From the NCBI GenBank assembly GCA_013204605.1, contig JABMNI010000044.1:1-61304 (forward strand): DNA of 61,304 nt, in the 5' to 3' direction. The notes beneath the pieces were generated by a model. That model had not been told where the DNA came from, ran no database searches, and worked only from the letters and a program-made list of their open reading frames with translations. The stretch comes from Ignavibacteria bacterium (GTDB lineage: Bacteria > Bacteroidota > Ignavibacteria > Kapaibacteriales > Kapaibacteriaceae). The translations under genes and the position numbers were made by a program. Numbering within the stretch: the first letter of the stretch is position 1; every line of letters starts with the position of its first letter. Below, in pieces: positions 1-61,304 of this stretch.

Positions 1-95
1 ACAACTGACAGCCACGGGGGTGATTCAAAGCATGGAAAGGTCGCCGACCAACTTCCAACTTTGATTTATTAAAGCGGTGCTCCATGAGCCCAAAA
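1..95 (+). repeat. 3' part of a structured intergenic repeat core (copy 0)
   Basis: The first ~95 bases align with the 3' third of the repeat cores at 7555-7803, 7911-8155 and 15053-15287. Shared words include CTGACAGCC, AGCATGGAAAGGTC and the GTGCTCCATGAG-like end, in the same order and orientation. The copy is cut by the window edge, so its hairpin is not visible. It is followed by a degenerate minisatellite, as in the other copies. Confidence 0.7.
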
Positions 96-96
96 C

Positions 97-170
97 CCCT
101 CAGGCAACCAGTTAGGCGAAAGCTGAAGGCGAAATCCACGGGCGAAAGCTGAAGGCTACTGGCAAATTCG
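97..170 (+). repeat. degenerate GGCGA-type minisatellite (array 0)
   Basis: Units such as CAGGCAACCAGT, TAGGCGAAAGCTGAAGGCGA and GGGCGAAAGCTGAAGGC belong to the 12-bp GGCGACCCxxxx family seen at 7465, 7801, 8157, 10196, 14933 and 15298. The GGCGAAA(A/G)CTGAAGGCGA terminal motif is shared with three other arrays. No gene is present before 193. At 191-206 a TGCTAAT heptamer is duplicated and overlaps the stop codon of the neighbouring gene. Confidence 0.7.
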
Positions 171-192
171 TCCCTCGTCGTGCTCGGGACTG

Positions 193-1254
193 CTAATTGC
201 TAATTGTCTTAATGTATTGCACAATTTCCTGCAGTATCACATTACTATTCATACTCTGCTGTGCCCATTCGGGAATTCCTGACTGGGCTTCGGCAACAAT
301 GTTGGCCGCTTCATCTTTATGGCCGTTTTTCCAAAGTAAAGCAGCGCCAAGAATCTGACCCCATTTGTAACTCGGGTTCACTATTAAGAAAGTTCTGGCA
401 AGCGCAACGGCTTCTTCAGTTCTACCCAACTTATCGTACAGTCTTGCCAACGTTAATCTAGCACCGATAAACGAAGGTTTTGCGCCCATTGCCATTAACA
501 AATGTTTCTCGGCCTCAACATTGTTGTCTAGTTGCATGTATGCATTTGCAGCCATTAGCATTATGGTTTCTTCATCTGGTATGCTTTTTAGACCTGCCGA
601 AGTGGCCTGCAAAGCCCCCTCCCAGTCCTCTAACAATCTGCAGTAGCCGTTCCAAGCAGAATACGTGGCAAAGTTATCAGGAGCAACCTTGACTAATTGT
701 TGGATGGCTTCGGCTACACTGTAATTTTTGGCAACGAGTTTTTCCATCCTGTTCAAGTTCAGCATCATATAAATGTACGAGGCAATTGCCTCGGGGTCAG
801 TAGAGGAGCCAACCGTTTTATGCGCTTCTGCTACAGCAACTTCTGCAAGGCTGGTATGCTGTCCCCACATGGAGGAATTGGCAATGCACAGCCGTTCATT
901 TAAATCAGACGTTGCATTAAATAACGCTTCAATTTTAGGGAAGTGCAGGTCTTGGTCTGGTTCAATTGCGTGTGTCCAAGCATGCTGAAGGGGGCTGTTT
1001 GTTGCCTTCATCCCGCTACGCATAATTTCCAAGGGTTCATCATCATCATTACTTGTAGAACCCCTGAACAATGCAAAGGCGAGTGCTATGTAGGCACCCG
1101 GATTTCCAGCGGGATCCAACTCGATGCTTCGACGCAAAAATTTCTCGCTGAGAGAAAACCGACTTCGCTCTTCGAGCTCGTGTCCGGTCTCAAAAAGAAT
1201 TGCAGCATCGTTCCAATTTTCATAACCGGCGCATACTAGTTCAAGTATTGTCAT
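193..1254 (-). CDS. TPR-repeat protein, 353 aa
   Basis: Cytoplasmic protein with no signal peptide or membrane segment. The C-terminal half (about residues 190-330) has helical repeats with TPR-like spacing, for example LLEDWEGALQATSAGLKSIP, NAYMQLDNNVEAEKHLLMAM and ARLYDKLGRTEEAVALARTF. TPRs are protein-binding scaffolds; the partner is unknown. I chose the ATG at 1252-1254 over longer upstream starts because it overlaps the stop of the upstream DUF2461 gene as ATGA, a usual sign of translational coupling. The gene ends with TAG inside a duplicated TGCTAAT heptamer. Two copies of the dispersed AGGGGGCT motif lie inside it (613 and 989). The TPR assignment is good; function is open. Confidence 0.8.
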   Translation of the reverse strand: MTILELVCAGYENWNDAAILFETGHELEERSRFSLSEKFLRRSIELDPAGNPGAYIALAFALFRGSTSNDDDEPLEIMRSGMKATNSPLQHAWTHAIEPDQDLHFPKIEALFNATSDLNERLCIANSSMWGQHTSLAEVAVAEAHKTVGSSTDPEAIASYIYMMLNLNRMEKLVAKNYSVAEAIQQLVKVAPDNFATYSAWNGYCRLLEDWEGALQATSAGLKSIPDEETIMLMAANAYMQLDNNVEAEKHLLMAMGAKPSFIGARLTLARLYDKLGRTEEAVALARTFLIVNPSYKWGQILGAALLWKNGHKDEAANIVAEAQSGIPEWAQQSMNSNVILQEIVQYIKTISN

Positions 1255-1910
1255 GTTACTGCCTTCGTGAAAAACTCTTCCATTGGTTTTCCCACCTTGT
1301 AATAGTTGAAAAGGGTTTTCACGCAGTCCGGACTGGTAAACGTAGATACGGGATCTGTCTTCCACCAAAAAAATTGCTTGTTAAAAAGCAACGGCTCTTT
1401 TACTGCGGCCGCTTTGAATTCTGCCGATAGAATTTTATTCTTAGACCCTTGCAGTTCACCATACGTGTCCTTGAATTTCTTTTCAGCAAGAAGTTTATGA
1501 AGCGTTTTTCCTTCGTGTAAAATCAAATCGCGAATTGCCAGAAGTTGATCTTTATCCGGCATGTAACAGCCGCCACCAATTCCACCGCCCTTAGCACTAA
1601 CTTGTAGATAAAAACCGGGGATACCCGCAGCGCTTTTCCCGTGCACCGAAATGTGGGCTGCGCAATGAGTTTTATACGGGGTTTTATCAGCGGAAAAACG
1701 GATGTCGCGATTAATGCGGAACACCGCATCCTTGGCCTGCATCATCAGCCGCGGTTCGACAGTTTGAATTTGATCAATGAGTTGTTGTACCAATTCTCTG
1801 AATGGGACTTTTACAAACCGTTCATAATCCTTCTTGTGCGTGTCGAACCATTCCTTGGTGTTGTTCTTTTCTAGGTTTTTAAAAAACGTAAAATACTCTT
1901 TTGGCAGCAT
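1251..1910 (-). CDS. DUF2461 family protein, 219 aa
   Basis: Matches the DUF2461 (TIGR02453) family in length and features: an N-terminal FFKNLEKNNTKEWFDTHKKD segment, then a central FRINRDIRFSADKTPYKTH block and an aromatic YKVGKPMEEFF end. The family is widespread in Bacteroidota and has no established biochemical role. The ATG at 1908-1910 is preceded by AAGGAC about 7 nt upstream; an in-frame ATG at 1925 is possible but has a poorer site. Stop and downstream start overlap (ATGA), so it is probably co-transcribed with the TPR gene. Confidence 0.85.
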   Translation of the reverse strand: MLPKEYFTFFKNLEKNNTKEWFDTHKKDYERFVKVPFRELVQQLIDQIQTVEPRLMMQAKDAVFRINRDIRFSADKTPYKTHCAAHISVHGKSAAGIPGFYLQVSAKGGGIGGGCYMPDKDQLLAIRDLILHEGKTLHKLLAEKKFKDTYGELQGSKNKILSAEFKAAAVKEPLLFNKQFFWWKTDPVSTFTSPDCVKTLFNYYKVGKPMEEFFTKAVT

Positions 1911-1971
1911 GGTTGTCCTTCGCATCTCTACAGAATTCGTTTTTTTAAGGGGCTTTCTGGATTTGCCCCGG

Positions 1972-2545
1972 TCAGTATTTGTATTGGGGTTGCCAGTCGG
2001 CAACGCCGTCTTTGAGCATGTCGAACATGGGGAAGAGGGGCATGTAAAGATCGCCCGGACCAAACGCATCGGCACCCACGCGCAGGATGGTGCCGTCGTC
2101 GTTTTTATAGAACGTGCTGAAGCCGGGAATCAAATGACGCTTGCCATCGACCACGGTAGAAAAGCCCATTTCGTCTGTGAACGCTCCGCCGTTATCGTGC
2201 ATCATTGCAAAATTCCATCCGCGACTCTCCGAAAATTCTTTCTGAGTCTCCGGCGAATCTCCGTTCAACAATGCCACTGCCGTGCGCGATTGCATTTGCG
2301 GCAACATTCCGTTTAAACCGTCGGCCCACAAGGTGCAATACCGGCAACCCTTGCCCATGTTGTGAATGATAATTAGGTCGCGCTGTGCGCCAAACAATTC
2401 CGATAACACCTTGGTGCTTCCATCGGTAGTAGTAAAGGCGTAGTTCTCCACTTCGCACTTTGCCGCGTCGCGACGCTGTGAGCTTTTCACGAAGCCCCCT
2501 TACCACAGAATCTTGCGCTTCAATTTCGGGTGTGAATACCGTCAT
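1972..2545 (-). pseudogene. DUF899 thioredoxin-like protein, frameshifted at a G tract
   Basis: Residues after the shift (FGAQRDLIIIHNMGKGCRYC, WADGLNG, SRGWNFAMMHD, YMPLFPMFD) are typical of DUF899/AhpC-TSA-like proteins. The only good start, ATG at 2543-2545 with AAGGA 5 nt upstream, opens a frame (MTVFTPEIEAQDSVVRG) that leaves the family frame at 2495-2499, a run of five C (five G on the coding strand) inside AAGGGGGCTT. Removing one G restores a continuous 190-residue protein reading VVRGFVKSSQRRDAAKCE. The same dispersed motif occurs elsewhere in a four-G form, so this is either a real G5/G4 switch, an inactivating insertion, or a consensus error. The downstream fragment alone is 172 aa from a GTG-type start. 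Confidence 0.8.
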
Positions 2546-2618
2546 AAAATTCCTTTGAATTTACTGTGACTGTTTTGGCGTGCACCCAAATTATGTGTGA
2601 AGGGGGATTGCCCTTGGA

Positions 2619-3254
2619 CTAAGTTAAGAAGTCGTATCGATACACGTCGTGCGAGTGTTCGCCGGGGTCGACCTTGATTAAATTATTCAGGTAACCGGTC
2701 CGCATGTCGTACACCCAGCCATGAAGCACCGGACGCTGATGATCCTCCCACGTGCGCTGCACAAAAGAAATATCAGCCAGGTGTTGAACTTGTTCTATTA
2801 CATTTAGCTCTACCAATTTGTCTTGGCGTTCGGTGACATCTACAATGGCATCTAACTGCGTGGCATGCAAACGGTACACATCTTTAATATGACGCAACCA
2901 ATTATTTATCAAACCGAAATCGGATTTCGACATAGCGGCTTTAACGCCGCCGCAGCCGTAATGTCCGCACACGATTACATGCTTAACCTTCAAAACTTCA
3001 ACAGAAAATTGCAACACAGAGAGCATGCTGTAATCTGTATGGATAACCATATTGGCAATATTTCGATGCACGAACAATTCGCCTGGTTGGGCACCAGTTA
3101 CATCCTCGGCAGGCACTCGGCTGTCTGAACATCCAATCCATAAAAACGTCGGATTCTGTTCCAACGCCATCTCTGAAAAATAATCTTCGCCGAGTTGTAG
3201 TTTGTCTTCAACCCAGGCCTTATTATTCAACAACAATTTATTATACGCTTCCAA
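2619..3254 (-). CDS. beta-class carbonic anhydrase, 211 aa
   Basis: Interconverts CO2 and bicarbonate. The beta-class zinc and active-site residues are present: CSDSRVP (Cys42, Asp44, Arg46), HRNIAN, and CGHYGCGG (His98, Cys101). Length is normal for the family. I chose the TTG at 3252-3254 because GAGGAG lies 8 nt upstream and the protein then begins [14 protein letters not shown] like other beta-CAs; a longer ATG-started frame from 3314 would run 74 nt into the upstream gene. The TTG lies 14 nt inside the SulP gene, so the two are translationally linked. The pairing suggests that imported bicarbonate is equilibrated at the membrane. Confidence 0.92.
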
Positions 3255-4830
3255 TTTTCTCGCTCCTCGAAAAATGTTCTGACTGCACACTAGTGGTAAA
3301 CCCAATGGTTTCAACCTTTATTCCTCGGTATAAAGCTCCAATTGAAAACTCTTCGAGAATTTCCAAAATGTCCTTGTCGATTACCGAGGCTTTCGACGCA
3401 TTAATTATCAATTCGGCGTTATCCGGAATCTTTAAAAGTTTTCTTTTTAACTCTGCTTTGTTCACGAACGACATGTCTTTGTTAAATCTAATCATCCAGT
3501 GATGCTCGTCGTTTACCACGGTCACACCGGCGTGATGGTTTGCGCGCATCACAAAAAACACGCTGGCCAAAACTCCAATAACAATTCCACTCAATAAATC
3601 TGTAAACACAATTGCAGCTATGGTAATCATGAACGGTAGGAATTGAGAAAGACCCGCCTTCCACGCGCGTTTAAATACCGTTACCGATGCAAGCTTGTAA
3701 CCAACATGAATTAGAATTGCCGCCAAACAACTCAGTGGAATTCGATTAATTACCGCAGGCAACAGGAACACAGCCACTAACAAAATTCCTCCGTGCACGA
3801 AGCCTGTCATCCTGGTGCGTCCGCCGGCATACACCGCCGTCGACGATCTCACGATTACGGCAGTAATGGGTAAGCCCCCTATCAACCCTGAAACAAAATT
3901 GCCAATACCCTGCGCCTTTAGCTCGCGGTCGGCGTTCGAGATGCGTTTTAGCGGATCAAGCTTGTCCACAGCCTCAACAGAAAGCAGCGTTTCAATGCTA
4001 GCAACCAAGGCAATGGTAATGGCTGTGGTAAGCACGTCCAGGCGCCACAGTTGGCTGAAATCAGGGAGTTGTACCATCGAGGCTATTCCAACGCCGGCGG
4101 GAATTTGAACCAGGTGGCTGCCGCGTTCCAGTATAGATTTTAGGGCAAGGGGCGAGGCAGTAATTGTAAAGAATTCGTTTATCAGTGTGCCGGCAACTAC
4201 GGCAATGAGTGGACCTGGTATCATTTGACCGAGTCTGCTTTTTTTGATGCGGGGAAGCTGCCAAGCAATTAGGAGTAAAAGACATGTAACGCCAATAATG
4301 GCTGCGCCCGGGGTGATGCCGCTAATAGCCGTTAAAATGTCGGCAAAGGGTCCGTCGTGGTGCAAACTCACAAACGCCTCATCGCCTTCGGCGCGAACGT
4401 CCCAACCAATGGCGTGGGGGATTTGCTTGAGGATAATCATAACGCCGATACCGGAAAGCATACCGCGAATAACGCTAGTGGGTACGTAGTCAACAACTTG
4501 ACCCGCTCGCATGAAGCTGAACAAGAGTTGAAACAAGCCGGCAAGAACTACGGCAACGAGAAAAACATCGTATGCGCCAAGTGATGCAATGCTTTGTAGA
4601 ACAATTACAGCAAGACCAGCCGCAGGACCGCTAACGCTCAGTTCAGAGCCGGAAAACAGTGTAACAATGAGTCCGCCCACAATACCGGAAATCAATCCGC
4701 TCATCAGCGGAGCGCCCGACGCCAAGGCAATTCCCAAGCAAAGCGGGAGTGCAACCAGGAAAACAACTAGGCCCGCGGGTACGTCGTTGCGGGCATTTTT
4801 CAAATTAGGGAACGTAAACAATTGACTCAT
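3241..4830 (-). CDS. SulP family anion transporter, probable bicarbonate carrier
   Basis: 529-residue SulP (SLC26-like) permease: about ten or more hydrophobic segments (residues ~20-410, starting [20 protein letters not shown], then [20 protein letters not shown] and [12 protein letters not shown]) and a C-terminal STAS-like tail (~430-520). SulP members carry sulfate, bicarbonate and other anions; bicarbonate is inferred here from the overlapping carbonic anhydrase gene, a known SulP/CA association (some are fused). The start is the ATG at 4828-4830 with GGAGTT about 10 nt upstream; a TTG 18 nt further up is also open. The dispersed motif is at 3872. Confidence 0.9.
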
Positions 4831-4881
4831 AAATTCAACTAACTCCAAAGCATCCGTATTTTTGTATCAAGGAATATAACT

Positions 4882-5379
4882 ATGGCATCGACATATACTT
4901 TTGACCTAGTGAGTTCGGTTGACATGCAGGAAGCAGATAACGCTGTAAACCAAGCACACAAGGAGATTGATCACCGGTACGATATGCGCGGATCAAACTG
5001 CGTTGTCACACTCGACAAAACTAAGCGCTCGATTGAGATTAAGGCCGAAGGCGAGCATTTTGTAGTTGCCGCTATGGACATGTTGCGTTTGAAGATGATT
5101 AAGCGCGGCATTAGCGTCCAATCATTGGATGAAGGTAAGGTGGAACTCATGGGTGGTAAAAGTGCCAGGCAGGTAATTTCGCTGAAGAACGGTATGGATC
5201 GTGACGACACAAAAAAGGTCACGAAGTTCATCAAGGAATCGGGCATCAAGGTTACCACGCAGGTTATTGATGACAAGGTTAGAGTTACAGGAAAAAGCAA
5301 GGACGAACTGCAAGCCGTAATGAATCTCGTGAAGAGCGAGGACTTGGGATTTCCGTTGCAGGTAGAAAACATGCGCTAA
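4882..5379 (+). CDS. yajQ: YajQ family (DUF520) nucleotide-binding protein
   Basis: 165 aa, full length for the family, with the diagnostic N-terminus MASTYTFDLVSSVDMQEADN followed by DHRYDMRG. The second half has the matching ferredoxin-like repeat (VISLKNGMDRDDTKKVTKFI, VRVTGKSKDELQ). YajQ proteins bind nucleotides; a Xanthomonas member binds cyclic di-GMP and acts with a transcription factor, but this role cannot be assumed here. Divergent from the SulP gene with a 51-nt gap that must hold both promoters. Confidence 0.95.
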   Translation: MASTYTFDLVSSVDMQEADNAVNQAHKEIDHRYDMRGSNCVVTLDKTKRSIEIKAEGEHFVVAAMDMLRLKMIKRGISVQSLDEGKVELMGGKSARQVISLKNGMDRDDTKKVTKFIKESGIKVTTQVIDDKVRVTGKSKDELQAVMNLVKSEDLGFPLQVENMR

Positions 5380-5439
5380 CCGCGCATAAAAACATGCGTT
5401 AAGAGCGCAATAATTTTAGAAAAATTGGAGCACACCCCG

Positions 5440-6636
5440 TTGGATATTTTTCAGAAGTGTTTAGAATTTACCCGAGCCGATGAAGTAAAAGCGCTCGGAC
5501 TCTACCCGTATTTCCGTCCCATCGAGGAAAATGAGGGTCCAGTGGTTCGAATTGAAGGCCGCGAAGTAATCATGGCCGGCTCGAACAACTACCTAGGCCT
5601 CACCGCCGATCCCCGCGTAAAAGAAGCCGCCAAAAAAGCCATCGACAAGTTCGGAACCGGCTGCTCTGGCTCGCGCTACCTTACCGGCACCATCGATTTG
5701 CATATCGAACTTGAAAAACGCCTTGCCGCCTACCTTGGCTACGAGGACGTTCTACTATTTTCGACCGGCTACCAAACCGCGTTGGGAGTAATTGCCGGCT
5801 TCGTCCAAAAAGGCGACTACGTTATTTCCGACAAGGAAAATCACGCCTGCATAATTAGTGGATGTCTTTTGGCGAAAGGGGGCTATGCGGATTTTGTGCG
5901 GTATAAGCACAACGATATGGACGACCTGGAACGCGTTATTCAGCGCATACCCGAAGAGGCCGGAAAGTTCATCGTGTCTGACGGTGTGTTTTCTGTGAGC
6001 GGTGAATTAGTAAATCTGCCCGACCTTGTCCGCGTTGCCAAAAAGTACGGCGCACGAATTTTGATTGATGATGCGCATGGCACTGGTGTTGTGGGCGTGG
6101 GTGGCCGAGGCACAGCCTCGCACTTTGGTCTTGTTGCCGAAACCGACCTCACCATGGGAACTTTTTCAAAAACATTTGGATCGCTAGGGGGCTTTGTGGC
6201 AGGTCCAGAGCGCGCTTTGAACTACCTCAAGCACCATTCACCTGCACTAATTTTCAGCGCTTCGCCAACGCCCGCATCTGTTGCGGCAGCGTTAATGGCA
6301 TTGCATATTGTTGAAACTGAACCGGAACGCATTACCAGGCTAATTGAGATTGCCGACAAAATGCGAAGTGGGTTTACCGAACTTGGGTTTAACGTGATTG
6401 AATCGCGCACCGGTATTGTACCAGTCGTGCTAGGCGACGTTGATAAGACACTAATTTTCTGGCGCAAACTCTACGACAAGGGCGTGTTTGTAAATGCATT
6501 TGTCCCGCCTGGAGTACCCCCTAATCTCTCAATGCTACGCACCAGCTACATGGCAATTCACGAAGATTCGCACCTCGATGCAATTCTAAACGTGTTCCAA
6601 GAAGTCGGCCTCGAGCTTGGAGTAATAACAGCCTAA
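5440..6636 (+). CDS. alpha-oxoamine synthase, serine palmitoyltransferase type
   Basis: PLP-dependent fold-type I enzyme condensing an amino acid with an acyl-CoA. Conserved parts: LYPYFRPIE and GSNNYLGLT near the N-terminus, [13 protein letters not shown], the ring-stacking His in [15 protein letters not shown], and the Schiff-base Lys in [11 protein letters not shown] (about residue 245). The YPYFRPIE N-terminus and acidic insert resemble Bacteroidota serine palmitoyltransferases more than BioF or Kbl. This would be the first step of sphingolipid synthesis (3-ketosphinganine). The TTG at 5440 has GGAG 9 nt upstream; a TTG at 5425 is in frame but lacks a site. An SDR follows 64 nt downstream, a fitting partner. 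Confidence 0.85.
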
Positions 6637-6691
6637 CTTGGAATATCACCTGTCTAACTTGGAATAACACCTGTCTAACTTGGAATAACAG
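6633..6691 (+). repeat. 21-bp tandem repeat, 2.8 copies
   Basis: Units begin at 6633, 6654 and 6675, each starting CTAACTTGGAATA, differing by one base (T/A at unit position 14). The first unit supplies the TAA stop of the synthase gene and the array fills the gap up to the SDR start, so copy-number change would alter spacing but not the protein. Confidence 0.9.
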
Positions 6692-6700
6692 TACCGTAAC

Positions 6701-7465
6701 ATGAAAATCACGCAATTCGAACTGGGTCTAAACGGCCGCGTTGCCATTGTAACCGGAGCCGCCATCGGGAACGGCCGCGCATTTTGCGAGCGGTTAGCAC
6801 AAGAGGGCGCAAAGTTGGTGATAGCGGACTTGGTAGACGCAACAGAAACATTGCGTCTAGTAACCGAAGCAGGGGGCGTAGCCGTGCATGTGCAGGCCGA
6901 TCTAACCAATCCTGCCGATGCTGACCGCGTGGTTGAAATTGCGCTCAAGGAATATGGTCGGTTGGATATTTTAGTTCACAACGTTGGGCACTATTCCGAA
7001 GAACCGTTTGAGTTGTTGGAATTTGACGAGTGGAAGAAAACCATGGTGCTCACGTTAGACACTATGTATCACATGGTGCGTGCAGTGTTGCCAACAATGA
7101 AAAAAGCTGGCTTTGGGCGCATTATTACATTCAGCAGCGATACCGTTTGGCTAGGCACGCCATACCTCACGCACTACGTTACAGCCAAGATGGGCGTTAT
7201 CGGATTTACAAGATCGTTGGCTGCCGAAGTAGGAAAAAACGGTATAACCATTAACACCGTAAGCGTGGGATTAACGGCCACACAAAGCGCCACCGGCGAC
7301 GCCGTACAAAGCTCCATCCTCGAGCACATCCTTCCCGCACAGGCCGTGCACCGTCCGGACGAACCCGAAGACATCGCCAACGTAGTTGCCTTTCTTGCCC
7401 TCCCGGCTTCTGGTATCATCACCGGGCAGACCATCAACGTAGATGGCGGCGTAGCAAGGCACTAG
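6701..7465 (+). CDS. short-chain dehydrogenase/reductase, 254 aa
   Basis: Classical SDR: cofactor loop TGAAIGNGRA (residues 18-27), HNVG in place of NNAG (93-96), catalytic Ser145/146 and Tyr159-x3-Lys163 in YVTAK, and the GQTINVDGG C-terminal signature. Placed 64 nt after the serine palmitoyltransferase-type gene, so it could reduce 3-ketosphinganine, but it equally resembles FabG-like reductases; substrate is inference. The TAG stop is directly followed by the 12-bp minisatellite at 7465. Confidence 0.85.
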   Translation: MKITQFELGLNGRVAIVTGAAIGNGRAFCERLAQEGAKLVIADLVDATETLRLVTEAGGVAVHVQADLTNPADADRVVEIALKEYGRLDILVHNVGHYSEEPFELLEFDEWKKTMVLTLDTMYHMVRAVLPTMKKAGFGRIITFSSDTVWLGTPYLTHYVTAKMGVIGFTRSLAAEVGKNGITINTVSVGLTATQSATGDAVQSSILEHILPAQAVHRPDEPEDIANVVAFLALPASGIITGQTINVDGGVARH

Positions 7466-7512
7466 ACCCTTCAGGCGACCCTTCAGGCAACCCTTCAGGC
7501 GACCCTTCAGGC
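7465..7512 (+). repeat. 12-bp minisatellite, unit GACCCTTCAGGC x4
   Basis: Four contiguous 12-bp units at 7465, 7477, 7489 and 7501, identical except one G to A in the third. The first overlaps the last base of the SDR stop codon. Same family as the arrays at 7801, 8157, 10196, 14933 and 15298, but with its own internal variant (CTTCA), indicating local expansion. Confidence 0.95.
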
Positions 7513-7554
7513 GAGTAACGGGAATTCCGCTCTCGACTTCTGATTACAGAACAA

Positions 7555-7803
7555 AGTTGGTGCTGGCTGTTCAAAATCAATTAGCTGCCACAAACTACTG
7601 GTTAGTAGTATATAAGCGCAGTCTGCTTCCATAGCAAATTATTGGCAGCAAATGCCTGTTTGCTGCCAATAATTTGGTTGTCCGCAAAACCCTGCGAGAA
7701 TACTACTGACGGCCTAAGGACAATTCACAGCATGAAATCGTCACCGACCGAGGTCCAACCCAGATATACCTGTGAAGAGCACCAGGATTTCGTTAACCTG
7801 AAG
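7555..7803 (+). repeat. structured intergenic repeat core, copy 1
   Basis: About 245 bp, aligning end to end with 7911-8155 and 15053-15287. At the centre is a perfect 18-bp inverted repeat, CAAATTATTGGCAGCAAA, with a TGCCTG loop and its exact complement (7635-7676). Flanking arms can extend the hairpin: AGTAGTAT (7604-7611 region) pairs with ATACTACT near 7700, and CGCAG with CTGCG. No protein is supported: an ORF shared by copies 1 and 2 is destroyed in copies 0 and 3. Candidates are a structured RNA or a non-autonomous palindromic mobile element. Confidence 0.85.
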
Positions 7804-7872
7804 GCGACCCGATGGTCGACCCGATGGTCGACCCGATGGGCGGAACCCGATGGTCGACCCGATGGGCGAATG
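7801..7872 (+). repeat. 12-bp minisatellite, unit GGTCGACCCGAT
   Basis: Five to six units of the GGCGACCCGATG family, with GG(T/G)CGACCCGAT predominating and one GGCGGAACCCGAT variant. It sits between repeat cores 1 and 2. The period of 12 keeps all frames open, which creates artefactual ORFs rich in TRW or RPDG. Confidence 0.9.
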
Positions 7873-7910
7873 GTGGGACATCCGACTCGTATCTGCTCAT
7901 TGCAAAAAGA

Positions 7911-8155
7911 AGTTGGTGTTAGCTTACCGAATCAATTAGCTGCCATAACCCACTGGATACTAGTGTGTAAGCGTTTTTTGGTACTATCGCAAATTATTGG
8001 CAGCAAATGCCTGTTTACTGCCAATAATTTGCTTACAAGATAAACACGGCGAGAATACTACTGACAGTCTAGCGACTATTCACGGCATGCAAAGGTCTCC
8101 GACCGATTTCCAGCTTAGATATACTAGAGAAGTGCACAACGAGTTCGTTAAACTG
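7911..8155 (+). repeat. structured intergenic repeat core, copy 2
   Basis: Same layout as copy 1, with clear base substitutions but nearly no length change. The central palindrome is 7990-8031 with one mismatch (TTTACTGCC instead of TTTGCTGCC in the right arm). The outer arms differ from copy 1 yet still pair in part (CGTTTT with AAACACG). Conservation is strongest in the palindrome itself, which argues for selection on, or recent spread of, the hairpin. Confidence 0.85.
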
Positions 8156-8156
8156 C

Positions 8157-8215
8157 GGGCGACCCGATGGGGGAAAGCTGAAGGCGAAACGATGTGTGAC
8201 ACGTTGGGTGGATGT
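8157..8215 (+). repeat. degenerate minisatellite tail of copy 2
   Basis: Contains one clean GGGCGACCCGAT unit followed by GGGGGAAAGCTGAAGGCGAA and decayed ACGATGTGTGACACG units, the latter like the array at 15298. The remaining DNA to 8337 holds simple ATTCGTAATTCG-type repeats and a TTTCGAACGAAGTGAGAAAT dispersed word; no gene is seen there. Confidence 0.75.
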
Positions 8216-8337
8216 CATTTCGAACGAAGTGAGAAATCACGCTGCTGTTCATGTGAGGCAATTCGTATTTTTTGATTCGTAACACGCGATTCGTGATTCG
8301 CAATTCGTAATTATTAATTGAACTTTTGGGAGTTCGT

Positions 8338-8664
8338 ATGAAATCTTTTGCGCAACGGTCTTCGGCAGTGATTGTGGTAGTGCTGCTCATTCAGGGATGT
8401 TATCATGTTCGCATTAACACGGCCCACTATGACCCTTCAACCAACTACGAATCTAAAACGGTACATACGTTGTTTTGGGGTTTGGTGCAGGAGGATGTGA
8501 TTGCAAAAAATTGCGATGCTTTGGAGGTTAAGGGGCTTGATGAGGTTCGAGTAACAACGAATTATGGGTACTCATTAATCACGGTTTTGACGTTAGGAAT
8601 TTGGTGTCCAACGCAGATTGAATGGAAGTGCTCAAAGCCGTGTCCGCGTGAAGGAGAGTTATGA
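8338..8664 (+). CDS. Bor-like outer-surface lipoprotein, 108 aa
   Basis: A hydrophobic signal segment ends in the lipobox LIQGC, so the mature protein should start at a lipid-modified Cys. The body (HTLFWGLVQEDV, KNCD, GLDEVRVTTNYGYSLITVLT, LGIW) matches the Bor/Iss family pattern. Family members are small lipoproteins, some linked to serum resistance in enterobacteria; the role here is unknown. Start is the ATG at 8338 with GGAG 8 nt upstream. Its end GAAGGAGAGTTATGA supplies the ribosome site of the next gene, which starts by ATGA overlap. Confidence 0.75.
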   Translation: MKSFAQRSSAVIVVVLLIQGCYHVRINTAHYDPSTNYESKTVHTLFWGLVQEDVIAKNCDALEVKGLDEVRVTTNYGYSLITVLTLGIWCPTQIEWKCSKPCPREGEL

Positions 8665-10189
8665 TAATTAGCAAAACTGGAAGGACGGAATGGATTCCGC
8701 GTCACGAAACCTTCACGCAAAAAATTGTAGATATGTACGACCTTGGAAATCAGAACATGGGGAGCGTGCTCAATGACTACAATAACACAACGACGGGTGT
8801 GCAGCGAATAATTAAAGAAGCCATTGAAAAAAAGTGCGAGTGCGTGCAATTGGTGGTGAATGGTCGTGGTCAAAGATCGGTGCGATGGATGGAATTTTAC
8901 TAAACACAAAGCCCCTTAACCTGACATTTAAAGTGTCGGCAGCTAGCACGTCTGAGGCGTATGCGAACACGCCGGAAGACCTGCATTTTGTGCAGTGTGG
9001 GGTGTCGGTGCAGGAGCTGAGCCTAGCGCTGAAGAAGCGTGGGCGGTCGATAAAAACGTCGGGGGCGAGCAACGGGCAGACGGTGGCGGGCTCGATGAGC
9101 ACGGGCACGCACGGCGCGGCCATTGATTACGGGTCGATTACGGAATTTGTGGTTGCGCTGCACATTATTGTTAGTCCTACTAGGCACATTTGGTTGGAGC
9201 GTGCGTCGTATCCGGTGGCGTCGGACGTGCTGGTAAACCGGCTTGGGGCGGAACGCGTGGCTGATGATGCGCTGTTCAACGCCGCGCTTGTGAGCTTTGG
9301 AGCATTCGGTTTTATTCACGGAATAATGGTGGAAACTGAACCGCAATTTTTATACGAGGCGCATAGGGAGCGTCTGCCGTTCGATGAAAAAATTCACAAG
9401 ATGATGCAACGGTTGGACTTCACAAACTCGCCGCTTCCGCACGGTTCGGAGCGTCCGTTTCATTTTCAAATAGTTCTTAATCCATACGATTTAAAAGGTG
9501 GCGCATACGTGACCACCATGTATAAACGCGCCTTCACTTCCAATTACATTTCACCACTTTCTGCACTGGGCGGGGTGGTGCCGGGCGACGATGCACCGGC
9601 GTTTATTGGAGGCCTCGTTGGCGCAATTCCAGACCTTATTCCCATTGCCGTAAACGCGCTGGTTGCCGCATCATACAAACCGTACTCGAACGTTTGGGGC
9701 ACTCACGCCGAAATTTTTACCAACACAGATACGCATGGCAGAGTTCTAAGCAGTGGCATTGGAATCGATCCGAAGGATTCTATTCGCGTCACTAAAATTC
9801 TTTTCGAGCTAAATGCCGACGCACCATTCTCCGGAATTTTTTCCTATAGATGGGTAGGGGGCTCAACCGCCACGCTCGGGTTCACAAAATTCAAACCAAC
9901 GTGCTTAGTGGAGCTCGACGGCGAGCTGTCTGACAGATCCATTGAATTCTGCAAACAGTTTTGGGCCATGCTCGATGCCGCTGGCATAAACTACACCTTC
10001 CACTGGGGCAAGGTTCTCGAGCTAAACCAACATTCTATTCGCAAAATGTACGGTCAAAACAACATCAATGCTTGGCTCGATGCGCGCAAAACGCTCATGC
10101 AAGACCCAGCCAGCATGCGCGCCTTTACCAACGACCTTATGGTGGATTGGGGTCTAGACGGAATTGCCGCCGGAGAGAGAACTGCGTGA
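8661..10189 (+). pseudogene. FAD-linked oxidase split by a shift at A AAA AAG
   Basis: Two frames together give a ~508-residue PCMH-type FAD-binding oxidase related to L-gulonolactone oxidases. The N-terminal 58 residues run from ATG 8661 (AAGGAGAG site) to 8833; the rest runs from 8834 with RAIGGEWSWSKIGAMDG, the flavin-binding SGASNGQTVAGSMSTGTHG, and SFGAFGFIHG. The junction is GAA AAA AAG read in frame 0: the dnaX-type slippery heptamer A AAA AAG, and a -1 slip there enters exactly the second frame. Without a slip the product is an 80-aa stub. I see no strong downstream stem-loop, so a lost A in the A7 tract (8827-8833) is an equal explanation. Confidence 0.8.
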
Positions 10190-10195
10190 TATCCG

Positions 10196-10284
10196 TTGGG
10201 CGAAAACTGAAGGCGAAAACCCTGCGGGGCGAAACCTTTGGGCGACCCGTTGGGCGACCCGTTGGGCGACCCTTTGGGCGAGCG
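10196..10284 (+). repeat. 12-bp minisatellite, unit GGGCGACCCGTT
   Basis: Begins with GGGCGAAAACTGAAGGCGAA and then three to four GGGCGACCC(G/T)TT units, the locus-specific variant CGTTG. It follows the FAD oxidase gene. The rest of the gap to 10462 shows no clear repeat core, ORF or terminator. Confidence 0.9.
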
Positions 10285-10462
10285 TTTCGCTGTGGTGAAT
10301 TCTATAGTTTTATCATTCAAAAAATACGTAAGTTCACAGCTCAGTTTTGGGTGGTAACAGCCCTAGCGAGAATGCAACGGGATTGGTTGACCTCAATGCC
10401 AGTTGTTCGAACGTCGAAGTGAATTGTGAGCAACTTTTAAAACACATCATAGGTTCATAGAT

Positions 10463-13400
10463 ATGAAACCGTCAGATTACTTCATTACATCAAACAAGAT
10501 TCTAGTGGCATTACTGCTAGTATTCTCGTTGACACTCCTGAGCTCGCCAGAGAGTAGAGCACAGAGTTCTTGGGTTTCTGAAGCCCAACAAGATGGATTT
10601 ACTTTAAAGAAGGTTGTGAGTGACACGGTAATACCGAGTGGTCAAACCTTTACGTATTCCATATACTTCTCAATTCCTGCTGGAGCAACCGCCGTAACGG
10701 TTTCGGATGTGCTGCCTGCATCGATAGAATATTTGAGTGGAACGTATACGGCACCATGTGGTACACCCACGGTGTCGGCTCCGTTGGTGAGTAGCCTTGG
10801 AGGGACTTACTCTTTAACATTTGCATCGCTTCCGTCGGGATGCTCAGGCTCGTTTACACTTACGGTGCGTTTTCCAAATGGCACAACGTGTAACAACACA
10901 ACGGCTCGAAACCGAGCGTGTATTACTGGAGTGTTAGCCGGAAAGACAGTTGAATTTTGCACTGGATATGTTTCAACCAGAGCTACAGCAGTTGAACCGT
11001 GGAACATTAACAAGTATGTAATTGGTGCAGCATATCAAGGGGGCACGTGTCCGTATGCAACAGCCGATTCAGTACTAAACTATCAGGTGTGTGTGTATAA
11101 AAATGTGGGCACGACAGGTCAACTGAATCTTAGTGCGGGGATTGTTACAGACGTTCTTCCCGCCGGTGCCGTTCTTACGGGGTCCACTTGTGGCGCTACT
11201 CAGACCGGAAATACAATTACGTGGAATGTGGGTGGTTTGAGTGCGCTGCCTATGTATAACACAGTCTGTTGCACATTTACCGTACTGTATCCTAGAGCGA
11301 CATTCCCAACTGGATCCACAATCACGAACAAAGCTGTTTTGTCTGGAACACTTGGAAGCTCGCAGAATCCGTGTGGAACATTGAGTGACACTAGTAATCA
11401 ATCCTGTGTTGAGATTAAGGATATTGTTAGTGCGACGATAAGCAAATACGTATACACCAACCGTCAGCCGGGATGTGCTGGCAAATATCAAATTTGGATT
11501 TGCAATAATGGAACATCTACGCTTTCATCGTTCACCGTAACAGACACTATACCAACAACGCTTACAGGACTTTCCATAGGCACCACATCTGCTGGTTTAA
11601 CGGCCAACCTTGTTGGAAATATTGCGACGGCAACAAGCACATCGGCACTAGCGCCGGGTCAGTGTAGATACTTTGAAATTAATTTCACAATTCCGGCGGC
11701 AGCAGTTGTTGGATCAACCATCACTAATTGCGCATGGTTTACAAGTGCGGGTGTGGCGCCAATTAAAGCCTGTGTATCGTTTGTAGTATCGGCTCCGGCA
11801 CCACAAGTCTGCATTTGGAAAGATGTGTGCGGAAAATTGCCATCGTATGCTCCAGGATCCACATTCCGCTACCGGATGCGTGTTCAGAACATCGGTGGAC
11901 AGCCCCTCACGGGATCGACAATTACTGATGCATTGAATGGAAATATTGAGTACGTTGGTAATCCATCTTACTATACTTCGACAGCCTGGAATGCCCCTTG
12001 CCAGCCAACTTCGAATTGGACGGGCGTCACGCTTGCGTACAATTCTGGAACGCATACAGTCTCGGCGGCATTGCCAACAATTCCTGCGGTCTGCCAAAAT
12101 ATATTCTACTCGAATTGTGGAATGTATGGCACAAATGGAGTGTTGTTCTACTTTATTGAGTTTGATGTTAAAGTGTCGGATAGTTCGGCACTCGGTAACA
12201 TTCCTAACGCGTTCACAATAAGCGGTGGAACACTTCCTTCGGGAGTAACATCGAACGTGGAACTTGTAACAGTTGCCGGTACGGCCGGATACACGTTAGA
12301 TAAGAGTGTTAAGGAGAATCCAAGCGGATCATACGGAAGCTCGGCAACTGCATCGGCGGGTGGTTCGATTGCTTATAGATTGCGATTAACAGTTCCCACG
12401 GGTAGTGTGGGTTTACGACATGTTACGTTTGCAGATTTGCTGCCGCGCGACAATGGTGTGAACGATCAACTAATATTGGGTCCGTGCACTAGTCGTGGAA
12501 GCGCCTTTGATGTTACGTATGCCCTTCCGGCGCTTGCATCAACTCCAGCAACTACCACATGGAATAACCCTACCAGTTTTGCTCGGGTAAATACGTATCA
12601 ACCTACGGGTGCCCCTGCGGCAATGTTTACGGGTGGGTGTGGTACGTTAGGCACTTGGGTTGCTGGCCTGACCACGGGCGCAAAGAATGCAGGTTGGTAT
12701 TTCGGCTCTGCACCAATTTCAGCGTTAGGCACGGCCACTGCGCAAATGAATGGTTTAGTGTCTTCGACGGCAGCTGATTCTGCGGTAGCGTGTAACACGT
12801 TTGCAGCAAGTGCAGCCGTACGTCACCTTATTAACAGCACGATTATTTCCGATCAGGTTATTGGACAATTGGAGTCGGGACCTGTTTGTGTACGCGTTGT
12901 TAAAAAGGAGGTCAGCGGTTGTATAGATAGCATTCGCGTCAAGATAGATTGTGACGGCAAGGATGCTGCCGGTAATCAATTGTACAATGTCCAAATTACT
13001 GGCACTAACTCAGGTGGAGCCGGGATTCTGGTATTGAACTCAACGCAAGGAACTTTTGCGCCTGCATCATTTGTCATTCCTTCTGGACCATTTGTTGTGA
13101 ATACAGTGTTTACCGATACGCCACCGGTTAGCACGCTTATCACAATTGGTTACGGTTTGATGGGTAACAACGGTCAGATTATTTGTAGAGACAGCGTTAA
13201 GTATGACCTCCCACCTTGTCCGGGACTTCCGCCAGACGATTGCTGTAAGGAATTTATTAAGCGTATCGACAAAACAAAAATTACGTTTAACAATGCTGGT
13301 GGAGTTCAGTTGAGTGCGACAATAACGGCAGGTGCGGCACCAATTCAAAAATTCATAGCGTCGATTATTGGTGTACAACTGCGCACGAAATGTGGATCGG

Positions 13401-14836
13401 CTCCGGCTTCTGCATGGCAGCGTGCATTTGGTGACATCGTAAGTGGATCTCTGTCAAGCCCACTCTCACCGGGTCCTCAGTTACTTTCGGTATACAGCAG
13501 GGTTGCACAGTGGGGAACTGGCGAGTGTCAGAATTTCATGCAGGGCGTGAACATGAATTTGAACATGATGTTCCCACCACCACCTGCAAGTTTTAAATGT
13601 AACGACACGTTGATATTTACTATCCGCTACACCTTTACGGATTGTAAGTGTAACACGTGTGAAATGGTGAAGCGCGACACGGTTGTTCGACGTCGCACAT
13701 TCAAGCCTTGGGATGACGTTGGAATATTGTTCCCACACAGATTAGGCAGTCTAGCAGATGGCGGAAGTAAACGTGGCGAAAACGTTCAGGCTGATAGCGC
13801 GAAAACCACATCGGTTACTATGACCGATAAAAACAATGGGACACTGCACATTATCAATCCTGCTGCTAACGATAACAGGGTTGAAGTTCTTGGTGTAGAA
13901 GTGACATCGAATATGGTTCCGCTTTTGTCGATTACAAATGATGGAAATAAAATTCCTGTTATAGGTGCAACGGGATATTCGGGTGCCTCGGTTCCTCCAG
14001 GATCGAACGTACAGGTTGGGCTTGAATTCAATAATTCGACCAGTCTGATGAAGTTTCCTTTGGACGTGAGATTCCTATATAACGATGGCACGGGAAGCGG
14101 TCCGGAGTTTAGCGAAGTGGTCCACTTTGTTGCACGCGTGCCTGGTGGTACGCCTGACGAAGTGTCTGCCGACGCAACCACAAAGCCCGTTAACGTAAAA
14201 ACCTATGCGGTCTTTTTCAAGAATGCTAACAGTTACTCAGATCGTACATCGGTGCTTAGAATTCGTTCCAAGAGTTCAGCGCGAATTCTGGCTGTTGGAC
14301 CAGCTAATACTAATAGTGCCGAGGCACTGTTAGCGCCAGTTGCCAACGATGCTGGTGCGTATATGATTACTGCTCTCGAAAATGGTGAAGGGGGCGTTGG
14401 GGCTGGTGTTACTGTGAAACCGATCTATCTGACGCTTTCGAATGTTGACGGCAACACGGCCGAGTTCGATTTTGAAACCACGGATGATATTGGCAACACT
14501 ATTTCCAGCGGCACCTTCGTATTGTCGAGCCCAATTTCAGGTATTCGAGAATCTGGTGGCGACATTGGTAATCCCGTTGCGTTGATAAACGTGATGCCAA
14601 ACCCGGCTGGCACAGGAGCCACGGTTTCGTTAACGTTGAACACGTTTGTACATGCGGCCGACATGACGATTTCCGACCTCAACGGTAAAGTGATTCAAAC
14701 GTTGGTATCGGGTCCGTTGGATGGTGGCAGTCATATCATACCAATCAACGTCTCCAACATGAGCAACGGCGCATACTTCATAGTATTCAATACTCCGTTT
14801 GGAACTCAGTCATTACCGCTGAACGTGGTTAAGTAA
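10463..14836 (+). CDS. giant exported DUF11-type protein with T9SS sorting domain
   Basis: 1457 aa. A signal peptide (hydrophobic ILVALLLVFSLTLLSS, cut near ESRAQ) is followed by several ~120-residue beta-sandwich repeats of the DUF11/conserved repeat type (VTVSDVLPASIEYLSG; LSAGIVTDVLPAGAVLTGS; SSFTVTDTIPTTLTGLSIG). Many paired cysteines (CGTPT, CNNT, CCTFT) suggest disulfide or isopeptide-like stabilisation. The last ~85 residues (INVMPNPAG, MTISDLNGKVIQTL, NGAYFIVFNT) form a type A T9SS sorting domain, so the protein is predicted to reach the cell surface. It is nearly free of the AGGGGGCT motif (only a GGGGC(A/G) variant), unlike its neighbours. Role: adhesin or surface fibre, inferred. 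Confidence 0.85.
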   Translation: MKPSDYFITSNKILVALLLVFSLTLLSSPESRAQSSWVSEAQQDGFTLKKVVSDTVIPSGQTFTYSIYFSIPAGATAVTVSDVLPASIEYLSGTYTAPCGTPTVSAPLVSSLGGTYSLTFASLPSGCSGSFTLTVRFPNGTTCNNTTARNRACITGVLAGKTVEFCTGYVSTRATAVEPWNINKYVIGAAYQGGTCPYATADSVLNYQVCVYKNVGTTGQLNLSAGIVTDVLPAGAVLTGSTCGATQTGNTITWNVGGLSALPMYNTVCCTFTVLYPRATFPTGSTITNKAVLSGTLGSSQNPCGTLSDTSNQSCVEIKDIVSATISKYVYTNRQPGCAGKYQIWICNNGTSTLSSFTVTDTIPTTLTGLSIGTTSAGLTANLVGNIATATSTSALAPGQCRYFEINFTIPAAAVVGSTITNCAWFTSAGVAPIKACVSFVVSAPAPQVCIWKDVCGKLPSYAPGSTFRYRMRVQNIGGQPLTGSTITDALNGNIEYVGNPSYYTSTAWNAPCQPTSNWTGVTLAYNSGTHTVSAALPTIPAVCQNIFYSNCGMYGTNGVLFYFIEFDVKVSDSSALGNIPNAFTISGGTLPSGVTSNVELVTVAGTAGYTLDKSVKENPSGSYGSSATASAGGSIAYRLRLTVPTGSVGLRHVTFADLLPRDNGVNDQLILGPCTSRGSAFDVTYALPALASTPATTTWNNPTSFARVNTYQPTGAPAAMFTGGCGTLGTWVAGLTTGAKNAGWYFGSAPISALGTATAQMNGLVSSTAADSAVACNTFAASAAVRHLINSTIISDQVIGQLESGPVCVRVVKKEVSGCIDSIRVKIDCDGKDAAGNQLYNVQITGTNSGGAGILVLNSTQGTFAPASFVIPSGPFVVNTVFTDTPPVSTLITIGYGLMGNNGQIICRDSVKYDLPPCPGLPPDDCCKEFIKRIDKTKITFNNAGGVQLSATITAGAAPIQKFIASIIGVQLRTKCGSAPASAWQRAFGDIVSGSLSSPLSPGPQLLSVYSRVAQWGTGECQNFMQGVNMNLNMMFPPPPASFKCNDTLIFTIRYTFTDCKCNTCEMVKRDTVVRRRTFKPWDDVGILFPHRLGSLADGGSKRGENVQADSAKTTSVTMTDKNNGTLHIINPAANDNRVEVLGVEVTSNMVPLLSITNDGNKIPVIGATGYSGASVPPGSNVQVGLEFNNSTSLMKFPLDVRFLYNDGTGSGPEFSEVVHFVARVPGGTPDEVSADATTKPVNVKTYAVFFKNANSYSDRTSVLRIRSKSSARILAVGPANTNSAEALLAPVANDAGAYMITALENGEGGVGAGVTVKPIYLTLSNVDGNTAEFDFETTDDIGNTISSGTFVLSSPISGIRESGGDIGNPVALINVMPNPAGTGATVSLTLNTFVHAADMTISDLNGKVIQTLVSGPLDGGSHIIPINVSNMSNGAYFIVFNTPFGTQSLPLNVVK

Positions 14837-14863
14837 AACCATACGCGAATTGCATTATTACTG

Positions 14864-14896
14864 ATGCCGGGCTTCTTGGAGTCCGGCATTTTTTTT
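14864..14896 (+). terminator. rho-independent terminator
   Basis: Stem ATGCCGG with CCGGCAT around a 12-nt loop, followed directly by eight T (14889-14896), 27 nt after the stop of the giant surface protein gene. This is the clearest intrinsic terminator in the window. Confidence 0.9.
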
Positions 14897-14932
14897 ATGT
14901 GTGCAGTGCAACGATTGAAAGCTGAACACAAA

Positions 14933-15007
14933 ACCCGATGGGCGACCCGATGGGCGACCCGATGGGCGACCCGATGGGCGACCCGATGGGCGAAAACTGA
15001 AGGCGAC
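14933..15007 (+). repeat. 12-bp minisatellite, unit GATGGGCGACCC x5
   Basis: Five identical 12-bp units, then GATGGGCGAAAACTGAAGGCGA. It is the most homogeneous array in the window and lies upstream of repeat core copy 3. In three frames per strand it reads as periodic peptides (HRVA, PSGR, SPIG on the minus strand), which are not genes. Confidence 0.95.
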
Positions 15008-15052
15008 ACTAGCGCGCAATACTCCGTCGCCTACTGCTAATTGCTGACACGC

Positions 15053-15287
15053 AGCTGGCCTTGGCTGCTCATATCCGATTAGCCGCCACAGCTTACCTGT
15101 TAGTAGTATCAAAGCGAAGTTTGTATCCATCGCAAATTATTGGCAGCAAATGGCTGTTTGCTGCCAATAATTTGATGGATCGATAAACTTGGCGGGAGTA
15201 CTACAGACAGCCTAGTGACAACTCACGGCAAATACTAGGTTTCCGATTGAATTCCAACCGTGATTTACAAGAGTTGAGCACCATGAG
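15053..15287 (+). repeat. structured intergenic repeat core, copy 3
   Basis: Palindrome 15133-15174 with perfect 18-bp arms (CAAATTATTGGCAGCAAA) and loop TGGCTG. Here the arm next to the palindrome is also paired: GTATCCAT with ATGGATC, and AAGTTT with AAACTT, using bases different from copies 1 and 2 at the same positions. A TGA directly after the right arm and later stops rule out the ORF found in copies 1 and 2. Confidence 0.85.
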
Positions 15288-15295
15288 GCGGTTTG

Positions 15296-15362
15296 ACGGT
15301 GTGCGACACGATGTGCGACACGATGTGCGACCCCAGGTGCGGCCCCAGGTGCGGCACGGTGT
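15296..15362 (+). repeat. degenerate 12-bp minisatellite
   Basis: Units GTGCGACACGAT (x2), GTGCGACCCCAG and GTGCGGCCCCAG, a GTGCG variant of the GGCGACCCGAT family. It ends about 60 nt before the next start codon; the interval to 15424 holds only ATTCG-rich simple sequence. Confidence 0.85.
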
Positions 15363-15424
15363 GATCGTAATTGAAACCTCGTAATTCGCAATTGATTCTC
15401 CGTAACTTCACGGCGAGGTAAACT

Positions 15425-18400
15425 ATGAAACACATTCTACTAATTGCAGTCACATTATTCCTTGCCGTTGCGGGGAATGCGCAAGACACTGTTCGCGTGA
15501 AGACTCTGACTTTTGACGATATCACCAAGCGAAGTGGTACGTGGCTTTTTCCGCCGCCACAGAAATATGAGAAGGTGTGGCTTGAGTACACGCTGAAGTG
15601 CGATGCCCGCACCACGCAGGACAATTTGCCGTGTGGTGAGTGGGACTACCTGACATATACGGTGCTCAAGGATTCGACCGGCGAGTTCGATTCTACGCAA
15701 AAGTCGTCGCCGAATTATAGGGTAAGGGGCTCAACCCCACCTACATTCGGATACGTAACCGAAAAGCCCCTTGCAGGAAAATTTGTTAGGTATAAAAAAT
15801 CAGTTACCCGTATAGATTCATCGAACGTTTTTAGATACGCAGTAGGAAACGGGACAGCGGCCGAGCAGGTGCTGATGACCGGGCAGGCGGCGCGGACGCA
15901 ATTTGTGTGGTCGAAAGACGAGCTGGTTGCCGCCGGTGTTAAGCCAGGTAAAATCACGGGAATACGCGTTTTTGTAACATCTACATCGCGAAATTCGGCG
16001 CTGAATTTGGCCGTTAGAATGCGTCACGGAGTTGGCACGTATCTGTTTCCCGATACAACGCTTCAGACAGTGTATAACCGCACCACTCCAATCGAATCGG
16101 GAATGCTGGAACTACCGTTTCACGCGCCATTCACATGGAATGGTGCCGATGGAATTACTGTCGATTTTTCAGTTGATAGAATGGCCATATCTGGTGCCAC
16201 GTTACGGTCTTCTACCATAACTATCAACGCAATTGGAGTGTCGGGAAATAACAATGCGCTGCTGTTTACGCAAGGTGATAAGGGAACTCTTCCAACTGCT
16301 GTTGGCAGTTCAATTAGTAACGAAATTACGGTTGCGTTTTGGTGTTTCGGCGATGGTTCGAAATTGCCGAGAAATTCGAATATTTTCGAAGCGACAGACG
16401 CACAGGGTCGACGCGTTTTAAACTCGCACCTGCCGTGGAGTAATAGCCGGGTGTATTGGGATGCAGGAATCGATCCGCAATCGGGTGCGTTCGATAGGAT
16501 AGAGGCCGACGCGCCAAAAACATCATACGCCAACCGGTGGAACCACTGGGCGTTTGTGAAAAATTCAAACACGGGCATAATGCGCATCTACTTGAACGGC
16601 AACGTTTTTTTAGAAGGCACCGGTAAGTCAAGAAAAATGTTAGGCATTCAAAAATTTGTTTGGGGTAGCGGTGGTTCGGCAAGTTTTGAAGGATTGATTG
16701 ATGACTTTGGCGTGTGGAACCGGGCGCTTGATTCGGCCGCGATATCAAGACTCATGACAACTTCTCCTGTGCAGGGGGCCGACCCAAACGCCACAGGATT
16801 GCAGTGCTATTATGATGTGACTGCCGATAGCGTTTTGTTTGCAAATGATGCTTCAGTTAACAATAGAAATTCGAAGTTGTTTGGCCTGCCAACCGCCATT
16901 CTGACACCAGGCGCAGAGCTGCGAATGGGAGGGCTGAAACTCAACGTCCGACCCGATGTTGTTTTCGAACAAGGAACCTTCACACAAAAAATTGATTCGA
17001 TAGGTTACGCGATTGCCACCCCGGCAAAACTGAATTCAATTGAAATGTTTCCTGCCGTTGTTGAGCGCAGAATTTACAGACCCAACGAAGCGAATTATCC
17101 GGATGTAGCTGTCGATACAATCTTGGGCTACGAAGCAAATATTTACTCGTATACAATTGACGAGTACGGTAAAAAACTCGACTCAACCCTAATAGCCCCT
17201 TCCCAGACTTTAACGCGAGTATTGCGCGATTGGTTTACGCCGATTGTTGACTTTGAAATTGGGAGATATATTACGCCGTACGGAATTGGGCTGGATCTGG
17301 GTCCGAAGGGGTTTAAGTGGATAATTGACATGACGGATTATGCGCCGCTGCTGAGAAATAACGTTACGTTGTCTGCCGGAAATCAGCAGGAACTCATCGA
17401 CATGACATTCATCATGATTACGGGAACACCACCGCGCGACGTGGTGCAAATTGATCAGCTGTGGTATGATAGAGGTGCACAGTTCCCCAACATTATTGCA
17501 GGGAATGCGCTGCCGCCTGTTACGATTGACATAGAGCCCCTTGCAAAAACTTTCAAAATAAAATCGGTGACCAGCGGACACGACTTCGACAACCCTACCA
17601 ACTGCGCAGAGTTTTGCATTCGCGAACACTTTATTAGCGTAAATAACACAGAACGTTTCAAGTGGGATTTGTGGAAAGAATGCGGCGATAATCCTGTGTA
17701 TCCGCAGGGCGGTACGTGGTTGATAGATCGAGCGGGATGGTGTCCGGGCGCCCCAGTTGACGTGTATGAATTCGATGCCACTCCGTACATCACGCTACCT
17801 ACCGCGACATTCGACTACGGCGTGAAAAAGAAAGACGCTGCCGAGAGTTGGGGTAGGTGGGAAGTTGCAACGCAGTTGTTCGGTTATACTGCCGCAAACC
17901 GACGCTACGACGTGGCGGTGACCGACGTGATTCGTCCGTCGAATTGGGAGTTCTACGGTCGGCTGAACCCCGTGTGCGGCAGCCCACGCATCATCATTCA
18001 AAACACCGGCAGTGAAACGCTAACTACTTGCAAAATTTCGTACGGCACTCAGGGCTCGCAAATGCAAGACTACACGTACGACGGCAATCTACTTTTCTTG
18101 CAGTCCGACACTATCGATTTGCCCACGCCCGAGTGGCCAAAAACCGAAGGCGCGCACACATTCGTAGTAACGGCTTCGCAACCCAACTCAATCGACGATG
18201 AGTACGAGCAAAATAATTCTATGAAAACGGGCTTTGTGGTTCCACCAATTTTCTTTCCTGATGTTCAAGTACGGCTGCGCACAAATAAGCAGGCCAAGGA
18301 TCAGTATGAATGGACGTTGAAAAACATCGATGGCACCGTGATTAGTTCAGGTAAGGACTTAGTGAGCGATACGCTTTACATTCACAATTTCAAACTTGGC

Positions 18401-19201
18401 AACGGATGTTATGATTTTGAGTTGATTAATAAGGAAGGTCTTGGATTAGATTTTTGGTTCTATCGTGCGCAATTGGGAACGGGAAGTTTGTCGATTAGTT
18501 CTGGCGGACAAAACCCTAAGACGTTTAATCCCGACTTTGGCAATCGTGCTTGGATGCAGTTCCGTGTTGGTGCGCAACCAATGCTAGCAACAACTGTCGA
18601 CACCATATTTTTCAATACACCAACTCCTACAAAAACGCTCCGCACAATAGGTGTGACGTCGGGCAATTCCGAAATGATTACCGTAGACAGCATAAATATT
18701 TCATCCATCAAGCCGCACTTTAGTATCGAAAGTAGCTCGCGTCCGTGGCCATTTACGTTAGGTCCGAACGATACCGTCTTCGTAACCGTTGCCTTCGAAC
18801 GTCCCGATATAGGCAGCACCTCTGGGTCGATGCGCATCTACAGCAACGATGCCCGCACCACAACAAAGTTCATCAAACTATTAGGCAACGCTGGAGCAAC
18901 AAGTGTGGAGTGGGACGCAGTAATTCCGTTATCGGATTTGGTGTTTGTTAACGTTATTCCGAATCCTGTTTCGCTTGATGGAAACATCGAGCTTGATGTA
19001 ATGAACACTCAGCCCCTTGCAAATACCAGCGTGGAAATACGCGACGTAATGGGCAGAAGCATTGCGACTTTATTTAACGGTGATATTCTGCCTGGCAAAA
19101 TTTCGTTTCCAATTCCGCAGGGCATGGCCGCAGGCTCGTACTCGGTTGTGGTGAATTACTCAAACCAAATTATTGCAACGCCATTTGTGGTGACGCGATG
19201 A
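15425..19201 (+). CDS. exported PNGase F-like / LamG protein with T9SS sorting domain
   Basis: 1258 aa. Signal peptide HILLIAVTLFLAVAGNA cut before QDTVRV. The N-terminal region (TFDDITKRSGTWLFPPP, KVWLEYTLKCD, LPCGEWDYLTY) is characteristic of Bacteroidota proteins related to peptide-N-glycosidase F. A concanavalin/LamG-like domain lies at about residues 270-430 (ITVAFWCFGDG, RWNHWAFVKNSNTGIMRIYL, GLIDDFGVWNRAL). A second PNGase-like half follows (VTSGHDFDNPTNCAEFC, KWDLWKECGDNPVYPQGGTW). The end (NVIPNPVSLDG, VEIRDVMGRSIATL, AGSYSVVVNYS) is a T9SS sorting domain. Likely acts on or binds glycoproteins outside the cell. Its stop overlaps the next start (ATGA). Confidence 0.82.
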   Translation: MKHILLIAVTLFLAVAGNAQDTVRVKTLTFDDITKRSGTWLFPPPQKYEKVWLEYTLKCDARTTQDNLPCGEWDYLTYTVLKDSTGEFDSTQKSSPNYRVRGSTPPTFGYVTEKPLAGKFVRYKKSVTRIDSSNVFRYAVGNGTAAEQVLMTGQAARTQFVWSKDELVAAGVKPGKITGIRVFVTSTSRNSALNLAVRMRHGVGTYLFPDTTLQTVYNRTTPIESGMLELPFHAPFTWNGADGITVDFSVDRMAISGATLRSSTITINAIGVSGNNNALLFTQGDKGTLPTAVGSSISNEITVAFWCFGDGSKLPRNSNIFEATDAQGRRVLNSHLPWSNSRVYWDAGIDPQSGAFDRIEADAPKTSYANRWNHWAFVKNSNTGIMRIYLNGNVFLEGTGKSRKMLGIQKFVWGSGGSASFEGLIDDFGVWNRALDSAAISRLMTTSPVQGADPNATGLQCYYDVTADSVLFANDASVNNRNSKLFGLPTAILTPGAELRMGGLKLNVRPDVVFEQGTFTQKIDSIGYAIATPAKLNSIEMFPAVVERRIYRPNEANYPDVAVDTILGYEANIYSYTIDEYGKKLDSTLIAPSQTLTRVLRDWFTPIVDFEIGRYITPYGIGLDLGPKGFKWIIDMTDYAPLLRNNVTLSAGNQQELIDMTFIMITGTPPRDVVQIDQLWYDRGAQFPNIIAGNALPPVTIDIEPLAKTFKIKSVTSGHDFDNPTNCAEFCIREHFISVNNTERFKWDLWKECGDNPVYPQGGTWLIDRAGWCPGAPVDVYEFDATPYITLPTATFDYGVKKKDAAESWGRWEVATQLFGYTAANRRYDVAVTDVIRPSNWEFYGRLNPVCGSPRIIIQNTGSETLTTCKISYGTQGSQMQDYTYDGNLLFLQSDTIDLPTPEWPKTEGAHTFVVTASQPNSIDDEYEQNNSMKTGFVVPPIFFPDVQVRLRTNKQAKDQYEWTLKNIDGTVISSGKDLVSDTLYIHNFKLGNGCYDFELINKEGLGLDFWFYRAQLGTGSLSISSGGQNPKTFNPDFGNRAWMQFRVGAQPMLATTVDTIFFNTPTPTKTLRTIGVTSGNSEMITVDSINISSIKPHFSIESSSRPWPFTLGPNDTVFVTVAFERPDIGSTSGSMRIYSNDARTTTKFIKLLGNAGATSVEWDAVIPLSDLVFVNVIPNPVSLDGNIELDVMNTQPLANTSVEIRDVMGRSIATLFNGDILPGKISFPIPQGMAAGSYSVVVNYSNQIIATPFVVTR

Positions 19202-20202
19202 GAATGGCATCTCAAGAATTACAAAAGTTGTTAATGCCGATCGATGAAGATCTGATTTTCAAATCGGGAAATCCAGACGATCTGCGTCTGGGGGATTTGA
19301 TTACACCAATCGCCGACGTCGAACTTGGCAACGCAACAGCGGTGGTAATTCTAGGAATTCCGCAACACATTGGCGTGGAGCGAAACAACGGCAGGCCGGG
19401 CGCCGCGGGTGGTCCAACGGAAATTAGACGAGCTCTGTATAAAATGGCCACACATTCAATTAGTCCCACTATGCAGGCGGGCAAGTTGATGATAATCGAT
19501 GCGGGCAATTTGGATATCGCCGGAAAAACTCTCGAGCAAATTCACGACGAGCAACACGATGTTGTTGCAGGGTTGTTGAGGAAAAAAATATTTCCGATCA
19601 TCTTGGGCGGCGGACACGACATTGCGTGGCCCACCATGCGGGCGCTTGAAACTCTTGGCGAAAAATATGGCGTGATAAACATCGACGCTCACGCTGACAT
19701 CCGCCCGTTGCAAGACGGCAAACGCGCCCACAGCGGATCGGCATTTCGTCAGTTGCTTGATGTGGAACACTCGCACATTTCTGCAGGGGGCTTAGTGGAA
19801 TTCGGTCTGCAGGAATTCTCAGCAAGCAAGGAACACACCTCGGCTATTAAAGCCGCCGGCATGCACGTGATGATGTTAGATGAAATTCGGATGGAAGGAA
19901 TTGCGTTTGCATGGCAAGAAGCGTTGGGTCATGCAACTACTTCCGCCAACACCTACATCTCCCTCGACATGGACGCATTCGCCTCGGCCTTTGCTCCCGG
20001 CGTAAGCGCTCCCGCCGCCGATGGTTTTGCGCCATGGGAAATTGCGCAATGCATCCGCACAGCAGCACGCAACCCCGCCCTCAAAATATTCGACGTAGCA
20101 GAAATGAATCCAGAGTACGACGTAGATGGCCGAACGGCAAAACTTGCGGCGACCATGATAATGCATGTACTGTCGGGAATAGCTGAAAGGATTAAGGATT
20201 AA
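19198..20202 (+). CDS. hutG: formimidoylglutamase/arginase-family hydrolase
   Basis: 334 aa ureohydrolase fold. The manganese-binding positions are visible: GGGHD (His140), DAHAD (Asp163, His165, Asp167) and SLDMDAF (Asp257, Asp259). It best fits formimidoylglutamase, the last step of one histidine-degradation route, and a urocanate hydratase (HutU) lies 18 kb away in the same window; agmatinase or arginase cannot be excluded. ATG at 19198 overlaps the stop of the PNGase-like gene; an ATG at 19204 is an alternative. The last codons (RIKD stop) are written by a GGATTAA heptamer repeat that continues to the IS boundary. Confidence 0.8.
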   Translation: MRMASQELQKLLMPIDEDLIFKSGNPDDLRLGDLITPIADVELGNATAVVILGIPQHIGVERNNGRPGAAGGPTEIRRALYKMATHSISPTMQAGKLMIIDAGNLDIAGKTLEQIHDEQHDVVAGLLRKKIFPIILGGGHDIAWPTMRALETLGEKYGVINIDAHADIRPLQDGKRAHSGSAFRQLLDVEHSHISAGGLVEFGLQEFSASKEHTSAIKAAGMHVMMLDEIRMEGIAFAWQEALGHATTSANTYISLDMDAFASAFAPGVSAPAADGFAPWEIAQCIRTAARNPALKIFDVAEMNPEYDVDGRTAKLAATMIMHVLSGIAERIKD

Positions 20203-20209
20203 GGATTAA
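20186..20209 (+). repeat. heptanucleotide repeat GGATTAA
   Basis: Three GGATTAA copies starting inside the final codons of hutG and ending with TTAA, the target site of the IS5-family element. Similar heptamer tracts lie at 30554 and 32293. Confidence 0.85.
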
Positions 20210-21538
20210 GGGCATCTCTAAAAACTCATTGCAATAGTGCTCATAGTTGATGATATTTGAATCGCAGCAAACAAGCAGAGGAAAAGCAATGAAACAGGGT
20301 TCAATATACGAGCAAATGCGTCGCTCGGATAAGTTGATAAAATTTAGCGATCCACTGGGAGAGCTCAATACGCGGACCAATATCGAGGCATTTAGAAAGC
20401 GACTGGAAAGCGCCGTACGTAAAGAAGCGAAGGGTCCCGGAGGACGTCCTCCGTTTGATGTGGTGTTGATGTTCAAGGTACTGATCGTAGGTGTGATGCA
20501 TCAGCTATCGGATGATCAATTGGAGCTGCGGATCTACGATAGCCATTTCGTTCAGAAGTTTTTGCAGTTAGATTCAGACGATAGGATACCTGACGCCAAG
20601 ACGATATGGGCATTCAGACAGTCATTGACACAATCAGGAGTCATTGACCAATTGTTTGCAGACTTTGATAGCATGCTAACGAGGTCAGGAGTTACCTACT
20701 CCAAAGGTATTATCGTCGACGCGAAGATTATCGAGATACCGAAACAGCGAAACACGAGAGAAGAGAATGTGAAAGTAAAAAACGGTGAAGTGCCGGAAGA
20801 ATGGAAAACTCCGGAAAACGAAAACAAGTTGCGCCAAAAGGATGTCGATGCACGGTGGACTACCAAGGCCAAACGTAGTTACTACGGATACAAGAACCAC
20901 ATCAAAATTGACAAGAAGACCAAACTCATACGATCGTTTGCCGTGACACCTGCTTCAACACATGACAGCTTGGCGATTCGGTCCTTGCTTGACCCTACAG
21001 ACAAAGGCAGAAGCCCGCGTTCCATGTATGCCGACTCAGGATACTACGGTATTGCCGTTGAGGAAGCATGCAGCGACAATGATGTAACACCTCGAGTAGT
21101 ATTTCGCCATCGCCGCGGAAAGAAACCGTTGACCCAAGCACAGAAGAAACGTAACCTATCCATTTCAAAACCACGAGCCAGAGTTGAACATGTTTTTGGA
21201 GCAATGGTCAACGACCTGAAGTTTCAGAAACTTCGAAGCATCGGGTTGGCACGAGCGCATGCCCAACTCGGAATGATAAACTTACTTACTAACATGAAAC
21301 GAGCGCTCGTATTAAAAGACCGTACGTTGCTCATAGGTTGGACCTAAAAATTCAGCAAATCAACAAATAATCAAACCAAAAATCCTTTTGAAAAACCAAA
21401 ATTTGGTTGACGACTGAATTCTCACTGTGTGATGTACAACCACAAATCACACGATGCTTCCGTAAAACATTGAAAATCAATTTAAAATCGATTTTAAAAA
21501 ACAAACAGACTCAAAATTTCAGGTTTTGAGAGGTGCCC
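20210..21538 (+). mobile_element. IS5-family insertion sequence, apparently complete
   Basis: Bounded by imperfect terminal inverted repeats: GGGCATCTCTAAAAAC on the left and, as complement, GGGCACCTCTCAAAAC on the right. Both flanks carry TTAA (20206-20209 and 21539-21542), consistent with a target-site duplication in the IS5 family. It contains one full transposase gene; the 190 bp after that gene are AT-rich. It landed in a heptamer tract just after hutG, so it appears harmless to neighbouring reading frames. Confidence 0.88.
20289..21347 (+). CDS. IS5-family DDE transposase
   Basis: 352 aa from ATG 20289, which has GAGGAAA upstream. N-terminal DUF772-like domain (SIYEQMRRSDKLIKF, GRPPFDVVLMFKVLIVG) followed by a DDE core: Asp in GIIVDAKI, Asp in YADSGYYG and Glu in RARVEHVFGAM. 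Full length and uninterrupted, so the element may be active. Confidence 0.95.
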   Translation: MKQGSIYEQMRRSDKLIKFSDPLGELNTRTNIEAFRKRLESAVRKEAKGPGGRPPFDVVLMFKVLIVGVMHQLSDDQLELRIYDSHFVQKFLQLDSDDRIPDAKTIWAFRQSLTQSGVIDQLFADFDSMLTRSGVTYSKGIIVDAKIIEIPKQRNTREENVKVKNGEVPEEWKTPENENKLRQKDVDARWTTKAKRSYYGYKNHIKIDKKTKLIRSFAVTPASTHDSLAIRSLLDPTDKGRSPRSMYADSGYYGIAVEEACSDNDVTPRVVFRHRRGKKPLTQAQKKRNLSISKPRARVEHVFGAMVNDLKFQKLRSIGLARAHAQLGMINLLTNMKRALVLKDRTLLIGWT

Positions 21539-21863
21539 TTAAGAATTAGGAATTACGAATTTGGGGAACAATTCCATTTTTACTATCTGCGACGGGGATT
21601 CCTCCAAATAGAATCTCAGGACCAGCACGGCAGAATGAGCACAGGTGAGATTCAAGCTATAAGTGGCCCTTAAGAATCATACGTTATATGCGGTGTAGGT
21701 TCAGCCAATGTTATCAAGCTTTTATTATCGGAATGTGCACGTTATTCTTTTGAAAAAATGGGTCAGTTTGCATCTGAATTGATCAAAAATCATTTCAAAA
21801 AAATAGTTGTTGGATAATTGTTTGAAATGCGTAGTTTCACGTACATTTTTTGAAGGTGTTAGT
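21539..21863 (+). other. gene-free leader between IS and cassette 1
   Basis: 325 bp without an ORF that resembles a protein. It carries a second GGCCCTTAAGAAT word at about 21664 that resembles the IS right junction, possibly a relic end. The last 20 bp (TTTTTGAAGGTGTTAGT) give an AAGGTG-like ribosome site before the ATG at 21864. Confidence 0.5.
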
Positions 21864-22630
21864 ATGAGTAATAGAATTTCATTAGTTTCTGCGCCTCTGC
21901 GCCTCTGCGCCTCTGCGCCTCTGCGATAATTTTTCTTTTCTGTGCAATTGGGGCAATTGCACAAACAGATTGTGATTGGTCTGGGAGTTCTTGTACAGAT
22001 CCATGGGTGCCTAACCCAATTTTTAATATTTGGGTTCAGATTTCTTCGTCTCCGGCATGCAGCGTAATGGTCCAGATTCATTCCGCAACTAGGTGCAACG
22101 AGATAAATGTTATTACTTATGACGCTTTCATTTGGATTGCTGATCCACCGGGATGTGCAACCCAGTCGGACATTTCAAACTCCATAACCGCAGGTGTTAT
22201 TAAGGAAGCTATATATCTACACCTTGCTAATTTTAAAATGTTTGAATTGGCAATGGATCCATATTGTTGCCCTTGCCCAAACGATCAAGGAATGATCATT
22301 TCTAAAACGCTAAAATGCCAATCTATTGCCTTGCAATGGACTGGTAGTGGTGGCATTTTGAGATCAGTGACGTATGACCCGTCTCAACCTTGGTCATTCT
22401 ATCAAAATATGATTGACATGTCATACGGGTTTTTGGAAGTTCCACCGAGTGCCAACCCTTACTTTTCTTTGGTGGATTGTCTTTCACTTGGCTGCTGCTT
22501 TAAAACGAGATATTATTGCCGCAACACAAGCGACCAGATAACCTTTACAGACGGTGCATGGCAAAGTTTTGGTTCCGCTTGCAATACAGAAACCACACCG
22601 CCTTGTATTATAAATAATTGTAATTTTTAA
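21864..22630 (+). pseudogene. Cys-rich exported protein, cassette 1, out of frame (4 octamers)
   Basis: ATG 21864 opens MSNRISLVS and runs into four GCGCCTCT octamers (21891-21922); with four copies the frame meets TAA at 21927. With three copies the same ATG reads straight into a signal peptide (APLRLCAS, AIIFLFCAIGAIAQ) and the 220-residue mature protein starting QTDCDWSGSSC. The homologue at 26525 has exactly three octamers and is in frame. The mature part has 16 cysteines, all conserved in the homologue, including CCPC and SLGCCF. A GTG at 22007 could start a signal-less product. No known family recognised. This looks like a phase-variable gene in the OFF state. Confidence 0.8.
21891..21922 (+). 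repeat. octamer repeat GCGCCTCT x4 within coding start
   Basis: Four perfect copies, followed by a partial GCG. Because 8 is not a multiple of 3, gain or loss of one unit shifts the frame between the start codon and the rest of the gene. This is the typical architecture of a slipped-strand contingency locus. Confidence 0.95.
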
Positions 22631-22645
22631 TACCTAAAGTTATTC

Positions 22646-25027
22646 ATGAAACCACTATTAGTACTTCTGATTTTTCTTGCTGGCTCTACAGTAGGTATTT
22701 CGCAAGATTTACCACAACGCTTAACGGTTCTTACCCCTTGTGAGCATGGAGCATATCGTCTGTATTCATTGTGCGCTGTGGACAGTCAGAATATTGTGGC
22801 GGTGGGATCATTAGGCAGGGTTGGAATACTCAATATATTCACTGGTAGTTGGAACTGGGAGTGCTTGCCAGTGAACTTTACATTACGACATGTTCAAAAA
22901 ATCAACAATGAATTATGGACGGTTGGAGAAGGTGGTACTATTTGGAGGAAGAATATCGGTACTGGCGATTGGCGCTATGTTGCTCCACCGGATGGAAGCA
23001 ATTTGACTGGGATAGTTGGTGTTGATGATGGTATTGTAGTAACAACAGATAGCGGAAAGTTTTTCCATTGGACTAGTCTGACAGATACTTGGAGTTTGAC
23101 AGCACAGCAAGATGGTTTTCGATCCGGAACTCCATCTGGAAAAGGGAACACAGTAGTAGTTCCGAGTTTTGATGGAAGAGTAGCCAGATCTGTTGATGGT
23201 GGAATTACATGGACTTTTCAAAAGGTCTCTGAATTCAAGCTACGAGCTGCACTTGTGCTTACAGACAGTGTACTGTTCGTTGCTGGCTCCGGTGGAAGGG
23301 TTTTTCGTTCGTCAGATACCGGGGCGACATTTGAAGAATACGCGTTGTTGCCAATTTCTACTGCTGATTTAAATGACGAAAACGAAACAACTGACACATT
23401 CTGGAGCCTAACCAAGGGTACAGGTAATCAAGTGTTTGCCTGTGGTCGAATGTGGATTGAAATGCAAAGCAAACAAAATTATCAAGCGGTGTACCGTGGA
23501 AAAAATGAAGGCACTTCGTGGAGTAATTCAAAACTATCTGAATGGTTTGAGCTACTAGACCACGAGGTGTATGCCTCGCCTGCTATTGGAGCTGTAATGC
23601 TTGACAGTGCACATGGAGTGTGCGTAACAAGTTCTGATTTGCATAACTCGATAGGCGTTCACGTAACAGTAAACGGTGGAGATTTGTGGACGCCCAAAGC
23701 GGTGTGGTATGCCGGAGCGTTACTGGTTGAATCTGACATTACACCACAGTTATCGGGTAGAAATGTAATAAATAGCGATGTTGGTGTATCCAGCGATTCC
23801 GGACTATTTGTTCTTGAAAGTTACTCGGATTTTGGAATTCTTATGGGCAGTACTGGGTACTCCAAACTGATTAAGTTGTCAGGGTGGCAGAACAACGTAA
23901 TGAAACGCGATACAATAGCAATTCTGCCGGGATCATTTACGCGACTCAGTGTAGATGGTGCAAAAATGGCAGTGTTTGGTGGTGGTAGGTCTTACGCTAT
24001 TTCATCCGACAGTGGACGTAGTTGGACTACTTTTGACTCTGTAGATGGGTTTCAAGAAGCTGGGCAATTGACCACTGTTATGTTCGGAGACGGAAATTCA
24101 ATTTTCACTAAAGCACAAGTAATTTCAACACCTATGCACTCATGGGGATACACCATTCCACTTTTGTCTTCGGATTTTGGAAAGACATGGCGAATACCGG
24201 AATACAATTACAAGGTTGATTACGTTTACGGTGCCTTCAAGTCAAACAAATTATCAAACGGCAGTATTGCAATGAATGTCTTGATGTTGCCCTCGCCCAC
24301 AGAGGCGTATCAAGAGATGGTGACAATTGATCAACAAGGTTTAATGAAGTTTCTACCTCCATTGCCGCCGGATTTTCGTGAGAAGTCTCGAAAGCAGCCT
24401 GTATTAATTGTTCATGACGAGACAATTGTAGCAATAGCTTCTCAACAATGGAATGTGAACGGAAAGGAAGTGAACGCGCTTAAACGAATTACTTTTAAAC
24501 CTGAGAGTGGTACTTGGCAAATAGATTCTACATTCTGGTTTTTGTATAACAAAATTCAGGCACCTAAGATTGCCTCATGGAAATATTCCAATCGTAGTGG
24601 AAATTCCATTTCAATGATAAACAATTTCTCTGAAGTTTATGCATCAAGTGATGGGGGTATTAATTGGCACTTTATCCCTAAAATATTGACATCGTATGAT
24701 GCCAATATCGACGCCGCACTGGTGATCGGCAATCGATGCATTGTTTCGGGCGGAAGCCGATTGCTGTATTCTTTTGGGATAAATGATGTTACATCTCATG
24801 CAGTTGAACCATCAGATATCCGTAAGCATCAATTTCCAATTGAGTTGTGTTCTGAGCTGGGTGGGAGCTTCCGAATATTTAGTGTTTTGGGCCAGTTGCT
24901 TAGAGAGGGTAGCTTTCTTGAATACTCGGAGTTAGAAGGGCAAATTCAATCTATGGGAAGTAACCAGTTGCTGGTGATTGAGGTACTTCAAAAGTGCGGA
25001 CGCACCGTTCTGAAAACATACCATTGA
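22646..25027 (+). CDS. exported beta-propeller (Ycf48/BNR-like) protein, cassette 1
   Basis: 793 aa. Signal peptide (PLLVLLIFLAGSTVGISQ), then repeated propeller blades with DxGxTW-type motifs (RSVDGGITWTF, RSSDTGATFEEY, SSDSGRSWTTFDS, SSDFGKTWRIPEYN, SSDGGINWHFIP), as in Ycf48 and sialidase-like propellers. The last ~60 residues (GGSFRIFSVLGQLLREGSF, LLVIEVLQKCGRTVL) look like a short T9SS-type C-terminal domain. Starts 15 nt after the Cys-rich gene and is probably co-transcribed with it. About two thirds identical by eye to the protein at 27246. The pair probably works together at the cell surface; the ligand is unknown. Confidence 0.85.
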   Translation: MKPLLVLLIFLAGSTVGISQDLPQRLTVLTPCEHGAYRLYSLCAVDSQNIVAVGSLGRVGILNIFTGSWNWECLPVNFTLRHVQKINNELWTVGEGGTIWRKNIGTGDWRYVAPPDGSNLTGIVGVDDGIVVTTDSGKFFHWTSLTDTWSLTAQQDGFRSGTPSGKGNTVVVPSFDGRVARSVDGGITWTFQKVSEFKLRAALVLTDSVLFVAGSGGRVFRSSDTGATFEEYALLPISTADLNDENETTDTFWSLTKGTGNQVFACGRMWIEMQSKQNYQAVYRGKNEGTSWSNSKLSEWFELLDHEVYASPAIGAVMLDSAHGVCVTSSDLHNSIGVHVTVNGGDLWTPKAVWYAGALLVESDITPQLSGRNVINSDVGVSSDSGLFVLESYSDFGILMGSTGYSKLIKLSGWQNNVMKRDTIAILPGSFTRLSVDGAKMAVFGGGRSYAISSDSGRSWTTFDSVDGFQEAGQLTTVMFGDGNSIFTKAQVISTPMHSWGYTIPLLSSDFGKTWRIPEYNYKVDYVYGAFKSNKLSNGSIAMNVLMLPSPTEAYQEMVTIDQQGLMKFLPPLPPDFREKSRKQPVLIVHDETIVAIASQQWNVNGKEVNALKRITFKPESGTWQIDSTFWFLYNKIQAPKIASWKYSNRSGNSISMINNFSEVYASSDGGINWHFIPKILTSYDANIDAALVIGNRCIVSGGSRLLYSFGINDVTSHAVEPSDIRKHQFPIELCSELGGSFRIFSVLGQLLREGSFLEYSELEGQIQSMGSNQLLVIEVLQKCGRTVLKTYH

Positions 25028-25056
25028 GTTTACTTGCTATACGTTACAGCTCCTGC

Positions 25057-26241
25057 CTACATTTTGTTCGCCTGAACAACCACATACGGTACAGATTTGA
25101 TGCTCTTGACTAGTGATAGTCCAACTGCCAACAGATCATTCTGGACGCCCGCTAAATCGTTTCGGCGGATTTCAAAATCGTATAACTCTCGGTAGTTAAT
25201 GCTGAGATCGTAAATCACGATGAGTCCATACTCACGTTTAATGTACGATAGCATAGAACCAATGGTGACATTCTCCAACTGAATTTTCCCTTCGGTGCCA
25301 GTAAGCAGATTTGTGTTGGCACTTCGAGTGCGATGTAGCGTGAGTAAACTGGAATCGGAAATTGATATTGATAAAACTTCCACAAGTCTGTGTTCAATTT
25401 TTGTCTTCGTACCCAATGCAACATCCAGTAACGACAACACTCCATCCCGTATCCGAGATCGGTCCGTGGTAGAATCCAACCGTAGTGTAAAATTGAAAAA
25501 CCCGGGTGGTTCCTCGCCGATCACTTCTCGCTCGGCGTTTTTATATCCCAAAGTATTTACCACATTGATAATTATTCCACTGGGTATCTGCGACCTGCCC
25601 TCCATAAAGGTATCCATCGGGTGATTACTTGAAATCACATTCTTGTCCGATGCAAGAGCGTTGCTCACCTTCAACTCGAAAAGGGTGCGTTCCTCCAAGG
25701 TTGGATCTGCAGGTATCGAGTCAGTTAATAAATACGTACCTACCAAATCGGTAGTAAGCGAATCTGCTTTTCCCTCCCAAACCACCTTTCCATCTCGTCC
25801 CACCATTATGGCGTACGGTATGCCCCAAGCCCCAAAGTATTTCAAGAACATATCGCTTTTAACATCAATGCACACTTTCTGCGGCATGGCCTTAACCGAA
25901 ATGAATGAGTCGATAACTTCCTTTTTCGCATTCCACGATACCGCCACCACCTCTACTCCCTTATCTGCAAACTGCGCCTCAATGGCGTTCACTTTTGGCA
26001 TCAAATCAATACAAGGCTTACACCATGTTGCAAAGAACTCAAAAATCACAACCTTGTTCTTGAACGTCTCGTTCGACACCGCCGCCGGACGTACCCACAG
26101 CAACTCTTCGCAGTTGGGCGCGGCTTTCCCAATGGCATTCTTTTGCGCAATCACTTGAAGGGGGCTAACCAGCACCCACGCAAAAACTACTAATACCAAA
26201 ACAGATTTGATAATTCCTAGCGAAGGTCTGATTTGTCTCAT
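25057..26241 (-). CDS. TlpA-like exported thioredoxin with extra C-terminal domain
   Basis: 394 aa from ATG 26241 (a longer open frame has no better start). Signal or anchor segment SVLVLVVFAWVLVSPLQVIA, then a TlpA/ResA-type thioredoxin fold with the active site FFATWCKPC (Cys74, Cys77) and cis-Pro region WGIPYAIMV. The ~200-residue C-terminal part (IPSGIIINVVNTLGYKNAER, VTIGSMLSYIKREYGLIVIY) resembles the TIGR03435/DUF3738-type domains found after TlpA domains in some phyla. It lies on the opposite strand between two cassettes whose first proteins each have 16 cysteines, so a role in their disulfide formation is a reasonable inference. Confidence 0.8.
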   Translation of the reverse strand: MRQIRPSLGIIKSVLVLVVFAWVLVSPLQVIAQKNAIGKAAPNCEELLWVRPAAVSNETFKNKVVIFEFFATWCKPCIDLMPKVNAIEAQFADKGVEVVAVSWNAKKEVIDSFISVKAMPQKVCIDVKSDMFLKYFGAWGIPYAIMVGRDGKVVWEGKADSLTTDLVGTYLLTDSIPADPTLEERTLFELKVSNALASDKNVISSNHPMDTFMEGRSQIPSGIIINVVNTLGYKNAEREVIGEEPPGFFNFTLRLDSTTDRSRIRDGVLSLLDVALGTKTKIEHRLVEVLSISISDSSLLTLHRTRSANTNLLTGTEGKIQLENVTIGSMLSYIKREYGLIVIYDLSINYRELYDFEIRRNDLAGVQNDLLAVGLSLVKSIKSVPYVVVQANKM

Positions 26242-26524
26242 AAGGGCTGCCGAATGGAATTGAATGAATTTTCTAAAATAGGAATTTGCACAATTGGCAA
26301 GAGAGTGATTATACCACAATAAGCCCAGATCTCGATTTATTCGAGGATCAGCAGGGTACTGATGTAGGATGATTACTATTCTCCGATCGTGGTCTACCTC
26401 ACTTGAAATATTTAAAAAAAATTCAGTTGTGTATCTGTGGCGAAGTAGTATATTTACCTGATTATTTTCTACAACTTAAATTCTTGAGGGTGTTGATATA
26501 GGTAAGCGTCTTTCATTAGTTTCT

Positions 26525-26548
26525 GTGCCTCTGTGCCTCTGTGCCTCT
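26525..26548 (+). repeat. octamer repeat GTGCCTCT x3 within coding start
   Basis: Three copies, a G to T variant of the cassette-1 octamer at the same codon position. Three copies keep the frame open from the ancestral start position through the signal peptide. Confidence 0.95.
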
Positions 26549-27253
26549 GTAATATTTCTATTTTTTGGCTCATCTAGCCTGCAGTCGCAGACCGATTGTG
26601 ATTGGACAGGGAGTAACTGTACGGATCCATGGGTTACTCCGCCGCCACAGACCTTTTGGGTTGAAATTTCCACATCACCAGCTTGCAGTGCCAAAGTGGA
26701 CGTTTATTTTAAGACAAGGTGTGGTGAAATTGACGTATTGGACTTTTATGTTTATACTGATGTAAACCCTGCAAATTGTGCAAGTCCAGCAACTGTGGGA
26801 AGCTCCATTGTTAACGGAATAGTGAGAGAGGCAATCTATATCAGATTAGCTAACCTTAGAATGTTTCAGTTAGCATCCAATCCTACTTGCTGCCCGTGTC
26901 CTGTTGGAGCAATGTCAATTGTTTCTAAAACAGTACGCTGCCACGCGATTATATTGAGCTGGACTAATGGAAGTAATATTCAAATCTCAGCAGAGTATGA
27001 TCCCACAGTTTCTTGGTCATACTACCAGGGTTTGATAGATGCGTCATTCGGTCCTGACCAAAGCCCAAGTTTTGCATATCCTAATTTCCGAATGTTGGAT
27101 TGTTTGTCACTTGGGTGCTGTTTTAGAACAAGGAGTTATTGTAGAAATTCAGAATCACAAATTATCTATCAGGACGGTCCATGGCAGATTATTGGCCCTG
27201 AGTGTAATCAGGAGACATTTCCACATTGCACTGTTACAAATTGTCATGATTAA
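26525..27253 (+). CDS. Cys-rich exported protein, cassette 2, in frame (3 octamers)
   Basis: 242 aa from GTG 26525. Homologous to 21864-22630 over its full length, with the same 16 cysteines (DCDW, SNC, TCCPC, SLGCCF, YCRNSES). The signal peptide is written by three GTGCCTCT octamers (PLCLCASV) plus IFLFFGSSS. At the position of the ATG in cassette 1 this copy has ATA (26498-26500), preceded by the same GAGGGTG-like site and followed by an open frame (GKRLSLVS) into the octamers. Translation therefore needs ATA or the GTG inside the repeat. Unknown family; ends overlapping the next start by 8 nt. Confidence 0.75.
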   Translation: MPLCLCASVIFLFFGSSSLQSQTDCDWTGSNCTDPWVTPPPQTFWVEISTSPACSAKVDVYFKTRCGEIDVLDFYVYTDVNPANCASPATVGSSIVNGIVREAIYIRLANLRMFQLASNPTCCPCPVGAMSIVSKTVRCHAIILSWTNGSNIQISAEYDPTVSWSYYQGLIDASFGPDQSPSFAYPNFRMLDCLSLGCCFRTRSYCRNSESQIIYQDGPWQIIGPECNQETFPHCTVTNCHD

Positions 27254-29648
27254 AAAATATCGAATTCAATGGCCTATATTCTATTTTCTTGTTCTATGTG
27301 CATCCTTTGGTAGTGTTTACGCACAAATTCTTCCAAATGGATTACAGGTGTTAACGCCATGCAGCTTCGGCGCTTACAAATTGAATTCAATGTGTGTTGT
27401 TGACGCGCATAATATAGTTGCCGTTGGTACACTGGGAAGAATCGGAGTGTTCAATATTTTTTCTGGCGTTTGGAACTGGGAATGTCTGCCTGTAAATTTC
27501 ACGCTTCGTCATGTTGTCAAGATCAATGACATGCTTTGGACGGTCGGTGATGTGGGAAACATTTGGCGACGACGCCTTCCTAGCGGCGGTTGGGAGAATG
27601 TAGTAGCACCTGACAATGGAAATTTCACCGGCATTTCAGGGGTTGAAGATGGTATAATTGCAACAACTGAGGATGGAAAGATTTATCACCAGTCAATGCA
27701 AACAAGTGCATGGAAACTGCTAGAACATATTAGTGGTTTTCGGTGTGGTGAACCTTCATCGAATGGGGCAATTACGATAGTACCAGCTTACGACGGTAGA
27801 GTGGCAAGGTCAAGTGATAATGGCAAGACGTGGGTGGTTGCAAAGGTGACAGGGTATAAACTTCGAACGGCATTAGTGTTCTCCGATAGTATAGTCTTTG
27901 TAGGGGGCTCTGCGGGACGCGTATTTCGTTCCTCAGATTCAGGCGCATCATTTGAGGAGTATGCTCTTTTACCAATCTCAAAAGAAAGTGGAAATGAAGA
28001 CAACGAAACAGAAGACACATTTTGGAGCTTAAAGAGAGGCTGGCAGGATCAGATACTAGCTTGTGGACGGATGTGGATTAAAAGACAATTCAATGAAAAT
28101 TACCAAGCCGTATACACTGGGAATTCAGTTGGAACTGTTTGGAGTAAACACTCACTGTCTGAACGGATCGACAGTTTAGATTTTTCAGTATTTGCCTCGC
28201 CAGCAATCGGTGCCGTCATGCTAGATAGTAATAATGGTGTTTGCATAACTAGTTCAAATCTGCACAATTCCATAGGTATTCATATTACCACAGACGCCGG
28301 CAAGACTTGGGCCCAGAAACAGGCTTGGTTTGCTGGTTTGGCCTTTGGTAAGTTGGATAGCACAAACAGGAAATCTGGGTTTAATGTTAGCATCACCGAT
28401 GCCACTGTTTCAACGGATTCCGCAATGTTCGCTATTGAAAATCGAGCTTCATTTGCACTACCTGCGGGCTACATGGGAAATTCTCTCCTTGTCAGGTATT
28501 CTCAATTGAAACCAAATGACACCAAGAGAGACACTATAGGAATTCTGCCAGGTATCTTTACAAGGTTGTCAATGAAGGGAAACCGTATCGCAGTATTCGG
28601 CGCTAATCAGGAGTATGCTATCTCTTCTGATCTAGGTCGTACTTGGACGAAATTCGATTCAATAACTTCCTTCTCTGAAACTGGTGCGATTTCTAGGATG
28701 TTATTCCGAGATAATGGCGAATTGTTTGCATTGGCTGCTGTTGTTGCCAAACCTGCACATTCTTGGGGATTTAACATTCCCTTGTTTTCATCAGACGGAG
28801 GAAAATCCTGGCGAGTACCTGAATACAACTATCAGCAAGGTTATACATACGGAGCTTTTAACTTTAATGAGTTGCTAAACGGGAACATTGTAATGAACAC
28901 CTTAGTGCAACCCACACCAGCGGAAGCTTTCCAAAAGCTGGTACAAATCGATTCAAAAGGAGTAATGGACTTTTTGCCATCGATGCCACCTCAGTTTGAG
29001 GATTTATCTAGAATGCAACCCGTAATGATAAGCGATGGCGATAAAATAATTGCTATCGCCTCACAACAATGGAATGTCAACGGTATCGAAGTAAACGCAA
29101 TGAAGCGCATTACCTATCATCCACAAACCGCAACTTGGAACGTTGACTCAACTTATTGGAGATTGAACAACACTGTTCTCCCGCCAAGGACCGAGAATTG
29201 GAAGTATTCCAATCGAATTGGTAAAACCATCCACGTGATATCGCAAAATTCCGAAATGTACACGTCGGTTGATGATGGGATCAACTGGCAATTCATTCCT
29301 AAAATTGTTGTTTCGTACGATGCAGAAATCGATGCTGTAGTAACCATCGGATCTCGTTACTTAGCATCTGGTGGATGTCGACTTTTGTACTCATTCGTAG
29401 TGAACGATATTACATCGGCGGTAGACGAACCAAGTGAGCCGGGTGTACATAGATCGTTAAATGATTTGTGTTCACATCTCGGAGGGAGTTACAGAATATA
29501 CGGTGTGTTGGGTCAGATTCTTGGAGAAGGAAACTTCCTTGAAGTTTCCGAATTAGAAGGACAACTTCGAGCAATTAGAAGTAACCAGTTGTTTATGGTC
29601 GAAGTTCTACAAGAGTGCGGACGCACCATAATGAAAACATTCAATTGA
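27246..29648 (+). CDS. exported beta-propeller (Ycf48/BNR-like) protein, cassette 2
   Basis: 800 aa from ATG 27246, which overlaps the previous stop (ATGATTAA). Signal peptide IFYFLVLCASFGSVYAQ. Aligns throughout with the cassette-1 propeller: WNWECLPVNFTLRHV, DGRVARSSDNGKTW, FRSSDSGASFEEYALLPIS, DLGRTWTKFDS, DGGKSWRVPEYNYQQG. The C-terminus (YRIYGVLGQILGEGNF, VEVLQECGRTIMKTFN) is the same sorting-like domain. A longer upstream open frame from 27039 overlaps the Cys-rich gene and has no signal peptide, so I rejected it. Divergence from copy 1 shows an old duplication. The dispersed motif is at 27902. Confidence 0.87.
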   Translation: MIKKYRIQWPIFYFLVLCASFGSVYAQILPNGLQVLTPCSFGAYKLNSMCVVDAHNIVAVGTLGRIGVFNIFSGVWNWECLPVNFTLRHVVKINDMLWTVGDVGNIWRRRLPSGGWENVVAPDNGNFTGISGVEDGIIATTEDGKIYHQSMQTSAWKLLEHISGFRCGEPSSNGAITIVPAYDGRVARSSDNGKTWVVAKVTGYKLRTALVFSDSIVFVGGSAGRVFRSSDSGASFEEYALLPISKESGNEDNETEDTFWSLKRGWQDQILACGRMWIKRQFNENYQAVYTGNSVGTVWSKHSLSERIDSLDFSVFASPAIGAVMLDSNNGVCITSSNLHNSIGIHITTDAGKTWAQKQAWFAGLAFGKLDSTNRKSGFNVSITDATVSTDSAMFAIENRASFALPAGYMGNSLLVRYSQLKPNDTKRDTIGILPGIFTRLSMKGNRIAVFGANQEYAISSDLGRTWTKFDSITSFSETGAISRMLFRDNGELFALAAVVAKPAHSWGFNIPLFSSDGGKSWRVPEYNYQQGYTYGAFNFNELLNGNIVMNTLVQPTPAEAFQKLVQIDSKGVMDFLPSMPPQFEDLSRMQPVMISDGDKIIAIASQQWNVNGIEVNAMKRITYHPQTATWNVDSTYWRLNNTVLPPRTENWKYSNRIGKTIHVISQNSEMYTSVDDGINWQFIPKIVVSYDAEIDAVVTIGSRYLASGGCRLLYSFVVNDITSAVDEPSEPGVHRSLNDLCSHLGGSYRIYGVLGQILGEGNFLEVSELEGQLRAIRSNQLFMVEVLQECGRTIMKTFN

Positions 29649-29810
29649 ATTCTTTCAATTTTGCATTCATTTACGCAATCCATTTCGATACCAGCAAAAA
29701 AAGTTTGGGACAGCCATTTCCAATTGCGTCCCTCTGGACAAACCCTCGAAGGGGGCTCTTCAACTGCGAATTACGAGTTGAAAATTAAAAATTATGAATT
29801 GGCATTCTCA

Positions 29811-29871
29811 CTGTCACCCTGAGCGCAGCGAAGGGCTCATTGTCAACCTGAGCGCAGCGAAGGGCACATTT
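29811..29871 (+). repeat. 29-bp tandem repeat with CCTGAGCGCAGCGAAGGG
   Basis: Two near-identical units (GTCACCCTGAGCGCAGCGAA and GTCAACCTGAGCGCAGCGAA starts) in the gap between cassette 2 and the PAP2 gene. This kind of GAGCGCAGCGAAGGG word is dispersed in many bacterial genomes. The rest of 29649-29876 holds no gene; one AGGGGGCT motif is at 29750. Confidence 0.85.
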
Positions 29872-29876
29872 TCACG

Positions 29877-30491
29877 TCAAGACTTCTTAGACAAACGTAC
29901 AGCCGCCATCGCCGCCAAAGGCGCTACCATCACGTCAATACTGTAGTGGACGTGTTGCATGAGAACGGCTAGGCCAACTACAATGGCTAGGGTGCCGAAG
30001 AAAAATTTGAATGGTTTCTCTTCGAACATGAAGGCTAGCAGACACAACATTGCCATGTGACCGGAAAAGAAGAGGTCTTTGGTAAGGGGCTGTGCAGCTC
30101 CTGCACCAAAAAATTTCGCAATTGGATCCACTAAAACTATTATTCCATCAGGTGGTTCAAGGGGCAATAGCCACATGCAAATAATGCGGATGGCAATCAG
30201 GATTGTGTAGGCCCGCATGATGTGAAATAGGCGCTGCGGACTTCGAACTAGGCCAACAAAGGCGATTACCACAGAGCCCCATACCGAAATAAAAATGAGC
30301 CAAGAAAGATCTGTTGGGGTGAACAAACCCAATAATGGGTCGGGGATCCGTACGCCGAGGCGGGCTTCGATTCCAGTTAAAAAGCTAGAATACGACCACA
30401 TTGAAAATGTAAATACAGCCACCGAAACAACCGCTGTTATCAGGGCGGGCTTGCTATTTACAATGGTCGACCAGGTATCTTTTTGTTTCAT
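29877..30491 (-). CDS. PAP2_C / sphingomyelin synthase-like membrane protein
   Basis: 204 aa with about six hydrophobic segments. The catalytic pattern of the PAP2_C (sphingomyelin synthase-related) family is visible: DLFFSGHMAM (His, C3 motif) and QHVHYSIDVMVAP (His and Asp, C4 motif). Such enzymes transfer or remove phospho-headgroups on lipids at the outer face of the membrane. The serine palmitoyltransferase-type gene at 5440 makes a sphingolipid headgroup role attractive but unproven. Single gene, convergent with cassette 2. Confidence 0.75.
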   Translation of the reverse strand: MKQKDTWSTIVNSKPALITAVVSVAVFTFSMWSYSSFLTGIEARLGVRIPDPLLGLFTPTDLSWLIFISVWGSVVIAFVGLVRSPQRLFHIMRAYTILIAIRIICMWLLPLEPPDGIIVLVDPIAKFFGAGAAQPLTKDLFFSGHMAMLCLLAFMFEEKPFKFFFGTLAIVVGLAVLMQHVHYSIDVMVAPLAAMAAVRLSKKS

Positions 30492-30553
30492 GTTTCAGTT
30501 TCTTTTGCCAATTATACGAACCGAAAATTTCTAACCCGTATTTTTGTTTTCTT

Positions 30554-30605
30554 AATCATCTAAAATCCTTAATCCTTAATCATTAATCATTAATCATTAA
30601 TTACT
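30554..30605 (+). repeat. heptanucleotide repeat upstream of ettA
   Basis: Units CTTAATC and ATTAATC repeated about six times, ending 5-10 nt before the ettA start. Copy-number change would move the promoter relative to the gene. No Shine-Dalgarno site is seen. Confidence 0.85.
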
Positions 30606-30609
30606 CCTA

Positions 30610-32295
30610 ATGGCATTACCAGAACCACAAAAAATTATCTTTTCAATGGTTGGCGTTGGCAAGATTTACAAGCCAAACCGACAGGTACTGCGCGACATGT
30701 ACCTCAGTTTTTTTTACGGCGCAAAAATCGGCGTGCTGGGTCTGAATGGGTCTGGAAAGTCAACCTTACTCAAAATCATCGCGGGTCTCGACGACGAATA
30801 CGTAGGCCAGATCACCAAGAACAAAGATGTCACCTTCGGCTACCTTTCGCAGGAACCGGAATTAGATCCCGAAAAAACCGTCAGACAAATTGTTGAGGAG
30901 GGGGCTGTGGAGGCCGTTGGACTCTTACGCGATTACAATGCGATTAGTGAAAATTTTGCCGAGCCAGATGCTGACTTTGACAAACTTCTTGAACAGCAGG
31001 CAAAGTTGCAAGAAAAGATTGATGCGATGGGAGCGTGGGATATCGACTCGAAATTGGAAATGGCAATGGATGCACTGAGGTGTCCACCGCCCGAAACGTT
31101 GGTTTCGGTGATATCTGGTGGTGAGCGCCGACGCGTTGCGTTGGTGCGTTTGCTATTGCAAAAACCCGATGTGTTGTTGTTGGACGAGCCTACCAACCAC
31201 CTTGATGCCGAGAGCGTTGCGTGGTTGGAAAAACACTTGCACGATTACGAAGGTACCGTGATTGCGGTAACGCACGATAGGTACTTTCTGGACAACGTTG
31301 CTGGCTGGATTCTTGAACTCGATAATGGATACGGAATTCCGTTCGAAGGCAACTACACCTCGTGGTTGGAGCAAAAACAAGCACGTTTAGCCGTCGAAGA
31401 AAAGCAGGAATCAAAACGTCAACGGGCGTTGAAGGAAGAGTTGGATTGGGTGCGCATGAATCCGAAAGGACGCCATGCTAAGAGTAAGGCAAGGATTTCG
31501 GCCTACGAAAAACTCCTGAGTGAAGAGTCGGTAAAACGCAACGAAGAAATGGAAATCTTCATTCCCGTGGCAGCTCGTTTGGGCGATAGAGTGATAGATA
31601 CGGTGGGCATTGCAAAATCGTTTGATGACAAATTGTTGTACGAGAATCTCACAATCTCCATCCCCCCCGGTGCCATAGTTGGCATTGTGGGACCCAATGG
31701 AGCTGGAAAGACTACGCTTTTCAAAATGATAACCAAACAACTTGAACCAGATTCAGGTAGCATTACTGTGGGTGACACCGTAAAACTTGGTTACGTTGAT
31801 CAAAACCGTCCGCTCGATTCCACTAAATCAATTTGGGAAGAAATTTCCGAAGGCGCCGATACCATTCAACTCGGAAACCGAGAAGTAAACTCGCGCGCCT
31901 ACGTTTCGCGGTTCAACTTCAACGGAGCCGACCAACAGAAAAAAGTCACACAACTTTCGGGTGGCGAGCGCAACAGAGTTCACTTAGCAAAGGTTTTAAA
32001 GGAGGGGGCTAATGTGCTCCTGCTGGATGAGCCTACAAATGATTTAGATGTGAATACCCTGCGTGCGTTAGAGGAAGCGCTGCAAGGATTTGCAGGAAGC
32101 GTTTTGGTAATAAGTCACGATAGATGGTTTTTGGATAGAGTAGCAACTCATATACTTGCATTCGAAGGTGAGAGCGAAGTTTTGTGGTTTGATGGAAACT
32201 ATTCGCAATACGAAGAGGACCGTCATCGTCGATTGGGCACTGATGCGGATAGACCGCATAGGATTTCGTACAGAAAACTTACTAGAGACAATTAA
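30610..32295 (+). CDS. ettA: ABC-F translation factor EttA
   Basis: 561 aa, normal for EttA. Two ABC domains: Walker A GLNGSGKSTLL (residue ~44) and GPNGAGKTTLF (~360); signatures SGGERRRVAL and SGGERNRVHL; Walker B LLLDEPTNHLD and LLLDEPTNDLD. The arm and linker with KGRHAKSKARISAYEKL is typical of EttA. It is cytoplasmic, binds the ribosomal E site and gates entry into elongation according to ATP/ADP. Two AGGGGGCT motifs lie in it (30899 and 32003), both read as EGA, unlike the GGS reading elsewhere. Confidence 0.95.
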   Translation: MALPEPQKIIFSMVGVGKIYKPNRQVLRDMYLSFFYGAKIGVLGLNGSGKSTLLKIIAGLDDEYVGQITKNKDVTFGYLSQEPELDPEKTVRQIVEEGAVEAVGLLRDYNAISENFAEPDADFDKLLEQQAKLQEKIDAMGAWDIDSKLEMAMDALRCPPPETLVSVISGGERRRVALVRLLLQKPDVLLLDEPTNHLDAESVAWLEKHLHDYEGTVIAVTHDRYFLDNVAGWILELDNGYGIPFEGNYTSWLEQKQARLAVEEKQESKRQRALKEELDWVRMNPKGRHAKSKARISAYEKLLSEESVKRNEEMEIFIPVAARLGDRVIDTVGIAKSFDDKLLYENLTISIPPGAIVGIVGPNGAGKTTLFKMITKQLEPDSGSITVGDTVKLGYVDQNRPLDSTKSIWEEISEGADTIQLGNREVNSRAYVSRFNFNGADQQKKVTQLSGGERNRVHLAKVLKEGANVLLLDEPTNDLDVNTLRALEEALQGFAGSVLVISHDRWFLDRVATHILAFEGESEVLWFDGNYSQYEEDRHRRLGTDADRPHRISYRKLTRDN

Positions 32296-32328
32296 CAATT
32301 AACAATTAGCAATTAGTAATTAGCATCA
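32293..32328 (+). repeat. heptanucleotide repeat AACAATT/AGCAATT
   Basis: About five 7-bp units directly after the ettA stop codon, third heptamer tract in the window. No protein effect. Confidence 0.85.
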
Positions 32329-32402
32329 GAACTTATCGGGATATATTCACGTGGTGAGTAGTAGTTAGTAGTCTCGATTTGAAGTATTAATTTGGAAGTA
32401 AA

Positions 32403-33068
32403 ATGGAAATTAAAAAACAAAAATTAGATGACAGGAACGGAAAGCCCCTTTCGAAAGTGATGAGCGTAGTGGGCATTTTGATGATGCTTTTTGGAGTGCA
32501 GTTGGTGGGCGTGGGTACGCTTAGTGCGCAAAAAGGCAAGATTCAGATGCCGAATTTTGAGTCGCCGCCGGGGTATACAACAACGGTGCAGGGAGTTACG
32601 CACACGTACAATTTTTATCCGTTAACAAAGACGATTTTGATTCCGTGGGACCGGATGCAGATGAATGCTAACGGTTTGCCAAAGGGTGTTACTACGAGCA
32701 ATGTGTTTACGTGCCCGTCGGCGACGGCGAAGAACTATTACAACAATCCGTTTGGGACGCTACCTAAGTTTGGGACCCCGTCTAAGACAGCGTTTCAGGC
32801 ATTTCATGGCGGAACGGCAACGGGAACGATTTTGTATTTCGAGTATGCACATGTGTTGCCGGCGGATGCAAAGGAGCAGTTAAGCAAGTTATTTTTCAAT
32901 TCGACAACGCCACCGGACCCAAATACATCAACCAAGGTTGAGCAATTCTTGGTAAATAATCATACGGTGATTGTTTGGTGTTTTAGGGATAAGACCAGCC
33001 AGGTAAAACAGGACCATCAGGAAATGATTTTTGCATTGATAAGCGAAATGGCAGAAAAAAATAAGTAG
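32403..33068 (+). CDS. exported protein of unknown function, 221 aa
   Basis: A hydrophobic segment near residues 20-40 (VMSVVGILMMLFGVQLVGVG) followed by TLSAQ looks like a signal peptide with a long n-region. The mature part is soluble, with few cysteines (FTCPSA, VWCFRD) and no motif I recognise. The Bacteroidota-type ending of the signal (SAQ) suggests periplasm or surface, but there is no T9SS tail. The four-G dispersed motif is at 32442, within the codons for GKPLSK. Confidence 0.65.
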   Translation: MEIKKQKLDDRNGKPLSKVMSVVGILMMLFGVQLVGVGTLSAQKGKIQMPNFESPPGYTTTVQGVTHTYNFYPLTKTILIPWDRMQMNANGLPKGVTTSNVFTCPSATAKNYYNNPFGTLPKFGTPSKTAFQAFHGGTATGTILYFEYAHVLPADAKEQLSKLFFNSTTPPDPNTSTKVEQFLVNNHTVIVWCFRDKTSQVKQDHQEMIFALISEMAEKNK

Positions 33069-33158
33069 GCTGATAGAGTGCCTTGATTAATTAGGCTGGT
33101 AAAATTGCTCAACATTATTATTTTGCCGTCAACACAAAACGTTTTATAGGTGCACGGT

Positions 33159-33404
33159 ATGAATTTGTTAAAGTCATATTCGAATGAGATGGAGGCCCAG
33201 TTGCTTGGGTCGCGTCTGGCGGAGGCGGGAATTGATCACAAGGTTGAGGCAGAGGGTACGGACGTATTCAAAGTAATGGTTTTTGAAGACGACGCAGATG
33301 AGGCGGCTGAAATATTGGAGGCGCTGGCGTTTGAAGATGATGCTAGCGATAATGATTTTGACGACGTTAGTCTTTTGGACTTCGACGACGAGGACGACGA
33401 CTAG
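33159..33404 (+). CDS. DUF2007-type small acidic protein, 81 aa
   Basis: Begins LLKSYSNEMEAQLLGSRLAE and contains KVMVFEDDADEAAEILEAL, typical of DUF2007 (putative signal-transducing) proteins, which bind through a short alpha-beta domain. The tail is almost all Asp/Glu (DDASDNDFDD, DDEDDD). ATG 33159 has an AGGTG-like site; a GTG 9 nt upstream is in frame. Confidence 0.75.
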   Translation: MNLLKSYSNEMEAQLLGSRLAEAGIDHKVEAEGTDVFKVMVFEDDADEAAEILEALAFEDDASDNDFDDVSLLDFDDEDDD

Positions 33405-33412
33405 TCGTCCTC
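33390..33412 (+). terminator. hairpin over a stop codon
   Basis: GAGGACGA and TCGTCCTC form an 8-bp stem with a 7-nt loop that contains the TAG stop of the DUF2007 gene. The following sequence has only short T runs, so terminator function is uncertain. Confidence 0.4.
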
Positions 33413-33462
33413 GCGTTTACTAATTACGTTTACTAATTTATGCGGTGTATACTGCTGCTCAA

Positions 33463-35058
33463 TTAGCCCTTCATTGCGTTGCGAACTTCTTCGCTAACGC
33501 TATCTGCAAACTGTTTGAAGTTGTCGTTGAATAACTCAACCAGGTGTTTGGCTTGCTTGTCGTAAGCTGCTTTGTCTGACCAAGTATTGCGCGGGTTGAG
33601 AACCTCATCAGGTACGTTGGGGCACGTTGTTGGAATGTCGAGTCCAAAAAATCCATCCTTCACAAACTCAACATTATGTAGCTCACCATTCAATGCGGCC
33701 TTCAGCATGGCCCTAGTGAATTTAATCTTCATGCGCTCGCCTGTGCCGTATGGACCACCGCTCCAACCTGTATTCACAAGCCAAACTTGCGATCCATGTT
33801 TTTCAATCTTGTCGCGCAAAAGATTTGCATACACGCTTGGATGGTGTACCATAAACGGTGCGCCAAAACACGTGCTGAATGTTGCCGAAGGTTCTTTAAC
33901 ACCAGTTTCTGTCCCCGCAACCTTTGCGGTGTAACCGCTAAGGAAATGGAACATGGCTTGCTCGTGAGTTAGTCTTGAAATAGGAGGCATAACGCCAAAG
34001 GCATCGGCGGTTAAAAACACAATGGTCTTCGGGTGTCCGCCTTTATTTCCGGGTGCAATGTTAGGAATTACTTCGCGTGAATACGATGCGCGAGTATTCT
34101 CGGTATGAAGCTGTGAGTCGAGATCGATAACTCGTGTGGTTTCATCGATGTCAACATTTTCGAGAATCGTTCCAAATGTGCGTGTCAAGTTGAAAATTAT
34201 AGGCTCTGCCTCTGCGCTAAGATTGATCACCTTTGCGTAGCAACCACCTTCATAATTAAACACACCGTTGTCGCTCCAACCGTGTTCGTCGTCGCCAATC
34301 AAGGCGCGCTCGGGATCGGTAGACAACGTAGTTTTTCCTGTACCGGAGAGTCCGAAGAACAGTGCCGTATCGCCGGCAGTGCCAATGTTCGAAGAGCAAT
34401 GCATGCTCATCACGCCAACCTTGGGCATCAAGTAATTCAGCACGGTAAAAATGGCTTTCTTGTTTTCGCCGGCGTACGATGTACCGCCAATCAAAACAAG
34501 TTTTTGTTTGAAACTCAAAATGATAAACACTTCCGACAGTGTACCGTCAACTTCGGGAATGGATTTGAATTCAGGAACAGTAATCACAGTGAAACCGGGA
34601 AGGAAATTCTCCAACTGTTTTTCCGTGGGCTCGATAAACATGTTTTTTACAAACAACGAGTGGTACGCATGTTCTTGAACGAAGCGAACGTTCAGACTAT
34701 ACTTTTCATCCGATCCACCAATCAGGTCTTGAACGTAAACATCCCGTCCCTGCAAATACGCCAACACGCGCATCTTTAACGCGTTAAAATTTTCTTCACT
34801 GAACGGCTTGTTAACCTTGCCCCACCACACATCAGCTTTCGAATCTGCCTCTTCCACTACAAACTTATCGTTTGCCCTGCGTCCGGTATATGGCACCGAG
34901 TTCACTGCCAAGGCACCGTGCTCCGTAATTATCCCCTCTTCATACTGCAACGCATGCTCATATAGTTCTGGCGTTGTAAGGTTGTATTGAATATCACCTA
35001 AATTGCTAAATCCCTGCGCCTCTAACGATTCGCGGATGGCTTCATCATCGGTTGTCAT
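33463..35058 (-). CDS. pckA: phosphoenolpyruvate carboxykinase (ATP)
   Basis: 531 aa, normal for the ATP-type enzyme. Converts oxaloacetate and ATP to PEP, CO2 and ADP in gluconeogenesis. Key segments: kinase-1a loop GLSGTGKTTLS, metal-binding DDEHGWSDNGVFNYEGGCYAK region, YTGRRANDKF near the N-terminus and NTGWSGGPYGTGERMKIKFTRA. ATG 35058 has AAGGAA 7 nt upstream; a longer open frame to 35157 has no family similarity. Confidence 0.97.
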   Translation of the reverse strand: MTTDDEAIRESLEAQGFSNLGDIQYNLTTPELYEHALQYEEGIITEHGALAVNSVPYTGRRANDKFVVEEADSKADVWWGKVNKPFSEENFNALKMRVLAYLQGRDVYVQDLIGGSDEKYSLNVRFVQEHAYHSLFVKNMFIEPTEKQLENFLPGFTVITVPEFKSIPEVDGTLSEVFIILSFKQKLVLIGGTSYAGENKKAIFTVLNYLMPKVGVMSMHCSSNIGTAGDTALFFGLSGTGKTTLSTDPERALIGDDEHGWSDNGVFNYEGGCYAKVINLSAEAEPIIFNLTRTFGTILENVDIDETTRVIDLDSQLHTENTRASYSREVIPNIAPGNKGGHPKTIVFLTADAFGVMPPISRLTHEQAMFHFLSGYTAKVAGTETGVKEPSATFSTCFGAPFMVHHPSVYANLLRDKIEKHGSQVWLVNTGWSGGPYGTGERMKIKFTRAMLKAALNGELHNVEFVKDGFFGLDIPTTCPNVPDEVLNPRNTWSDKAAYDKQAKHLVELFNDNFKQFADSVSEEVRNAMKG

Positions 35059-35140
35059 GCAAGATTCCTTCGTGTACAATATTGTGTAAGCAAACCACAA
35101 ATATCGGGGTTTTTGGGAATATGAACAGGACACAATATTC

Positions 35141-36475
35141 TTGAACGACAAAGACATCCATACTTTTTTAGCAAGTCCGAAGCTTTTGGAACACCTAGCC
35201 CCCTACATGGAAATGTACCGGGCGGGCGGTAAAACAGAGTCGGCAAAACTGGTCGCAGCCGTGGTGAAGGGTCTACCGGCCACGCTCCTGCCGTTCAAAA
35301 ACACCATAGTCGACATCGTTATTGGCACCGTTCGAGCGGACAAATTGGGCAAGGGGCTACGTGGCTTTTGTTATACGCAAACGGCGGTCGAACAGAGCAC
35401 GAGCGTGGGAATTGCGCAGTATCATGCATCGCACTTTGCTGGGGCAAACTGCGTTTTGGAGATATGCAGTGGTGCTGGCGTAGACACGCAGGCGTTGGCG
35501 CGGGTTGCGGGGCGTGTGGTGGCGTTTGAATCGGATCTGGTACTAAGTGCCCTACTTAGGGGGAACCTTGCTAGGAATGGCGTGGAGAACGTGGAGGTGC
35601 GAAGTGAGGCGTGGACGCCGCAAATAGATCTAGGGGTGGAAATTTCGGAGACCGATGCTATTTGGGCGGATCCATCGCGGCGGTCAGTGAGGGGACGGGC
35701 TAGAACGGTGCATGAGTATTCGCCGGCACTATCTGAGATTATTCAGTGGGTTGAATCAAAAACGAGTTTCAGCCCACGGTCAAATATTCGGCGGTGTGGA
35801 ATTAAGATTGGCCCTGTGGATGATTTCGAGCCAAACGAAAATTGGAAGCAGGAGTTTATTGGGTACGGTGGCGAGTGCAAGGAAAAGATCCTTTGGTACG
35901 GCGTGGAAAAGGCGCCACGCTCTGTGCATATCGTGGATAAGGGTTTGACGTTGAAGCAGTTCGCGATCCCGATCCCGATCCCGATCACTAACACGAGCAC
36001 AAACGCGAGTACCAACGCGAGCACAACATCGTTCGAAAATCAAGTTGGCAATTTGGTTGGTGTGCGAATGGTTGAACCGGGCGATTTTATCGTAGAACCA
36101 CATTCGGCACTGATTGCATCGGGTCTGCTGAACCAGTATTACTCCAGCCACGGTGTTTCAGTGATGGACGCAAAAATTGCGTACGGCCTGACCACCAACC
36201 CAACTAACGTGTTGGATTGGTGTGCGGCTTTTAAAGTGATCTTGGTTGACAAGGGAATTGGTGAAAAACCCATTCGAAAGCGGGTGGCAGAATTGAACTG
36301 GAACAACCGCACCGAGATCAAAAAACGTGGTATTCAGATCGATCCCGACGTGCTTCATAGGTCAATAACCTTTTGCAATTCAAATTCGGCCGGCGTAATA
36401 ATCCTTACCAGGATTGGCGATAAACGATACGTTATTTACGCAACGCGCGTGGCTGGAGCTGCATCACTTACGTAA
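35141..36475 (+). CDS. SAM-dependent methyltransferase with THUMP-like domain
   Basis: 444 aa. Class I methyltransferase core ([20 protein letters not shown], motif [31 protein letters not shown], the NPPY-like position) with a C-terminal THUMP-like part ([19 protein letters not shown]). Probably acts on RNA; the exact target is unknown. Residues near 275-290 are a low-complexity linker ([19 protein letters not shown]) encoded by in-frame 6-bp GATCCC and 12-bp repeats, which can vary in length without a frameshift. Starts at TTG 35141. Its 3' end overlaps the convergent mscL by 12 bp. Confidence 0.78.
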
Positions 36476-36877
36476 TGCGTCTCGAATTTCAGTTAGTAGT
36501 ATTTCTTCATTTGATCGTTCAGGTGGAGCGGATGGGGCATCCTGTTCTTTTTTCTTCAATGAATTCATGACTTTAACTACCATGAAAATTGCGGCCGCTA
36601 TTATGAGGAAATCAATCACAGCTTGAGCAAACATTCCGATGTTGATTGTGACAGCAGGATTGAGAACTTTTTCGCCTTCCATCACCGCTTCTTTTAGCGT
36701 CCACGCGATGTTTCTGAAATTAGCACCACCCAATAATATTCCGAGTGGCGGCATTAGAACGTCGTTAACGAATGACGTAACAATCTTCCCAAACGCGCCG
36801 CCAATTGCAACACCCACGGCCAAATCAACTACGCTTCCTCGCATAGCGAACGCTTTAAACTCCTGCATTATGCCCAT
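36464..36877 (-). CDS. mscL: large-conductance mechanosensitive channel MscL
   Basis: 137 aa from ATG 36877 (GGGAG 8 nt upstream); a longer ORF to 36928 lacks support. Diagnostic N-terminal helix and TM1: [20 protein letters not shown], then [20 protein letters not shown]2 is [16 protein letters not shown] followed by the charged bundle helix. It opens under membrane tension to release solutes on osmotic downshock. It is third in a minus-strand series after an ECF sigma factor gene and a small membrane protein gene. Confidence 0.95.
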
Positions 36878-36955
36878 AACAGGCACTCCCAATTGTGAAA
36901 TTAATGACACAAAATAGGGAAAACTCACAATCGAAAACTGTACAGAGTTATTACT

Positions 36956-37444
36956 CTAGGAGTTCGGCTTACTCTTACAACCGCATTGCGCGATAAGCTC
37001 GCGTTTGAGCGCTTCTTTCTGTTCGAGAGTCATTTGGTCGCATCGTTGTTGTGCGCTCACTTTAGCAGCGTGTGCGGTGGCTATGTGCGTTGAAGCAGCG
37101 TGCGTAACGGCATCGTGAAATTCTGTTTGCAATTCAGGGGCTGTATGCGGGTAATCGGCACCGGTAGAGGTGTTATGATGGTTAGAGTCGGAAGTGCGGT
37201 CTGATAGAAGTGATGGACCACCTTGCGACGTTTTTGCTGAATACCTAACACTGAAGGCAATAACGTAGGCAAATGCCGTAAGTCCGGCACCTTCGAGAAA
37301 TGAAATGTGGGCTGCGTTACCGATGCGCTCTGCCAACACGTGATTCCATAGAAAAATCACTAACACACTATTAAATACTAACAGCCCGCCTACACAAGAA
37401 AGATAGATGAGTAAACGGGCTGTTTTTGATTGTAACAGCAGCAT
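36956..37444 (-). CDS. two-TM membrane protein, possible sigma partner
   Basis: 162 aa. Two hydrophobic segments (LLIYLSCVGGLLVFNSVLVIF and LEGAGLTAFAYVIAFSV), then a ~95-residue hydrophilic tail rich in His, Thr and Ala ending in QRCDQMTLEQKEALKREL and a CGCKSK terminus that could bind metal. It does not resemble a known anti-sigma domain, but it lies 27 nt downstream of the ECF sigma gene and upstream of mscL. A regulatory link is inference only. Confidence 0.6.
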   Translation of the reverse strand: MLLLQSKTARLLIYLSCVGGLLVFNSVLVIFLWNHVLAERIGNAAHISFLEGAGLTAFAYVIAFSVRYSAKTSQGGPSLLSDRTSDSNHHNTSTGADYPHTAPELQTEFHDAVTHAASTHIATAHAAKVSAQQRCDQMTLEQKEALKRELIAQCGCKSKPNS

Positions 37445-37471
37445 GGCGTCCCGAATTTGAGAGAGTCGTGA

Positions 37472-38029
37472 TTAGTCGTCGTTGACCGTATCATACAACT
37501 CCTGCAATTTCTTGCGGAGGTACAATACAGCGTAACGCTTACGAGCTAGAAGGGTGTTAATATTAACCCCTGTTTCGTCGCTCATCTCTCTAAACGAAAC
37601 ACCTTCGAATTCATTTTTAACAAACACCCACTTTTGTTCTTCGGGTAGTTCGTCTAGACCTTCCAATACGCGTTCCCAAATGGTAGAGCGTACTAGATCA
37701 TTCTCGGGGTTGTAAGAGTAATCGCCTAAAAAGCGTTCCACATACTCCATTCCGTCATCCTTATTCTCGGCGGATGCGAAATCTGAGAAGGTATTGGTTC
37801 TTTTCTTACGGTAACTGTCAATAATCTTATTACGGACGGAGGTAAATACCCAAGATGCCAGGTTGTCGATGGGTTTATTTACTTCACGAGAAGCCGATAG
37901 AACGTTTGTAAAAACGTCCATCAAGATGTCTTCTGCTTCATCTTGGTTGCGCACACGCTGCCGGATAAATCCTAAATACTTTTTCCGGTCTGTCCTGAAT
38001 AGCTGCTCAATTTGCAGGGCTAAATCCAT
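37472..38029 (-). CDS. ECF-type RNA polymerase sigma factor
   Basis: 185 aa from ATG 38029, which has AAGGAAGGTAG upstream; longer in-frame starts exist up to 38125. Region 2 (YLGFIRQRVRNQDEAEDILM, SWVFTSVRNKIIDSYRKKR) and region 4 (LDELPEEQKWVFVKNEFEGV, SFREMSDETGVNINTLLARK) are clear, separated by a short linker with a FSDF motif. Directs RNA polymerase to an unidentified regulon; the adjacent small membrane protein and mscL are candidates for its operon. Confidence 0.9.
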   Translation of the reverse strand: MDLALQIEQLFRTDRKKYLGFIRQRVRNQDEAEDILMDVFTNVLSASREVNKPIDNLASWVFTSVRNKIIDSYRKKRTNTFSDFASAENKDDGMEYVERFLGDYSYNPENDLVRSTIWERVLEGLDELPEEQKWVFVKNEFEGVSFREMSDETGVNINTLLARKRYAVLYLRKKLQELYDTVNDD

Positions 38030-38232
38030 GGCTATACTACCTTCCTTTGTTGAATAGTGTTGACCTCGAACCCAAGTTTGGGTTACGTTCATACCCGTCT
38101 TGCGACGGAACTCAGTGGCTCTCATGGCATCCTCTACTACGTGAAAAATGTAGACAAAGTCGAAACGTCAGTCTCGCATGTCAAATTGGCGTAGCAGTTA
38201 TGCCATTATGTCCCAAAGTTGTTCGAAATCAG

Positions 38233-39903
38233 TTATACAGTAAGTAGTGGTATTTCTATGCCAAATTCCTTCGCGTTGTGAGTAGCTTTTTCATATCCTG
38301 CATCGGTATGACGCAAGATGCCTAATAATGGGTCATAAGTCAAGACCCGTGCCAACTTTTTTTCAGATTCTTTTGTACCATCAGCAACAATCACCATTCC
38401 AGCGTGCAGGGAAAGCCCCATTCCAACACCTCCACCTTGATGGAGAGAAACCCAGGTAGCGCCACCAATGGCGTTCAGGGCAAAGTTGAAATACACCCAA
38501 TCAGCAATTGCATCCGATCCGTCTAACATGGCTTCGGTTTCACGGTAAGGAGAGGCAACACTGCCGCAATCTAAGTGGTCGCGTCCAATTACAATTGGAG
38601 CGCTCACTTTTCCTGTGCGAACCAATTCATTGAACAAGGCGCCTGCCTTTGCCCGTTCTCCGTAGCCTAGCCAACAAATTCTGGCGGGTAAGCCTTGGAA
38701 GCCAATATGCGTTTGCGCTTCCTTTATCCACCGGTGCAGTTGTTGGTTGTCGGGGAAAAGACCCATTATGGCGTCATCGGTTACACGAATGTCTTCGGGA
38801 TCGCCCGAAAGCGCCACCCACCGGAAGGGTCCCTTGCCGTCGCAGAACAGCTCCCTCACAAACGCAGGCACGAAACCCGGAAAATCGAAAGCGTTAGCAA
38901 TGCCGGCATGTTCCTTGGCAATTCCACGAATATTATTGCCGTAATCAAAAACCACCGAGCCCCTTTTTTGAAATTCAATCATGGTTTCAACATGCAGGCC
39001 AATGCTGCGGTAGGTATCATCAAGGTAGGCGGTGGGGTTGTTAATGCGGAGCTGATCTGCGTCGGCCTTGGTGTAGCCCGCGGGGTAGTAGCCGTTTAAC
39101 GGGTCGTGCGCCGAGGTTTGATCTGTTACTACGTCGGGAATAATATTACGTTTGAGCAATTCCGGCAGAATTTCCGCGGCATTCCCCACCAGTCCAATCG
39201 AAATCGGTTCCTTGCGAGCAACGAAGTCATCAATGGTTGCCAGCGCCTCGTCCAAACTAGTGGACTTACGGTTCAAATACCCATCTTTAATGCGTTTGTC
39301 AATCCGCGACTCATCAATTTCAATGCAAAGGGCGGCAGCGCCAGCAATAGTGGCTGCAAGTGGTTGCGCCCCACCCATTCCTCCCAGACCCGCTGTTACT
39401 AAAAACCGACCATTCAACGTGCCCCCAAAATGCTGCCGAGCGCACTCAGCAAACGTTTCGTACGTGCCCTGCACAATGCCCTGGGTGCCAATGTAAATCC
39501 ACGATCCCGCCGTCATTTGACCGTACATCATGAGCCCCAAGGCATCCAACCGTCGAAACTCATCCCACGTAGCCCACTTCGGCACCAAATTGCTGTTCGC
39601 AATAATTACACGCGGCGCCATTGTGTGTGTGTCAACTATGCCAACGGGCTTTCCTGACTGCACAAGCAGAGTCTGATCCTCATTAAGATTTATCAAACAC
39701 TCCAGAATTTTTTCGAAACTCTCCCAGTTCCTCGCAGCCTTACCCAGGCCGCCATACACTATGAGCTTGTCCGGATGCTCTGCATTCTCGGGATCGAGAT
39801 TGTTCTGGATCATTCTGTAGGCAGCTTCGATCTGCCAGTTTTTGCAAGTTAGAATGGTGCCTCGTGGCGCGCGGACAACGCGTGGTTGGAAAGTGTTGTT
39901 CAT
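38233..39903 (-). CDS. hutU: urocanate hydratase
   Basis: 556 aa, normal for HutU, which converts urocanate to imidazolone propionate with NAD+ as electrophile in histidine degradation. Family segments: [66 protein letters not shown] (NAD-binding), [19 protein letters not shown] and [18 protein letters not shown]. Stands alone on the minus strand; hutH and hutI are not in the window, but a probable hutG is at 19198. ATG 39903 has no strong ribosome site. Confidence 0.96.
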
Positions 39904-40060
39904 CACCGAATTTAAGACAATGTGAGAATCTGAACACGTGGTGGTCAGAAAATCTCATGGTGAATTTCAAATTAGACTCTCCCATTTGCTCGTCCTCAGA
40001 ACGGCTCTAGTAGGATACTAATTGTTTGTCGTATTTTATACAATCTTCAAAGGGAATTTG

Positions 40061-40696
40061 ATGACATCTAAACGAGTCACGACGGCTTCGTACTTACATG
40101 CATTGGACGAGGCATTTTCAAAAGGTAAGGCTGGGTATTTTTCCTCGAATGCAAAATTTCCGTGGGCAGTAATTTTAATATATCTGGGCGTGATCGGTTT
40201 ATTGATAGCACTAGGGAATATCTATCCGTTGGCTCGTGAGGTTGCGCCTCTTGCCATTATCACTCTTTTCGTTCACATTGCAGTTGAGTTGAATAGAGTT
40301 AGAAAGGGTAGGGTGGAACTAAAAAAAATTTCTAAAAATCTTCATAGAATCAAGAGCAGGGTTCAGGGATGTTCGCATCTAACGTTCAACTTTGATGGAC
40401 TCAATCTATCAGTGAAATTCGAAAGCATAGGCGATATTTTCGAAATTGATAATTATAACGCAAAGGATCTGATTCTAATTGAAATGGGAATGGGCAAATA
40501 CATCGAATTGGCTACCCCTGTGAGTGCAATTATTGCTCCAAAACCAATATTTACAAGCCGGGAGTTCATGGAGGTGTCAGCGCCATACTGGGACATTCAT
40601 AAAAAGTTGACGCGTAGCAAACCTGTAACAATTGATGAATTGGATAACCTTAGGCATCAACTTCCATTCTTGTTCCAAGAATTCGGCCGTAAATAG
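40061..40696 (+). CDS. membrane protein of unknown function, 211 aa
   Basis: Two adjacent hydrophobic helices at about residues 33-75 (WAVILIYLGVIGLLIALG, VAPLAIITLFVHIAVEL), then a soluble C-terminal part of about 130 residues. No family recognised. ATG 40061 is preceded by AAAGGG; a longer frame from 40022 has no site. Base composition is more AT-rich than its neighbours. A four-G dispersed motif with a T run follows it at 40724 (AAGGGGCTTTTT). Confidence 0.6.
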   Translation: MTSKRVTTASYLHALDEAFSKGKAGYFSSNAKFPWAVILIYLGVIGLLIALGNIYPLAREVAPLAIITLFVHIAVELNRVRKGRVELKKISKNLHRIKSRVQGCSHLTFNFDGLNLSVKFESIGDIFEIDNYNAKDLILIEMGMGKYIELATPVSAIIAPKPIFTSREFMEVSAPYWDIHKKLTRSKPVTIDELDNLRHQLPFLFQEFGRK

Positions 40697-40800
40697 ATAC
40701 AGCTCCTGAATTCCGATTGCTGAAAGGGGCTTTTTGTTGCGTTATGTTTTATTGGTTGTGCGCACACCAATTGTAGGGACACAGGGTCGAGCATTAATTT

Positions 40801-41154
40801 CTAATTCTTAATCCCCAAATCGACTTGCGCGAGGGTTGCTTTACTAAGTTTTTTGGTTTCAAACACGGACCGCAGCAGCTCCCAAGTATACAGTCCGGTA
40901 CTATGCCCATCCTTCCATGTAGCCTGAAGTGCGTAGTTGCCTACGGGAGTCAGACTGACTAGTTCGTTCATTCCAGGGGCGAACATTTTAATTCCTGCAA
41001 AGACCGTTTGACCCATTATTTCCTCGCCCGTGCAGTGTGCACAGGGGCAGGCGTCTCGGAGGTCCGAAAGTAATACACAAGATTCCAGTCCATCTGTCCA
41101 GGTAGAACAGAGTACGGCTTCGTTGCGACGTTTTATAGATGTGATTTGAACCAT
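40801..41154 (-). CDS. DUF971 family protein
   Basis: 117 aa. Contains the LRDACPCAHC cysteine motif and the compact beta fold of DUF971, the domain shared with the N-terminus of gamma-butyrobetaine hydroxylase and some Mrp/ApbC-type Fe-S proteins. It probably binds zinc; function is unknown. ATG 41154 follows the AAA ATPase gene by 9 nt on the same strand. Confidence 0.8.
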   Translation of the reverse strand: MVQITSIKRRNEAVLCSTWTDGLESCVLLSDLRDACPCAHCTGEEIMGQTVFAGIKMFAPGMNELVSLTPVGNYALQATWKDGHSTGLYTWELLRSVFETKKLSKATLAQVDLGIKN

Positions 41155-41162
41155 GATGCAAT

Positions 41163-42326
41163 TTAAATGTTTGCTACTTCTGACCAATGTAGGTATTGAA
41201 TACTACCGTCTGAATTGGAGTGGTTCTTTCCGCTGTACAACAGCAGGCCTTGATCGTCCGGACGCAACTTTTGCCAAAATTTTATTCCCTTTTGCATATC
41301 GCTAGTTAACGATGTTGCTGCTTTAATCTCAACTGCGTACGTTTTACCTTGCTTTTCCAAAATCAGATCAACTTCGTTACCGGTTCTATCCCTGAAGAAG
41401 TACATCCCGCCTTCGAGTCCTTGGTTGAACTTATTCTTCCGGATTTCTGTGATTATCCAATTCTCATATATCGCACCATATCTGGGGTGTGCTCGCAGTG
41501 CCGATACAGATAATATTCCTAATAGATAGCACAGCAATCCAGTGTCGTAGAAATACAACTTGGGAGATTTGATTAACCGCTTCTGTACGTTGTTATGAAA
41601 TGGTTGCAAGAAATAAATGATGTAGCTGCTTTCTAGCACGTTGAGCCACGACACAATGGTCTTGCTGTCTACGCCAACACTTTTGGCAAGAGAATCCTTG
41701 TTGAGTAACTGTCCGGCATAGGTGGCGCAAAGCAATACCAATCGGGTAAACGCAGCCATATTGTTAATGTTCTTCAACAACCTCACATCGTGCTGAACGT
41801 AGGTTTGAAAATAACTTGCCATCCATTTTTCCGGGGCAATCTGTTGCTGCCAGATTTCTGGGTACCCTCCCGTAAACAAATGAGTATCAATCGATGCCTT
41901 CACCAGGCGGGCATCCTTAAGCTCTGCATATGATAACGGTAACAACTGAAGGTAGCCCACTCTACCAGCAAGCGATTGGGATATTTGTTCCTGAAGTAGA
42001 AAATTATTCGATCCTGTCAGTATGAACTGCCCTCGTTTTTGATTACGATCAAGGATTTCCTGCAGGTAACGAAAAACTTCAGGAACTCTTTGAACTTCAT
42101 CTAGAATTGCTCCACTCTTCAAATACTTCTTAATGAATACATCAAAGTCAGATAATGCAGAGGCTTGATTCTTCGGATTCTCAAAATTTACATAGGGTTT
42201 CGCATGAAAGACTACCTTGCTTAACGTGGTCTTTCCACTTTGTCTTGGACCAATAACACAAATCGACCGAAACGTATTTGCTGTTAACAGGGCTTCCTTC
42301 ACTATGTGGCGCTTAATTCTTTTCAT
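41163..42326 (-). CDS. AAA_14/DUF4143 ATP-binding protein
   Basis: 387 aa. AAA core with Walker A GPRQSGKTTLSK (residues 26-37) and Walker B-like SGAILDEVQRVP, sensor TGSNNFLL, followed by a winged-helix and DUF4143 domain with the nuclease-like FFRDRTGNEVDLILEKQGKT and YAVEIKAA. This family is common, often in mobile or defence contexts, but has no settled role. The 37-bp hairpin repeats at 42379 begin 53 nt upstream, in its promoter region. Confidence 0.87.
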   Translation of the reverse strand: MKRIKRHIVKEALLTANTFRSICVIGPRQSGKTTLSKVVFHAKPYVNFENPKNQASALSDFDVFIKKYLKSGAILDEVQRVPEVFRYLQEILDRNQKRGQFILTGSNNFLLQEQISQSLAGRVGYLQLLPLSYAELKDARLVKASIDTHLFTGGYPEIWQQQIAPEKWMASYFQTYVQHDVRLLKNINNMAAFTRLVLLCATYAGQLLNKDSLAKSVGVDSKTIVSWLNVLESSYIIYFLQPFHNNVQKRLIKSPKLYFYDTGLLCYLLGILSVSALRAHPRYGAIYENWIITEIRKNKFNQGLEGGMYFFRDRTGNEVDLILEKQGKTYAVEIKAATSLTSDMQKGIKFWQKLRPDDQGLLLYSGKNHSNSDGSIQYLHWSEVANI

Positions 42327-42378
42327 GTTCTCGCGTGATGTTTTAATTCAAATACAACCACGCACAAATATAGCATAT

Positions 42379-42502
42379 CCGGAGTCCAATTCCAGATCCG
42401 CCAAAAATAGCGTTTCCGGAGTCTAATTCCAGATCCGCCAAAAATGGCGTTTCCGGAGTTCAACTCCAGATCCGCCAAAAATGGCGTTTCCGGAGTTTGG
42501 CG
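42379..42502 (+). repeat. 37-bp tandem hairpin repeat, 3.3 copies
   Basis: Units start at 42379, 42416 and 42453, with a partial unit at 42490, each beginning CCGGAGT and ending CGCCAAAAATGGCGTTT (AGCG in unit 1). Two hairpins per unit: CGCCA/TGGCG, and GGAGT..ATTCC, which becomes the perfect GGAGTTCAACTCC in unit 3. There are no spacers, so this is not CRISPR. It lies between the divergent AAA ATPase and PCMD-type genes. The rest of 42327-42606 is featureless. Confidence 0.93.
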
Positions 42503-42606
42503 AATTTCCCATCACAGTGGGGTTTGTGAGCTTAGCACTAGAATATTTCTCACGTACTTTCTACTTCTCGTGGTAGAATGATTGAGGATTCTTGTATTTT
42601 TTCCGA

Positions 42607-43581
42607 ATGAAAAGAAAACAAATAGTTATAAGCCGTGTTGGCTCAGCTCTGAAAAACTGGAAGTGCTGGGTAAGCCCCCTAGCCATTGCGCTGCTGGCTG
42701 CTCCTGTGTTTGGGCAGACACAATTGTCCAATGGGGACTTTGAGGAGTGGACACTAACAAAGGGTTCTGGGAATTTTAAAGATTACGAAGAGCCATCGAA
42801 TGGTTGGAGCTCTGGTAATGGAGTGATTCACGTTGCACCGAACACAAATCCTGTGGTTGTGAAAAGCACCGACGCAGCGGTAGGAAATTATTCGGCGAAG
42901 CTGATTACGCAATCAATATTTGGTCAAATTGCCGCGGGTAGTCTGTTTATTGGACGTTTCAAACTGAACTTGACAGACTTTGCGGCGAGCGCAATTTTAG
43001 GAGCTTCATTTACGGATAGGCCGACGAAATTCCGCGGACATTACAAGTACACACCGGCGAACGGAGATTCGGCAACGATGTACGCACGGCTAACACGGTG
43101 GACGGGAACGGCGCAGGTGGTGGTGGGCCAAGCTGTGCTTACTGAATATGGCGCAGTGTCTGAATGGCGAAGATTCGACATTCCGTTCCAATACAACAGC
43201 GGTGCTACACCAGATTCGATCCGCGTTGTTCTGGCATCAAGCGCCGGTGGTGAGAACTTTAAAGGAGAAATTGGCAGCACGCTTTTCGTAGACAACGTCC
43301 AGCTCGACTACACCCCACTTTCCGTTGATAACGTTCCGAGGCAATCCGTGGACGACGCATTAAGGTTACTCGGAAACGTAATTGAAATCTCATGTAACAG
43401 TGCTGCGCCAACCGTTGTTCGTATTGTAAATTCTTGTGGCATGCTGGTGCGTGAGTTAACAACATCAAGTGAAATTGATTTCGTTGATTGCACTTCATTG
43501 CCACGCGGCGTATACTTTGCCTCGGCATTTTGTAATAACTTCACCACACCCATATCGCTTTTATTCACCGTGTGCCATTGA
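42607..43581 (+). CDS. exported PCMD-type carbohydrate-related protein
   Basis: 324 aa. Signal segment WVSPLAIALLAAPVFGQ, then LSNGDFEEWTLTKGSGNF and GWSSGNGVI, the opening of the putative carbohydrate metabolism domain (PCMD) seen in Bacteroidota surface proteins; later IAAGSLFIGRFKLN, RPTKFRGHYKYTP and VDNVQLDY fit a jelly-roll module. The last ~75 residues (VVRIVNSCGMLVRELT, LPRGVYFASAF) resemble a T9SS type A tail. The stop is overlapped 10 nt by the next gene. The dispersed motif at 42672 falls in the signal peptide codons. Confidence 0.75.
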   Translation: MKRKQIVISRVGSALKNWKCWVSPLAIALLAAPVFGQTQLSNGDFEEWTLTKGSGNFKDYEEPSNGWSSGNGVIHVAPNTNPVVVKSTDAAVGNYSAKLITQSIFGQIAAGSLFIGRFKLNLTDFAASAILGASFTDRPTKFRGHYKYTPANGDSATMYARLTRWTGTAQVVVGQAVLTEYGAVSEWRRFDIPFQYNSGATPDSIRVVLASSAGGENFKGEIGSTLFVDNVQLDYTPLSVDNVPRQSVDDALRLLGNVIEISCNSAAPTVVRIVNSCGMLVRELTTSSEIDFVDCTSLPRGVYFASAFCNNFTTPISLLFTVCH

Positions 43582-44462
43582 GTAATACTAACCCCACACA
43601 AATTCTAGTCCGCACTAGTTTCTTGCGCTCGGTGTGCAAATGGCTCATGCGTGCCGCTGGCAAAATTATTTGCTATTCAACTGCAATAATCTATCTGATC
43701 ATTTCATCGACAAACGTTCTGGCCGAACCGGAAACATTTCTGAGTGCAAAATTCACCGATTCACTTTCCAAAGAACCAATAGCGGATATTTTGCGCAGTC
43801 CTGAAATCGCGGCCTTTGTAAAAGTTGGAACGTCAATTGGAAGTCCGGTTCCATTCGGAAACATTCCCGAGGGTGCAACTGGAAGCCCAGTTCTTGGATT
43901 GTTGGCAGGGGGCTCTGTGGTTTTTCCAATTGCGAAAAAATGGAGTATTCAAACGGAAATTCAGTTTTGTCACTACGGTGCAAGGTTCACTACTCCGCTT
44001 AACAATCAATCGTACATTGACAAGGTGGCCATCACAACCCCCGACGGTGGCGTGGTGATTTTTGACGTCGAGACAACGTTTACCGGCACCGCCACGGGTC
44101 GTTTTTCAAACAGTTACATTCAACTTCCTGTGTCTGTCGTTTACAGCTTGAGTGCGAAATGGAATCTACTTGGTGGCGTATACATGGGCTGGCTTACTAG
44201 TACTAGCTCGTATGCAAATGGCGTGGGACAGGTGGGAATTCGGCCTGAAGTTGTAAATCGTGACATGTATTTCGACAGCAATATTTCGGGAATAGACTAC
44301 GGATTATCGCTTGGGGTTCAGTACGAAATTACTCCAGCGTTAGTGCTGGATGCCCGTGGTACGTTGGGCTTGACCTCGGTGTTCGACGAGAAATTCAAGA
44401 CCATTACGTATAGCGTACGCAATACCTTTCTACAGCTATCCATCCAATACGCAATTCTGTAA
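43572..44462 (+). CDS. outer-membrane beta-barrel protein (OmpA/PorT-like)
   Basis: 296 aa from GTG 43572, overlapping the previous gene; an ATG at 43647 (MRAAGKIICY) is an alternative start closer to the signal segment STAIIYLIISSTNVLAEP. The mature protein is made of amphipathic strands (WSIQTEIQFCHYGARFT, YIQLPVSVVYSLSAKWNLLG, SGIDYGLSLGVQYEI, FLQLSIQYAIL) as in small OMP_b-brl_2 barrels. Probably an outer-membrane channel or part of the export or adhesion apparatus used by the preceding exported protein. Confidence 0.72.
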   Translation: MPLSNTNPTQILVRTSFLRSVCKWLMRAAGKIICYSTAIIYLIISSTNVLAEPETFLSAKFTDSLSKEPIADILRSPEIAAFVKVGTSIGSPVPFGNIPEGATGSPVLGLLAGGSVVFPIAKKWSIQTEIQFCHYGARFTTPLNNQSYIDKVAITTPDGGVVIFDVETTFTGTATGRFSNSYIQLPVSVVYSLSAKWNLLGGVYMGWLTSTSSYANGVGQVGIRPEVVNRDMYFDSNISGIDYGLSLGVQYEITPALVLDARGTLGLTSVFDEKFKTITYSVRNTFLQLSIQYAIL

Positions 44463-44541
44463 AGCCCCTTTCAAAAATCTCGCCGTAATTTCCAACCTCA
44501 TTGCCTTGCACATTTAGCATAACTGTAAACACGTAAACATC

Positions 44542-45894
44542 ATGACATCCCGCTATAAAAGTTTTGTATCTGTCGAAGATTTGCATCAGCACGTTGGCCA
44601 GGAAGTAACCCTGAACGGTTGGGTGTACGATAAAACTGAGAAGGGCAAGTTGGCCTTTATTAAACTTCGCGATGGCAGTGGAACAGTGCAGTGCGTGTTG
44701 TTCAAGCCAAATGTGGATGAGGCAACGGCGGCTAGTGCTTCGGCTTTGACGCAAGAAACCAGTGTTTCAATTACCGGTACGGTTCGAGAAGAAGCGCGCT
44801 CGCCAACGGGAGTGGAGTTGGATGTTACGGGTATTAAGGTTTGGCAGATTTCGCAAGACTATCCCATTTCGCCTAAGGAACACGGGGTTGAATTTTTGAT
44901 GGAGCATAGGCATTTGTGGCTGCGTAGTGCGCGGCAGCACGCCATTATGCGGGTTCGTGCTGTGGTGGTGAAGGCCATTCGAGATTTCTTTGATGGCAAT
45001 GGATTTAGGTTGATGGACTCACCAATTTTTACGCCGAACGCTTGCGAAGGAACTTCAACGTTGTTTGAAACTGAGTACTTCGATCTAGGTAAGGCCTATT
45101 TAACACAGTCGGGACAGCTGTACGCTGAAGCAAGCGCAATGGCCCTCGGAAAAGTTTACACATTTGGTCCAACGTTTCGTGCGGAGAAATCAAAAACCCG
45201 ACGTCACCTTACGGAGTTTTGGATGGTCGAGCCGGAGATGGCGTACTTTGATTTGAACGACGACATGGACCTTGCCGAAGATCTCGTTGAATACATTGTG
45301 CAATCGGTTTTGAAAAACTGTGCAAAGGAATTGGCCACACTTGGACGTGATGTTTCGAAACTCGAAGCGGTTCGCCGACCTTTCTACCGGATGAGTTATA
45401 CCGAAGCTGTTGAATGGCTAAACAAGAACAACGTAAAGCTGAACAGAAAACAAACCGACGGTTCAGAAATACAAATTGACTTTCCGTGGGGCGAAGATTT
45501 TGGTGCGCCGCAGGAAGAAGCAATTATGCAGCAGTTCGATAAGCCGTGCATTATTCATAGGTACCCAACAGAGGTAAAGGCGTTCTATATGAAGCGCGAT
45601 CCGGAGGATCCCAAAGTTGCGATGGCCATGGACATGTTAGCGCCCGAGGGTGCCGGCGAAATTATTGGCGGCTCGCAACGCGAGGATAATCACGATTGGT
45701 TGTTGGAACGTTTGCAACACGAGGGTCTTCCAGTTGCGGCGTTTCAGTGGTACCTGGATTTACGCAAATACGGCTCGGTGCCGCACAGCGGATTTGGTTT
45801 GGGCGTGGAGCGCACCGTGAAATGGATTACCGGTGCCGATCACATTCGCGAAGTAATTCCATTCCCACGCATGATTTATCGCATTGTACCGTAA
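44542..45894 (+). CDS. asnS: asparaginyl-tRNA synthetase
   Basis: 450 aa, normal. An N-terminal OB fold (VTLNGWVYDKTEKGKLAFIK) binds the anticodon; the class IIb catalytic core has motif 2 (FRAEKSKTRRHLTEFWMVEP) and motif 3 (GFGLGVERTVKWITG). The AsnRS identity over AspRS rests on the short form and the EMAYFDLNDDMDLAE segment. ATG 44542 stands 79 nt after the barrel gene; the leader has one four-G motif (44463). Confidence 0.95.
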   Translation: MTSRYKSFVSVEDLHQHVGQEVTLNGWVYDKTEKGKLAFIKLRDGSGTVQCVLFKPNVDEATAASASALTQETSVSITGTVREEARSPTGVELDVTGIKVWQISQDYPISPKEHGVEFLMEHRHLWLRSARQHAIMRVRAVVVKAIRDFFDGNGFRLMDSPIFTPNACEGTSTLFETEYFDLGKAYLTQSGQLYAEASAMALGKVYTFGPTFRAEKSKTRRHLTEFWMVEPEMAYFDLNDDMDLAEDLVEYIVQSVLKNCAKELATLGRDVSKLEAVRRPFYRMSYTEAVEWLNKNNVKLNRKQTDGSEIQIDFPWGEDFGAPQEEAIMQQFDKPCIIHRYPTEVKAFYMKRDPEDPKVAMAMDMLAPEGAGEIIGGSQREDNHDWLLERLQHEGLPVAAFQWYLDLRKYGSVPHSGFGLGVERTVKWITGADHIREVIPFPRMIYRIVP

Positions 45895-45924
45895 CAATCG
45901 CATTGTACCGTAAATGGTAGGGGG

Positions 45925-47214
45925 CTATGTGGGATCGCCCCTTAGTTCGCCGGCAGAACTTGTGCGTTGGTCGGCAACGTGTTGTAAGTACAAACGGAAA
46001 TCTGGGTGTGCCTGCACCAGTTGTTCGAATACCGTGTGGTCAAGAACATATAATTCGCAATAATCTATTGCTCGAACGTTGGCCATTCTGCGTCGTTTTT
46101 CTAGCAACGCCATCTCGCCAAAAAAGTCCCCGTCACTGAGCGTACCAACCACAACGTTGTTCTCGTCGGTCACATCCAACTTGCCTTTCACAATGAAATA
46201 CATGTGCCGGGCACGGTCGCCAATGTGGAATACGTCTTCGTCGGGCGTTACAAACAACGGACGCATCGCGTTCGAGATTTCGCGAATGAACTGGTCCGAT
46301 GCCGTTTTGAAAAATGGCACTCGCTGAATCACATCGCGCTTTAAAAACAGTGAAACTTCCGAACGTAAGCCGTATGGAAGCATATTCAGCAAACGCGACT
46401 CATCAAAAACCACCCGCTTCTGGAACATGTACATGAAGTAGTCTATAATCCGGTGCTTGAGCTCGGCCGACACTTCGTTCTCGCGCACAAAGGCGGTTAC
46501 CTCTTCAAGAATTCTGGTCTGTTGCGCCCGCATGGGGTCGGAAGAATTCAGCATGCTCGCAATGTTTCCAATCAAGTACCCAAACAATCCAAATCCGAGC
46601 AGCATTACAACAATTGCGTACATCATCTCCGAAGGCGTTACCGGAGTGATATCTCCGTAACCCACCGTTGTTAGCGTGGTAACAGCCCAACAGAATGCCT
46701 TTAGATAGGCTGCCTGAGGGTCAGTTCCTGCAGGAATTTCACGCAAATAAATCCAACCACAAGCAGTTAAGTGTATGATGATGGCCAATAAATACACGAA
46801 CATCGTCAGCCGCACTGCGTTAGCAGCGCGCAGTAATTGGTGACGCCACTGACCTACAAACACGGCTAAATGTACTACTCTGAGAAAAACCACCAACTCC
46901 AACCAATCGCCCCTTTGCAAAATAACAAAGGGCAGGGCGCAAATAATGTCGATTGGCAACAGGAAGGTGGTGTAGTTGCGGCGAGCTTCAGGCCCGCGGG
47001 CATTGGCAAAGTAGTACGACACGAACGGACCCAACAAAAACGTGCATGTCAGTATTAGGTTCAAAAACCACGTTAACCGACTGGTATCGGGCGACAACAA
47101 AATGTCGTGCGGGACCCTATATGCTGCAAAGAGGATTACGGCTGCCAAAAGCAGCTCCCAAGCAACTTCGGCAGGCGTAAATATGTTTCTTCTGTAAGTT
47201 CGTACCGCGCTCAC
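45925..47214 (-). CDS. cyclic-nucleotide-gated type K+ channel
   Basis: 429 aa. Six hydrophobic segments in residues 18-215, potassium selectivity filter TTVGYGD (residues 182-188) between S5 and S6, a C-linker and a C-terminal cNMP-binding domain (MYFIVKGKLDVTD, GDFFGEMALLEKRRRMANVRA). The phosphate-binding cassette GEMALL-x5-R..A is intact, so cAMP or cGMP regulation is likely. Arginine-rich LRVVHLAVFVGQWRHQLLR stands where S4 would be. Convergent with asnS. Confidence 0.9.
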   Translation of the reverse strand: MSAVRTYRRNIFTPAEVAWELLLAAVILFAAYRVPHDILLSPDTSRLTWFLNLILTCTFLLGPFVSYYFANARGPEARRNYTTFLLPIDIICALPFVILQRGDWLELVVFLRVVHLAVFVGQWRHQLLRAANAVRLTMFVYLLAIIIHLTACGWIYLREIPAGTDPQAAYLKAFCWAVTTLTTVGYGDITPVTPSEMMYAIVVMLLGFGLFGYLIGNIASMLNSSDPMRAQQTRILEEVTAFVRENEVSAELKHRIIDYFMYMFQKRVVFDESRLLNMLPYGLRSEVSLFLKRDVIQRVPFFKTASDQFIREISNAMRPLFVTPDEDVFHIGDRARHMYFIVKGKLDVTDENNVVVGTLSDGDFFGEMALLEKRRRMANVRAIDYCELYVLDHTVFEQLVQAHPDFRLYLQHVADQRTSSAGELRGDPT

Positions 47215-47276
47215 TAAAGTTCAATGTAATTTTTGTGGGTGTTTTTAATAGCGGTAAAGGTAAAAAAAGAAAACTC

Positions 47277-49067
47277 ATGGACGAAATGACAGAACAAAAT
47301 GTAATCTGGGACCTAACAGATTTGTACCCCTCGGATTTGATCAAATTTAACGCGGATTTGAACGGCATTGTTGACCGTTGCATGACGTTGCAGTCCAATT
47401 GGAAGGGCAAACTAGAAACCATCAACGAAGCTCAATGGTCGCAACTTATGCGGGAATTCGAGTCGGTAGTTGAAGTGCTTACCCGCCTTGGCTCATACGT
47501 GCAACTTTCTTGGACGGTGAATTCCACCGACTACGAGATTGGACGCCGCATGCAAAACGTGCGCGAGATAAGCGCAATGGCATCGCAGTATTTGATGTTC
47601 ATGTCGCTAGAGGTAGGGGGCTTATCAGAGCCTGCAATGAACACGCTAAAGACAACCGACCTATATCGCGCAAAGAGCCAATGGTTCGATAGTGTTCGAG
47701 AGGCACATAAATTCTCACTCAACGAGCAAGCAGAATATGTAATGGCAACCAAGCAACTCACGGCCCGCAGTGCCTGGGTAAGAATGAGCGATCAAACCTC
47801 AGCTGCACAACTTTTCGAATTCCGAGGCGAGACGCTTACGTCATCCGAATTAATAAAGCAGCAACAAAATTCCGATAGAGAGATTCGTAAAGAGGCAGCT
47901 AAAGTTTTCACAAGGGGTTTAGTTTTAGGAGTGCAACAACAGGCCTTCGTATTTAATACGGTGTTGGCTGACCATGCTGCAAACGACCGCCTTCGTGGGT
48001 ACACAAACTGGGTGGCTTCGCGTAATCAATCTAATCACGTTTCCGACGAGGCCGTGCAGGCATTGGTCGATGCTGTGGTAGGACGCTACGATGTAGTTAC
48101 AAGATTCTATGAATTGAAAAAGCGTTTGCTTGGATATGATACGCTTTACACCTACGATAGGTCTGCTCCAATCTCCGGCGATAAAGAACAATTCACTTGG
48201 GAAGAATCTAAACAACTAGTGTTGGATTCGTACAACGGATTCGATACTCGCATGGGTACCATCGTCAGTCGGTTTTTCGATGACAACTGGATACACGCTC
48301 CCGTAGCAAAAGGCAAGAATAGCGGCGCATACAGCGCCGGTACCTCATCCGATGTTCACCCGTACATCTTCTTGAACTTTGCCGGCTCGGCTCGTGATGT
48401 GCGCACGTTGGCTCATGAACTCGGTCACGGCGTTCACCAATTCTTATCACGTCAACATGGCCCCCTACTCAGTCACACACCATTAACTGTAGCCGAAACG
48501 GCTTCGGTATTTGGCGAAATGATTACGTTCAATAACATCTTCACTGCTACAACTTCAGTGAAGGGTCAGTTGGCATTAGTAATGCAAAAGCTCGACGACA
48601 TGTTGGCCACCGTATATCGTCAAATTTCTTTCAACCGCTTCGAAGATGCCATTCACACACACCGCCGCACAAAAGGTGAATTGAGTATCGAGCATTTCAA
48701 CGAACATTGGATGAAGAGCCAGCGAGATCTGTACGGCACCAGTGTAGAACTCAGTGATGACTACAGCACGTGGTGGAGTTACATTTCGCACTTCATTCAC
48801 ACGCCCGGCTACGTATATGCGTATGCGTTTGGCGAGTTGTTGGTGTTGGCGTTGTACGACGTGTACAAGCAAGACCCCGATGGCTTCAAAGAAAAATACA
48901 TCACCTTGCTATCATCCGGTGGATCGAAAAAACCTGAGGATTTACTCGCACCCTTCGGTCTAGATATTCTGGATCCCAATTTTTGGCACATCGGAATTTC
49001 TGTTATCGAACGGTACCTAGATAAGGCCGAAGAGTTAGCAGATCTATTAGTCGCAGAAACGGCGTAG
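47277..49067 (+). CDS. pepF: oligoendopeptidase F (M3B metallopeptidase)
   Basis: 596 aa from ATG 47277. The zinc motif is LAHELGHGVHQFL (HExxH at about residue 380) with a downstream glutamate in VAETASVFGE, the M3 pattern. Degrades short peptides in the cytoplasm; no signal peptide. The upstream GTG at 47235 is open but adds a non-family extension. The dispersed motif at 47615 is read as VGGLS. Confidence 0.92.
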   Translation: MDEMTEQNVIWDLTDLYPSDLIKFNADLNGIVDRCMTLQSNWKGKLETINEAQWSQLMREFESVVEVLTRLGSYVQLSWTVNSTDYEIGRRMQNVREISAMASQYLMFMSLEVGGLSEPAMNTLKTTDLYRAKSQWFDSVREAHKFSLNEQAEYVMATKQLTARSAWVRMSDQTSAAQLFEFRGETLTSSELIKQQQNSDREIRKEAAKVFTRGLVLGVQQQAFVFNTVLADHAANDRLRGYTNWVASRNQSNHVSDEAVQALVDAVVGRYDVVTRFYELKKRLLGYDTLYTYDRSAPISGDKEQFTWEESKQLVLDSYNGFDTRMGTIVSRFFDDNWIHAPVAKGKNSGAYSAGTSSDVHPYIFLNFAGSARDVRTLAHELGHGVHQFLSRQHGPLLSHTPLTVAETASVFGEMITFNNIFTATTSVKGQLALVMQKLDDMLATVYRQISFNRFEDAIHTHRRTKGELSIEHFNEHWMKSQRDLYGTSVELSDDYSTWWSYISHFIHTPGYVYAYAFGELLVLALYDVYKQDPDGFKEKYITLLSSGGSKKPEDLLAPFGLDILDPNFWHIGISVIERYLDKAEELADLLVAETA

Positions 49068-49090
49068 CATATTTTTCTAAACATGCTACG
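49063..49090. terminator. possible bidirectional terminator hairpin
   Basis: CGTAGCAT and ATGCTACG make an 8-bp stem with an AT-rich 12-nt loop between the convergent pepF and lytic transglycosylase genes. There is no long T run, so it is only a candidate. Confidence 0.4.
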
Positions 49091-49144
49091 TAAGTGGTAG
49101 ACACTTCATCTGTGTCTGTTTCAACCATAGTTGTTTGGGCTGTT

Positions 49145-50107
49145 CTACCTGCGCCTTCGCATTGAGGACTTCTTTACAGATTTTCGAGAAGCTTTTTTCT
49201 TGGACTTCTTCACTGTCTTTTTGGTAGGGGGCTGTTCGGTTATTTTTTTAGCAAGCCGCAATACGCAATCAACATAGGCATCGCTGTTATTATAGTGATG
49301 TACGGAGGCCTTCTTCTGCGCTTGCTTGGTGCCCCAACCATTTACTTTTAGGTAGTTACCAATGCTATGCGCAGCATCGGCCATATTATAAAGGTCGATG
49401 GTTCCATCGGCATCACCATCAACGGCCCACCTGTGGTAGCTTGAGGGCAAAAACTGCGGAAAACCAAACGCACCGGCCCAACTTCCATGCAAGGTTGCAA
49501 CGTTCATTACGCCGCGTTTTTCTATTTCTTGCATAGCTTTCAATTCGCCTAACGCCCACGTCGACTTTTTGTTGGCGCGTTTTTCAACCAACCCGCGCAA
49601 GCTATCGCGCTCGGATTCATCGTAATGATTGTTATACATTACTAAGTCCAGACTCTGCTGTACATAGTCAGGTTCCGATGCCAACAACACACTCATGTAC
49701 ACACTGGCTACGTGGTATTTGCCTGTCACCTTCCCACACTTTGATTCCACCCAAAGTATCGAGGCTATAACCTCCAACGGCACCGTGTATTTATTCTCAG
49801 CCGCTTGTAACATCTTCGTATTCTCTGCAACAAACTCTTTCACTTTTGCAACACTTGCTGTGTTATAATTGTGCGAATAGTCGGGCTTGCCGGAAAAATT
49901 TGCCACATTAATCTTGACAGCTTTCTCTTGAAAGGCAGCTCCTGGTGCATCAATCATCCGCGCTAAAAACGCACTGTCAACCCCACGCTTGCGCGCCTGT
50001 ATAGCGCTTCGTTGAAGCTCCGTAGAGCCCCCTGAAAAAACAAGTTGCGGTGTGCAAAGAACAAGTATTGTTAGAACAAAAAATAAAACTGAGTTTTGTG
50101 CTTTTAT
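49145..50107 (-). CDS. MltB-type lytic transglycosylase, start codon apparently ATA
   Basis: The catalytic region SILWVESKCGK (Glu about residue 121 of the long form), KRGVMNVATLHGSWAGAFGF, PQFLPSSYHRW and DGTIDLYNMADAAHSIGNYL are typical of the SLT_2/MltB family, which cuts peptidoglycan. The C-terminus is a Lys/Ser/Arg tail. The first ATG is 49957 (270 aa), but the frame stays open upstream for 50 codons with family-like VDSAFLARMIDAPG and a clear signal peptide (NSVLFFVLTILVLCTPQLVF). The only start-like codon before it is ATA at 50105-50107 (IKAQNS). So the real start is probably ATA, or a mutated or misread ATG. The dispersed motif occurs twice (49226 and 50026). Confidence 0.8.
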   Translation of the reverse strand: MKAQNSVLFFVLTILVLCTPQLVFSGGSTELQRSAIQARKRGVDSAFLARMIDAPGAAFQEKAVKINVANFSGKPDYSHNYNTASVAKVKEFVAENTKMLQAAENKYTVPLEVIASILWVESKCGKVTGKYHVASVYMSVLLASEPDYVQQSLDLVMYNNHYDESERDSLRGLVEKRANKKSTWALGELKAMQEIEKRGVMNVATLHGSWAGAFGFPQFLPSSYHRWAVDGDADGTIDLYNMADAAHSIGNYLKVNGWGTKQAQKKASVHHYNNSDAYVDCVLRLAKKITEQPPTKKTVKKSKKKASRKSVKKSSMRRRR

Positions 50108-50130
50108 GGTTGCTGATTGAGTGATGGTGC

Positions 50131-50970
50131 TTACTTTCTTCTGGCAATTACGAATAATTCTTGACTGGTTATATCGGCGCCGAGGCGGCGAAGGCTGGGG
50201 ATGAAGCCGGTGGCGGACTCATCAAGCACGTCTCGAAATACACGATTAGCAAGTCCGTATGAACGGCGCGTGATAAACGAGTTGGACATACGTCGTTGCG
50301 CTAGTTCAATTGTAAAACCCAGAGACTGCAGCATGGTTGTTAACGACTGCAGGTTGTAATGAATAGGGTGGAGGAAGGGCAAAAACCAAATCCAATTGTC
50401 CTTAAGTAATTTGCGCGACAGGCAATCGAAATCTGGAACTCTAATGCACAACACTCCGTTGGTTTCAAGCATTCCGTGAAGGTTTTGCAAAAACTCAATT
50501 GGGCTGGGAATATGTTCAAGTACATGCCACATAGAAATCACATCAAACTTGCCTTGTACCAAGTTAATGTCCTCAGCCACCTGAAGGCCAATGCTACGAG
50601 CATAGTTACGTGCTCGTTCTCCTGGTTCAATTCCAGATACGGCGTACCCCAGACGTCTTGCATCATCTATAAAGAAGCCATGGTCACATCCTACGTCCAA
50701 CCAACTTGCCGGGGGTGGCATGTACTTTCGCACTTCCATAATTAGTTGTTTGTATTCAGGATACCTAAAGTATCGGTGGTGCTCGGTTTTAAAGGGTCTA
50801 GGATCAACAAGGAAGTACTTCTTTTGATAATGCTCATTGCGCAAAGCACTTTGTTCATCAGTTGGGGTTACTGTGGTTCCACAATTCCCACACAACCACA
50901 TGGGAGTGCGTCCAACCTTGTAGCTGGTGAGTGAATTGTGTGTGCAAACTGGGCAGGCAACGATAATCAT
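50131..50970 (-). CDS. zinc-ribbon class I SAM methyltransferase
   Basis: 279 aa from ATG 50970. N-terminal zinc ribbon (CPVC about residue 6, CGNC about residue 27), then a methyltransferase core with SWLDVGCDHGFFIDDARRLG (motif I), DVISMWHVLEHIPSP and GVLCIRVPDFDCLSRKL. Such Zn-ribbon/Methyltransf_11 proteins often sit in polysaccharide or modification loci; the substrate is unknown here. Upstream 50971-51161 holds one AGGGGGCTT motif and no gene. Confidence 0.82.
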   Translation of the reverse strand: MIIVACPVCTHNSLTSYKVGRTPMWLCGNCGTTVTPTDEQSALRNEHYQKKYFLVDPRPFKTEHHRYFRYPEYKQLIMEVRKYMPPPASWLDVGCDHGFFIDDARRLGYAVSGIEPGERARNYARSIGLQVAEDINLVQGKFDVISMWHVLEHIPSPIEFLQNLHGMLETNGVLCIRVPDFDCLSRKLLKDNWIWFLPFLHPIHYNLQSLTTMLQSLGFTIELAQRRMSNSFITRRSYGLANRVFRDVLDESATGFIPSLRRLGADITSQELFVIARRK

Positions 50971-51161
50971 AGAAGATAGAAAGTTACCGAATTTTAATCT
51001 CGTACTTTTTATCAAATAGGTAGGGGGCTTTTCTTAAGTGGTATAGTTCTACATGTTGCGTCTGAATCATTTGGGAAACTAACCGCGGATCGTACGCACA
51101 TCAGGATGGTTCCAAATTATCCGGCAATTAATGTTAGGTTGCAAACTCAAAATGAATTTCA

Positions 51162-52747
51162 ATGAATATGCTAGTCACCAAACAACAACACGGTATTCGC
51201 AGGCGTGACACAACGGGATCGAGAGGAAAGCTTTTGAACTGTTATGTAACGATTCTTACGGCATTTTGCACGCAATTTGGTATCTCGAACTTGAGTGCAC
51301 AAGATCCAGTCTCATTCGATGGTTCGCGTTCGAAAGAAATGCAGGTAGCATGGACCAGAACGGCACCAACCAGTGGATTTGGTGCTTATGTTCAAAATGT
51401 TGCGGACATCCCTGGGAATAATGTTGTAAGAGTTCGAGTCAACGGAGAAGTACGAACGTGGCCAACAACTCCTTTACTAGATACAACTGCCAATGTTGTG
51501 GAATGGATCGGTGGCATCGCGTATGATATAGCTGCACCGTTTGATTATGATGGTATCCCACCTATGGAGCTGTTCAGTGGGAAGACGATTTTTCGTCCAT
51601 CAATTGATGGCAAGGTAATGACGGCAATCGACACTGTAGACTGTTTTGGAGACAACCCAAGTTTTACTCCGTACCGTTACCTTGTGGATGTTGATGGAGA
51701 TGGTTTACAAGACATTGTTGGTATGGCTAACAATGGATCTGGCTTCTGGTTCTCAGCGCTGTTGAATGGTCCCGGTCGTATTGGAGGAACTAACCAACTA
51801 TGTCCGAAGTTTGTTTTTTTTTTCCGGACATCTACAAAGATCGTCCACAACCAGAGCGAGAGTCAACCCCGGTACGTTTGATGCGATGCGCCGACGGAAA
51901 ACTGCGCGTTGTATATGTGGGCTCGTTCCGCCAATACCGCACCGGAATCTATCTGTTGGACGTAAATCTTCAGCAAACCGACTCGGGTTTTGCGGTAACC
52001 TACACCATGGCAGACAGCATCCAGTTTACGTACACTCATTTTCTTAGTGAACCAGACCCATGGATAGTTAAACCAGTTGTATGCGTGGATGACGCAAAGA
52101 CTGGACATCAGTACGCGCTGGTACACTGGCAGGATGGATGGCACCGAAACCATAACACCACCGTGATGTACGAGGTAACGAACGGCAAACTGATTGAGAA
52201 AATTTCGACTAATGGGATATTAAGAGCAACAATCAAAACCTTTGACAACCAGTTGGATAATGCAGAGGCAGTCGTCTCATACGGTCAAAATGGTGCGATC
52301 CAATATGCTCGAATAACAGATTTGTGTAGACCATTTGCTAACATGAAACCAGATCTTGTTGGAACCGAAACCTCGCTAGCATTTATTGAAGATCAATTTG
52401 GCGATGGAACTCGAGATCTGTTGGCGGGTAATCAATTCAACGGTACTATCACGCTCGTAAACTTCGACCTGCGTCTAACAAGTGTTAATGAGGACGAGGC
52501 AGAACATCAAACCTGGGCTCGACCTGTGCATGGACAGTTGCACTTGAATCTTGAACATACGTGCACTATTTCTATTGATGCTGTAAATAGCCTTGGTCAA
52601 AAGAGAACTGTTGTCAGCGGGTACGGTGCGCAAGCTGGACCATCACTACTTGATATCGCGCCACAATTACAGGCCTTACCACCCGGAGCGTGGTTTATTC
52701 GAGTGAGCGATGGAGTTCGTGTTGTGTCACTATCCTACCTGAGGTAG
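51162..52747 (+). pseudogene. exported FG-GAP/VCBS-like protein, frameshifted at T10
   Basis: The first frame (51162-51881) has a signal-like segment (VTILTAFCTQFGISNLSAQD) and an EF-hand-like VDVDGDGLQDIVGMANNGSG motif as in FG-GAP/VCBS repeat proteins. At a run of ten T (51814-51823) it leaves the frame that continues as PDIYKDRPQPERESTP to 52747, ending in a T9SS-like tail (CTISIDAVNSLGQKRTV, GAWFIRVSDGVRVVSL). Eight or eleven T would join them into about 528 residues. It may be switchable, decayed or a consensus error. A similar gene begins at 60769. Confidence 0.78.
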
Positions 52748-52751
52748 CGTC

Positions 52752-52886
52752 ATGAACAACCGAACTCACGCACTTCTAATTTTTGTTATTGCGTTGATCT
52801 CCACTACGCTTTCGGCGCAAAACGTATTGCGTCCGCGCCCATTAAACGAGCAGTTCGATGTGGCGCATGTAACACCAGCACTGTGA
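52752..52886 (+). pseudogene. N-terminal remnant of an exported protein, 44 aa
   Basis: ATG 52752, 4 nt after the preceding stop: MNNRTHALLIFVIALISTTL then SAQNVLRPRPLNEQ, a good signal peptide and 20 mature residues, then TGA. No downstream frame continues it. Probably the stub of a larger exported-protein gene. 52887-53040 has a T11 run and the AGGTGGAGAAG ribosome site of the next gene. Confidence 0.6.
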
Positions 52887-53040
52887 AACAGGAGATTGAA
52901 CATTTGTCTGTTTCAGTCCACGATTTTTTTTTTGTTTCAAAGAGCCAGGACCCAAATAATATGTATACTGTACCCTTGGACTCGAGGGAGCAAGTTTATA
53001 AACTACACAGTTGTCTTGCTACAATCAGGTGGAGAAGAAT

Positions 53041-53751
53041 ATGCGAATGATGTACAAAGTGATGTTGCTGGGTGCCGTGTTGTTGGGCTCATGCCTGTTT
53101 GGTGCGAGCGGTATGAGTGCGCAGCCGCGTTTGGTAATGTTGGATTCGTTCGACTTTGGAACGGTGGTGCCGCCGTACAATAACGAGGCGAAAAATGTTT
53201 TGAAGGCCGATATTGACGTATCGAATGTTGGCGATTCGGTTTTGATTGTTACGTCGATACGCGTCCAGTGTGGCTGCACCGTTGCCAGTATGAATGCCGA
53301 TACAATTCCGCCGGGGGAGACCCGGAAACTACAGTTGGAAGTAACGTTGTTTCAGGGTAATGGAACACTTGAAAAATACGTCACGGTGTTTACGAATGAA
53401 CCGAATGCTCGGGCGCATGCATTGCACTTTAAGGTGGACATTCAACGTGCGCTGCAACTCGGCTCGGGGTTTCTTGCATTTAATACAACGACGGTTGGAA
53501 CACCAACTGTTGCGCAGTTGACGGTTTTTGTGAATCAGTTGAAGGGGGCTACGATAAGCGTAACTCCAGTCACGAAGGGTTTATCAGTTATGCCTAAAAC
53601 TGGAGTGAAGATTGAGGCCAAGGGAAGTGTGGACTTTTTCTTTTCGTATATACCAACAGTTGCTGGGACGTTTTCTGTTAATCTGGAATTGAACTCAGAT
53701 GTTCCGGGATACGAGAAGATTGAGTTGATGGGGTATGGAACGGCCGACTAA
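53041..53751 (+). CDS. DUF1573 exported Ig-like protein
   Basis: 236 aa from ATG 53041, with GGTGGAG upstream. Signal peptide MMYKVMLLGAVLLGSCLFGA, then two ASH/HYDIN-like beta-sandwich domains: FDFGTVVPPYNNEAKNVLKA and QCGCTVASMNADTIPPGETR are the DUF1573 signature. These domains are common in exported Bacteroidota proteins and are probably protein-binding. No T9SS tail is evident. The dispersed motif at 53543 is read as KGAT. Confidence 0.82.
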   Translation: MRMMYKVMLLGAVLLGSCLFGASGMSAQPRLVMLDSFDFGTVVPPYNNEAKNVLKADIDVSNVGDSVLIVTSIRVQCGCTVASMNADTIPPGETRKLQLEVTLFQGNGTLEKYVTVFTNEPNARAHALHFKVDIQRALQLGSGFLAFNTTTVGTPTVAQLTVFVNQLKGATISVTPVTKGLSVMPKTGVKIEAKGSVDFFFSYIPTVAGTFSVNLELNSDVPGYEKIELMGYGTAD

Positions 53752-53766
53752 GAAGAACAACTGTTA

Positions 53767-53948
53767 CTAGAATGACCAACGAATTCCTGCAGATGCTAAC
53801 GTTTCGGCGTACTGACGTCCGGCTCGAAAAGCCCTCTTGCAAATTTATACGAGCCACCAAGTTGTATTGAATGGATTACGGCGATACCAAGTGAGAGTGA
53901 GTTTTGCACGTAGGTGGCGCTGGAGCGTAACGTCCACAGACTTGCCAT
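53767..53948 (-). pseudogene. C-terminal remnant of an outer-membrane barrel
   Basis: On the minus strand an ATG at 53948 reads WTLRSSATYVQNSLSLGIAV and IQLGGSYKFARGLF; after a one-base slip near 53830 the neighbouring frame reads AGRQYAETLASAGIRWSF and stops. Alternating strands and a terminal Phe are typical of barrel ends. The 5' part of the gene is missing, so this is a decayed fragment. Confidence 0.55.
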
Positions 53949-53953
53949 GGGAA

Positions 53954-55588
53954 CTACCGCTCACGAACAAATACCACAAAGCCCCCTTTCTCATATAATT
54001 CTGTCAGATAATCAACATTTCGCCACTGGTCAGCCTCATTAACCTTGCAAACGAAATATGTTGGTAGCGTGCTACCCCCCTCCAGCAGCCACTGAGTGCG
54101 TTCTTCGCGATCATCGCCCACTATACCGGCACTAACCTGGGGAGTGCGGTTTGTGTAAAAAAGGTGGGCGTAGCTTTTCATGGAAAGGGGCTGAACAATG
54201 ACGTTGCTGTCGCGCTTTGACTGATAAAAATCCAACGCCGCACCTTGCGTGTAGGGCTCAATTTTTGGCGCGAGGAGCGGCAACATTAACGTAGCGAAGC
54301 ACAACACCGATCCGTATAAGCCGGCAATTGCCAATTGAGTGCTCGACCTTCGTTTGATGAAAAAGAAGATCACTCCCGTCAAAATTATTCCGCCTACAAA
54401 AGGCTCGGCACCAGACCACGGAACGTGTTGCTGAATTGCCGATCGCAAATACACATCCTTGAAGGTTGCGAGCTGTAACATCCAATCTGGATTCATGAAC
54501 GCAAGTGGAACAGCAACGGCCAGACCCGTTAACACCACGCCAAGAAAAACAAGAAGTGCAGACTGCCACCAACGCCATTCCGAAACATTTTCAATAACAC
54601 GCATTGCTGCAACCGTCGCCAAAAACGTAAGCGGTAAATATGTCATGGAAGAGTAGTGGATGATCTTGGTTTTCACCACGCTAAACACCACCAGCACCAC
54701 AAAGTAAAGTACCGTCATCCACACGCGCATAGCACGCCCATCCTGCGTCTCCGTGGCCGAACCGAAAAGCCCCCTAAAAAAGAAAATCGAAGCGGGGAAA
54801 CACCCAATTAGAACCACAACGGGATGGTAATACCAGGGCTGTTCGTGTCCGGCCTCGCCCGTGGTGAGAAGTCGCCATTGGTAGTTGAGGTTTTCGGTGA
54901 TGAACTGCGGACCATTCACGGCGTAATCGGCACCAAACCACAGCATGGTAATTCCGGCAGTAAACAGTCCGGTGATGAGTAATAGTTTAGATGGAAAGGG
55001 GGCTTGGCGGCGTGTGAAACACCAGCTAATAGTAATGGTCAGAAAAATCAGACCGAAGCCAACCGGACCCTTAGTAAGCACCGCAAGGCCCGCAAAATTT
55101 CCAGGAAGGAAGAGTGAGTATTTTGATTTGTGCGCACCCGGAATTGCATAATAAATGCCACAAAAAATGAGCAGGTTAAAAAGCGGATCGATGATGCCAG
55201 TATGGAAATAGAAATTTGGCAGTACAGAGCCCGCGTAGGTGAGCACCCACAACAATCCAAACTTGTTAGAGTACAAGTTGGAGCCAATTGTGAAAATGAT
55301 TACCAGCGTAAGCGCACCAATTAATGCGTTGGGCAGGCGGGCAGCAAACTCATTCACACCAAACACCTTCATACACGCAACCTGTGCCCAAATGAACAGC
55401 GGCGGCTTCTCATAGAACGGCTTGAAGTCTATCTGCATGTGCATATAGTCGCCACTCGCCATCATCTCACGCGCACACTCAGCAAAATTTACCTCGTCCC
55501 AGTCGAACAACCGAACAGAACCCAAGTACGGCACAAACAGAATTAGCGCAGCAACAACTATCAAGATTTGAAGGTGGAGTTTTTTCAT
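53954..55588 (-). CDS. GT39/ArnT-like membrane glycosyltransferase
   Basis: 544 aa with ten or more hydrophobic segments. The acidic motif after TM1, RLFDWDEVNFAECAREMM, is the DE catalytic motif of PMT/ArnT (GT-C) enzymes, followed by KPFYEKPPLFIW. They transfer a sugar from a polyprenyl-phosphate donor to lipid A or protein at the periplasmic side. In a T9SS organism it could modify surface glycans; the acceptor is unknown. The four-G or five-G motif occurs in it four times (53979, 54185, 54767 and 54997), a local cluster. Confidence 0.87.
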   Translation of the reverse strand: MKKLHLQILIVVAALILFVPYLGSVRLFDWDEVNFAECAREMMASGDYMHMQIDFKPFYEKPPLFIWAQVACMKVFGVNEFAARLPNALIGALTLVIIFTIGSNLYSNKFGLLWVLTYAGSVLPNFYFHTGIIDPLFNLLIFCGIYYAIPGAHKSKYSLFLPGNFAGLAVLTKGPVGFGLIFLTITISWCFTRRQAPFPSKLLLITGLFTAGITMLWFGADYAVNGPQFITENLNYQWRLLTTGEAGHEQPWYYHPVVVLIGCFPASIFFFRGLFGSATETQDGRAMRVWMTVLYFVVLVVFSVVKTKIIHYSSMTYLPLTFLATVAAMRVIENVSEWRWWQSALLVFLGVVLTGLAVAVPLAFMNPDWMLQLATFKDVYLRSAIQQHVPWSGAEPFVGGIILTGVIFFFIKRRSSTQLAIAGLYGSVLCFATLMLPLLAPKIEPYTQGAALDFYQSKRDSNVIVQPLSMKSYAHLFYTNRTPQVSAGIVGDDREERTQWLLEGGSTLPTYFVCKVNEADQWRNVDYLTELYEKGGFVVFVRER

Positions 55589-55710
55589 GGGTAACTGCGC
55601 ACAATTTACGAATGTCTGTACGCGACGCTGTGGAAGCGAGTGATTCGAGGCATTTACCTATTTTCGAGAATAGTTTTGCGACAAGTTATAACTAACAATA
55701 GGGGTGCGCT

Positions 55711-56553
55711 ATGTTAAAGATTCCGAAAAAAGTATTAGACAGGCTAAATACTACATTAAAAACGTTTCAAAATGTTGCTGCCATACAGAAACAGCGCGAC
55801 GTTTCTGAAGCTGACACAGTAACCCTAGTCAAAGATATTCTTGCTGATGCGCTGGGATTTGACAAATACATGGAGCTTACAAGCGAACAACAGATAAGAG
55901 GAACCTACTGCGACCTAGCTGTTAAAATTGAGGGGAAAATTAGGTTCCTAATAGAAGTCAAGGCTGCGGGTATAGCATTGAACGATAGCCATTTAAGGCA
56001 AGCAATAAATTACGGTGCTAACCAAGGTATCGAATGGGTAGTATTGACTAACGGATTGGATTGGCGATTGTATAGGATTAAATTCCACCAGCCAATTGAC
56101 GTTGAGGAAGTTTCTGCGTTCAACATTTTGAACATTAATTTAAAGAATGAAGATGACCAACATAAAATATTTCTGTTGTGTCGCGAAGGGCTGACTACGG
56201 ATGCTATGGACAGTTTCCATCAGCATGCTCAACTGTTGAACAAGTTCACAATAGCGCAAGTGTTGTGTGGTGAGCAAGTGGTTGGAGTGATTCGTAGGGA
56301 GTTGCGCAAGCTGTTCCCAGAGTTACGCGTGGAGAATGAGGCCATCCTTGACATTCTGACAACTGATGTTTTAAAACGGGAAGTTGTTGAAGGCGATAAA
56401 GTAAAGGAGACTCAAGCGAAGATTAAGAAGGCTGTGGCAAAACTTGCGAAACAGTCAGCTGCAAAAACCGCCTTCGCGAGCGAACTCAACCCAGTTAAGG
56501 ATATCAAAGACATGTTACCAACTACAACGGATTCCAATACTTCTACTTCTTAA
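55711..56553 (+). CDS. stand-alone HsdR_N-type (PD-D/ExK) protein
   Basis: 280 aa. N-terminal ~150 residues match the type I restriction R-subunit nuclease domain: TYCDLAVKIEGKIRFLIEVK gives Asp68, Glu82 and Lys84, with LRQAINYGANQGIEWVVLTN after it. There is no helicase part. The C-terminal half is helical and Lys/Ala-rich (VKETQAKIKKAVAKLAKQ). Such solitary proteins are common next to mobile or defence genes; whether it cuts DNA is unknown. The ATG follows TAGGGGTGCGCT. Confidence 0.8.
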   Translation: MLKIPKKVLDRLNTTLKTFQNVAAIQKQRDVSEADTVTLVKDILADALGFDKYMELTSEQQIRGTYCDLAVKIEGKIRFLIEVKAAGIALNDSHLRQAINYGANQGIEWVVLTNGLDWRLYRIKFHQPIDVEEVSAFNILNINLKNEDDQHKIFLLCREGLTTDAMDSFHQHAQLLNKFTIAQVLCGEQVVGVIRRELRKLFPELRVENEAILDILTTDVLKREVVEGDKVKETQAKIKKAVAKLAKQSAAKTAFASELNPVKDIKDMLPTTTDSNTSTS

Positions 56554-56631
56554 GTAAGGGTTTGTTGGAACCGAATACCAAAACGAGGCAATAGCCGCAG
56601 CCATCGATATTATATGCACGGAATTGGACAC

Positions 56632-57159
56632 ATGAAGTTAGTATGCTTTGTAATGCTACTTTATTTGACAACTATGGTCTGTTCTGGCCAAGACTCCACC
56701 AATGCTCCAACCGAAGTATCTGATGAGCACAATCACCCCGTGACCATTGCAGGTTTTTTTGAATGGGGCGGATGGATGTATTCAATAGTTTCAATAAATG
56801 GAGAAGTGCAATATTCAATAGATACCGGTCGAGTTCACAGCAAGATTGGGGCAAGAATTGGATCGGCAATATCTTTCAATTTTAGGTCGATGATCCCAAT
56901 GATGTTAATCTACACCATTGGTACTAGCCATAGGCTCGAAGCAGGCGGTGGTGTTGTAGCAACCTATCACGTTGCCCCTTGGGTAGAATTTAGCCCAAAT
57001 GTATATAAGCCGGCTGCACATATTGGATGGCGATATGAACAAACTGGTGGTGGATGGTTGTTTAGAGGTGTAATCACCTCCCTGTACGATGCGGGATACA
57101 ACCGATTCTACACAATGTTTGGGTTGTCGGCAGGAGTTCAACTCCAGTTTGGGAAGTGA
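56632..57159 (+). CDS. small predicted outer-membrane barrel, 175 aa
   Basis: Signal peptide MKLVCFVMLLYLTTMVCSGQ, then short amphipathic strands (HIGWRYEQTGGGWLFRGVI, FYTMFGLSAGVQLQFGK) ending like Bacteroidota small barrels. No named family recognised. The upstream in-frame ATG at 56614 is an alternative. It separates the HsdR_N and ImmA genes, and its AT content is similar to both. Confidence 0.6.
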   Translation: MKLVCFVMLLYLTTMVCSGQDSTNAPTEVSDEHNHPVTIAGFFEWGGWMYSIVSINGEVQYSIDTGRVHSKIGARIGSAISFNFRSMIPMMLIYTIGTSHRLEAGGGVVATYHVAPWVEFSPNVYKPAAHIGWRYEQTGGGWLFRGVITSLYDAGYNRFYTMFGLSAGVQLQFGK

Positions 57160-57341
57160 GGTACTGCAACTAAGCGATTTCCCCTAGCGGCTCGTTAGCA
57201 ATAAACTATACGGACAATTTGTTGGTATCACTACGGATCTGTGTCCAAAAAGTAGGCACTTTAGTAATAATTCGAGTAGAGTAATGCGCAGGTAGTGAAC
57301 ACTGTTGATTAACTTTGGCATATCTAGAATTGATCAACCAA

Positions 57342-58490
57342 ATGAACGAAACACTCCATATCAATGTTAGCAATAAGGTTCTTGTTTGGGCAAGGGAGTC
57401 TCTGGCATTCTCTAGAAACCAAGCCGTGGAAAAATCAAAAATTTCCGCTAGAAAATTAGTTCAATTGGAGACCGGGGAGTTACTGCCAACTCTACATGAG
57501 TTGAAGATACTTTCGCGCACATACAGTACAACCCTGGCGACACTTTTACTTAATGCACCTCCTGAGGGAAAGCCAATGCCGGTCGACCGGCGCACGGTCG
57601 ATTCAAAAACGTTGGGACACTTCCATGAAAAAACAATTCTAGCCGTGCGCAAATCAAGAGCAATGGCTCAAGCATTTGTTGAACTACGAGCGGAAATGGG
57701 TCAGGAGTTTGCAAAATTTGGACTTACGGCATCTATTAAAGACTTGCCTCAAACCGTGGCAAGAAATGTACGCAGGTCTTTGCACCTGAATGACATTCGT
57801 GCTATCAAAAATATCAACTTGGCTCTTGAATCGTACTCTGAAAGAGTAGAATCCTTAGGCGTTGCTGTTTTTCAATTGAGTTTGACCCAAGACAACCTAA
57901 GGGGCTTTTCCATAGTGGACGATGTCGTTCCGATCATTGGAATCAAACGCGGTAATGAACAGGCCCACTCAAAGACTTTTACATTGTTTCATGAACTTGG
58001 CCACCTCCTATTGAACGAAGGGGGGTTGTGCGACTTGACTTCGAATTCAAAAATTTCTATTGAAAAATGGTGCAATGCCTTCTCAGCAGAAGTCCTTGTG
58101 CCAACAGAAGAATTTCTCAGTTTGAGGTCTGTGCTTGACCACAAGCGCGAGGGTCAAGCATCATGGGCAAAAAGAGATTTAGTGGAACTCGCAGATTATT
58201 TCCATGTTGGTCCGCTAACCATTCTAAGAAAATTATTGCAGAGCGGGCTTACTTCCGAAGAGTTTTACCGTGAGCGGCATGCTGCTTGGAATAAGCCCCA
58301 GTTTGCAAGAGCGAAAACCCCTGAAGGAAGAAACATTGCAAGAGAAGCTCTGAAAGAGAAGGGTCGAACCTATGTTGGATTGGCATTCAAAGCTTATGAC
58401 CAAAACAAAATTGACGTCAAGGACTTGTCGGATTATTTGGGTGTGAAAAGGACTGACATTGATAAAACGCGACAACTATTGAACGATTGA
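57342..58490 (+). CDS. HTH-XRE + ImmA/IrrE metallopeptidase (antitoxin-like)
   Basis: 382 aa from ATG 57342; a TTG at 57315 is in frame. An N-terminal XRE-like helix-turn-helix (WARESLAFSRNQAVEKSKIS, about residues 15-65) is followed by an ImmA/IrrE domain with zinc motif LFHELGHLLLNE (about residue 215). This two-domain form is the usual partner of DUF4411 PIN-like toxins, whose gene follows by TTGA overlap. It probably represses its own promoter and may cleave a regulator. Confidence 0.88.
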   Translation: MNETLHINVSNKVLVWARESLAFSRNQAVEKSKISARKLVQLETGELLPTLHELKILSRTYSTTLATLLLNAPPEGKPMPVDRRTVDSKTLGHFHEKTILAVRKSRAMAQAFVELRAEMGQEFAKFGLTASIKDLPQTVARNVRRSLHLNDIRAIKNINLALESYSERVESLGVAVFQLSLTQDNLRGFSIVDDVVPIIGIKRGNEQAHSKTFTLFHELGHLLLNEGGLCDLTSNSKISIEKWCNAFSAEVLVPTEEFLSLRSVLDHKREGQASWAKRDLVELADYFHVGPLTILRKLLQSGLTSEEFYRERHAAWNKPQFARAKTPEGRNIAREALKEKGRTYVGLAFKAYDQNKIDVKDLSDYLGVKRTDIDKTRQLLND

Positions 58491-59014
58491 ACGTGGATCT
58501 ATTCAGTCAAGGAAATACAGTCTACGTGGCCGATACGAGCTGTCTGATAAAGCTTGACGTAAGTTTCAAAAAAAGTAATTTGGTGTATGCCGCTGTGTGG
58601 GAAGAAGTTGAGGAGCTTATTATTCAAGATTGTTTCAAGACGTTGGACTTTGTAGAACTTGAAATCAATGACTATGGTGGTAAAGAGGACTTCTTGATTA
58701 AGTGGGTTAAAAAATGGCGAAAGCGTCTGATAGTAGATACTGATGTTGCAAGTTTTAGTATAGCACAACAGATCATTAATGCCGAGTATGAAACAGGTTT
58801 CTTAAATAAGAGAAAGCTTGCTGAAGGAAGGGAAGAGGCCGATCCGTTTTTGATCGGACACTGTAAAGTCCACGGATGCACGTTGATTACTAATGAGAGT
58901 AAATTGAAATCAAATAAGATTCCGGCTGTTGCAAAAAAGTACGGCGTTACTTGTATCGATATTGATGGGTTTTTTGGTGAAAGGTGCTTGAGAATGGAAA
59001 GAGGTAAAAACTGA
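58487..59014 (+). CDS. DUF4411 PIN-like toxin candidate
   Basis: 175 aa from TTG 58487, overlapping the antitoxin-like stop. Acidic residues expected of the PIN fold are present: VADTSCLIK (Asp), VDTDVAS, EEADPFLIG, and the TNESK segment. The DUF4411 family is predicted to be an RNase toxin paired with HTH-ImmA proteins. No experimental basis in this organism. Confidence 0.85.
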   Translation: MNVDLFSQGNTVYVADTSCLIKLDVSFKKSNLVYAAVWEEVEELIIQDCFKTLDFVELEINDYGGKEDFLIKWVKKWRKRLIVDTDVASFSIAQQIINAEYETGFLNKRKLAEGREEADPFLIGHCKVHGCTLITNESKLKSNKIPAVAKKYGVTCIDIDGFFGERCLRMERGKN

Positions 59015-59036
59015 CCAAAATCAATCAGGAATTTTA

Positions 59037-60371
59037 ATGACCTCTGCTAGACATACTGTCACTAAAACAACCACTCTTGTAATTGCGCTGTGCGTTCTTT
59101 GTACCCCAAACACCAACTCTCAAGAGCTACGTTGGCGAGCTAGTGGTGACATTGCGGACGCGGGCGACCGTTGGGATGGTATAAGTTTTGTGCATCCCGA
59201 TACGGGTTGGGCGGCCGGCACCATGGCTGGAATTCAGCGCACGTACGATGGTGGCAATACTTGGCAAGACCTTCCAAGTGCGTTTCTAGATGGTGTGCTG
59301 CCTTTCTACCGAACCATTGCCTTTGCAAGTAGCAAAATTGGATGGGTGGGTTGCTTGCGCGAACCTATGCTGCGCCGAACCACCGATGGTGGAGATTCGT
59401 GGATTGAAATAGCTAACCTCGATACGAATATCAAGGGCGTGTGTGGACTCCAAGCTTTGTCAACCACCACAGTCTATGGCGTTGGTGCATGGTCGGCCGC
59501 TATTTTTGGTACGCCACATTTCATAAAATCAACCAATGGCGGCGAGACGTTTTTGTACCAAGCCATAAACGATGTTACGTCAACTCTGGTTGATCTAAAT
59601 TTCTCGACGGATTCAATAGGTATGGTAGGGGGCTCTGTGGATGGTGGACCGTCAGACGGCAAAGCCATAATTCTGCGGACAACAGATGCGGGTGTAACGT
59701 GGCAGACCACGTACCGAGATACTGCATCGGGCACGCAAATCTGGAAGTTCTACAGGTTGAACTCAGATACGGTGTATGCTTCTATTCAATCGTTGTTAAC
59801 TGACCCAGCGGCAATTGTAGTGTCGGGAGATAACGGCATGTCGTGAAAAAAAATTCTCGTAAAAGATGAACAAGGAGATACACCATATTCTGCAATCCAA
59901 GCTGTAGGGTTTGTTAATGGTAAGCATGGTTGGATAGGCGGTAGAGGTTTTAACCTGTTCGAAACGACTAATGGTGGAAACACCTGGCGCAAGCTTACAG
60001 ACACATCTTCTAGTGTCAATAAATTTCAGTTCTTTTCCGATACCCTTGGATATGCCGGTGGACGCCGAGTGTGGCGATATAAAAAGGTCGACACAACAAC
60101 CTCGGTAAATGAACCATCAAGTTTAGAAGGTGTCACCAAACTCACGGCTCATGTGGAATCAGAAACTAATGTGGTAGTGCAAATCGAGAATTCAACCACC
60201 GTCCGCTCAATTCATCTGTACTCAAGCATAGGCGGAGTGGTTGGGCAGCTGATAGGGCTTCAGGACCACAACTCAACGTTTAGTATTCCTACTAAAAGAC
60301 TGTCAGCCGGTATGTACATAGTGGTGGTAATGACCGATACTGACATGCATATAGTGAAGTTCATACGTTAG
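59037..60371 (+). pseudogene. exported Ycf48-like propeller with in-frame TGA
   Basis: Signal peptide (TTTLVIALCVLCTPNTNSQ) and propeller motifs TGWAAGTMAGIQRTYDGGNTW, RTTDGGDSWIEI, KSTNGGETFLY and RTTDAGVTWQT. At 59844-59846 the frame has TGA exactly where the DxGxxW pattern demands Trp (DNGMS, stop, KKILVKDE). Beyond it the same frame stays open to 60371, with ETTNGGNTWRKL and a T9SS-like tail (VRSIHLYSSIGGVVGQLIGL, LSAGMYIVVVM). A single TGG to TGA change explains it. The dispersed motif is at 59628. Confidence 0.85.
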
Positions 60372-60768
60372 TGTTCAGCAACTTTACGGCTTAAGAAACG
60401 CAGTCTAAGCAATCACCGTTACCCGCCGGTTTACACACTGCTGTAGGAGAAGCCAACTACATAAACACAGATGTGAGCATTTGACGATGTGGGCATGCCC
60501 AATCTAGCCTCCAAATTTCTAATTCGAGAATTGCCGTTGCCGGCCGGATTACATATTACAGTGTTTGGGCAAACGGCATATTCGCTAATGTGAAAATTTG
60601 ATGATGTGAGAATGCCAATTCAAATGTGTAGATCTGAGAATAGCAATGTTGTATGCTCTATGCAATTATGTAAACAAGATCGAAAATGTTTGGTAATAAC
60701 AATGAAAACTGGGTTGTTCTTCGACCGTTTTCAATATGTTGCAATTAACCAATTACTCCGAGGTTACG
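60372..60768 (+). other. gene-free region with degenerate 118-bp duplication
   Basis: CCGTT(A/G)CC(C/G)GCCGG at 60416 and again at 60534 start two diverged units, each ending in ATTTGA(C/T)GATGTGnGnATGCC. No ORF with protein character. The next gene has a GAGG site 6 nt before its ATG at 60769. Confidence 0.6.
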
Positions 60769-61304
60769 ATGCGCGCTCTTTTTCTAATTGTCGTTTTTTT
60801 GTTTGGATGGATCGGCAGTACAGCACAAACGGAATGGAAGCCCGCCATACGGTTTTCTAAGTCGCTTGGTCGTGCCACGTACGTACCAAACCTCGGCCCT
60901 GCTGGAGCGGTGCAGTTCGACCACGGACCAGATGGAGTTGCAGATGGTATTTATGATGTGGCTGCGCTCTCGGATACATCAAAAGTTTTAGAGCAACTAG
61001 CTGGAATGATTGGTGAATTGGAAGATATAAACTTTGTACATGATGTTGATCAAAATGGGCTTTTTGATGTTTTTACCAATACAGGGCTTTACCTCGATCT
61101 GGGACACCCTTCGCAACGTAAAGTAGAGCTGTCTGTCGGCATGGGTTATTCAAAAGGATATGCAGATCTTGATGGGGATGGAGTGGAGGAGACCACAGGT
61201 GAGTCTGCGTTTACTGGCTGAGTAGTAACAAAATTCTCTACCGACATCACATCGTATCGTAACTATGGATTGCCTTACATTCCACAATACCTCGGCACTT
61301 TATC
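60769..61304 (+). pseudogene. exported FG-GAP-like protein, in-frame TGA, cut by window end
   Basis: Signal peptide RALFLIVVFLFGWIGSTAQ, then DFxHGPDGVADGIYD, VHDVDQNGLFDVF and YADLDGDGVEETTG, Ca-binding-like FG-GAP motifs. TGA occurs at 61219-61221 (ESAFTG, stop), but the same frame continues VVTKFSTDITSYRN to the window end without another stop. TGG (Trp) to TGA would explain it. Related in layout to 51162-52747. Confidence 0.7.

What the first reader, a model, noticed from the sequence alone, without database searches (positions are those of the whole stretch)
21864..26548. Octamer-repeat phase switch in the signal peptide of a duplicated Cys-rich gene
Both homologues carry 8-bp repeats at the same codon position. 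Copy 1 has four GCGCCTCT units and stops after 21 codons; with three units it would read MSNRISLVS, APLRLCAS, AIIFLFCAIG into the mature protein. Copy 2 has three GTGCCTCT units and is in frame. Repeat number therefore decides export. This is contingency-locus logic in an exported, 16-cysteine protein of unknown family.
Basis: partly seen in the sequence, partly recalled or inferred. Interest (0 to 1): 0.78.

Follow-up and report, generated by a model that had tools for sequence, protein, structure and literature searches.

The report
Repeat-length gene switches in signal peptides

Summary
The octamer arrays are real: 4x GCGCCTCT (21891-21922) and 3x GTGCCTCT (26525-26548), at the same codon of two 50%-identical, 16-cysteine secreted proteins. 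Copy 1 is out of frame; 3 or 6 units would restore it. One correction: copy 2 is in frame, but the codon matching copy 1's ATG is ATA, with no ATG, GTG or TTG upstream, so it is not a clean ON allele.
The comparative evidence goes well beyond the finding. A third paralogue (contig C36) has a CT tract at the same place and is also out of frame. CT tracts of 6 or more occur in three places in this 2.69-Mb genome, all just after start codons of secreted ORFs. In a complete genome from another genus, the only three long CT tracts sit directly after the ATG of the three homologues: (CT)11 in frame, (CT)13 and (CT)18 out of frame. The 11 and 13 copies are 93% identical, with matching leaders apart from the tract. 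A decamer, G tracts and TG tracts mark further secreted genes.
Best explanation: slipped-strand phase variation, as in Helicobacter oipA and Neisseria opa, in an unrelated lineage and in protein families without a Pfam name. Repeat-number change within one population was not observed.

The parts
21852..21858 (+). Shine-Dalgarno-like GAAGGTG before ATG 21864
   Evidence: sequence; leader listed
21864..21929 (+). copy 1 start ATG and the 21-codon out-of-frame reading (MSNRISLVSAPLRLCASAPLR, stop TAA)
21891..21922 (+). copy 1 octamer array, 4 x GCGCCTCT, in the signal-peptide region
21923..22630 (+). copy 1 rest of the signal peptide and mature 16-cysteine protein, open, in a different frame from ATG 21864
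22646..25027 (+). downstream partner gene of copy 1 (793 aa, BNR/PQQ-type repeats)
26486..26492 (+). Shine-Dalgarno-like GAGGGTG before the ATA of copy 2
   Evidence: sequence; leader listed
26498..26500 (+). ATA at the position of copy 1's ATG: weak or lost start codon of copy 2
26525..26548 (+). copy 2 octamer array, 3 x GTGCCTCT, in frame
26498..27253 (+). copy 2 reading frame, 16-cysteine secreted protein (TDCDW...)
27246..29648 (+). downstream partner gene of copy 2 (800 aa, BNR/sortilin-type repeats); its ATG overlaps the stop of copy 2 (ATGATTAA)

Best explanation
Each array is a slipped-strand ON/OFF switch for a secreted cysteine-rich protein. Replication slippage adds or removes a unit (8 nt in the window genes, 2 nt in the homologues). 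Because the unit is not a multiple of three, this moves the start codon in or out of frame with the rest of the signal peptide and the mature protein. When out of frame, translation stops after about 10-40 codons; when in frame, an N-terminal signal peptide, partly encoded by the repeat, is made and the protein is exported. Copy 1 is OFF in the assembly. Copy 2 is in frame but is probably weak or off, because its start codon has become ATA. The downstream BNR-repeat gene may follow the switch through translational coupling or polarity (inferred). Shown: arrays, frames, conserved position, and frame differences between near-identical homologues. Inferred: the switching itself, export, any effect on the partner gene, and the biological role (a mixed population of surface phenotypes).
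For: Exact arrays and frame dependence. A third own paralogue has a CT tract at the same position and is out of frame. CT tracts of 6 or more units occur in three places in the 2.69-Mb genome, all on the coding strand just after the start codon of secreted ORFs. In the complete genome G004 (another genus of the family) the only CT tracts of 7.5 or more units are the three directly after ATG of the three homologues: (CT)11 in frame, (CT)13 and (CT)18 out of frame. The 11 and 13 homologues are 93.3% identical over 3352 bp, with the same leader except the tract. Other repeats at gene starts: a decamer in the leader of a 1737-aa T9SS-sorted protein, G10 in another leader, TG tracts before Cys-rich genes. 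Mature parts are constrained: copies 1 and 2 have pN 0.33 with pS saturated at 0.80 and all 16 Cys kept.
Against: No reads or second strain of this species were available, so length variation within a population is not shown. Copy 2 has no standard start codon. Homologues in G017, G021 and G118 have ordinary signal peptides without repeats. The wider family includes truncated fragments, so some members are decaying. The octamer motif is also a common element in environmental sequence and is not by itself a switch.
Confidence: 0.8

Rival explanations
1. Copy 1 (and the other out-of-frame genes) are ordinary pseudogenes: fixed frameshifts at repeats, with copy 2 losing its start codon, in a decaying duplicated family.
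For: Truncated family fragments exist (L115, L058) and one member is broken at a C8 tract; copy 2 has ATA for ATG.
Against: Mature frames are fully open, with synonymous sites saturated, pN much lower and all 16 Cys kept. In the ten genes of the frame table the only frame disruption seen lies at the slippable tract. In G004 one of two near-identical copies is in frame.
Confidence: 0.12
2. The octamer is a dispersed environmental repeat element that landed in the gene by chance; unit number is passive and has no selected role.
Against: In this genome and 22 relatives it occurs only in these two genes. The position is shared with paralogues and homologues that use CT tracts instead, which an octamer insertion does not explain.
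Confidence: 0.06
3. The proteins are always made, through ribosomal frameshifting at the repeat or from another start (GTG 22007, or ATT/CTG within the leader).
For: The mature frame is open upstream through the array; GTG 22007 opens a 207-aa ORF.
Against: Out-of-frame genes need different shifts (offset 1 in three, 2 in four), so no single programmed shift fits. GTG 22007 lies after the signal peptide and the first two cysteines, so its product would not be exported.
Confidence: 0.04

Closest known systems
Helicobacter pylori oipA (CT dinucleotide repeats in the signal-peptide region)
   Same: CT tract at the 5' end within the signal-peptide coding region; unit number sets ON/OFF by slipped-strand mispairing (PMC10564699). 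The C36 and G004 genes have this arrangement.
   Different: Unrelated proteins in another lineage; some paralogues use an octamer; products are Cys-rich secreted proteins next to BNR-repeat genes, not Hop outer-membrane porins (family identity from own knowledge).
Neisseria opa genes (CTCTT repeats in the leader peptide)
   Same: A multi-gene family with independent coding repeats in the leader-peptide region of each copy (PMC3960869).
   Different: The pentamer is used in all opa copies as described there; here the repeat unit differs between paralogues; no sequence relationship was tested.
Haemophilus influenzae biogroup aegyptius hmwA (octanucleotide repeat)
   Same: Variable octanucleotide array linked to a surface protein gene (12-15 copies of GCATCATC; PMC3309571).
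   Different: That array lies in the putative promoter; the window array is coding and changes the reading frame.

Membership tests
Translational SSR phase-variable (contingency) locus | perfect tandem repeat, unit not a multiple of 3, inside the 5' coding region | tested here: met
Translational SSR phase-variable (contingency) locus | unit number decides whether the start codon is in frame with an intact downstream ORF | tested here: met
   in silico unit series; for copy 2 only with the non-standard ATA as start
Translational SSR phase-variable (contingency) locus | repeat number differs between closely related alleles or copies and changes their frame | tested here: met
   G004 paralogues (CT)11 versus (CT)13, 93.3% identical. 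No allele of the window genes themselves was available
Translational SSR phase-variable (contingency) locus | reversible length change within a clonal population | not testable with these tools
   no reads or isolates
Translational SSR phase-variable (contingency) locus | expression follows repeat number | not testable with these tools
   needs reporter or proteomics
Known protein family for the Cys-rich product | match to a Pfam-A or NCBIfam model | tested here: not met
   no family for P0001/P0002 in Pfam or NCBIfam
T9SS cargo (Por_Secre_tail) | C-terminal sorting domain | tested here: inconclusive
   met for the decamer gene on C38 and, just under the curated cut-off, window 10463-14836; no such hit for the Cys-rich proteins or their BNR partners

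The most novel reading that the evidence does not exclude
An apparently undescribed bacterial lineage runs a genome-wide repertoire of repeat-driven switches (octamer, decamer, CT, TG and G tracts, in signal peptides and before genes) dedicated to a diverse superfamily of secreted Cys-rich and T9SS proteins, giving many combinations of surface states, comparable in scale to the contingency repertoires of host-adapted pathogens.
Probability: 0.5. Interest if true: 0.75.

Novelty: new member of a known kind. Interest (0 to 1): 0.62.

Why it matters
Repeat-driven phase variation is best known from host-adapted pathogens. Finding it as a coherent set across a secreted-protein repertoire in an unnamed T9SS-bearing lineage suggests that such bacteria also keep mixed populations of surface states, perhaps against phages, predators or a host. 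It names specific loci with predicted ON and OFF unit numbers, so it can be tested directly on metagenome reads. It also offers a way to recognise such genes: a conserved secreted ORF without an in-frame start, preceded by a short tandem repeat.

Tried and rejected
Two genome-contig scans (protein P0001; alignment A1) found no relative, so the lineage could not be named. AlphaFold on the two window proteins gave a poor model (mean pLDDT 55), so no fold search was run. One (CT) site in G013 lies beside an NNN scaffold gap and was discarded. Homopolymer runs at contig ends (C18, C56, C79) were treated as probable artefacts. Heptamer repeats were set aside as a separate intergenic class. Promoter and terminator scans near copy 1 were at chance level. 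GTG 22007 as the real start was rejected: no signal peptide and two cysteines lost. A single programmed frameshift was rejected because offsets 1 and 2 both occur. Paper searches combining phase variation with Kapabacteria, with type IX secretion, and with environmental metagenomes gave nothing on this; Kapabacteria was only my guess at the lineage.

Full report
OBSERVATION. The two arrays are exactly as described: 4 x GCGCCTCT at 21891-21922 and 3 x GTGCCTCT at 26525-26548. Both start 27 nt after the start position and follow the same TTAGTTTCT flank. ATG 21864 reads 21 codons and stops. Calculated for 1 to 7 units, only 3 and 6 bring ATG in frame with the mature protein. First-order Markov shuffles of the window gave no period-8 array of 24 bp or longer in 100 trials. 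The octamer occurs at these two places only in this 2.69-Mb genome and is absent from the 22 other genomes of the family searched. The mature proteins are 50% identical with 16 of 16 cysteines shared and match no Pfam or NCBIfam family.

CORRECTION. In copy 2 the codon aligned with copy 1's ATG is ATA (26498), preceded by a Shine-Dalgarno-like GAGGGTG. The open frame begins at 26480 and has no ATG, GTG or TTG before GTG 26525, which is the first codon of the array. Copy 2 is in frame but is not a normal ON gene. It may start weakly at ATA, or at GTG 26525 without a nearby ribosome-binding site, or be silent.

PARALOGUES. A third paralogue lies on contig C36 (39% identical to copy 2). Its leader is GTG AAA AAG ATT TT(CT)n; it is out of frame, and one unit more or two fewer would restore VKKIFSLSLSLVFLLSALTNQVAAQEG. 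A different Cys-rich gene 3 kb away has the same leader with T10(CT)7 and is also out of frame. A 456-codon open frame on the same contig starts ATG ATT AAA T(CT)8 and is out of frame. A genome-wide search for TCTCTCTCTCTC finds these three sites and no others, all on the coding strand. Rough estimate: with about 2,400 genes, a 30-nt zone after each start covers about 1.3% of the two strands, so three of three by chance is near 2e-6 (inference).

RELATIVES. Homologues occur in 5 of 391 genomes of the class by profile search, and one more, in G017, was found by protein search. In G004, a complete single-contig genome from another genus, there are three homologues, each beginning ATG AAC T followed by a CT tract of 11, 13 or 18 units. 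Only the 11-unit copy is in frame. The 11 and 13 copies are 93.3% identical over 3352 bp including the downstream gene, and their leaders match apart from the tract and scattered substitutions. A search for (TC)7.5 in all 23 genomes of the family finds 3 sites here, 3 in G004 (exactly these genes) and one in G013 beside a scaffold gap. Homologues in G017, G021 and G118 have ordinary signal peptides, so the switch is a feature of some lineages only.

A WIDER SET. In the sampled half of the genome, other repeats mark secreted genes. A decamer TCGCCGAGAG lies between ATG (M-DKIATKFVAESRRESPRV) and the hydrophobic core of a 1737-aa protein with a T9SS sorting domain; the assembly breaks inside this array, so its unit number is unknown, and the join of the two contigs is itself an inference from the shared repeat. 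G10 lies in the leader of a Cys-rich gene on C47, out of frame from the upstream ATG, although an internal ATG follows the tract. TG tracts lie before Cys-rich genes on C64 and C66 and before a secreted gene at the C20/C35 junction, and a TG tract lies in a probable signal peptide on C36, in frame. Not every run fits: some A/T runs, G9 runs inside ORFs and G11 on C75 before a gene without a signal peptide do not.

PSEUDOGENE TEST. Copies 1 and 2 differ at 80% of synonymous but 33% of nonsynonymous sites, with intact frames and all cysteines kept. That is long purifying selection, hard to reconcile with an old inactivation, though not with a recent one. Out-of-frame offsets are 1 in three genes and 2 in four, which excludes one common programmed frameshift.

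THE OCTAMER ITSELF. Of 107 places counted, 29 lie in the first 150 nt of an open frame, and a few read as part of a signal peptide, because one frame encodes a hydrophobic LCASAPLRLCAS-type peptide. So the window genes may have captured a common element. The two arrays are homogeneous inside but differ from each other (GCG versus GTG), as expected if arrays turn over by slippage (inference).

NEIGHBOURS. Each of the three own copies is followed by an approximately 800-aa BNR/sortilin-type gene. In copy 2 its ATG overlaps the stop codon (ATGATTAA), so translation may be coupled and the switch could affect both products (inference).

CONCLUSION. Slipped-strand phase variation of translation is the best explanation (0.8). 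The arrangement is that of oipA (PMC10564699) and opa (PMC3960869); by sequence and lineage it is a separate occurrence. Not shown: length change within a population, expression, function of the proteins, and the name of the organism (T9SS domains point to the Bacteroidota group; this is inference).

Noticed in passing
G000:C38:10194-10273 and C71 end (L063, L097): Decamer TCGCCGAGAG array in the leader of a 1737-aa protein with a T9SS sorting domain; two contigs end inside the array, one unit on C71 is a variant (TCGACGAGAG).
   Followed up: partly
G000:C36:21411-21434, 24690-24706, 51071-51088: Three CT tracts directly after start codons of secreted ORFs; the first two genes share a near-identical leader and upstream region.
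   Followed up: yes
G004:C1 472876-473619 and 850362-851096: The two homologues are nearly identical in most of the mature part but differ strongly in the stretch just after the signal peptide, which looks like gene conversion around a variable N-terminal segment.
   Followed up: partly
L064 and L108 (G000:C40, C74): Homologous Cys-rich genes whose ATG (ATGTTATTTT) is out of frame with the mature protein; L108 is also broken at a C8 tract.
   Followed up: no
L115 (C81) and L058 (C32): Truncated 3' fragments of the Cys-rich family without a start: decay or silent cassettes.
   Followed up: no
G000:C64:43602, C66:12485, C20/C35 ends: TG tracts of 8 to about 13 units shortly before starts of secreted genes; at C20/C35 two contigs meet at the tract with a one-base difference in the flank.
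   Followed up: partly
window 20187-20211, 30576-30601, 32288-32308 and 36 places in the 1.31-Mb sample: Heptamer repeats (AATTCGT-like), mostly between genes: a separate, general repeat class of this genome.
   Followed up: no
window 20247-21347: DDE transposase gene (DUF772 + DDE_Tnp_1) directly upstream of copy 1.
   Followed up: no
window 25057-26319, - strand: Thioredoxin/redoxin-domain gene between the two Cys-rich genes; might serve their disulphides, untested.
   Followed up: no
Viral contigs L216-L295: The octamer CTCTGYGY is a widespread element in environmental contigs, sometimes as inverted pairs, sometimes forming part of a signal peptide.
   Followed up: partly
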